A stretch of DNA of 35,566 bases. Source: Planctomycetota bacterium. GTDB lineage: Bacteria; Planctomycetota; Planctomycetia; Planctomycetales; Planctomycetaceae. Under the pieces are notes generated by a model. That model searched no databases. It worked only from the letters and a program-made list of their open reading frames with translations, and was not told the origin of the DNA. Every line of letters starts with the position of its first letter. Position 1 is the first letter of the stretch. Location of the stretch: contig JAQCEJ010000053.1 in NCBI GenBank assembly GCA_027618475.1, forward strand, positions 1 to 35,566, written 5' to 3'. The position numbers were made by a program, and so were the translations under genes. Positions 1 to 35,566 of this stretch are shown here, one piece after another.

Positions 1-72
1 GGGATTCGTGGGACTTCGAACATCCGCACATTCTCCCAAAGACAGCCCCGGCTTCCTATATCTTCACTGGTT

Positions 73-315
73 TTACCAGTGGCCTTTGATTTTCTTGCCA
101 TTCAAACCAAGAACTCGTGCGGTATGCCGTGCATGCATGGCAGTCCTGGGAACTGCTCTTTCGGCGGTTCGAGCCGAGGACCACCGCCATTCGATAGCCC
201 GACGGCACAGTCCCCGTCTCACCTGGGGTAAGTGCGTGCTTGACGAGCTTTCGATGAACCACTTCGATCCCCTTGTGATGCTCTTGGCATGTCTCTCGTG
301 AAAGCAGAAGGTCAA
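73..315 (-). pseudogene. Remnant of a REP-associated (RAYT-like, Y1) transposase C-terminus
   Basis: An open frame of 80 codons carries the stretch VRRGLCRRAIEW followed by RWSSAR at about 166-225. This resembles the block 'NPVRRGL...W.WSSAR' near the C-terminus of REP-associated tyrosine transposases. The HUH and catalytic Tyr regions are not visible, and the residues on either side do not look like the family, so this can only be a decayed fragment. It lies next to another relic (455-544) in a stretch without intact genes. The call rests on one short motif and could be coincidence. Confidence 0.35.
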
Positions 316-454
316 AGGGAGAGTGGTAAAACCCGTGGCACCCTAAAAAACTTTGAGCATGTTGTGCGGTTGCGTGGAATCGACGACGTTTCGCAACTCG
401 AAAAGGGGTGGACCAGTCGCATCGGACCTCTTCTCGTTCTTGGTCGGTGAGGTT

Positions 455-544
455 GAGTTGAGAGTTGGCCCGCTCCGCCGCGGCGGAGGTTTGCCAGCGG
501 GGGATGAAGTCGGCGAGAGTTGCGGGGAGGTCGGTGGTGTTCAT
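455..544 (-). pseudogene. 5' fragment of an MmeI-like (type IIL) DNA methyltransferase gene
   Basis: Reading from an ATG at 544, about 30 codons give a peptide beginning MNTTDLPATLADFIPRWQ and continuing AAAERANSQL. This closely resembles the N-terminus of large class I DNA methyltransferases of the MmeI/type IIL group, typically 'F..RWQ.SGGAERANYQLFL.ELC'. The similarity stops abruptly at about 455, and the following codons look random. No methylase motif (NPPY) exists nearby. The fragment is therefore a truncated relic of a restriction-modification gene, with nothing left to function. The family call is from memory of the motif. Confidence 0.42.
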
Positions 545-882
545 TGTGACATGATAAACGGAGAGAGAGGGATGTGCCAGCGAATCTGTTGAGTTGCGAG
601 GCCACGGGGTGCCTCCGTTGAATGGTGGTTCCCCTGTTTTCCGGCCCAACGGGCCAGCACTTCATCCAGCCCGGTCCGCAGGGCCGGGGATAAGGGCTAC
701 CTGAGTGCCCCTACGTGATGACGGAGGGATCGGAAGGTATCTCCTCCCGCGTCGTCGTCCGAGGCGAGACAACCACTCATTGGAGAGAGATGTCCCTATC
801 AACAAGCGATTCACCATCACGTGTTGCGCAACGTCAGCAGGTCATAGGCAGAGAGAGAAACGATTCCGCAAAATTTTTTCCT

Positions 883-914
883 CCCCCAACCCCCAATCCC
901 TCACCCCCAACCCC
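883..914 (-). other. G-quadruplex-capable tract
   Basis: On the plus strand five C runs (C5, C5, C3, C5, C4) are separated by only 2-3 bases. The minus strand therefore reads G4-TT-G5-TGA-G3-ATT-G5-TT-G5, which fits the usual four-run quadruplex rule with short loops. A further C4 lies at 929-932. The tract may be a simple-sequence expansion in decayed DNA. No gene lies within 450 bp on its right or 300 bp on its left. Confidence 0.6.
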
Positions 915-1046
915 TCACCATTCACCTTCCCCAAACAAAATCTGGCGAAATTGAGTGGATTGGGGTGCTGAATATTCGGATCACCTGGGGAAGGAGCGGA
1001 TGACGTCTGTGGGAGGGGCTAGCGTGTTGATGAATGTGCAAAACCA

Positions 1047-1349
1047 GCGCAAAACGATGTAAAAGTCGCGCATTTTGGGCGCAAAACGGCTCTGAAAGGC
1101 GCGCGAAACGACGATTTGCGCGTGATTTGCGCATGCGTAAACAAGATTCAGAGGAGGAAGATTAGGGGGACAGGGAAAGAATGGACTCCCTATCCGATCC
1201 CCCTTGTTTCACCAGTTATCCAATAATCCCAAACGAAACATGGCGAATACGGGGGAAATGTGACATGGATGGCTCACAGCAGGGGATGTCGATGTCTCAG
1301 TCTGCGGAACAGGTTACGTAATATGAGGCCAACTAGTTTTGCGCAAAAC
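1047..1349. repeat. Cluster of GCGCAAAAC / GATTTGCGC words
   Basis: GCGCAAAAC occurs at 1047-1055, 1079-1087 and 1341-1349, the last as half of the perfect palindrome GTTTTGCGCAAAAC (1336-1349). Its near complement GATTTGCGC occurs twice, 11 bp apart (1113-1121, 1124-1132). Repeated spacing close to one helical turn is a common layout for protein-binding sites. No known consensus is matched. Confidence 0.4.
1165..1203. other. Two-step inverted repeat
   Basis: GGGGGA (1165-1170) pairs with TCCCCC (1198-1203), and inside it AGGGA (1172-1176) pairs with TCCCT (1187-1191), leaving a 10-base loop. It could form an interrupted hairpin in DNA or RNA. No U tract follows on either strand, so a standard terminator is not supported. 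Confidence 0.4.
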
Positions 1350-1370
1350 ATGCAATAGATAGCCGAACAA

Positions 1371-1388
1371 CCGTTTCACGTGAAACGG
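1371..1388. promoter_or_regulatory. parS-like ParB-binding site
   Basis: The 18-bp perfect palindrome CCGTTTCACGTGAAACGG contains GTTTCACGTGAAAC, the invariant core of the bacterial chromosomal parS consensus (TGTTTCACGTGAAACA). Only the outermost base pair of the 16-mer differs, and that position is known to be tolerant. ParB loads at such sites to segregate the replication-origin region, so parS copies usually cluster near oriC. It lies 20 bp beyond the stop of the DUF58 gene. I saw no second copy in the window. No parA/parB gene is present here. Confidence 0.75.
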
Positions 1389-1408
1389 GGGAAAACGATC
1401 CCTGAAGG

Positions 1409-2317
1409 TCACCGTTTCGCGGCGTGGCGTTGTCGGGCGGTCAGAAAGCTTGATAAGGCGACATCGAGTGTCGTATCGGTACGCAGCAGAGAGTAGTCCA
1501 TGTGCAGGTCGCGGGTGGTGCGCTGGACGTCGGTGAGAAAACTTTCGAACTCACGCCGATACGCTTTTTGCAGCGAACGGGGCTCGACGTAATGTTCGAT
1601 CGATTGCTCAAGTCCCTTGAAGAGCGTCGGATCTTCGAAGGGAAAATCTTGCTCGGCGGGATCGATGACCTGCATCAGGCTGACGTCGTGGCGACGATGT
1701 CGAAGATGCTTCAGTCCCATGTTGAGCGCATCGAGATCGTCGAACAAATCGCTGATGAGGATGACAACGCTGTTGTGTGTAAGTCGTTCTGCCAGTTGAT
1801 GCAGAATCGTGCCGAGCGAAGTTTCTCCCTGCGGAGCTGTGGTTTCGATGACCTTGATGACCTGTTGCAGGTGTGACGGTTGAGTCGACGGGCGGATCTG
1901 TTCGCGGATAGAATTGTCGAATGTGACGAGTCCGACGGCATCCTGCTGGTGCAGCACCAGATACGCAATCGTCGCGGCGACGCATTTGGCATATTCGAGT
2001 TTCGACATTGCTGCGCCGGGGGACTGGTAACTCATTGAATCGCTGGCATCGAGCAGGATGTAGCAGACGAAGTTGGTTTCTTCTTCGTATTGCTTGAGGT
2101 AATAGCGGTCGGTTTTGCCGAAGACTTTCCAGTCGACGTACCGCAGATCGTCGCCGGGAACGTATTCGCGATGTTCGGCGAACTCGACGGAAAACCCGCG
2201 ATAGGGACTGCGGTGCAAACCGGAGATGAAGCCTTCGACGATCAGCCGGGCTTTGAGTCCGAGGCCGGTGAGTTTGGCGAGCGATTCAGGATTTAAATAT
2301 CGGCGGGAATTTTCCAC
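1409..2317 (-). CDS. DUF58 domain protein (vWA-like, MoxR partner)
   Basis: A 302-residue protein with the full DUF58 signature: the block around residues 38-75 (SPYRGFSVEFAEHREYVPGD followed by DLRYVDWKVFGKTDRYYLK) and a vWA-type metal site D90-x-S92-x-S94. It is predicted to be cytoplasmic, with no membrane segment. Members of this family are encoded beside MoxR AAA+ ATPases and are thought to act as their partners in maturation or metal-insertion chaperoning; the exact client is unknown. The start at 2317 overlaps the end of the moxR-like gene by about 32 bp, so the two are surely co-transcribed. The BatA/BatB-type membrane vWA proteins that often follow are absent, because the gene ends at a parS-like site. 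Confidence 0.9.
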   Translation of the reverse strand: MENSRRYLNPESLAKLTGLGLKARLIVEGFISGLHRSPYRGFSVEFAEHREYVPGDDLRYVDWKVFGKTDRYYLKQYEEETNFVCYILLDASDSMSYQSPGAAMSKLEYAKCVAATIAYLVLHQQDAVGLVTFDNSIREQIRPSTQPSHLQQVIKVIETTAPQGETSLGTILHQLAERLTHNSVVILISDLFDDLDALNMGLKHLRHRRHDVSLMQVIDPAEQDFPFEDPTLFKGLEQSIEHYVEPRSLQKAYRREFESFLTDVQRTTRDLHMDYSLLRTDTTLDVALSSFLTARQRHAAKR

Positions 2318-3341
2318 CGGCGATGGCCTTTCCTGAATCGGCAGGAACGAGTTCGATCAGCCGACGGATGATTTCGTCGGTTGTGACTCCTTCGGCTTCG
2401 GCGCTGAAGTTCGTCATGATGCGATGCCGCAGCACAGGATAGGCCACAGCCTGAACATCTTCGATGGCGACCGAGGCGCGACCCTGCAGGACGGCACGGG
2501 CTTTGGCACCGAGAATGAGATACTGGCTCGCCCGCGGACCGGCCCCCCAATTGACGAAATCGCGAATAAATTCGGGAACCTCGCCCGCCTGCTTGCGTGT
2601 AAGTCGAGCGAGTTGCAAGGCGTAATGAATGATATGATCGGCGACGGGGACGTCGCGGACAAACTCGCGCAGTGCGAGAATTTCGTCCTCCGAAAGGACG
2701 GCGTCGATTTTAGGGACCGTTCCCGTCGTGGTGCGGCGAACGATCGCGAATTCTTCGTCTTCGCTGGGGTAGTCGACGAAAATTTCGAACATAAAACGGT
2801 CGAGCTGCGCTTCGGGAAGGGGATACGTTCCTTCCTGTTCGATCGGGTTTTGTGTCGCGAGGACGAAGAACGGATCGGGAAGCTTGTGTCGCTTTCCGCT
2901 CGCCGTGACCTGGTGTTCCTGCATCGCTTCGAGGAGCGCTGCTTGCGTCTTGGGGGGTGTGCGATTGATTTCATCGGCGAGGACGACATGGGCGAAGACC
3001 GGTCCCGGCAGGAATTTGAACTCGCGCGACCCGGTGGTTCTATCTTCTTGAATCACATCGGTTCCGGTGATATCGGCCGGGAGCAGATCGGGAGTAAACT
3101 GCACACGGCTGAACGTGAGATTGAGCGTTTCGGCGAGCGTGCGGACCATCAGCGTTTTGGCCAACCCCGGCACGCCGACGAGCAGGCAATGTCCCCCTGA
3201 GAGGAGTGCCATCAGCATCTGTTCGATGACGTTGTTCTGACCGACGATGACATGACTCAGCTGATCGGTGATCTTCGAGACCGCATTGACGAGTCGGTCG
3301 ACATCGATACTGTCGTTAGGTTCTTCGGACGCGTTGATCAT
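2286..3341 (-). CDS. MoxR family AAA+ ATPase
   Basis: A 351-residue AAA+ protein of the MoxR group. Walker A is GVPGLAKT (56-63), Walker B is LADEINR (121-127), and the sensor-1 block ATQNPIEQEGTYPLPEAQLD (162-181) is typical of the family. The lid domain follows (about 270-351). MoxR ATPases use ATP hydrolysis to remodel or activate partner proteins together with vWA/DUF58 proteins, and here the DUF58 gene follows with an overlap of about 32 bp. The ATG at 3341 has no obvious Shine-Dalgarno sequence, but length and N-terminus match relatives. Client protein not inferable. Confidence 0.93.
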   Translation of the reverse strand: MINASEEPNDSIDVDRLVNAVSKITDQLSHVIVGQNNVIEQMLMALLSGGHCLLVGVPGLAKTLMVRTLAETLNLTFSRVQFTPDLLPADITGTDVIQEDRTTGSREFKFLPGPVFAHVVLADEINRTPPKTQAALLEAMQEHQVTASGKRHKLPDPFFVLATQNPIEQEGTYPLPEAQLDRFMFEIFVDYPSEDEEFAIVRRTTTGTVPKIDAVLSEDEILALREFVRDVPVADHIIHYALQLARLTRKQAGEVPEFIRDFVNWGAGPRASQYLILGAKARAVLQGRASVAIEDVQAVAYPVLRHRIMTNFSAEAEGVTTDEIIRRLIELVPADSGKAIAGGKFPPIFKS

Positions 3342-3799
3342 TCATAGTCCAGTGCATGGGTTTCCAAAAACCACGAGTCGATAATGGAAGACGGGTTCCT
3401 GTCTATCTTGCAGTTTATCGGGTCAGGGAGCAATCTCAAGGGGGAAGGTTTTTGCCGAGAAACGACGTCAGTCAGCGACAGGTAACCAGGAAATCGGCAG
3501 GAAAACGATTGATGGAAAAGAACATGGGAGGTCGGTCAATTTGCCTCATCCGACGATTTTTCGTCGACGGAAATGGAATTATGTGCATTGGGTTGTTGCG
3601 GCATGACGATGGGTTATTACATAAGCGGTGATTCATAAGACTCTAGCCAGCCGGTTTACCGTGTGGTATGCTAGCAAGGTGACGAATCGTCAGGAATCGG
3701 CGGTCGTCCTTGAGCGGGATGGAATTCAACCGTAAATGATGGTCGGTTGGCAGACCCGCAGAGAAGTTGGCAGACCCGCAGAGAAAGGGGGCATATTCG
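3342..3799. other. Divergent intergenic region
   Basis: 458 bp between the divergent moxR-like and DUF1501 genes, presumably holding both promoters. Visible structure: a small perfect hairpin CGACGA-TTTT-TCGTCG at 3551-3566 and a 20-bp tandem duplication just before the DUF1501 gene. I see no convincing coding frame or recognisable promoter consensus. Confidence 0.5.
3746..3785. repeat. Perfect 20-bp tandem duplication
   Basis: The unit GTTGGCAGACCCGCAGAGAA occurs at 3746-3765 and again directly at 3766-3785. The second copy ends at the AAGGGGG ribosome-binding sequence of the DUF1501 gene. This looks like a recent slippage or duplication event in the 5' leader. It also creates an in-frame upstream ATG at 3767 that would add 11 residues. 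Confidence 0.9.
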
Positions 3800-5219
3800 A
3801 TGATTACCATGCTGGGAAGTCCGCGTCGTTGTTGCGACGGTATCACCCGCCGCGAGAGTTTGCAGGCTGGAGCGATCGCGGCACTGGGAGGGCTGAGTCT
3901 CCCGAAGTTTCTCGCAGCCGAGGAACAAGGGCTGGTTACTCCGGGGCCGGCGAAGAATGTCATTATGCTCTTCCTCCTCGGAGGGGCCGCCACTCAGGAC
4001 ATGTACGATCTCAAGCCTGAAGGTCCGACGGAGACACGCGGTGAGTTCAAACCGATTGCGACCAAAGTCCCTGGCATAGACGTCTGCGAGCATTTGCCGA
4101 TGACCGCCCAGTGGATGGACAAGATTGCTCTGGTACGATCGCTCAATCACAAGGCGGGATGTCACAATTGTCTTCCATGTTATACCGGTTGGGAGTTGCC
4201 TCCGACGAATCAGCATCCGACCGAAAATGATGCTCCGAGCATGGGATCGGTCCTGAGTTATATGGACGGCGGTCGAGCTGATTTTCCTCCGTACGTTTTC
4301 ATGCCGAACTGGCTCGGCTGGGGACAGGCCTTTCGCCGGATTTCTCGGAACCCGTTATGATGCGCTGACGACCGAGTGCGAACCGTACATGATGGAGAAT
4401 CCCCCCTATCCGCCGTTGCCCGGTACGCCGCATGTTCCTCTCGGTGCCCCAACGTTGCCCTATAGCAGCTTACAGGAGGGGGTCACCGTAGATCGCTTGA
4501 ATTCCCGTAAGTCGTTGTTGACGCAAATCGACGAACAGCGGGCAAGTCTTGAAACCGGCGCGGCGATTCAATCATTCGATCGGAATCAGCAGCAGGCATT
4601 CAACATTCTTACCTCGTCGAAACTAAGAGAAGCCTTCGACTTGAGTCTTGAAGACCCCAAAATGGTAGAACGTTACGGCGACACCTTATTCGGCAATAGT
4701 TGTCTCATCGCCCGACGACTGCTCGAACAGGGGTCGCGGTTTGTGAATGTGACTTGGGATCTGTATTGGGATCGCATCAAGATCGATTACGATGCCTGGG
4801 ACACGCATCGATCGAATTTTGATATCCTCAAGAAAAATAAACTCCCCGGCTTCGACAAAATCTTCACGGCACTGCTCGAGGATTTGACCGTGCGTGGTAT
4901 GATCGATGAAACGTTGATTCTCGTCATCAGCGAAATGGGACGCACGCCGCGCGTCAACGGTAACGCCGGTCGCGACCACTGGACGTTCAACTATGGTTGC
5001 ATGTTCGCCGGTGCGGGAATTCGCGGCGGCACGGTGTACGGCGAATCCGACTCACAGGCGGCGTATCCGAAGAACAATCCGGTATCGAATGCCGACGTGG
5101 TCGCCACGGTTTATCAGGCATTGGGGATATCGCCGGAGTACCGTGTTCCCGACCGGACAAACCGCCCGATTGAAGTTTCGCACGGCGGCCATCCGATTCT
5201 GGAAATCATGGAATCGTAA
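3800..5219 (+). pseudogene. DUF1501 family Tat-exported protein, frameshifted
   Basis: Planctomycete DUF1501 protein (alkaline-phosphatase/sulfatase-like fold, function unknown) of about 475 residues, split between two frames. Part one (3800-4360) starts with a twin-arginine signal (TRRESLQAG, then a hydrophobic stretch to LAA) and runs through the family block around GWGQAFRR. Part two, in another frame, resumes as GFLGTRYDALTTECEPY and continues to 5219, including the block EMGRTPRVNGNAGRDHW. The shift lies at about 4337, where one extra or two missing bases would explain it. The ATG at 3800 follows AAGGGGG at good spacing; the ATG at 3767 is less likely. It could be a true pseudogene or a sequencing/assembly error. 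Neither half shows other decay, so the break is recent or artefactual. Confidence 0.85.
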
Positions 5220-5302
5220 GCGGAATTTGCCGCGCTCGGTTGTGGGAAGCCCCGTATCTTGTGACGTACGGGGTCGCGACCGACAAGAAAGCAAATGCCA
5301 CG

Positions 5303-5965
5303 ATGGAACGAGACATCGACGAGAGCCGTCAGCGGATGATTGATCAGCAGCTAAAGCTGCGAGGAATCACGAATTATCGTGTTCTCGACGCCATGGACCG
5401 GGTGCCGCGCGAAGAGTTCGTACCTCTTGAACATCGCGACAAGGCCTACGACGACTGCGCATTACCAATTGCTGAGCGGCAGACGATTTCTCAGCCCTAT
5501 ACCGTTGCCTTTATGTGTCAGGCATTGCACTTGAAAGGAACCGAACGCGTGCTCGAGATCGGCACCGGTTCGGGATATGGTGCGGCGGTGTTGTCGCTGC
5601 TGGCGAAAGACGTTTACACGATCGAGCGAATTGCCGAATTGTCCACACATGCCGCAGAAACCCTAAAACGATTGGGGTATGACAATGTGATGTGTGGCTT
5701 GGGAGACGGTTCACACGGCTGGCCCGAACAGGCCCCTTTTGATGCGATTGTTGCGACCGCTTCGTCCCCTGTTCTTCCCGAGCCGTATAAAGAGCAACTC
5801 ACAGACGGTGGACGTATCGTCATTCCAATCGGAGCAACGCGAGAGCATCAGGCAATGATGCGGTTCACATTACACAACGGAGAATGGACAATCGAAGACC
5901 TTGGCTATTTTGTCTTCGTCCCGCTGATCGGTTCCTATGGTTGGAGCGGCGATCCACACACCTGA
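5303..5965 (+). CDS. pcm: Protein-L-isoaspartate O-methyltransferase
   Basis: A 220-residue SAM-dependent enzyme that methylates isoaspartyl residues in damaged proteins, starting their repair. The fold signatures are in order: substrate-side block ending in ERQTISQPYTVAFM, SAM motif I VLEIGTGSGYG (about 83-93), an acidic residue after beta-2 (YTIERI), FDAIVATAS, and GGRIVIPIG. The length equals typical Pcm. I chose the ATG at 5303 (MERDIDESRQRM) because the family starts there; an upstream in-frame start at 5240 would add 21 residues that look non-coding. It lies 83 bp after the broken DUF1501 gene on the same strand and may share its transcript. Its end faces the MmgE/PrpD gene. Confidence 0.93.
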   Translation: MERDIDESRQRMIDQQLKLRGITNYRVLDAMDRVPREEFVPLEHRDKAYDDCALPIAERQTISQPYTVAFMCQALHLKGTERVLEIGTGSGYGAAVLSLLAKDVYTIERIAELSTHAAETLKRLGYDNVMCGLGDGSHGWPEQAPFDAIVATASSPVLPEPYKEQLTDGGRIVIPIGATREHQAMMRFTLHNGEWTIEDLGYFVFVPLIGSYGWSGDPHT

Positions 5966-6015
5966 TCAACGAAAGGGGCACTTTAATTCGGCCTTGGCTG
6001 AATCCTCCGACCTCA

Positions 6016-7413
6016 TCATGCCGGTTCAGAGGGGAAAAGCGAGATCAATGGTGAGACGTTCGTCAGTGAATCGATGTGCCAACACGTTTCGAGGAATTGA
6101 TTCTGTGCTGCTTCACTCATGATACCATTCGCCATTCGCTGGAATTTTGCGGTCACTTCAGCATCGGTCATCGGGTTTTGATCGTGACCACGCGGGAATT
6201 CGTTTTCCGCCGTGATTGTCTCACCGCTTGTGAGCTTTGCTACCAATCGATTTGGAATGCCGCGCGGATAACGGGCCGTCAATTCATCGTCGCGATGGAT
6301 TTTGATTTTTTCGAGAAGCTTGAGAACACGCTGGTCGCTCAACCGCTCGTCGCTGAACGAGGCCAACGTCACATCGCCGTCGAGCAGCGCGACGGCTGTA
6401 CAATACGGCAGACTATGATCCGCCGTTTCACGGGTTTTTGGCCGCCATTTTTCTGGATCTTTACCGATGATATCCACAGCCGCATCGAACGAAAAAATAT
6501 CAAACGACGCGATCAGATCTTCCAAGGGCGTTGTTGGATGTTGCTTGAGTATCTGTTGTCGCATTTCTAGAGCGGCATGAATCGCACTTTGTGAGTGATA
6601 CTCTGCCGGCCAGAATTTGATGGAAGTCCTGTTGATCATGAAATCGCCGGGCGACTGTTGATCGAGAAAGGGCAATTCGAATTGGCCGCTCACCTGCTTG
6701 AAAAAACCAAGTTCTCCTTCAAAAAGTGGAGACGGCCCCGTAAGCCCTTCATTGGCAAGCAGCGCGGAGACAACACCATTGCGTGAAGCGTTGGCGAAGG
6801 CACAACCTTTCCATTCCGAAAGTTCGCCCGAGCGGGTCTGACGAATTGCGACGTGGGGTGTACCGGCGATATTCACCGTCTGCGTTAATTTTTCGACGTC
6901 CATTCCCAATAGTTTTCCGGCGGCCAGCGATGTTGAAAAAGCACCGTATGTGACGTGATCCCATCCTCGGGAACGGATGCTGGCGGCATCGCACATGCGG
7001 CATTGGATTTCGTACGCCAGGACGAGGGCTGTCATCACATCCTTTCCCGAGCTCCCAGTAACTTCCGCAACGGCCAACACAGCTGCGAGATTATCGCTCG
7101 GATGCGCTGGCTCAAGCGAAAGGTATGTGTCGTTATAATCCAGATAACGGAATAATATTCCGTTGACGAATGCCGCCCACTCGGGGCTCGTTTTGCGTTT
7201 GTTGCCGAGGTATGTCGCTCCTGGATCAGCCGATACACGGGCAGCGACCTTGCGCGCAATATGTACAACGGGGCTTGAATGCGCCCCCAGAGCACAGGAA
7301 AACGAGTCGATCACTCGACGACGTACTTCCTTTCGGGTCTGTTCGTCGAGATGGTCGTAAGTTAGTCGATGTGTGAATTCTGCTAATCGGCGAGAGAGTG
7401 AAGCGTGGGACAT
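6016..7413 (-). CDS. MmgE/PrpD family protein
   Basis: A 465-residue cytoplasmic protein of the MmgE/PrpD family. These are all-helical lyases/isomerases that include 2-methylcitrate dehydratase, cis-aconitate decarboxylase and iminodisuccinate-type enzymes. Family marks seen: the N-terminal block RRRVIDSFSCALGAHSSPV, the internal block around EWAAFVNGILFRYLDYNDTY (the NG..R..D.ND element), GMDVEKLTQTVNIAG, and KFWPAEYHSQSAIHAAL. The substrate cannot be read from sequence. It is the last gene of a minus-strand trio with amidase-type genes (7537-9084 and 9320-10213), 123 bp downstream of its neighbour, so a role in the same degradative route is plausible. No methylcitrate-cycle genes are nearby, which argues against a classical prpD role. 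Confidence 0.9.
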   Translation of the reverse strand: MSHASLSRRLAEFTHRLTYDHLDEQTRKEVRRRVIDSFSCALGAHSSPVVHIARKVAARVSADPGATYLGNKRKTSPEWAAFVNGILFRYLDYNDTYLSLEPAHPSDNLAAVLAVAEVTGSSGKDVMTALVLAYEIQCRMCDAASIRSRGWDHVTYGAFSTSLAAGKLLGMDVEKLTQTVNIAGTPHVAIRQTRSGELSEWKGCAFANASRNGVVSALLANEGLTGPSPLFEGELGFFKQVSGQFELPFLDQQSPGDFMINRTSIKFWPAEYHSQSAIHAALEMRQQILKQHPTTPLEDLIASFDIFSFDAAVDIIGKDPEKWRPKTRETADHSLPYCTAVALLDGDVTLASFSDERLSDQRVLKLLEKIKIHRDDELTARYPRGIPNRLVAKLTSGETITAENEFPRGHDQNPMTDAEVTAKFQRMANGIMSEAAQNQFLETCWHIDSLTNVSPLISLFPSEPA

Positions 7414-7536
7414 GATTTTACTCTATGACAGATTATGTTCGTTACAACTGGTTTATCTCTCAAGATTGAGGATTCACCAGGTTATGATATTATTTGATTC
7501 GCCCTCTATCGGCATCCTCGTGTCACACAGGTCGTG

Positions 7537-9084
7537 TCAACCTTTCAAAAAGTGATTGAGAACGTTTTTCGTGACATGCGAGCAGGTGTCGTCGACTAAC
7601 AACGACAAAGGCCATCCGAGTGATCCGGATGAAAAGACGGCACCGCCGCTCGGCGTCGAAAACATCGCCGTATCGGCCCCCTGGTCGCCATTGTTGGTGC
7701 CGCGAGCCAGATGTTCGAGATGGGATGGTGAATTTTCTGTGATCTTATCGAGTTCGAGTGATGAAGCCCCTCCGGAAACACGTTCAATCTGATTTCGGAT
7801 GCCAAAGATGTCGCCGTTCTTTAGGCCTGTACCTGCAAATGCCCAATGATCGGCATTGACGACGCGAAACGGTGCGCCGCTGTTGAAACCGCTATGAGTA
7901 TATTCGACGCCGAACAACGTCGCGGGAGGTTCTTTACGGAGTTCCCACACTTCTTCACGACGGCAGAGCATGGTATGGTCGTCGATGAACTCAACTTCTG
8001 CGAGCAGACCGCATCCTGAGATGTTCATCAACTTTCCTCCCTTTTCATAGACCCATTCTTTCATGCGAAAATACATCTCGGGAGACCAGTATTCGGGATG
8101 GGTATTCAAAATTACGACTTTGTAGCGGTCAAGCGGAATGCGGTCGAAGTGAAAGTCGACGTCGGGGTAAATGTCGTATGAATATTGTTCGCGGTCGAAC
8201 CAGCCAAGCAGCCTCCATTCGCCTGGAGCGTAGCAGGAAGCGATACGGCCTTCGATCTGATCAGTGACCTGGGCTTCCTTCGGCACAAAATTACCAAGTT
8301 CGGGACGATCAAACGAAAGAGGGGCGGCGGTTTCTTTGTATGGCCATGAATCAGGATTTGTATATCGGCTGCAATCCTGCCGGGCATGCACGATCGGTTT
8401 TGCGGGGAGGCCGGCCTGGTTGACGTAATTGCTGCGGCCGCCGAAATTGTTGTAGGCATTCCAGGTAATGGTGCTCATCAGCACGCAAATGTCGTTCTCG
8501 GGTTCCGGTGGCGAGACCAGCCAGGGGAATGAAAAGAATTTGCCAGATGCCGTTTCTGCATGCACATAGTACAACCCCCCTCGATCAGGGGCTGTGACGT
8601 ACTGTTTGTGCCATGTCATATTGTACCCGACGGTGTTCCATTGAATTCCAGTTTGTGTGTAGTCGCCGTCGGGTGTGAGTTGGATGGTCGCTCGTGGGCC
8701 GTGGTCGTCATACCACCCCCAGTTTTTGATGAATTCTTTTTGAAAACCGTAACGCCACAGTCCGAGCTTGTATGGCTCAGGGGAATGCACACGAAACTCG
8801 GCTTTGTCGCCGTATTTCACAAATTTTGGCCACATATAGCCAAGAAGTTGGTCGGTGAGTAACCGGAATTGATATGGCTCGGCTGTTGGCAATGCCAATT
8901 CGACTCGCTTTGCACCGTAGCCGGTTTTATTCAGAATGATTTGATACATTCCCGGTGGTAGGTCGGCATGAATTGCTCCACTCGCTCGAGAGACGGTTCC
9001 GACAGAATGTGATTCTCCCTCGATTTCGACCGACACTCCTTCAAGGGCGAGATAGCGTTCGTTGCTGACGTAACCGATGAGCAC
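7537..9084 (-). CDS. N,N-dimethylformamidase large-subunit-like protein
   Basis: About 515 residues resembling the large (beta) subunit of N,N-dimethylformamidase, an iron enzyme that hydrolyses dimethylformamide. Seen: an N-terminal lectin/carboxypeptidase-regulatory-like beta domain (GVSVEIEG..SVGTVSRASG), then the catalytic-type region with VSPPEPENDICVLMSTITWN, AYNNFGGRSNY, the DVDFHFDRIPLDRYKVVILN block and HPEYWS. I set the start at the GTG at 9084, which has CAGGGAG at proper spacing; the frame is open to 9240, but those 52 codons look non-coding. No small-subunit gene is recognisable next to it. It lies downstream of an acetamidase/formamidase gene. The actual amide substrate is unknown; many homologues are annotated only as domain proteins. 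Confidence 0.8.
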   Translation of the reverse strand: MLIGYVSNERYLALEGVSVEIEGESHSVGTVSRASGAIHADLPPGMYQIILNKTGYGAKRVELALPTAEPYQFRLLTDQLLGYMWPKFVKYGDKAEFRVHSPEPYKLGLWRYGFQKEFIKNWGWYDDHGPRATIQLTPDGDYTQTGIQWNTVGYNMTWHKQYVTAPDRGGLYYVHAETASGKFFSFPWLVSPPEPENDICVLMSTITWNAYNNFGGRSNYVNQAGLPAKPIVHARQDCSRYTNPDSWPYKETAAPLSFDRPELGNFVPKEAQVTDQIEGRIASCYAPGEWRLLGWFDREQYSYDIYPDVDFHFDRIPLDRYKVVILNTHPEYWSPEMYFRMKEWVYEKGGKLMNISGCGLLAEVEFIDDHTMLCRREEVWELRKEPPATLFGVEYTHSGFNSGAPFRVVNADHWAFAGTGLKNGDIFGIRNQIERVSGGASSLELDKITENSPSHLEHLARGTNNGDQGADTAMFSTPSGGAVFSSGSLGWPLSLLVDDTCSHVTKNVLNHFLKG

Positions 9085-9319
9085 GGTGTTGACTCCCTGG
9101 TTGTTGATTTCTGAATTTTGAAATGTGCAAGGCACATCAAAACCGAACGACGAATGCCGAAATGGCAATGACGTACTGATTCTCGAATTGTATTCAGGTG
9201 CGGTTTTAAAGTTGCTGGACGGTGAATTGGTGACCGTCAATACGACGATGATCCCGTCGCCATGGGGTAATGACTCCAGTTTTAGAACTTCAAATTTTGG
9301 AATTCGTCAAACATCATGC

Positions 9320-10213
9320 CTAACTCGGATTGTTGAGATAACTTTTATCAATTTTGCATGCTACCGTACCAATGGCGTAGTAGCCGACGGAAATCTTTGC
9401 CACATGCGTGAGAATGTCATAGGCTCGCCAGCGGTTCCAACCGTAATCTGATTCCATCCATAAGATGAGGTAACTCATTGCCTGAGCGATGGCCCGTTCC
9501 ATCGGACAACCGGTTGCGATGGTCATGATTTCGTTCGGACTTTCGATTCGTGGTCCCGGTATTTTTTTTCCTTTGACCAACTTGGCAGTGATTGTCGTCA
9601 CGGAAGGCATTTCGAGTCCGGTCGCCGAAAGTTCGCCGTGTCCCATGTTGGCGTGAGCGTCGCCAAGGTACAGATAACCTCCAGGGATAAAGACCGGAAG
9701 ATAGACGGTATTCCCCGGACAGGTTTCGATGATATCCATATTTCCCCCGTGTGGACCGGCAGGAGCACACGTCGGCACACCCCAATCGGGAGCCGTACCG
9801 ATACAACCGAGCATCGGTTGATACGGGATTCTGATTTTATCACTCCAATGAATGAATTCGTCGGCGATCTTGCACACGTGGGTTCCGTGTGGAACGTCGG
9901 TTCCTAACCATTCACACATTTGCTGCGGAGCGGCAGTGCGTGTCGCACACTGGTCGATCCACGGCTCAATTTTGTGGATATCGACCGCGAGGTGGTCCCC
10001 CGGTTCGGCTCCTTCAACAAATATCGGTCCAGTGACGGGATTGCCGTACGGAAGTTTTTCTTTGTCCCGGCGGTCGCTATCCGAGCGAATCTGACCGGAA
10101 AGTGCATCCTCGGCTTCGACAACGAGGGATGTACCCGATGCAATTCGTACACGCGGTTCGAGATGCCGGGTAAATTCGTAATTCAGTGGCTGATTGACCG
10201 TAATGCGTTGCAT
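9320..10213 (-). CDS. Acetamidase/formamidase family amidohydrolase
   Basis: A 297-residue member of the FmdA/AmdA family, which hydrolyses short amides such as formamide or acetamide to the acid plus ammonia. Typical elements: GNPVTGPIFVEGAEPGDHLA near residue 60, CIGTAPDWG, the GPHGGNMD block, and GGYLYLGDAHANMGHGELSA, which carries the acidic/His metal-site candidates. The ATG at 10213 is preceded by GAGGAG five bases upstream; a GTG at 10219 overlaps that sequence and is unlikely. It is the first gene of the minus-strand amide cluster, 235 bp before the dimethylformamidase-like gene. The product would release formate or acetate plus amine/ammonia. Substrate choice is inferred from family only. 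Confidence 0.9.
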   Translation of the reverse strand: MQRITVNQPLNYEFTRHLEPRVRIASGTSLVVEAEDALSGQIRSDSDRRDKEKLPYGNPVTGPIFVEGAEPGDHLAVDIHKIEPWIDQCATRTAAPQQMCEWLGTDVPHGTHVCKIADEFIHWSDKIRIPYQPMLGCIGTAPDWGVPTCAPAGPHGGNMDIIETCPGNTVYLPVFIPGGYLYLGDAHANMGHGELSATGLEMPSVTTITAKLVKGKKIPGPRIESPNEIMTIATGCPMERAIAQAMSYLILWMESDYGWNRWRAYDILTHVAKISVGYYAIGTVACKIDKSYLNNPS

Positions 10214-10428
10214 GTCCACTCCTCGTGCAGCGATGTTTTCAGGCCCTCAATCGATCCCCGGCATCTTACGGAGTCCCGAGTTGAGAGTCGAGAGTCGAGA
10301 GCCAAGCTGAGGAATCAATTATCACGACGCTTGCGGATTCATTGCAAATCGTTATCGACTTGGAGTAACGTACTCAGTGCGAAAATGTGTTTTGGATGTA
10401 ATTGCATCTAATTTGTGATAACTGCAAT

Positions 10429-11334
10429 GTGGGAGCTGGAGCGTTGTACGCGTTACTCGCAGTTTACTGTCTGTTAATTGTAGGCGCTTCTCTTGCCGGA
10501 GGGTGGTTACCGTCGCTCATCAAATTGACGCATACTCGTATGCAGATTCTGATGAGCCTCGTCGGGGGGCTGATGCTGGGAATCGGTATTTTCCACATGT
10601 TTCCGCACGCGGTCGTCGAACTGGGGCCATCGCAAATTGACCGGGCTGCTTGGTGGATGATGTGTGGGCTTGTGACGATGTTTTTCTTACTCCGGACGTT
10701 CCATTTTCATCAGCACGATCATGATCTCGATCCACAGTTTACGGTGGAACTTCATCCGGGGCATGACCATGACCATGACCACGATCATCACCGAGGCGTG
10801 GCGGACGTACATCATTTGAGCTGGATCGGCGTCTTTACGGGTTTAGCGATTCATACACTTATTGACGGAATGGCACTCGGCGCAAGCATGCAATCCGAGG
10901 CTCGGCACGCAGGGGCGGGGTGGTTGATCGGTCTCGGGACATTTCTGGCAATCGTGTTGCATAAACCGCTCGATGCGGTCTCGATTACTTCGTTAATGGC
11001 GGCGGGAGGCTGGACCAAATCGGCGCGGATGTCGGTAAATTTGACTTTTGCGCTCATGTGTCCCCTAGGAGCGGGAATGTTCGTGCTCGGTGTCGATCAG
11101 CTATCAACCGCCGAATCTGTGGTCATCGGCTGTGCACTCGCCTTTTCGGCTGGTGTCTTTTTGTGCATTGCGCTGAGTGACCTACTTCCAGAAATGGAGT
11201 TTCACTCACATAACCGACTGCAGTTGTCATCGGCATTACTGTTCGGTTTGGCGCTTGCCTACGGAATTCATTGCCTTGAACCGGACCATTCTCACCAACA
11301 CGAACGGGGTGAATCCACGTCCTTGCGGTTATAG
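10429..11334 (+). CDS. ZIP family divalent metal transporter
   Basis: About 300 residues with eight likely membrane helices, imported-metal family ZIP (zinc, iron or manganese uptake across the inner membrane). The loop after helix III is very His/Asp-rich (HPGHDHDHDHDHH), helix IV carries HTLIDGMALGASM and helix V has HKPLDAVSI, the expected metal-binding positions, though helix V has LD where many ZIPs have a PE or PQE pattern. The start is uncertain: GTG 10429 is used; TTG 10444 has GGAG eight bases upstream; TTG 10402 is also in frame. The region upstream (10214-10428) contains GAGAGTC repeated twice near 10282-10300 and nothing else clear. No Zur/Fur box was recognised. Confidence 0.88.
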   Translation: MGAGALYALLAVYCLLIVGASLAGGWLPSLIKLTHTRMQILMSLVGGLMLGIGIFHMFPHAVVELGPSQIDRAAWWMMCGLVTMFFLLRTFHFHQHDHDLDPQFTVELHPGHDHDHDHDHHRGVADVHHLSWIGVFTGLAIHTLIDGMALGASMQSEARHAGAGWLIGLGTFLAIVLHKPLDAVSITSLMAAGGWTKSARMSVNLTFALMCPLGAGMFVLGVDQLSTAESVVIGCALAFSAGVFLCIALSDLLPEMEFHSHNRLQLSSALLFGLALAYGIHCLEPDHSHQHERGESTSLRL

Positions 11335-11517
11335 CGCCTGGCAAAATTCGCCTTTTCGTAACGACTGGCGATTGTTATATTTCCGGCTTAGATACGAGGC
11401 GCGGTCGCATCAGTCGGCAATTTATCCGGCAGACGTCGTAGCGAGAGTGGTAAATGTTCCACCGATGACGCGTGATCGAACCAGCTAATGTGAACTCATG
11501 ATGAGGCAAGTAACGCG

Positions 11518-12843
11518 ATGGATCGCATTTCCTGCAGACTTTTCGCTCCGTATTCGCAATTTTGTCGTTGGTATTGTGCCATACTGGTGATGGCTCTAAT
11601 TCTCCCTGGATGTGGTTGGCTCGGTGTGGATGCTGATGAAGAGGGTGAGAATGATGTCGTTATCGAAGGACTTGACGACATCGGCGCCGACAATTCGTCC
11701 TCGCAGAATGGTGATGCCATTCCGGTGGCTGCCGAAGGTAATGGCCTTGCTCTCAAACTGAACGTCGGAGATCGCTTTCCTTTGATCAAAACCGTACAGC
11801 AAGTTGTAACGCAGTCGTCCAGCAATGAAACGATTACGAGTAATTCGCTCTTGAAAATGATACTCGAAATCAACGTTGAAGAAGTAAAGGAAGACCGCAC
11901 GCGAATGTCGGTTCGCTACCATCAGATTAACTACACGCAAGATATCGGCGGCGAACGGCTATTCTACGATTCGAAACAAATCGATCAACCGCTTCATCCG
12001 AGCGTTGCGGCGTATCAGGGGATGATTGACAACGAGTTCTCGTTCTGGGTCGGCCGAAAGAACGGCATCGAAGAACTTGTCGGATTTCAGGATTTCTTGA
12101 AGCGATGCTTCGCGCATATTCCTCCGACCGAGCGGCAGACGACGCTCAATCAGATGACGAGTGCTTCCGGCGATCAGGGTGTTGCGAACTTTATCGACGA
12201 CAGTATCGGATTGTTGCCCTACGGAGCCGAGGAAGATTCGGACGGCAAGAGCGGCTTGTCGGTAGGAGATTCCTGGCAGCGAGACCGCAAAGTCGAATTG
12301 CCGATCCCGATGCAGATTTCCGACAAGTGCCTATTGTCCGAGATCGATGATCGCGTAGCAACAATCGACATTCACGGGATGATCGGTTCGGTCAATTCGG
12401 ATGCGTTCAGCACAAGTGAACGACCTCCATTTCAGATTGAAGTCCGGGGCGGTTCATCCACTGGACGTTGTGTCATCGATCGCCTGAGCGGTCTGCCGAT
12501 CCAATCGAAGATCGAACGTCAGATTGATATGGTCGTGCGTATGGCGGATGGCCAGGAATTCGATCAAAACAAACAGATTATTACAACCATTAACGCATTC
12601 CCGTCACATGGTGTTGGTGAACCTATTCGCATCGGAGCAACGTCGTCGAGCAGAAATACAGACGGAAACATCCGCCAGGCGTCCCGTTACAATGAAGTCG
12701 ATGGCAGCGATGATGAGCTGCCCGAAGCCTTTGCCGAGCCGGACGATGTCCGACCACTTTCTCAACCAGAAAATAGCCGCAACAACTCGGCTCGCAATCG
12801 TCGACCGTCGCGACAAATTGATTTCGATGACGATTTGCCGTAA
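11518..12843 (+). CDS. Secreted lipoprotein, DUF6263-like
   Basis: A 441-residue protein with a signal peptide of lipoprotein type: hydrophobic CAILVMALILPGC, with the modifiable Cys at about residue 32. An acidic linker follows (DADEEGENDVV). The main domain begins LALKLNVGDRFPLIKTVQQ and resembles the planctomycete DUF6263 family, a beta-rich exported domain of unknown function. The last 60 residues are polar, rich in Ser, Asn and Arg, and probably disordered. It is tail to tail with the PGK-like gene, only 5 bp between stops. The start ATG has a weak GAGG 12 bases upstream. The family call is moderate; export and lipidation are well supported. Confidence 0.72.
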   Translation: MDRISCRLFAPYSQFCRWYCAILVMALILPGCGWLGVDADEEGENDVVIEGLDDIGADNSSSQNGDAIPVAAEGNGLALKLNVGDRFPLIKTVQQVVTQSSSNETITSNSLLKMILEINVEEVKEDRTRMSVRYHQINYTQDIGGERLFYDSKQIDQPLHPSVAAYQGMIDNEFSFWVGRKNGIEELVGFQDFLKRCFAHIPPTERQTTLNQMTSASGDQGVANFIDDSIGLLPYGAEEDSDGKSGLSVGDSWQRDRKVELPIPMQISDKCLLSEIDDRVATIDIHGMIGSVNSDAFSTSERPPFQIEVRGGSSTGRCVIDRLSGLPIQSKIERQIDMVVRMADGQEFDQNKQIITTINAFPSHGVGEPIRIGATSSSRNTDGNIRQASRYNEVDGSDDELPEAFAEPDDVRPLSQPENSRNNSARNRRPSRQIDFDDDLP

Positions 12844-12848
12844 ACCTG

Positions 12849-14264
12849 TCATACGCCCCTGCATTTGAGCGTCAGGGCTTTGATGTATGGTATTGGTTCG
12901 ACGCCCAGCGCTTTAAGCAGCGTTCCGCCGGCGGTGAAACAGTGTGTTACCCAGCTTTCGTTGCCGTAGCGAGTCAACGCTGCCCCACCTTCTCCGCCGC
13001 CAACGTAAACCTGCACACCTTCGTCGTGCATGCGTTTGAGTTGTTCCATGAATTTTCGTGTTCCATTCGAGAATTGATCTTCTTCGAATTTACCGAACAC
13101 GCCGTTGTGGAATGCAAATGCCGGTCCTTTGCCGTTGGCCACCTTATTATTGTGGTAAGCGATGAAATCACCGATGATTTGCCGATGGAGAGCAATGGTT
13201 TCTGGTCCGACATCGAATTGAGCACCCTCTGCGGGAATAGTTTTACTCGCCGTCCCGTCGCCGAGAATAAAATCCACCGGCAATACAAACTGGACATCAT
13301 TTTGTTGTCCAAGTTGCAGCATCCGTTTGGATTGCTCAATCCTTTCGGGGGGGATGTAGATCTTCTGTTTGGGATCTTCCGCCAGACCGATTCCGAATGT
13401 CTCACCGCGCAATTCAGCATCGGCTTTCTTCAACGACATTGCCAACGAACCAGCGGCGATGACGACTCGAACCTCTCCTCGCTGCAGGATCTGTTCGAGG
13501 TCATCGAGTTTGTTGATCTTCATTCCGCTGAAAATCACAAGTTCAGATTGCCGTGTCTTGGTTGTGTGTTCACGCAGCTCTCGATCGATGTAACTTCCTA
13601 AGGCAACACGGTCCATCGTCAGGGGAACTAAGGTCGATGACAGGTCGCGATTCGATGCCGCAAAGCCTTCGTTGATATGCACGTTCGCAAACTGCTCCCG
13701 CATCCCATTTGCATATCGCATCAATTTCTCAGCGACGTTTGGAATCTCTGCCGGTTTGATTTTCCAGAGAGCCTGTTCCAGCGAATACTTGCGGGTATTT
13801 TCGAGAACGACCAGCGAGCATGCCGGCTGCTTGGCAACCAATTCTCCTGCCGACGATAGAATATCTCCAGTATCGTTGTTCATCCAGTCATCAACGAAAC
13901 AGAAATTCTTCGGAGCACAGCCACGAGCGGCCATCATTCCTTTTAGATATTCAGCGACCGGCTTAAGCGATAATTCGGGATCACGGCCGCGATGGCCATA
14001 TACGATCGGCACCCATTTATGGTCAAAACAGAGCTTGAGGGTCTCCGACAACGAGCGAAGTCGAACATCCTCTTGGATCAAGTCGTTTTCTCCAACGACT
14101 ACGTCGGTATCGCCGCGAATTAAGACTCGGGTTCCAGAGGGAAGGTCGTTGAGCGACGTCAACTCGGGGATGACATTCAGACATGCTTCCAGTGACGGAA
14201 AATCAGGGGTTTTCTCAACGAGGTTTTGACACCAGTCGGTAGTTTGTTCCAAGGTGACGGTCAC
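12849..14264 (-). CDS. Divergent phosphoglycerate kinase paralogue
   Basis: About 471 residues, longer than usual Pgk (390-420), with the whole Pgk motif order but many changes. VLIRGDTDVV replaces VLVRVDFNVP; YGHRGRDPELSLKPVAEYL matches the SHLGRP block; VVLENTRKY matches LLENVRF; INEGFAASNRDLSST matches NDAFGTAHRAHAS; GMKINKLDD keeps the GAK lysine; GGGEGGAAL and TAGGTLLKALG match the nucleotide-site glycines. The basic substrate residues (R in RGR, ENTR and NRD) are kept, so catalysis on a phosphorylated acid is plausible. I chose GTG 14264, eight bases after GAGGAG; GTG 14270 is too close. No gap or tpiA is adjacent. It may be a secondary Pgk, or a kinase for a related substrate. Confidence 0.8.
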   Translation of the reverse strand: MTVTLEQTTDWCQNLVEKTPDFPSLEACLNVIPELTSLNDLPSGTRVLIRGDTDVVVGENDLIQEDVRLRSLSETLKLCFDHKWVPIVYGHRGRDPELSLKPVAEYLKGMMAARGCAPKNFCFVDDWMNNDTGDILSSAGELVAKQPACSLVVLENTRKYSLEQALWKIKPAEIPNVAEKLMRYANGMREQFANVHINEGFAASNRDLSSTLVPLTMDRVALGSYIDRELREHTTKTRQSELVIFSGMKINKLDDLEQILQRGEVRVVIAAGSLAMSLKKADAELRGETFGIGLAEDPKQKIYIPPERIEQSKRMLQLGQQNDVQFVLPVDFILGDGTASKTIPAEGAQFDVGPETIALHRQIIGDFIAYHNNKVANGKGPAFAFHNGVFGKFEEDQFSNGTRKFMEQLKRMHDEGVQVYVGGGEGGAALTRYGNESWVTHCFTAGGTLLKALGVEPIPYIKALTLKCRGV

Positions 14265-14653
14265 GACCACTTCTCCTCATATAATGTACGATATTTACGC
14301 TGGGATTGTAGTGGTTTAACATAAGCAGTTCAACGGGTTCACGTTTCGATAATCTACGCTGGACTTTCCAATAGATTGGCCATACCAACTTGAACTTTGG
14401 AGTCGGTATTACATGAAAATCTCCCATAAAATTGCATGAACTCTTCCAATAAATGAGATTCAACGGATCGACACGGTGAATATTCTCAACTTTCTGCAGT
14501 CGAACACTCACAAAATGCGTTTAAGTTTCGTAAGATTAATGCGGTACATTTTTTACCCCGCTGATTTCTCCCGGGCTAATTTTTCAATCGCAGTGACATG
14601 CCACACGCTGGTAATGTGATCGTATCAAAATTCACTCTCTTAATGATGCAAAG
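14265..14653. other. Divergent intergenic region
   Basis: 389 AT-rich bases between the PGK-like gene and the large membrane protein gene. The GAGGAG ribosome-binding site of the former lies at its left edge. I see no RNA gene, strong hairpin or convincing coding frame, only expected promoter space for both genes. Confidence 0.5.
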
Positions 14654-17194
14654 TTGATCGTGTCGATTATTCGTTCTCCTAATTCGTGCTATCCGGTACG
14701 GCGGCGACTGGTTCGTGGAAGATGGCACAATTTGTTCATGTGCCTGTATATAACCGTATCGCTGTTCGGTTTGTCGGTTTTTACGACTCCATTGGTTCGT
14801 GCGCTAGACTCTCATGCTGCAGATGGTGTCGAAATCGAATCGATCGTCGTCGGGTTTCAGAATCGAATCCATCTGGGAAAGTGGACTCCTCTCGTCGTAA
14901 ACGTGGCGACATCGAAACCAATTCACTGTTCTGTTTATGTGACAGCGACGACGCCAGATGGCAACCTGGCAACATTTCCTTCTGCTGAATTTGAATTCAC
15001 CGAGCCGGGATCACATCGCGTCGAATCGACTTTCATGGCTGGCCGCGTTGATGCCGATATTCGTATTTCATTCGTGTATTACAATGATTCAAATCGGGAC
15101 ACGAATAACAGTGGGGTTCGGATCGAACGAACGCTCTTGCCCGCATCCGGTTCCCTATCGAACGATTATCACGTTTTGGAATCTGATCAATTGCTAATCG
15201 CAACGCTAGGGCAACCGGCGGGTTTCGAGAACGAAACGGTGACGCCGTTGTCCGGGCCGAAAACGCCGGTCGAGTTACCTGTACTTGGTAGACGTGACGA
15301 CACAAATAAGGTCAGATCTCACCGAAAGGGGGAATCGCAAACATTTTCAATAAAGACCATTGCGGAAAAACAGGACCGCGAAGTTGTCGTGCTGTCGTCA
15401 CCAGTGCAATTACCGACGTTTCCAGCGGGATACGAGTCATTGAGCGTTCTGGTGATCGCGGGCGATTATCAAATGGATGCCGCACGTAACGCGGCTGTGC
15501 GTGAATGGGTCCACGGTGGTGGTCACCTCGTACTCTCTGTGGCGAGCGAACGGGATGCCTATCTCTCGAGCAGGTTCATCGACTGGGTTCCCTGTCGCAT
15601 TGCCGATGAGATGATGTTGCGGGAACTCAGTTCGCTTGAGACTTACACCAAAGCATCGGCTCGTCTACGTACAACCAACCGTGTGCCGGCGGTCCGTCTG
15701 GAATCTAGCGAAGGCGTGACGCTAGCCTCAAGTATCGATGGTCCTATTTTAATGAGAGTTCCGTTTGGTTTTGGGCGTGTGACTATGCTGGGGATTGACC
15801 TTAATCGTCCACCATTGTCGGAATGGGAGATTCTTCCCGAATTTGTAGAACACATCAGTGATCTGTACCAGAACAACTTGAGCCAGGCGGCCTCGGATCG
15901 TTTTACCCGCATTTCTTCCTCAAACATTTCCGATCTCTCAACACAATTACTCGGAGCGCAGGAACGTTTTCCACAAATCGAACGTACGGCAATCTGGATG
16001 GTCATCGGCTGGATGGTCGCTTACCTTGTCATGATTGGTTTCGGGGATTATCTGCTCGTCAAATATGTGTTTCGCCGTCCTGAATGGACTTGGTTTACTT
16101 TACCGTTTCTTGTGCTAGTCAGCGTGTCACTGGCCGCCTGGGGAGCCAGTCGGTCAAATGGCAACCAGGTGCAAGTCAATATGCTCGATGTGATTGATCT
16201 CGATGCTGCTACGCAAGTAATGCGCGTGCAAAACTGGTCGACTCTCTATTCACCTGAGACGCGGCGATACCGGATGGGCTTCGACATTCCGGCAGTAGAG
16301 CTTGGGGCGATTGTCTCTCCTGAAACTAATTCCGAACTCGCTTCACAGAACATCCCTGATGAACGAAAACACGTGGGGGTCAAAGTCGGCTGGTACGGAA
16401 CGCCAGAATCGAGTTTTGGAGGAATGTACCGTACCGGCGGCTTCAATCTGACACAGACGCGATATTCCTTCACCCGAGATGCGGACGAGATTGAAAATCT
16501 CCCCATTCCCATCTGGTCGGCAAAAACATTGTACTCACAGAAAAGTATGCCGGCGACAAGTCTGGTCGACAGTCACCTCGTCAGCACTGGTATGGGACAA
16601 CTTCAAGGGACGATAACCCATCATTTTCCAGCGCCGCTCGAAGATTGGTTTATCGCATATGGAAGCCGCGTGTTCCGCCCGCGAATTGGACTCGGCTTGC
16701 CAGCTGACTTAGGATCTTCCGCACTACCACCTGGAAGACCGTGGGATCCGAACGGGGCGGGCGTTTTTCAGCGAGAGTTGAAAGGATTTCTGACGGGAAC
16801 AATTCAAGTACGCTCAACGACAACAGGCAAATCCGAACATACGATCCTCCAGCAAAAGGCGTACGATTTGGATGGCCACGATGCCTATACAATACTAAAG
16901 ATGATGACGTTTTATGAAATGGTCGGCGGCCAGGATTACACAAAGCTTTCGAACCATCAGCTTGATGATATGGATTTAACTCACGTGATGAAGTTGAACC
17001 GTGCCGTTCTCTTCGGGCAAATTAAGTCTCCGGCCAGCTCTCTTGTGCTTGATGGCAAAACGGAAAATTCACAACGGCATGTGACCGTCGTCCGCATCGT
17101 TCTACCTGTCGACCAACAACTTGTCGAACGACGCGAATTACCCAGCTTCGATCCCAATGTCGCGAAGCCACAGAATGTTTTTAAAGACGAATAA
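14654..17194 (+). CDS. Large membrane-anchored protein, partner of ABC ATPase
   Basis: 846 residues. An N-terminal hydrophobic segment (about 28-48) acts as signal or anchor, followed by a long periplasmic beta-rich region. A Rossmann-like GATase1-type segment sits around 260-330 (VVVLSSPVQLPTFPAGYESL, then LVIAGDYQMD and WVHGGGHLVLSV). Two membrane helices follow at about 444-465 and 480-497, then a C-terminal domain of 340 residues. This layout resembles planctomycete and GldG-type auxiliary proteins encoded beside ABC-2 ATPases. The ABC ATPase gene starts 39 bp downstream on the same strand. No enzyme active site is recognised. The function is unknown; a role in envelope export or surface assembly is inference only. 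Confidence 0.75.
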   Translation: MIVSIIRSPNSCYPVRRRLVRGRWHNLFMCLYITVSLFGLSVFTTPLVRALDSHAADGVEIESIVVGFQNRIHLGKWTPLVVNVATSKPIHCSVYVTATTPDGNLATFPSAEFEFTEPGSHRVESTFMAGRVDADIRISFVYYNDSNRDTNNSGVRIERTLLPASGSLSNDYHVLESDQLLIATLGQPAGFENETVTPLSGPKTPVELPVLGRRDDTNKVRSHRKGESQTFSIKTIAEKQDREVVVLSSPVQLPTFPAGYESLSVLVIAGDYQMDAARNAAVREWVHGGGHLVLSVASERDAYLSSRFIDWVPCRIADEMMLRELSSLETYTKASARLRTTNRVPAVRLESSEGVTLASSIDGPILMRVPFGFGRVTMLGIDLNRPPLSEWEILPEFVEHISDLYQNNLSQAASDRFTRISSSNISDLSTQLLGAQERFPQIERTAIWMVIGWMVAYLVMIGFGDYLLVKYVFRRPEWTWFTLPFLVLVSVSLAAWGASRSNGNQVQVNMLDVIDLDAATQVMRVQNWSTLYSPETRRYRMGFDIPAVELGAIVSPETNSELASQNIPDERKHVGVKVGWYGTPESSFGGMYRTGGFNLTQTRYSFTRDADEIENLPIPIWSAKTLYSQKSMPATSLVDSHLVSTGMGQLQGTITHHFPAPLEDWFIAYGSRVFRPRIGLGLPADLGSSALPPGRPWDPNGAGVFQRELKGFLTGTIQVRSTTTGKSEHTILQQKAYDLDGHDAYTILKMMTFYEMVGGQDYTKLSNHQLDDMDLTHVMKLNRAVLFGQIKSPASSLVLDGKTENSQRHVTVVRIVLPVDQQLVERRELPSFDPNVAKPQNVFKDE

Positions 17195-17233
17195 CCTCCA
17201 ACCACATCAGGCGAATGTACCGAGGTACCCACG

Positions 17234-18160
17234 TTGATCGAAACGCACAATCTGACGAAACGCTACGGAAACCTGATCGCCGTCAATCATCTAAACCTGC
17301 GACTGGAAGAAGGGGACGTCTTTGGGTTTATTGGCCCAAACGGTTCGGGTAAGACCACGACCATGCGCATGCTTGCCACACTTCTCAGTCCCGATTATGG
17401 TGAAGCGTACGTTTGTGGCAAGTCGATATATACACACGCCCAGGAAATCCGCCGCCTCGTCGGCTATATGCCCGACTTCTTCGGCGTGTATGACGATATG
17501 ACCGTCATAGAATATCTCGAGTTTTTCGCCGCCAGCTATCGTATCGACAGTCATGCTCGCCGTAAGGTATGCGAAGAAAAGCTGGAACTGGTCGATATGA
17601 CATTCAAGCGGGACGCAATGGTGAATCAGCTTTCACGCGGACAGACGCAGCGTATCGGCCTGGCTCGCGTCCTACTTCACGAGCCGCAAGTCCTGCTGCT
17701 CGATGAGCCTGCCAGCGGCCTCGATCCTCGTGCCCGAATCGAGATTCGAAATTTGCTGAAGCGATTAGGAGAACTTCACAAGACGGTCATCGTTTCCAGC
17801 CACATTCTCCCCGAGCTGGCCGATGTCTGTACTCGCGTCGGCATGATCGAAAAAGGGGAACTCATCGTCGATGGTTACGTCGACGAAGTGATGCGCAAAG
17901 CGCGTCAGCGAATCCTGCTCCAAATTCGGGTAAAGGATAAACTGGATCAAGCCGCAGCGTTGCTCGAATCGCACGACACGACCGATCAGGTGTCGATCGT
18001 TAAAGGAACGATTCATGCTCAACTCAAGGCGGAAGTCGAAGATTACAGCGAACTTCCGTCGCTGCTAATTTCGTCGGGATACAAAGTCGTCATGTTCCGA
18101 GAAGAGGAAGTCAACCTCGAAACCGCTTTTATGGAACTCACAAAAGGGAAGCAGCAGTAA
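17234..18160 (+). CDS. ABC transporter ATP-binding protein
   Basis: A 308-residue ATPase of the ABC-2/DrrA-CcmA type. Walker A is GPNGSGKT (34-41), the signature is LSRGQTQRIG (about 133-142), and Walker B is LLLDEPASGLDP, followed by SSHILPEL as the switch His. The C-terminal extension of about 90 residues fits exporters of this class. The start is TTG 17234, with CGAGGT upstream. It follows the 846-residue membrane protein by 39 bp, so the two probably work together, powering an export or membrane-remodelling step. The multi-helix permease expected for this class is not next to it; the gene ends against a convergent gene. The permease may be encoded elsewhere. Confidence 0.92.
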   Translation: MIETHNLTKRYGNLIAVNHLNLRLEEGDVFGFIGPNGSGKTTTMRMLATLLSPDYGEAYVCGKSIYTHAQEIRRLVGYMPDFFGVYDDMTVIEYLEFFAASYRIDSHARRKVCEEKLELVDMTFKRDAMVNQLSRGQTQRIGLARVLLHEPQVLLLDEPASGLDPRARIEIRNLLKRLGELHKTVIVSSHILPELADVCTRVGMIEKGELIVDGYVDEVMRKARQRILLQIRVKDKLDQAAALLESHDTTDQVSIVKGTIHAQLKAEVEDYSELPSLLISSGYKVVMFREEEVNLETAFMELTKGKQQ

Positions 18161-18212
18161 CCATAAATTGACAGTTGATGATTGATAATCGACAATCTTG
18201 CATTTTCAATTC

Positions 18213-18938
18213 TCAACTTTTATCGGTCCGGATTTGCACTTGCAGTGCACTGAGCATCTTTGTGATCTGGTCTTCTTTGCTGTTGATGAATGGGACATTA
18301 TCAAGCACGATGGCTCGTGGTTCGTTGCTGGGGTGCAAAATCAATCGCCCCGAGCGCAACAGCATGTATTCGAAGATGTCGGTGATTTCTTTGTCTATTT
18401 TGAGGTGAGGAGCCGAAAATCGTTCCATATCACTCAATACACCATGATGATGTAATAATTCGTTCGGACGGACTTCCCAGTAGTCGAAGCGCACATTGAT
18501 CAAAACGGCCATGTAGATGACGGTCATAAATGTGGCGACGGAAAAATAGAAATGGGTATTTGCCCAGGGTTTAAATTTTTTCAACCAGTTCGAAACGATG
18601 GGTACCATTTCTGGATAGATGCGGAATAACAGTGCTAATCCTACGATTAAAGCGATGACGAAAAAGAAAACGGTGAGCGACGTCGTGCGTGGGAAATCAA
18701 ACGCAAAAACGACCATGTTCAGTCCGGTGATCAGCAGGAAGACCACCGCAACAATTTCAGTCATCGGTCGATCCACACCCGCCGCATCTTCCGTAAACCA
18801 CATGAAGATTCCCGCTACCAACGCGGCGAGAAGTGTCGGATATAGCAACACAATCTTCGGATAAGAAATTAGAAAAATATGCTCGGGAGCATCAACCGCC
18901 ATATCTTGGTTTGACTCAGACGTTGGCGAAGAACTCAC
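18213..18938 (-). CDS. Four-helix membrane protein with cytoplasmic C-terminal domain
   Basis: A 241-residue inner-membrane protein of unknown function. Hydrophobic helices lie at about residues 28-48, 60-80, 86-106 and 130-148. After them comes an 85-residue soluble domain beginning VRFDYWEVRPNELLHHHGVL, whose pattern (FEYMLLRSGRLILHPS, then AIVLDNVPFIN) recalls bacterial PH-like domains, but this is a weak resemblance. The GTG start at 18938 has AGGAG six bases upstream and is preferred over the out-of-frame ATG at 18940. It is convergent with the ABC ATPase gene and separated from the HDOD gene by about 300 bp. I did not recognise a named family. Confidence 0.7.
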   Translation of the reverse strand: MSSSPTSESNQDMAVDAPEHIFLISYPKIVLLYPTLLAALVAGIFMWFTEDAAGVDRPMTEIVAVVFLLITGLNMVVFAFDFPRTTSLTVFFFVIALIVGLALLFRIYPEMVPIVSNWLKKFKPWANTHFYFSVATFMTVIYMAVLINVRFDYWEVRPNELLHHHGVLSDMERFSAPHLKIDKEITDIFEYMLLRSGRLILHPSNEPRAIVLDNVPFINSKEDQITKMLSALQVQIRTDKS

Positions 18939-18940
18939 AT

Positions 18941-19243
18941 TCTACTCCTGTTTTTATTTGGTCTGATTTTGAATGCGGTCGCATGCGGGATTTTTGTCCA
19001 AACAGCCCCATACAAGGAACGGTAGATTCCACTCTTGGAGGTTAACTTTATCGCCGTCCGTCCAGCAATACCAGTGAAGATACGATCGGCGACCTCACTG
19101 GCACTCTCGTTACAACGCAGCCGCTTCAAATGCGGTTCATGGCGATTGTGGAAATTCTCGCAACATTGTCAATTTGCGGAATAGAAAGAATCAACAGAGA
19201 GAGCTAATTCGCCAGGCTTTAAGTCGTCACTTTGGCTACGTGG
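18941..19243. other. Intergenic region
   Basis: About 300 bp between the HDOD gene and the membrane protein gene, both on the minus strand. It ends at 19230-19256 with a modest inverted repeat (TTGGC...GCCAA) just past the HDOD stop, which might act as a weak terminator. I see no other gene or RNA. Confidence 0.4.
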
Positions 19244-20167
19244 CTACGCCAAGGCCGCCATCGCCTGATGACAGCGCGGGGTCAGTGGGAAATCATTGTT
19301 TACTCCAAGCCCTGATTCCGCTTGTAATTGGTCGACACTTTCGCAGATCGCAGGCAGGTCGAACGACTTCCAAATGGTTTGTAATTTCACCAGCATTGGA
19401 AACCCATCTACTTCCTGTTTCATCTGATCGGGCAATAGAGACGACAAAGCGACGGCTGCGACCGACGATCTTTTGAATTCGGGGTGAGCAAGAATCCGTA
19501 GTCCCCAGTGGTGGTGGAGGATGCAACAAATCAATTCATCTGGCAACTGCCAGCGAGCTGCAAGCGATGCTCCGGCTAGTGCGTGATTCCAACCGAACCG
19601 ACTTTGCTCGAAGTCGCAGAGATTATTTGATTGTTCGTTGCGCCGATCAAGAAACTGGCAATAAGTGTCGGTCATTTCGTTGGTAATAACGGGGAGCAGG
19701 TAGTCTTGAAGCAGAGCACCGGCAATTGCCAGGTCGAGATCGGCGTGTAGCAATCTCGCGACCTCGCGGGAGAACAGGGCTTTTTGCAGGCAGGTATTCC
19801 AAAATCCTCCTTGATGTATCAATTTTGACTTGCGAGCCTGAATCGCCGATTGCATGCCCGTCGTGATCAGGAACAGTTTCGTGGGACGGATCCCTAGTAG
19901 GGAAATTGCTTGATGTACGCTTCCGGCCCGGTGACGCAATCCGACGACCGAAGAGTTCACGTAACGTAGTAGTTCGACGGTTAACCCCGCATCAGTTTCG
20001 ATGATCTTTGCCAATTCCTTGGTAGTGGCATTGGGGTCATTGGCACGCTGAGTAAACTGAGTGACGGCAATTGGTAGGGCGGGCAACCGAATTGTAGGTG
20101 GCATAACCGCCAAGTTGAAATCCTTTAGTGATTCGATTCGCAGTGTTTTCCAATCGATATCAGACAT
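19244..20167 (-). CDS. HDOD domain signalling protein
   Basis: About 307 residues with an HDOD domain (an HD-related output domain without nuclease metal ligands), used by bacteria in signal transduction. Seen: PPTIRLPALPIAVTQF at the start, LAKIIETDAGLTVELLRYVN then SSVVGLRHRAGSVHQAISLL (the hallmark block), and LLQDYLLPVI where a degenerate HD would be. ATG 20167 is preferred because AGGGA lies five bases upstream; an in-frame ATG at 20188 is possible. It is divergent from the FHA-GAF histidine kinase at 20956 across a 0.8-kb gap, so a shared signalling role is plausible but unproven. No REC or GGDEF domain is attached. Confidence 0.85.
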   Translation of the reverse strand: MSDIDWKTLRIESLKDFNLAVMPPTIRLPALPIAVTQFTQRANDPNATTKELAKIIETDAGLTVELLRYVNSSVVGLRHRAGSVHQAISLLGIRPTKLFLITTGMQSAIQARKSKLIHQGGFWNTCLQKALFSREVARLLHADLDLAIAGALLQDYLLPVITNEMTDTYCQFLDRRNEQSNNLCDFEQSRFGWNHALAGASLAARWQLPDELICCILHHHWGLRILAHPEFKRSSVAAVALSSLLPDQMKQEVDGFPMLVKLQTIWKSFDLPAICESVDQLQAESGLGVNNDFPLTPRCHQAMAALA

Positions 20168-20955
20168 TTTTTCCCTACAATCCGTCATATGACACTCTGG
20201 ATGGCGATTTTACAAGGTGATTGATCGTTTGTATCGTCATCGCTCAGGTCAATATGCCCTATCCAGTCTCCACACATTTTGAAGTCACGTAATAATATTC
20301 TGGAATTTCTGGTTACTGGCGTCCCAATCCAGAAGTCTACGTGCCCGCTTTTTTCATTACGATTGTTAAACGCAAATTTAAGAATTCAGGAGCGGTGACC
20401 ATTTTATCTTACTTTTCCGATGCCTCATTAACACGTTAATCCATTATTCAAATTTCGGCACGGTGTACATCGAACAATCAACTTATTCAAATATGTGAAG
20501 CATAAAATTATCATGCACTTAATCACTCCCCCCCCGACTCATATAACCCCTGGTATAGAAAATGGGGGCAGGTCAGGAGTATTTACTTGTTTTAAAACGT
20601 AACGTCGCGAGAATAGTAGTTTGTCATTGATTACTGGATTCTCTCGTCGGCCTTCGTGTTCACTTCAATATCGGGGATAAAAAAGTTCGTGTTGACTTTT
20701 CACCGTGCCTTTGATTGACCCAAGAATCTGATAAGATGAAATACGTGACCGCGACTTGGCGTGATCTGAAGTGGGTATTGCGCAATACGCGCATGGAGCC
20801 CGCGAGTCGTTGAAAAGCCAATTATTGTTTTTACTTCATGCCGTTCTACTGTGTTGATCACGATATGTTGGCCACATTCGAATGAACTGGCCTAAACAGG
20901 ACTATGCCACCGGGGCTATAAATCCACGATTTCCAGACAGGATATTAACCGCGAC
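20168..20955. other. 788-bp divergent gap with palindromes
   Basis: This AT-rich region separates the HDOD and histidine kinase genes. It contains the inverted repeat ATTAAC-AC-GTTAAT at 20427-20440, a C8 run at 20527-20534, and further right the perfect 14-bp palindrome GTATTGCGCAATAC at 20775-20788. A weak promoter candidate for the kinase is TTTGAT (20710-20715) with TAAGAT (20732-20737) 16 bp on. A 25-codon ATG frame starts at 20735, without a ribosome-binding site. No RNA gene is recognisable. Such a long gap with regulatory-looking repeats suggests controlled expression of one or both genes. Confidence 0.5.
20775..20788. promoter_or_regulatory. Perfect 14-bp palindrome, operator candidate
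   Basis: GTATTGCGCAATAC reads the same on both strands and lies 167 bp upstream of the kinase start, downstream of the weak promoter candidate at 20710-20737. A dimeric regulator could bind here. It shares the TTGCGCAA centre with the palindrome at 1336-1349. Confidence 0.4.
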
Positions 20956-22659
20956 ATGACCAAACCAACTTTATTGGTCATTCAAGGATCAAATCAGGGC
21001 GCGCGGTATGGCATCGAGACGGTCAGTCTTGATATCGGCCGCGGCGTGCGAAATACCGTCCGTATTCACGATACCGAAGTCTCGCGCCATCATGCGACGT
21101 TGGAAGCGAATGAGGGAATTTACCAGATCGTCGACCGTAACAGCTCCAATGGTACATTTGTTAATGGTGTTGCCGTTCGTACGCGTCGCCTTCACGACGG
21201 CGATCTCATTCAGATCGGCCGCACCATTTTGCTGTTTACCGAGCAGTCTGCCAGTCCCGAGATGTTCGATGCTTCGCATCTCGTCAACGTGATTGACCAG
21301 GGTGCGATCGATGACCGTTCGCATATTATTGAATCCATCGATGCACGGCAGGAGAGGTTGCTTGGAAGAGGGTTGGCGACTACCTCCGTAATGCAGGAAC
21401 AAACACTGGCTCATTTGCAGGTGTTATACCGCATCTCGGAAGAGGTCGTGCGGCCTTCGATGTCGCTGGAGCAAATGCTTAAACGGATTCTTGACCTGAC
21501 TATTGACGCCGTTGGTGCCGATCGGGCGTGCCTGCTCCTGTCTGATCCGCAGACCGGACAATTAGGACCCGTAGTTTACACCCACCGTCATGGCGTGCAA
21601 GATACAGGACGCATGCCAGTATCTCAAAGTATTGTTGACGTTGTGATACTGGATGGACGAGGAGTTCGCACATCTGATGCCCAGTCTGACCGACGTTTTG
21701 TTCCTGGCCAGAGCATTTTACAAGCCGGTATTCGTGAAGCGATGTGTGTACCGATGAAAGGACATTTCGAACTTATCGGCGTGGTATACGTCGACATCAC
21801 CACGCCTGCTGAACGTGTTCTTGCCAATAACGGAAACTCCCAGCACTTCGAAGATGGACTCTTAAGCCTTCTGGCTTCTATTGGCCGACAGACGGCACTT
21901 GCCATCGAGAACAGCAGGTATCAACATGCATTAATAAAAGCCGAGCGGCTGGCCACGATGGGCGAAACAATTGCGACGTTAAGCCATCATATCAAGAACA
22001 TATTGCAGGGGATTCGCGGTGGCAGTTACCTCATCGACATGGGGCTTAACGACCATAACGAGGATGTCGTCCGTAAAGGTTGGGATATTGTCGAAAAAAA
22101 TCAGAACAAAATCTATAACCTCGTGATGGACATGCTCACGTTCAGCAAAGAACGACAACCGGCATGGGAACCCGCAAATGCCAACGATATCGTCAAAGAC
22201 ATCTTCGAATTAATGCAGGCACGTGCTGCCGAAAAGAATATTCAATTTGAGGCCGAACTCGATCCTGAGATGCCCGAGACTCCATTCGACCCCGAGGGTA
22301 TATCGCGCGCGATTCTCAATGTCGTAACCAATGCATTTGATGCCATTGAAGATGTGGAAAATGCCACCGTGCTGGTGCAGACCACTTTTGCAAAGGACAC
22401 GGGAAACGTTCAAATTCTCGTAACGGACAACGGCCATGGGATTCCCGAAGAGACATTACCGCATATATTCAACGCTTTTGAATCAACGAAAGGAGCCCGC
22501 GGCACGGGTTTGGGGTTAGCTGTCAGCCAGAAGATTATCATGGAACACGGCGGACGCATCACCGTCGACAGCAAACCAGGTAGTGGTTGCCGTTTCGCGC
22601 TCACTTGGCCCGGTGTGGAAGAAGAAAACCGCAGCATCGACGGACAAACACAAGCATAA
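20956..22659 (+). CDS. FHA-GAF sensor histidine kinase
   Basis: A 567-residue soluble kinase with no membrane segment. Order: FHA domain (about 1-98; GRGVRNTVRI, SRHHA, then NSSNGTFVNG, a phosphothreonine-binding fold), GAF domain (about 165-315), and HisKA with the phospho-acceptor in LSHHIKN (His 344 or 345). The ATPase domain has the N box NVVTNAFDAIED (about 455), G1 VTDNGHGIPEE (about 489), an F box around FNAFESTKG and G2 GTGLGLAVS (about 516). All catalytic boxes are present. The FHA domain implies input from a Ser/Thr-phosphorylated partner, coupling two kinase systems. No response regulator gene is adjacent, and the HDOD gene is divergent upstream. The start is supported by the FHA domain beginning directly. 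Confidence 0.93.
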   Translation: MTKPTLLVIQGSNQGARYGIETVSLDIGRGVRNTVRIHDTEVSRHHATLEANEGIYQIVDRNSSNGTFVNGVAVRTRRLHDGDLIQIGRTILLFTEQSASPEMFDASHLVNVIDQGAIDDRSHIIESIDARQERLLGRGLATTSVMQEQTLAHLQVLYRISEEVVRPSMSLEQMLKRILDLTIDAVGADRACLLLSDPQTGQLGPVVYTHRHGVQDTGRMPVSQSIVDVVILDGRGVRTSDAQSDRRFVPGQSILQAGIREAMCVPMKGHFELIGVVYVDITTPAERVLANNGNSQHFEDGLLSLLASIGRQTALAIENSRYQHALIKAERLATMGETIATLSHHIKNILQGIRGGSYLIDMGLNDHNEDVVRKGWDIVEKNQNKIYNLVMDMLTFSKERQPAWEPANANDIVKDIFELMQARAAEKNIQFEAELDPEMPETPFDPEGISRAILNVVTNAFDAIEDVENATVLVQTTFAKDTGNVQILVTDNGHGIPEETLPHIFNAFESTKGARGTGLGLAVSQKIIMEHGGRITVDSKPGSGCRFALTWPGVEEENRSIDGQTQA

Positions 22660-22684
22660 CCTTCTTTTCGACGAAGCAGGAATG

Positions 22685-23239
22685 CTAGACCGGCAAAATC
22701 TTTCCTATCCGCTGCTGAATTTCCGCCGGTTCCGCCATCCGGCCGACGCCGATTTGGCCACAACTGAGCCAACCCGAACCAGGCTCAACGAACATAACAC
22801 CGTCTTCGCGCAGCTGTTGTACGTTGCGCTGCACCGAAGTCTTCACCCACATGTCGCAGTTCATGGCGGGAGCCATCAGAATAGGACTCGTAACCGTCAA
22901 TGCCAGCGTTGAAAGCAGATCGTCGGCGAAGCCGTGTGCGACTTTTGCGAGGTAGTCGGCGCTCGCTGGCGCAATAACCATCAGGTCCGCTCGGCGGGCG
23001 AGTCCGATATGTTCACCCTGGAAATGCTCTTGCGGATTGAACATGCCGCTATGAACCACACGGCCGGAAAGAGCCTCGAACGTCGTTGCTCCGATAAATT
23101 TCTCGGCGGCCTCCGTCATCACGACCGTTATTTGATAACCAGCCTGCATTAATTTGCTGGCGAGATCGGCAGATTTATACGCGGCTATTCCGCCAGTGAT
23201 TCCCAAAAGTATTTCGTTCCCTGGCACGGTAAAACTCAC
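22685..23239 (-). CDS. coaC: Phosphopantothenoylcysteine decarboxylase (CoaC only)
   Basis: A 184-residue FMN-dependent flavoprotein that decarboxylates phosphopantothenoylcysteine to phosphopantetheine in CoA synthesis. Seen: [19 protein letters not shown] at the N-terminus, the active-site His of [18 protein letters not shown], the DDLLS segment, the PAMNCDMW motif and the substrate clamp with its Cys in [13 protein letters not shown]. In most bacteria CoaB is fused C-terminally (about 400 residues). Here only the CoaC half exists, so CoaB must be encoded elsewhere. The GTG start at 23239 lies six bases after the rpoZ stop, so it is the last gene of the gmk-rpoZ run. It is convergent with the histidine kinase gene. 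Confidence 0.92.
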
Positions 23240-23245
23240 GTCATA

Positions 23246-23500
23246 TTACAGATCGTCAAGGTTCGGGCCGGCATCGCCGACATCTTCGTTGGCAACGACG
23301 AGTTCTCCGCTCTGATCGAGGTAGATCTTGTCGGTCATGATTTCTTCGACGACGATTTCCATCGGCGTTTTGGTTTGCTGATCGATTAGCGGGCGGGCTC
23401 CGCGGTTAAGAGCGACCAGTCGCTTTTGAATCAACGATGACAACTTGAACCGGCCACCAACCTTGTTAACGATCTCTTCTTCTTTAAATTCATCAAGCAT
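23246..23500 (-). CDS. rpoZ: RNA polymerase omega subunit
   Basis: A small 84-residue protein, acidic at both ends, with the omega core [20 protein letters not shown] then [13 protein letters not shown], corresponding to the conserved 'R.ALV..R..QL..G..P' region. Omega helps fold and place the beta-prime subunit of RNA polymerase. Its ATG at 23500 overlaps the end of gmk by 8 bp, and coaC follows six bases after its stop. The gmk-rpoZ-coaBC order is conserved across many bacterial phyla and supports the call despite weak similarity. Confidence 0.85.
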
Positions 23501-24113
23501 GTTGTGACTTCTCCCACTCCACTAAAATGGCCTCAATTTCTCGAATTGCACGGTCCAGATTGTCGTTTATCACCTGATAACGATATCGGTCGGCGTATTT
23601 CAGTTCATTTCGCATCGTCTGCAGACGACGTTGAATAATTTCTTCGGATTCAGTTCCCCGGCTGCGGAGACGGGTTTCGTAGTCGGTATCGGAAACCGTC
23701 CTTAAAAAGATCGTGACAGCTTGCGGCGATTGTTGCAAGACCTGCAAGGCTCCCTGGACGTCGATTTCCAGTAATGCCCAACCCCCCTCTTTATACGCAC
23801 GGACCAGCTCCGACTTGAGAGTACCGTACCAATACCCCGAACTATGCACTTCGGCGCATTCGACGAATTCGTCGCGTTCGCGGCGGGACTGAAACTCGGC
23901 CGGGGTCAGAAAATAATAATCCTCGCCATCCAATTCCCCTTTGCGCATCGGGCGGGTTGTGGCGGAAATTGCCTTAATAATCTTAACTCGAGAATCTGAT
24001 GTCAAACGATTTACGATGGTCGTCTTGCCGCTGCCGCTGGGGCCAGACAAGATGATGATCGGAAGAACCGTCAGATCGGGGGGGGGGGCGGATGACTTAG
24101 ATGGCGTCGACAT
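23493..24113 (-). CDS. gmk: Guanylate kinase
   Basis: A 206-residue enzyme that phosphorylates GMP to GDP with ATP; essential for GTP supply. The P-loop is GPSGSGKT (24-31). The GMP-binding elements are [36 protein letters not shown] and the [12 protein letters not shown] strand; the lid and C-terminal [20 protein letters not shown] follow. The ATG at 24113 overlaps the yicC stop by one base (TAATG), implying translational coupling. The start region contains 11 consecutive C on the coding strand (codons 9-12, A-P-P-P), an unusual homopolymer. The overlap with rpoZ is 8 bp. Confidence 0.96.
24078..24088. repeat. G11 homopolymer inside gmk
   Basis: Eleven consecutive G on the plus strand (C on the gmk coding strand), covering codons 9-12. 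It is by far the longest homopolymer I noticed in a coding sequence here. Such tracts slip during replication, and would shift the frame of an essential gene near its start. Confidence 0.9.
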
Positions 24114-25006
24114 TATTCCACGTTTTGCACGTTTTCGCGAATCCGTTCGAGGGCAGCCTTCATTTCCACGACAGAGTACGAGATCGTCACGTCGTTGGCT
24201 TTGGAACCAATGGTATTAATTTCCCGGAAAATCTCCTGGCTAAGAAAGTCGATCTTTCGCCCTTGCGACTCCTTATCGTTCAAAAACGATTCGAATTTCT
24301 GCAGATGGCATCGGAGCCGGCTCAATTCTTCATTGATGTCGCAACGGTCGGCGAACAGACTTACTTCGCGAATAATATCGGTTTCCGATACCTTGACCGG
24401 AAATTCCTTCAACATTTCATTTACTCGGTCGAGCATTCGATTACGGTAATCGCTGACAATCGTAGCAGATTTTGCGACGATCTGCTCGATATGCCCGGCA
24501 ATCACCGCGCAACTACTTCGCAAATCGTCAGCGGTCGATTGTCCTTCTCGTTGGCGAAACGCTTGCAATTGTGTCATCGCTGATCGTAATGCGAGTTCAC
24601 ATGTAGGCCAGATTTCCTCCAGAGAAATATCATCGGTCGACTTGTCGGTGACCGCGCCTGGCAAGAGCGCCAGTTGCGACAGGTCGCGACCGCTTGTCAG
24701 GTCAGTAATCTTTAACGAATGCGCGATCTCCTGCAATTGTCGCCAGTATTCAGAAATCGTATCAGGATGAAGGCGGAAGGCGCCGGTCAATCCTAGCAAT
24801 TCACTACGTATCGAGACGTTGACCGTTCCACGGGAAACGAATTCCCGAATGACTTTCTCGATCTGATTTTCGAATACAGCGAAGTGATCGGGGCAACGAG
24901 TGGAGATCTTTAGGTAGCGATTATTAACTGTCCGTACTTCAATGATGACACATCGGTCTCCCGATTGTTCACGGGCAGTTCCAAACCCCGTCATACTCAG
25001 TAGCAC
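24113..25006 (-). CDS. yicC: YicC family endoribonuclease
   Basis: 297 residues with the family start MLLSMTGFGTA, the N-terminal YicC domain (EVRTVNNRYLKISTRCPD) and the C-terminal DUF1732 half (DIIREVSLFADRCDINEELS, then RLRCHLQKF and GRKIDFLSQEIFREINTIGS). Both halves match normal length. YicC proteins are hexameric endoribonucleases; in E. coli the protein takes part in degrading the small RNA RyhB. It is followed by gmk with a one-base stop-start overlap, a widely conserved pairing. It starts 89 bp after the secG stop, so it may still be read from the upstream promoter. Confidence 0.94.
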   Translation of the reverse strand: MLLSMTGFGTAREQSGDRCVIIEVRTVNNRYLKISTRCPDHFAVFENQIEKVIREFVSRGTVNVSIRSELLGLTGAFRLHPDTISEYWRQLQEIAHSLKITDLTSGRDLSQLALLPGAVTDKSTDDISLEEIWPTCELALRSAMTQLQAFRQREGQSTADDLRSSCAVIAGHIEQIVAKSATIVSDYRNRMLDRVNEMLKEFPVKVSETDIIREVSLFADRCDINEELSRLRCHLQKFESFLNDKESQGRKIDFLSQEIFREINTIGSKANDVTISYSVVEMKAALERIRENVQNVE

Positions 25007-25095
25007 AGAAACATCTTTCGTCTGAAATTCGCTTGCAGATCAGGTTCTGGATTCAATTGTTCGGGAACTTCTCGCAGTGGAACCGAGGCATTGAA

Positions 25096-25554
25096 CTATT
25101 TTTCAGATGATTCTTTTGTCTCGGAGGTCCCTTCCTTCGGAGTGGTCGTCTTGTCTGCGGAAGGAGGATCGACCGGCGGGATGTTGATGCTGTCGTCCGC
25201 CGACTCACCGGACTTTTCGCTGGTTTCGGATCCCGTCTTGGACGTTGACTCATCACCGGGTTTTGAAGTGATAGTTGGTTCGGCCGCGGTGGCATTAGTT
25301 CCGCCGCTAAATTGGCCAGTCGCATCATGGCGGAGTATGATAATATTGATTCCGGCCAGTGCTACCCAAATCACAGCAAAAACCACCGTAATTTTGGTGA
25401 ATACATCGCCGGCTTTCGTACCAAATGCGCTTTGTCCTCCTGCTCCACCAAACGCACCGGCTAATCCACCTCCCCGACCCCGCTGCAACAAGATCAGTAC
25501 GATCATCATAAAGCCGACGACTAACAGCAACGTCATTCCGATAAACGACATCAT
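25096..25554 (-). CDS. secG: Preprotein translocase subunit SecG, long acidic tail
   Basis: 152 residues. Two membrane helices (about 4-22 and 52-72) flank the conserved loop LQRGRGGGLAGAFGGAGGQS and FGTKAGDVFTKIT, diagnostic for SecG, the accessory channel subunit of SecYEG. Typical SecG has 70-110 residues. Here a hydrophilic Ser/Thr/Glu/Lys-rich tail of about 75 residues follows helix two, probably disordered. AGGA lies eight bases before ATG 25554. The gene sits between tpiA and yicC; tpiA-secG is a widely conserved pair. Confidence 0.93.
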   Translation of the reverse strand: MMSFIGMTLLLVVGFMMIVLILLQRGRGGGLAGAFGGAGGQSAFGTKAGDVFTKITVVFAVIWVALAGINIIILRHDATGQFSGGTNATAAEPTITSKPGDESTSKTGSETSEKSGESADDSINIPPVDPPSADKTTTPKEGTSETKESSEK

Positions 25555-25623
25555 AATTGAAATCCTATTTCCCTTGATCGAATTCCCTGATCGTTGTTCG
25601 CCCTCATGTCGGCATTTCTGTTC

Positions 25624-26397
25624 TCAAGTAGCGGTGAGATCACGTGCCGCCTGTACAATCGGCTGAAACTGCTCGAATTTCAGGCTCGCCCCACCCACTA
25701 ATGCCCCATCCACGTTTGGTTGTCCCAGCAGTTCGCGCGCGTTGTCGGGTTTGACACTTCCACCGTAAAGGATACGAACCTTGTTGGCCAAATCGGGATT
25801 GTAATACATCGACAGCCAATTGCGAAGGTAAATATGCACAGATTCTGCCTGATCTGGAGTCGCTGTCAGGCCGGTCCCGATGGCCCAGACCGGTTCATAA
25901 GCGACGACAAGATGCTTTAACAACAATGCGACATCCTGACCATCGAGGGCTCCGGACATCTGTCGTTTGAGCACAATTTCGGTTTGGTTCTCTAAACGCT
26001 CCTCTTTGAGTTCACCGACGCAGAGTACAACGTCGAGTCCGGCGGCCAGAGCTGTTGTTATCTTTTTCCGGATGATTTCATCCGTTTCCCCAAGAATATG
26101 TCGCCGTTCGCTGTGGCCGAGAATCACAGCGTCGCAACCAACGTCGGTTAACATCGTCGCAGCAATTTCGCCAGTGAATGCTCCCGGGGCTTCAAAGTAA
26201 CAGTTCTGAGCCCCCAATCGCACGCTCGAATTACTTAAGATTTCGTGGATTGCCGAGAGATAGGGAAACGGAGGGCAGACCATGACCTCGACCGCCGTTG
26301 TTGAACCGACGTCCTTTGCTAACGCAGTTGCGAGACTCCGTCCCGAGGCAAGGTCCAAATTCATCTTCCAGTTACCGGCTACCAACTTGCGACGCAT
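25624..26397 (-). CDS. tpiA: Triosephosphate isomerase
   Basis: 257 residues of TIM-barrel glycolytic enzyme interconverting dihydroxyacetone phosphate and glyceraldehyde 3-phosphate. All catalytic marks are present: GNWKMN (Asn 9, Lys 11), His in ILGHSERR (about 96), Glu in AYEPVWAIGTG (about 168), the phosphate loop after it, and YGGSVKPDN. I use ATG 26397 (MRRKLVAGNWKMN), which matches the family; an in-frame GTG at 26412 would add five residues. secG follows 69 bp downstream. A strong hairpin at 26536-26563 separates it from pheA. Confidence 0.97.
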   Translation of the reverse strand: MRRKLVAGNWKMNLDLASGRSLATALAKDVGSTTAVEVMVCPPFPYLSAIHEILSNSSVRLGAQNCYFEAPGAFTGEIAATMLTDVGCDAVILGHSERRHILGETDEIIRKKITTALAAGLDVVLCVGELKEERLENQTEIVLKRQMSGALDGQDVALLLKHLVVAYEPVWAIGTGLTATPDQAESVHIYLRNWLSMYYNPDLANKVRILYGGSVKPDNARELLGQPNVDGALVGGASLKFEQFQPIVQAARDLTAT

Positions 26398-26535
26398 ACG
26401 GTGTACTTTCACTAAATATCAGATAGTTTGGAGGGCGACGGAGGGAATGGTCGACGTTTTGATTTCATAAAAACCTGCAGCCCAAAGGGTTTTGAACTGC
26501 ATGCAACAATGAGCGGGTCAGATCGGTCATCAATT

Positions 26536-26563
26536 GTGTTGATCAAGCACCCTTGATCAACAC
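26536..26563 (-). terminator. Strong hairpin after pheA
   Basis: GTGTTGATCAAG and CTTGATCAACAC form a perfect 12-bp stem around a 4-base loop (CACC on the plus strand). An outer GGTCA/TGACC pair may extend it. It lies 49 bp past the pheA stop and before tpiA. No clear U tract follows on the minus strand, so it may be a weak terminator, a processing site or a protein-binding site. Confidence 0.5.
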
Positions 26564-26611
26564 GGTCGAGGCTGACCAAATCAGTGAACCGACGTGCTGC
26601 CTCTAAGGCGT

Positions 26612-27877
26612 CTATTCAATCGGCTCACTTCGAGGATACGAGCCGAGAATCTCGAGGCGAACGGCATGGCGTTCCATTTCCGTGATCGCTTTTTTGATTT
26701 TCGCATCGCGGAAATGCCCTTCAAAATCGATGAAGAAGAGATAACCCATTTCCGTTCCCTTTAAAGGGAACGATTCGATCCACGTGAGATTTATCTTGTT
26801 TCTCTTGAAGACGCTCAGTGAGTCGGCCAAGGCTCCCGGCTTGTGAGGAATCTGAAGCAACACGGCTGTACGATCAATACCAGTTGGTTGAGCAGCTTCA
26901 TCCCCGATAACAGCAAAACGAGTGATATTGTTGGAATTGTCTTCAATACGTTCAGCGACCGTCTGAAGTCCGTATTGTACCGCTGCCTGTGTACTCGCAA
27001 TGGCTGCGGCTCCGGGTTTATCGCGTGCCAGTTGGGCTGCCGTCGAAGTGCTCGTCACTTCTCGTAGTTGTGCCTGCGGCATGTTGCGAGCCAGCCATTC
27101 TCGGCACTGGGACAAAGCCTGTGGTTTGCTGTAAACTTCCACAATTTCACCACGTGGGACACTCGCGAGCAAGTGGTGATGGATCGCGAGTTGCACTTCG
27201 CCGCAAATGCGAAGTGGAAGTCGAGTGAACATGTCGAGAGTATCTACGATGCGGCCATCGGTGCTGTTTTCGATTGGGACGACACCGAAGTTCGCATGCC
27301 CGCGATTGACCTCTTCAAACACCGTAGCGATCGTACTGACGGGAACAAGATCGGCACTGTTTCCGAATCGTTCGATAGCCGCGACATGCGAGAAACTATA
27401 TGACGGTCCCAGATAAGCCACCCGAACCGAACGAATTTTGTGGCGCGCAGAACTAAGGATTTCACGGTAGACACCGCGAATGGCGTGAAACGGCAGTGGA
27501 CCCGAATTCATCGCTTCCAATTCCTGCCACAATGCTTCGTCCTGATGAATATCGAAGACTGCATGGTGGGGATTCGGCTGCTTTTCGATAATTTTTGTGG
27601 TGAGTTCGGCTCGTCTATTCGCGAGCTTGATCAGATCCTTGTCGATCCGCTTCAATTCATCATTCACTGCCTGAGGAGAAAATTTCGACGTCGCTTTAGG
27701 AACCGACTTTTTACCGGCTTTTGAGATGGGCTTCTTCGGTGCGGATGGCTTCTTCGTTACAGCTGGTTTTTTCCGCGCGGCAGTGGACTTTCGCGCCGTC
27801 GTCGATTTTTTTACCGCCGTCGATTTTCGCGTAGCCGTGGTCTTTGACCGCTTCAATTTGACCGGTTTTTTTTTCAT
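26612..27877 (-). CDS. pheA: Chorismate mutase/prephenate dehydratase with basic H1-like tail
   Basis: 421 residues. Residues 1-67 are a Lys/Ala/Thr/Ser/Pro-rich tail with 25 Lys or Arg, like histone H1 tails. Then a chorismate mutase segment (about 68-100, [20 protein letters not shown]), the prephenate dehydratase domain ([45 protein letters not shown], with the catalytic Thr region) and an ACT domain ([16 protein letters not shown] in place of the usual ESRP phenylalanine-binding motif). It makes phenylpyruvate, the phenylalanine precursor, from chorismate. The tail is really translated: ATG 27877 has AAGGG five bases upstream. ESFP might alter feedback control by phenylalanine. Confidence 0.93.
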
Positions 27878-27919
27878 CGGTCCCTTTCAGGCAGGTGGGA
27901 CTCCGGTATAACTCTGTAA

Positions 27920-27940
27920 TGCAGCAAACGATATGCTGCA
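27920..27940. promoter_or_regulatory. Inverted repeat in the pheA leader
   Basis: TGCAGCA and TGCTGCA are perfect complements separated by seven bases, centred about 53 bp upstream of the pheA ATG. The 21-bp layout suits a dimeric repressor or a small leader hairpin. No Trp/Phe-rich leader peptide was convincing. Confidence 0.4.
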
Positions 27941-28368
27941 CAATGACATGTGGTTGCAGAGACGAACTTGAATAGCAACAATCTGGCAAGACATCTTACG
28001 CTTGACAGCATAAGATGATGAGTCATTTGGTTTATGTAACCTGTTGTCATCCAAGCGAATACGATTTTTTCTGATTGTCGCTCCATCGACGGAATGCGAA
28101 ACATATTGGAACTACATATCTTTTGTACTCGTCACCATTTCGGGTGTCAAGTTGCCAGAGGATCGGTCTTTCTGAATCCCAAAATGTTTCTCGTGAGCCG
28201 CAAAGAAAACGTTTCAGGCGAGTACAAACGAAGCTGGTGACTGCCGAAATGGCATTGTCGACTTTTGGTCAACGCAAATTGAAGAGCGTCAATATGGCAG
28301 CTTTTTGAGATCCTGTAACATGCGTGCGACAATTGATTTGTGTTAACTGTTTATTGTGTAACGTTTTA

Positions 28369-28381
28369 AGGAAATGTTCCT
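28369..28381. promoter_or_regulatory. Inverted repeat beside the sigma-54 promoter
   Basis: AGGAA and TTCCT are separated by ATG, a 13-bp inverted repeat ending 14 bp before the -24 element. This is closer than usual for a sigma-54 enhancer site, so if functional it is more likely a repressor or accessory site. Confidence 0.3.
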
Positions 28382-28395
28382 GATCAGCATTCACT

Positions 28396-28410
28396 TGGCA
28401 CAAACTTTGC
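28396..28410 (+). promoter_or_regulatory. Sigma-54 (-24/-12) promoter upstream of dnaK
   Basis: TGGCAC (28396-28401), five bases, then TTGC (28407-28410): an exact match to the RpoN consensus TGGCAC-N5-TTGC, with the invariant GG and GC ten bases apart. Transcription would start near 28422, followed by GGAG at 28435 and a short ATG frame at 28446, with dnaK 249 bp further. I found no other match of this quality in the window. Activation would need an AAA+ enhancer-binding protein, not encoded here. Confidence 0.72.
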
Positions 28411-28445
28411 CTTTAATCATTGTTAAATCCTTGTGGAGAACCAAA

Positions 28446-28514
28446 ATGCCTTCGAACACGGTAAATCAAAATTTGCTCGCAATTCATTACGGTTGCGATG
28501 GCAAGGGTATTTAA
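28446..28514 (+). CDS. Candidate 22-residue leader peptide ahead of dnaK
   Basis: ATG 28446 opens a 22-codon frame ending TAA, with GGAG seven bases upstream and the sigma-54 promoter's predicted start about 24 bases before it. The peptide begins MPSNTVNQNLLAIHY and ends CDGKGI. It has no membrane segment or recognised motif. The correct order and spacing of promoter, ribosome-binding site and start argue for translation, but a 22-codon frame can arise by chance. It could be a regulatory leader for the 28671 dnaK gene. Confidence 0.35.
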   Translation: MPSNTVNQNLLAIHYGCDGKGI

Positions 28515-28670
28515 TTCAATGACCTTAAACAGCCTCGAAGAATATCGCAAAGAGATTTCAATTCAAGGCACGTACGTATATCAGCATCTCGGTGGATGTG
28601 AACAAAACGATCGGACTTCGTTCACGTTCCCGAGCCGGCGATCAAAACCATTCAATTTGGAGATGAATTC

Positions 28671-30569
28671 ATGGCGTTAAAAGGAGAGAAAATCGTCGGC
28701 ATCGACTTGGGAACCACGAACTCCGTCGTATCGGTGATCGAAGGGGGAGAAGCAAAGGTCATTGCCAATCTTGAAGGGAATCGTATTACTCCGAGTGTCG
28801 TTGCGTTCACCGATAAGGGTGACATACTCGTCGGAGAACCGGCGAAACGACAGGCCGTTACCAACCCGACAAAAACCATCTACTCGATCAAGAGATTCAT
28901 GGGACGGCGTCACAGTGAGGTCGAAAACGAAGAAAAGATGGTGCCATACGACGTGATTGGCGATCCCAGCGATTACGTAAAAGTCAAGGTTGGAGAAAAA
29001 ATCTACACTCCTCCCGAGATCTCGGCGTTTATTCTGCGAAAATTAAAGGACGCTGCCGAGAGTTATCTCGGGCACAAGGTCAACAAGGCAGTCATCACTG
29101 TTCCAGCGTACTTCAACGATGCTCAACGTCAGGCGACCAAAGACGCCGGTCAGATCGCCGGCCTGGAAGTCGAACGTATCATCAACGAACCTACAGCTGC
29201 TGCTCTTGCGTATGGACTCGAAGCGAAGTCTGACGAGAAGATCGCCGTATTCGATCTCGGTGGCGGTACGTTCGATATTTCAATTCTCGAAGTCGGCGAC
29301 GAACTGATTGAAGTTCTCAGTTCTAACGGCGATGGCCACCTCGGCGGTGACGATTTCGATGAAGAACTTATCAATTACATTGCAGACAAGTTTCGCGCTG
29401 AGAATGGAATCGACCTGCGTAAAGATCCGATGGCGTTACAACGGTTAAGAGAAGCCTCGGAAAAGGCCAAAAAAGAGCTTTCGTCGTCGCAGACGACCGA
29501 TATCAACCTGCCATTTATCACGGCAGATGCTAGTGGTGCAAAACATTTGCAGATGGCAATTACACGTTCTGAATTCGAGCGGATGATCGACGCGCTCGTC
29601 GAGCGTTGCCGACAACCGGTCGTACAGGCGCTAAAGGACGCCAAGCTCGATCCGAAACAAATCGACGAAGTAGTGCTAGTGGGCGGATCGACCCGTGTTC
29701 CCAAAGTACAGGAATTCGTGAAACAGCTGTTTGGTCGGGAACCACACAAAGGGGTCAATCCCGATGAGGTGGTCTCAGTTGGTGCGGCAATTCAGGGAGG
29801 GATCATCGGAGGTGAAGTCAAAGATGTTGTATTGCTTGACGTGACGCCATTGTCCCTCGGCATCGAAACAGAAGGTGGAATCATGACGGTCCTCGTGGAG
29901 CGGAACACGACAATCCCGACCACGAAACGGGAAACCTTCTCGACCGCTGCTGACAATCAGACAGCGGTTACCGTGCGGGTCTTCCAGGGCGAACGTACGA
30001 TGGCCAACGACAACCGTCTGCTCGGGCAATTCAATCTCGAAGGAATTCAGGCTCAGCCGCGCGGTATGCCGCAAATTGAGGTCACTTTCGACATTGATGT
30101 TAACGGTATTCTCAACGTCTCGGCGAAGGATAAGTCAACCGGCAAAGAAACGTCGGTGAAAATTGAGCAATCCAGCGGGTTGTCCGAATCCGAAATTGAA
30201 AAAATGCAGAAAGATGCCGAGGCTCACGCTCAAGATGATAAACAGAAACGCGAGCTGGCAGAGGCCAAGAATTTAGCGTCTCGCATGGTTCACGAGACCG
30301 AGAAACAGCTCAACGAGCATAAAGATAAGCTCGATGAATCGTCGAAGTCAGCGATCGAGGCATCGCTCGGCAAGGTCAATACCGTATTGTTACGTGACGA
30401 TCTCGCCGCAATCAAAAGCGCAACCGAAGAGTTGGCTCAAGCGTCGCAAGCCCTGTTGCGTCATATGCAGGATGCAGGGGGCGGAGCACCGGAATCGGAC
30501 GGATCGGCTTCCGGAACCGATTCAAAGGACGACGACGTAATCGATGCTGAATTTGAAAAGAAAGATTGA
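28671..30569 (+). CDS. dnaK: Chaperone DnaK (Hsp70)
   Basis: 632 residues, full Hsp70. The ATPase domain (1-385) has GIDLGTTNS, the [20 protein letters not shown] block, [25 protein letters not shown] and [11 protein letters not shown]. The substrate-binding domain follows ([14 protein letters not shown]), then a helical lid and the acidic end [13 protein letters not shown], similar to other bacterial DnaKs. It binds exposed hydrophobic segments of unfolded proteins in an ATP cycle assisted by DnaJ and GrpE, neither of which is encoded next to it. GGAG lies eight bases before ATG 28671. The clpB gene follows 217 bp on; the two cooperate in disaggregation. Confidence 0.98.
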
Positions 30570-30653
30570 GGCTAAACGCCAGCAATTGACATCCATTACG
30601 TTCCGCCCGGTCAAATTGATCTTCACTGAAGTCGCAAGGCTTCCGTGAGGTTC

Positions 30654-30667
30654 TTTTCTCGAGAAAA
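30654..30667. promoter_or_regulatory. 14-bp palindrome between dnaK and clpB
   Basis: TTTTCTCGAGAAAA is a perfect palindrome lying 120 bp before the clpB start. It may be an operator for clpB. No known heat-shock consensus is matched. Confidence 0.35.
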
Positions 30668-30786
30668 TCATTCTGCTAATTCGGGTCCGTCGCTTTCTTT
30701 GATGCGAAATACTCCGAGGCTGCGAGGAGCCTGCGCCATGCGACGAACGAAATCGATCGCGCGTTCTCTGCAACAAGGAGTTTCAC

Positions 30787-33408
30787 ATGTCATTACCCAT
30801 CGAAAAACTGACGGTTAAGGCACAGGAGGCCTTACAGAAATCGCACCGTCTGGCGGACCAGAACGGCAATCCCGAATTGCAACCGTTGCATTTGCTTAAG
30901 GCCTTGCTCGAAGAAGATCAGGGGATCGTTCGCCCGTTAATCCAGCGTATTGGTGCGAATCTGACGCAACTGCAGTCACTGGTCAACAGCGAAATTGAAA
31001 AGCTTCCTAAGGCCACCGGCCACAGCTTACAGGTTTCTCCGAATCGAGCGTTCATGCAATTGTTCGATCAGGCGCAAACAGTCGCTGACCAGATGAAGGA
31101 TGCTTTCATCTCGACCGAGCATCTGATGCTTGCCCTTACTCAGGTTGACAGTTCCGCAAAACGCCTGCTGGACATCAACGGAGTTGAAGAAGGCGATATC
31201 CTGAATGCGCTCAAAACTGTGCGAGGGGGACAACAGGTGACCGATCAGAATCCTGAAGACAAATACCAGGCCCTCGAAAAATATGGTAAGGATCTCGTCG
31301 CACTCGCCCGACAAGGAAAGATCGACCCTGTCATAGGACGTGACACCGAAATCCGCCGCGTCATTCAAGTTCTCTCGCGTCGACGTAAAAATAATCCAGT
31401 CCTCATTGGCGATGCGGGAGTCGGAAAAACAGCAATCGTCGAAGGTCTGGCTCACCGCATTGTTCTTGGCGATGTGCCACAAAACCTGAAGGAAAAGCGA
31501 GTCATCGCTCTCGATATGGGAGCATTGATTGCTGGTGCCAAATACCGCGGTGAGTTTGAAGACCGATTGAAAGCCGTGCTCAACGAAGTGCAGCAGGCGG
31601 CGGGAAAAATCATATTATTCATCGACGAACTGCACACAGTAGTTGGCGCGGGGGCGGCGGAGGGTGCTGTCGATGCGTCGAATTTGCTTAAGCCTGCGCT
31701 GGCTCGCGGTGAACTCCACTGTGTCGGAGCGACGACGTTGGACGAATATCGTAAGTACATTGAAAAAGATCCCGCGCTCGAACGCCGGTTTCAGCCGGTT
31801 TTGGTAAAAGAACCCAACGTCGAGGACACGGTTTCCATTCTCCGGGGGCTTAAAGAACGTTACGAATCACATCATGGTGTAAGGATCACCGACGATGCCA
31901 TCGTTGCCGCGGCAATGCTCTCCGACCGTTACATCAACGATCGATTTCTTCCCGATAAGGCGATCGATCTGGTCGACGAAGCAGCGAGCCGGCTGCGAAT
32001 GGAAATGGACTCGATGCCGATCGAAATTGATGAGGCGACCCGCGAACTGGCCCGTCTGCAAATAGAAGCGACGGCGCTCGGAAAAGAGAAAAACGCCGAA
32101 AGCCGAAGCCGGCTCGAAGATCTGAAACAACAAATTGCTGAGCGAGAAGAATCCGTTAATACACTTAAGGCCCGCTGGGAGGTAGAGAAAAGTTCACTTT
32201 CGAAATTGCGACCGTTGAAAGAAGAAATCGAACATCTGCGAACCATTTACGAGCAGGCGTTCAACACGGCACAGAGAACAAATATGAATGCCGATTACGA
32301 AAAGGCATATCAAGCAGAACAGCAGCTTCGCGACGCCGAACGAAGTCTTGCCGATGTTGAAAATCGTGTCGCTCAACAAGGTGATGCCGGCGGGCAGCGA
32401 TTGCTTCGCGAAGAAGTGACTTCGGACGACATTGCCAAAGTCGTCAGTGCGTGGACGAATATTCCAGTCACAAAAATGATGCAAGGCGAGCGTGAAAAGC
32501 TGCTGCAGATGGAAGATCAAATACATAAGCGAATGATCGACCAGGCTGAAGCCGTCACGGCTGTTTCTAATGCTGTGCGGCGAGCACGTTCTGGTCTGCA
32601 GGATCGTAATCGTCCCGTCGGCTCGTTCATCTTTCTCGGCCCGACTGGCGTAGGCAAAACCGAGTTGTGCAAAGCCCTTGCCGAATTCTTGTTCGACGAC
32701 GAGCGCAATATGATTCGAATCGACATGAGCGAATTTATGGAGCGGCATAGCGTCGCTCGATTAATCGGGGCTCCTCCAGGATATGTCGGTTACGATGAAG
32801 GAGGGCGATTGACAGAGGCAGTCCGCCGACAGCCATACTCGGTGATTCTGCTCGATGAAATCGAAAAGGCTCACCGCGACGTATTTAATATCTTGTTACA
32901 ACTGCTCGACGACGGGCGACTCACCGACAGTCACGGTCGAACCGTTGATTTTACGAATACCATTGTGGTGATGACTTCGAACATCGGCAGCCAGACGATT
33001 ATGGACCTCGCCGGTAAGGAAAACGAAAAGGAAATACGCAATCGAGTAACTCATGCTCTTGAACGCGAATTTCTGCCGGAGTTTCTTAACCGCATTGATG
33101 AAATCATCGTGTTTCATCCACTCGGCCAAGAAGAGATCCGCCAGATTGTTGATTTGCAGTTGAACAAGCTGGTCCAACAGCTCAAGACGAATCAGTACGA
33201 GCTAATCGTATCGGAAGCGGCCAGAGTCTTAATCGCCGAAGAAGGCTACGACCCGGTATATGGAGCAAGACCTCTTAAGCGTGTGATTCAACAGAGATTA
33301 CAAAATCAACTGGCTAGTGAAATTCTCTCAGGGCGATACACCGAGGGGTGCCAAATCAACGTGGACGTCGACAACGGAGAATTTGTCTTCCACAAATCGG
33401 CAATGTGA
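30787..33408 (+). CDS. clpB: ATP-dependent disaggregase ClpB
   Basis: 873 residues, the normal length of ClpB (Hsp104). Order: N-terminal Clp repeat domain (about 1-145), AAA-1 with Walker A GDAGVGKT (208-215), pore-loop KYRGEFEDR, a coiled-coil M domain (about 410-530) that distinguishes ClpB from ClpA/ClpC, AAA-2 with Walker A GPTGVGKT (618-625), the pore segment GYVGYDEGG and the C-terminal D2-small domain. ATG 30787 has AAGGAG seven bases upstream. It unfolds aggregated protein by threading it through a hexamer, with DnaK delivering substrate; the dnaK gene precedes it. No IGF/L ClpP loop was noticed, as expected for ClpB. Confidence 0.98.
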
Positions 33409-33440
33409 ATGTCAGGAACCAATAAAAGAAAATAAGTGTT

Positions 33441-33457
33441 GCGCAAGGGAATTGCGC
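33441..33457. terminator. Small hairpin between convergent genes
   Basis: GCGCAA and TTGCGC form a 6-bp stem with a GGGAA loop, between the stops of clpB (plus) and the DUF6800-like gene (minus). It could serve both, but no U tract follows, so the call is weak. Confidence 0.25.
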
Positions 33458-33482
33458 CACTCAGTTCTCAGGAGACAAAAGT

Positions 33483-33656
33483 TTATTCTGCGGCGACGTC
33501 GAGTGACGCGAACGGACTAATGCGTCGGACTTTTTCGGCAATCTGAGCGCGGGTATCCGGATCTTTGCTCGCAGCATATTTTTCGCGAAGTTTTTTGAGT
33601 TTCACCCGACGCACGCGCCGGCGTGCAATTTCACGATCTCGTTCCACGCGACCCAT
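33483..33656 (-). CDS. Small basic protein, DUF6800-like
   Basis: 57 codons from ATG 33656 to TAA at 33483. The peptide begins MGRVERDREIARRRVRRVKL, continues KKLREKYAASKDPD and ends RRISPFASLDVAAE. This matches the planctomycete DUF6800 pattern of a short, highly charged helical protein starting MGR.ER..E.ARRR. Its function is unknown; the basic helix suggests nucleic-acid or ribosome contact, but this is inference. No strong Shine-Dalgarno sequence is seen. It faces clpB tail to tail, 74 bp between stops. Confidence 0.75.
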   Translation of the reverse strand: MGRVERDREIARRRVRRVKLKKLREKYAASKDPDTRAQIAEKVRRISPFASLDVAAE

Positions 33657-34007
33657 AGTCTATCGCTGCTCCCGTTTTCCGCAAATTCATCATCAGCATG
33701 TCCTCCCCGCATGAGGAGGGATACCACCGCTGAACATTGTCAACTGACAGCTGGAATTCTAAAGAAGTCGAGTCGCACGGTCAATGATAGGCGAGTGCCC
33801 AACGTACGAATCTTCCTCGAATTTTGCTCCAGAATCGTCAACGGCGAACATTTTCCTCCTTGGAATTGTCAATTTGAGGCATGGAGGGCTTGCTCCGACA
33901 GCGAGCCCCGCTTATCTTTCAGAATTCCTGAGCTGAATTCAAGAAACGCCCCCTCCAACGTCGATTTTGACCGAGCGGGATGCAAGAATCAGTATTATTC
34001 TTCACAA
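33657..34007. other. Intergenic region before tRNA-Leu
   Basis: About 350 bp with a small hairpin TCCTC/GAGGA near 33700-33717 and no recognisable gene. It must contain the promoters of the DUF6800-like gene (leftward) and of the tRNA (rightward). Confidence 0.4.
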
Positions 34008-34092
34008 GCCCAAGTGGCGGAACTGGCAGACGCGCTAGGTTCAGGACCTAGTGACCTTAACGGTCGTGGAGGTTCGAGTCCTCTCTTGGGCA
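34008..34092 (+). tRNA. tRNA-Leu (anticodon CAG)
   Basis: 85 bases folding as a class II tRNA: acceptor GCCCAAG with CTTGGGC, D-arm, anticodon stem CTAGG/CCTAG with loop TTCAGGA giving CAG (34042-34044), a long variable arm (GACC-TTAAC-GGTC), T-arm with TTCGAGT, and discriminator A at 34092. CCA is not encoded. It reads CUG leucine codons. A tyrosine recombinase gene begins 107 bp downstream in the same direction, so the tRNA 3' end is a likely integration site. Confidence 0.96.
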
Positions 34093-34120
34093 CTGCTTAC
34101 GCTGAAACGACTTACGTTAC

Positions 34121-34137
34121 CTGCCGATGGTCGGCAG
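34121..34137 (+). terminator. Hairpin after tRNA-Leu
   Basis: CTGCCGA and TCGGCAG form a perfect 7-bp stem with a TGG loop, 29 bases past the tRNA end. The bases CACTGC (34091-34096) could pair alternatively with GCAGTG (34134-34139). There is no U tract; it may stop or shape tRNA transcripts before the integrase gene. Confidence 0.35.
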
Positions 34138-34161
34138 TGCGGCTTGAAAACCTTCGGAATC

Positions 34162-34177
34162 GGTTCCATATGGAACC
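34162..34177. promoter_or_regulatory. 16-bp palindrome upstream of the integrase
   Basis: GGTTCCATATGGAACC is perfectly self-complementary and ends 21 bp before the integrase ATG. It lies between the tRNA and the recombinase, where an operator for repression or an arm-type recombinase site would sit. Confidence 0.45.
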
Positions 34178-34198
34178 AAAACCCCAAGGAGCCGCACT

Positions 34199-35272
34199 AT
34201 GGCACGTCCAAAATCCCTTGTTCCTCGGCTTTGTATCGACAAATCCCGTAATCGGGCGTTCTGTAAAGTCGATGGAAAATTCATCGTTCTCGGCCCGGCT
34301 GGCAGTCCAGCCGCTCAAGCAGCATATGGGCGACTGCTGACCGATCTGGCACAACACGGGTCAGAAACCGCCGTCAGTTCTGTAAAAAGACGGGGATCGG
34401 CTTTACGGGAATCGCAACTCGACTTCACCCTGAACGACCTGTTCCTGCGGTTTGTCACCGAGGAACTTCCTCGTTACAGCAAGGCGGAACAATTCTGCCT
34501 GAAGTCGGCCATCAAGATTGCCCGTGAACTCTACGGCGAGACTTCGGCAGCGGAATTCGGGCCACTTCGTTTTCGCACCATCCGCGATGGCATGATTCGT
34601 AAGGGCTGGTCACGATCCTTTATTAATAAGGAAATGAAACGCCTGCGGATGATCGTCCGCTGGGGCGTCGGTTGGGAGTTGGTCCCCCAGACCGTGGCGG
34701 ATGCACTCTCGGCGGTCAAGTCTCTCGGCTACGGTGACACCGATGCTCCAGAGTCAAAACCTCGGCAGGCCGTCCCGGAATCCGATCTGCTGGCTGTGAG
34801 GGCCGTATTATCGGAACTGCATCGGGATATCTTCGATGTCATGTTGATGACCGGCTGTCGGCCCGGCGAACTGCTCGGATTGACGACCGGCATGATTGAT
34901 CGCAGTGGTGAGATATGGCGGGCTGAACTTACGAAACATAAGACGTCACATCAAGGTAAAAGTCGGACACTGCATTTCAATGTGACGGCTCAATCGATCC
35001 TGCGAAAATATCTCACGGCGAACCCCGACGAACGGCTCTATAAAATCCGGCGTGATTCGTTCGGTAACGCCGTCAAGCGAGCGTGTCTCAAGGCTGGCGT
35101 GCCGAAGTTTACGCCGCACTGGTTGAGACATTGTGTCGCGACCCGTCTTACTGACGAGATGGGCACCGAAGCAGCACAACGGCTCTTGGGGCATGCCTCG
35201 CGGGCAATGACCGAAAATTACAGCCGGGCGGCGGAACGACAGGCCATCGAGGCAGTGAAACGGCTGGGCTGA
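34199..35272 (+). CDS. Tyrosine recombinase (phage-integrase family)
   Basis: 357 residues. The N-terminal arm/SAM-like region (about 1-190) begins MARPKSLVPRLCIDKSRNRA, a start seen in planctomycete integrases. The catalytic domain has the Arg of TGCRPGELLGL, a Lys in TKHKTSHQGK, HWLRH (the H-x-x-R box), the His of LLGHAS and the nucleophile Tyr in TENYSRA, so all active residues are present. AAGGAG lies eight bases before the ATG. It cuts and rejoins DNA at att sites, and its place 107 bp after tRNA-Leu suggests integration into that tRNA. No excisionase or other phage gene is seen before the window ends. Confidence 0.92.
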   Translation: MARPKSLVPRLCIDKSRNRAFCKVDGKFIVLGPAGSPAAQAAYGRLLTDLAQHGSETAVSSVKRRGSALRESQLDFTLNDLFLRFVTEELPRYSKAEQFCLKSAIKIARELYGETSAAEFGPLRFRTIRDGMIRKGWSRSFINKEMKRLRMIVRWGVGWELVPQTVADALSAVKSLGYGDTDAPESKPRQAVPESDLLAVRAVLSELHRDIFDVMLMTGCRPGELLGLTTGMIDRSGEIWRAELTKHKTSHQGKSRTLHFNVTAQSILRKYLTANPDERLYKIRRDSFGNAVKRACLKAGVPKFTPHWLRHCVATRLTDEMGTEAAQRLLGHASRAMTENYSRAAERQAIEAVKRLG

Positions 35273-35312
35273 TTTTCTGATGACGATCGATTATTTAAAC
35301 TGTCGTCACATC

Positions 35313-35566
35313 ATGGGGATAGGATTGCTCCGAATGGATGGAAGTTCCGCCAGCATACCCCACGTTTTTTACGCAGTTGATGCGAAAGCTATCAGGCTTA
35401 GTGGAACAGCAAAGACCAAATCTAAATCGCAGTCGAAAAAAACGAAGCGCAAAATGAACTACAAAGACGACTCGCGCGAATACCAGGCTGACGAAAACAA
35501 GTGCCCTGAAAGCCATGGCCAAAGAAGGAACCTGGGGGTGGACTTCGACAGTTACAAATCTATTGC
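35313..35566 (+). CDS. Open frame running off the window end (uncertain)
   Basis: From ATG 35313, 84 codons stay open to the window edge. A middle part is Lys/Ser/Thr-rich (KTKSKSQSKKTKRK) and the rest is polar. A second ATG at 35334 follows AGGA at eight bases. I recognise no family, and the composition may simply be chance in decayed element DNA. The complete frame cannot be judged here. Confidence 0.2.
   Translation, partial: MGIGLLRMDGSSASIPHVFYAVDAKAIRLSGTAKTKSKSQSKKTKRKMNYKDDSREYQADENKCPESHGQRRNLGVDFDSYKSI

Follow-up and report, generated by a model that had tools for sequence, protein, structure and literature searches.

A sigma-54 element and paired palindromes upstream of dnaK

The window, by which we mean the whole 35,566-nt stretch of planctomycete DNA analyzed here, carries dnaK and clpB on its forward strand, with a sigma-54 (RpoN) promoter element and a set of palindromes upstream of dnaK:

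28145..28157 (centre 28151), no strand assigned: possible third, weak palindrome TGTCAAGTTGCCA, PWM score 12.0, given low weight
28242..28254 (centre 28248), no strand assigned: distal enhancer palindrome TGCCGAAATGGCA, PWM score 18.0, with the promoter element 148 bp downstream
28287..28299 (centre 28293), no strand assigned: proximal enhancer palindrome CGTCAATATGGCA, PWM score 18.5, 45 bp from the distal palindrome
28396..28411, + strand: sigma-54 (-24/-12) promoter element TGGCACAAACTTTGCC, exact consensus, of a type coupled to the palindrome in 30/30 family loci
28422, + strand: transcription start as predicted from promoter class without transcript data, 12 nt downstream of the -12 GC
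28422..28670, + strand: predicted dnaK 5' leader, containing two small ORFs
28671..30569, + strand: dnaK, TIGR02350 936 bits (cut-off 822.55)
30787..33408, + strand: clpB, TIGR03346 1311.7 bits (over the cut-off), 217 nt after dnaK

The original prediction of an exact RpoN consensus with correct spacing before dnaK was confirmed: TGGCACAAACTTTGC (TGGCAC-AAACT-TTGC), at 28396-28410 on the + strand, is the sole zero-mismatch match in the window, it lies ~260 nt 5' of the dnaK start, and the downstream gene is a true DnaK by TIGR02350. The GG (-24) and GC (-12) of the element are 10 bp apart, the proper sigma-54 spacing, from which transcription is predicted to start at about 28422. An exact match is nonetheless insufficient by itself, so that the argument from consensus stood as to the reality of the element but not as to what the match alone can establish. 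When up to two mismatches to the RpoN consensus were allowed, the window yielded 42 matches vs 31.4 expected, only one of them exact, and the 33 exact matches in the source genome comprise 17 copies of one repeat and 16 other sites, vs 18 matches to a reversed control pattern. Because the consensus by itself occurs no more often than the reversed pattern, it proves nothing alone, and conservation and position must carry the case. The repeat is a 15-mer, TGGCACGCGATTTGC (e.g. G000:C6:25-39 and C73:22-36), with 5 of its 17 copies lying within 50 bases of a contig start, and it is an interspersed repeat whose sequence imitates a sigma-54 promoter.

Upstream activator sites of sigma-54 promoters usually lie ~80-200 bp away. 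The two strong palindromes of the window, at 28242-28254 and 28287-28299, have their centres ~174 and ~129 bp ahead of the transcription start predicted for dnaK and meet this expectation. When both strands of the window were searched, a sigma-54 site coupled to an upstream palindrome was found at one place only, namely dnaK. A further palindrome match at 9161, inside a dimethylformamidase-like ORF and with no promoter coupled to it, was taken as chance. The gap between dnaK and clpB was also scanned and holds no enhancer/promoter pair of its own, from which we infer that clpB is perhaps read together with dnaK.

Two small ORFs are present in the predicted leader, one of 22 aa at 28446-28514 behind a good ribosome site (TGGAGA) and one of 53 aa at 28519-28680 that overlaps the dnaK start; neither has a Pfam match. 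An RNA thermometer in the leader was considered and rejected, as there was no Rfam match at the gathering threshold and the fold z-score vs shuffles was 0.05.

Conservation of the coupled elements across dnaK loci

The palindrome was derived from the dnaK upstream regions of the source genome and 29 other members of its family (30 loci). Counting spaced tetramer pairs upstream of the sigma-54 sites of these loci recovered TGCC-N4-TGGC in 26/30, while in one shuffled set no dyad occurred in more than 6/30, and the matrix built from this dyad describes a palindrome, TGYCA-N3-TGRCA, whose centre is A/T. In 29/30 family loci the palindrome is present twice at a distance of 30-60 bp, which is 45 bp in 23 loci, 46 bp in 3, 47 bp in 2, and 35 bp in 1. 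Among 40 further loci of the class, a palindrome pair is present in 23, with 40 bp as the commonest spacing (8 loci).

In each of the 30 family loci, the best -24/-12 site is found 105 to 329 nt ahead of the N-terminal motif of DnaK and scores 17.5-21.7 of a possible 21.7, on weights that we set ourselves from the RpoN consensus. Taken alone, this site beats shuffled sequence at p<0.05 in 24 of the 30 loci, not in all. We therefore used a joint test requiring a sigma-54 site score of at least 17.5 and a palindrome score of at least 11, the palindrome lying 60-220 bp upstream. All 30 family loci pass, vs 1/30 on the opposite strand, but these are the loci on which the palindrome matrix was trained. 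The independent evidence comes from the 40 further loci, which span 13 numbered families and include four loci of the same family, and from a set of loci classified by record title. The joint arrangement is present in 37/40 of the further loci (shuffles, 0.05/40; opposite strand, 0/40) and in 14/20 planctomycete-titled loci, among them L115 and L124, whose titles read Phycisphaerae or Phycisphaeraceae, vs only 1/59 dnaK loci with other titles, a weak match. As background, both strands of 63 other loci gave 11 matches in 1,134,716 bases, two of which are groESL promoters.

The makeup of these sets bears on the counts. Twenty of the 40 further loci were picked from 25 additional main-dnaK rows, two of these being partial, and the other 20 came from a set of 22 genomes in which a complete N-terminus was required, so that the fragments in G146 and G154 were excluded. 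Of the 80 titled loci, L163 was left out because it lacks upstream DNA; planctomycete membership was set by record titles alone and includes Kuenenia and Singulisphaera bins. The three misses among the 40 consist of a locus whose palindrome is 51 bp away (L075), a second dnaK copy (L089), and a locus without a palindrome (L093). One of the six planctomycete-titled misses has only 318 nt of upstream sequence, and five of the six keep a GG/GC site scoring at least 19.7. Failure of GG/GC to be conserved upstream of related dnaK genes had been set beforehand as an outcome that would refute the prediction, and it did not occur: the element is conserved through the class and in the two Phycisphaerae- and Phycisphaeraceae-titled loci. 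The accompanying suggestion that such control is unusual for the phylum does not hold, since in the planctomycetes examined the arrangement is the rule rather than the exception.

Two loci outside the planctomycete-titled set deserve mention. The dnaK upstream region of L125, titled Gemmatimonadetes bin94 and left out of the joint-test matches, has planctomycete-type palindromes (scores 20.0, 12.1, and 6.2) and a sigma-54 site at closer spacing, perhaps reflecting a mislabelled bin, a transfer, or a wider spread. In L135 (Lentisphaeria), dnaK has a perfect sigma-54 site, TGGCACGTCTGTTGCT, but the repeats upstream of it are of another kind (TGTGACAC...GTGACA); this related phylum perhaps follows the same principle with a different activator.

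The palindrome at other chaperone genes

The palindrome is not confined to dnaK. Across nine genomes of the class, the pattern TGYCAWWWTGRCA was found 38 times, vs 4 times for its reversed control, and 18 of the 38 sites precede dnaK, groE, hsp20, or clpB: 7 lie before dnaK, 6 before groES-groEL or groEL (G121, G045 twice, G061, G018, and G013), 4 before hsp20 operons (three sites at two promoters in G018, and one in G042), and 1 before clpB (G004), where a second palindrome lies 45 bp away. The remaining 20 sites are not assigned to chaperone genes, and several fall inside coding sequence. Ten chaperone promoters other than those of dnaK were thus available for inspection, and nine have a sigma-54-like site scoring at least 18 within reach, four of these being weak (18.2-18.7) and one of the weak four overlapping a palindrome; the exception is the G042 hsp20 promoter, where no sigma-54 site reaches 18. 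Some of these gene assignments are provisional, with the groEL genes of L311 and L319, the hsp20 of L318, and the second genes of the hsp20 operons named from translation only, the groEL of L322 named by tblastn, and the clpB of L327 incomplete in the fetched stretch (1185.4 vs a cut-off of 1232.1).

The source genome follows the same pattern, with palindromes at two groEL genes (C172 and C185) and two hsp20 operons (C103 and C50). Sigma-54 sites scoring at least 19.7 are found at both groEL genes and the C103 operon, and none of at least 18.5 at the C50 operon. For this genome we examined 11 regions covering 13 of 30 palindrome sites, chosen by eye mostly for A/T-rich centres, with L049-L063 left out.

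Control elements common to dnaK, groE, hsp20, and clpB are what a heat-shock regulon calls for, and this criterion is met. The original prediction had treated dnaK alone as the target, which proved too narrow, as the arrangement covers several chaperone genes. In Rhodopirellula baltica, the available part of a published study reports dnaK, groEL, hsp20, and clpB to be heat-induced (PMC2754498). Induction of these same-named genes fits the proposed regulon; the R. baltica promoters themselves lie outside our comparison. Separately, a small protein encoded at 2692-3186 of L315 (G033:C1:4064624-4069624), with TPR matches below the Pfam cut-off, stands behind a palindrome and a sigma-54-like site and is a possible further member of the regulon.

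RpoN, HrcA, and RpoH in planctomycete genomes

RpoN is present in 56/59 genomes, over the cut-off in 55, and in 52/52 of those of good quality; the source genome encodes it at C174:18010-19464 (384.5 bits, cut-off 277.35). HrcA was detected in 0/59 genomes by a search that was positive in 9/14 known genomes used as a control, over the cut-off in 6 of them, and the best CIRCE matches in the 30 family dnaK upstream regions reach only 9-13 of 18 letters (11 at the window locus). Control of dnaK by HrcA/CIRCE is rejected on these grounds. No protein in the 59 genomes reaches the RpoH cut-off of TIGR02392, which is a proteobacterial model, the best scoring 181.7 of the 323.1 bits needed, and lower-scoring sigma-70-family proteins are found in 59/59. 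Unlike this result, the R. baltica genome is stated to have rpoH in the portion of that report available, which also observed no heat regulation of rpoN (PMC2754498). The absence of HrcA/CIRCE and sigma-32 control, first proposed from the window, can accordingly be upheld for HrcA and CIRCE, and for sigma-32 only in the sense that no protein attains the RpoH cut-off.

A candidate activator

Twelve proteins of the source genome have strong matches to the sigma-54 activator domain (PF00158), ten of them with a GAFTGA-like loop that is exact in five. Three of these activator types, C83, C211, and C208, recur in six genomes with few activators, where 30 of 36 strong activator-domain matches were examined: C83 and C211 are each found in 6/6 and C208 clearly in 5/6. 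G146 has only a 41 percent relative of the C208 type, and no intact main dnaK was found in that genome.

Gene context makes the C208 type, a REC-AAA+-Fis response regulator whose copy in the source genome lies at G000:C208:198-1811, the most likely activator, at about even odds and without binding data. By Pfam, proteins of this type consist of REC, sigma-54 AAA+, and Fis-type HTH domains. The order in G138 is palindrome, sigma-54 site, groES, groEL, C208-type activator, and mutL, and a palindrome directly precedes the C208-type gene in G124, G078, and G096. No sigma-54 site is found between palindrome and activator gene in these last three genomes, so that the effect of the palindrome there could be either activation or repression. 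Overall, a palindrome is nearby at 4 of 14 C208-type loci (at least 50 percent identity), and the locus of the source genome has none. The neighbours at these 14 loci include mutL in 11, a small histidine kinase in 7, and pnp before the kinase in 6; the kinase beside the gene in G124 has HisKA and HATPase domains only. The 14 loci came from regions chosen by ORF length or earlier matches, not at random, and G078 and G096 belong to one genus. A suggestive but single case is G182, where dnaK carries TGACAAAATGTCA instead (score 8.6) and the recognition helix of the C208-type protein reads GISERTLYRK rather than GIGERTLYRK. In G174, a planctomycete-titled genome that has a palindrome and a sigma-54 site at dnaK (L130), two of three activator matches were examined and neither is a C208 orthologue.

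The C83 type was an early choice for its seeming universality. It was dropped in favour of C208: its neighbours in the source genome are a HEAT/REC protein, a CcsA-like gene, and hemA, all named by reading, and none of 12 loci has a palindrome immediately in front of the gene. The C83 of the source genome (L205 7523-8635) and its orthologues in all six few-activator genomes are short enhancer-binding proteins without a sensor domain. The hemA and CcsA-like genes accompany it in the source genome and some others. Beside the C211 type stands a conserved gene, which we read as a kinase in 5/6 loci, and here too no palindrome directly precedes the activator gene.

Proposed regulation and alternative readings

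The conservation of the joint element, the palindromes at chaperone genes, the lack of HrcA and of a protein at the RpoH cut-off, and the presence of RpoN together point to an enhancer-driven sigma-54 chaperone regulon. That this arrangement is common to heat-shock genes across the group probably means that they are controlled by an activator acting at a distance rather than by a heat-shock sigma factor or HrcA. We put at roughly 85% the probability that the element at 28396 is the working sigma-54 promoter of dnaK and part of a chaperone regulon that replaces sigma-32 and HrcA/CIRCE in Planctomycetota. What is observed comprises the DNA elements with their spacing and conservation, the genes they precede, RpoN, about a dozen activator genes, and the absence of HrcA; promoter use, heat response, and looping are inferred, in the absence of transcript, rpoN-mutant, or binding data. 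Placement of dnaK under an enhancer-binding activator, as originally proposed, is supported to that extent by the conserved element and by a paired enhancer that had been missed.

As we envisage it, RNA polymerase with RpoN would sit in a closed complex at 28396-28411, while an AAA+ activator (a bacterial enhancer-binding protein) would bind the two palindromes 45 bp apart as a multimer. A stress signal, perhaps passed through the neighbouring kinase, would switch the activator on, and under protein stress it would loop over and open the dnaK promoter with ATP hydrolysis. The promoter would serve dnaK, perhaps dnaK-clpB, and the same palindrome and promoter type would control groES-groEL, hsp20 operons, and clpB, whose products would be expected to rise together. 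A broader version, in which the core heat-shock response of the whole phylum runs through sigma-54 and one NtrC-type two-component activator, with a doubled TGYCA-N3-TGRCA before dnaK, groESL, hsp20, and clpB replacing sigma-32 and HrcA, and with the activator gene in some lineages in the groESL operon or behind its own palindrome, is a tentative proposal for which we would not quite claim even odds. If true, a heat-shock regulon run by sigma-54 would stay tightly shut in the absence of activation driven by ATP, in contrast to both textbook schemes.

That the consensus match is a chance one without function is hardly tenable. The exact consensus is indeed not enriched genome-wide, but conservation, coupling to the palindrome, and the contrast with outgroup loci refute this reading as far as sequence can. 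A more serious possibility, which we still consider unlikely, is that the sigma-54 promoter is real but secondary, with a housekeeping or other sigma-70-family promoter providing basal and heat-induced dnaK and sigma-54 adding expression under some other condition, such as envelope stress, starvation, or development. In its favour, a sigma-54 promoter is silent until its activator acts, dnaK expression is usually continuous, and several sigma-70-family genes fall below the RpoH cut-off in the 59 genomes. The one sigma-70-like match upstream of dnaK, at 28305-28333, is weak, however, and shuffled sequences give a mean of 1.8 such matches; moreover, an enhancer common to dnaK, groE, hsp20, and clpB matches the makeup of a heat-shock regulon.

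Even with sigma-54 as the main route to dnaK expression, the activator could be another conserved enhancer-binding protein, either the sensor-less one beside hemA (C83; P0001) or the C211 response-regulator type. We find this doubtful without dismissing it, given that both are present in all six few-activator genomes and have conserved recognition helices, whereas C208 is clear in only five. Neither gene has a palindrome directly before it (12 and 6 loci, respectively), in contrast to the four loci of the C208 type, and in G178, a draft genome with a palindrome and a sigma-54 site at dnaK (L100), the best listed match to the C83 protein is the C208-type gene.

Relation to known systems and prior work

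Sigma-54 promoters before planctomycete chaperone genes were already predicted in 2025. In the part of that study available to us, predictions in Planctomycetota are enriched for GroEL, GroES, GrpE, DnaJ, DnaK, and IbpA, an enrichment that comes mostly from Planctomycetia and is lower in Phycisphaerae, and sigma-54 promoters are also predicted at NtrC-family regulators of the phylum, there called ZraR (PMC12316311, PLoS One 2025). Unlike the present work, it names, as far as its available text goes, no shared enhancer and no chaperone activator, and the terms 'UAS', 'upstream activat', 'palindrom', 'HrcA', 'CIRCE', and 'rpoH' each have 0 occurrences in its main text. According to papers that cite it, an earlier study likewise surveyed a planctomycete, Pirellula sp. 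strain 1, in silico for sigma-54 activators and their promoters (Studholme and Dixon 2004); it is cited for csrA and a thioredoxin promoter. No chaperone targets were seen in the accessible portion of the Desulfovibrio vulgaris sigma-54 regulome (PMC4641369). Within the open-licence literature, and so only as weak evidence of absence, we found no description of a shared enhancer, its spacing, or a chaperone activator in planctomycetes, nor any explanation of chaperone control in Planctomycetota in the absence of HrcA and of a clear sigma-32. Our analysis adds to these predictions by defining an enhancer, listing its targets, and naming a candidate activator, all directly testable in a laboratory planctomycete.

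The proposed regulon has the same target genes as HrcA/CIRCE and sigma-32 control. Those systems work by repression or sigma exchange, whereas here HrcA and CIRCE are absent, the RpoH cut-off is unreached, and activation would occur at a distance. The candidate activator resembles NtrB/NtrC systems in its receiver, AAA+ sigma-54, and Fis-type HTH domains and in the small histidine kinase beside it at 7/14 loci, but differs in its palindrome and in its targets, which here would be chaperones. Sigma-54 together with an enhancer-binding protein reportedly also governs a chaperonin operon in Bradyrhizobium japonicum, where NifA and sigma-54 control groESL3; that operon is said to be one extra copy that serves nitrogen fixation, alongside heat-shock control of the ordinary kind, whereas here the main chaperones are concerned.

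Beyond clpB, the right end of the window holds a tRNA gene at 34008-34092 (Rfam) followed by a tyrosine-type integrase ORF at 34199-35272 (PF00589), which likely mark an integrated element.
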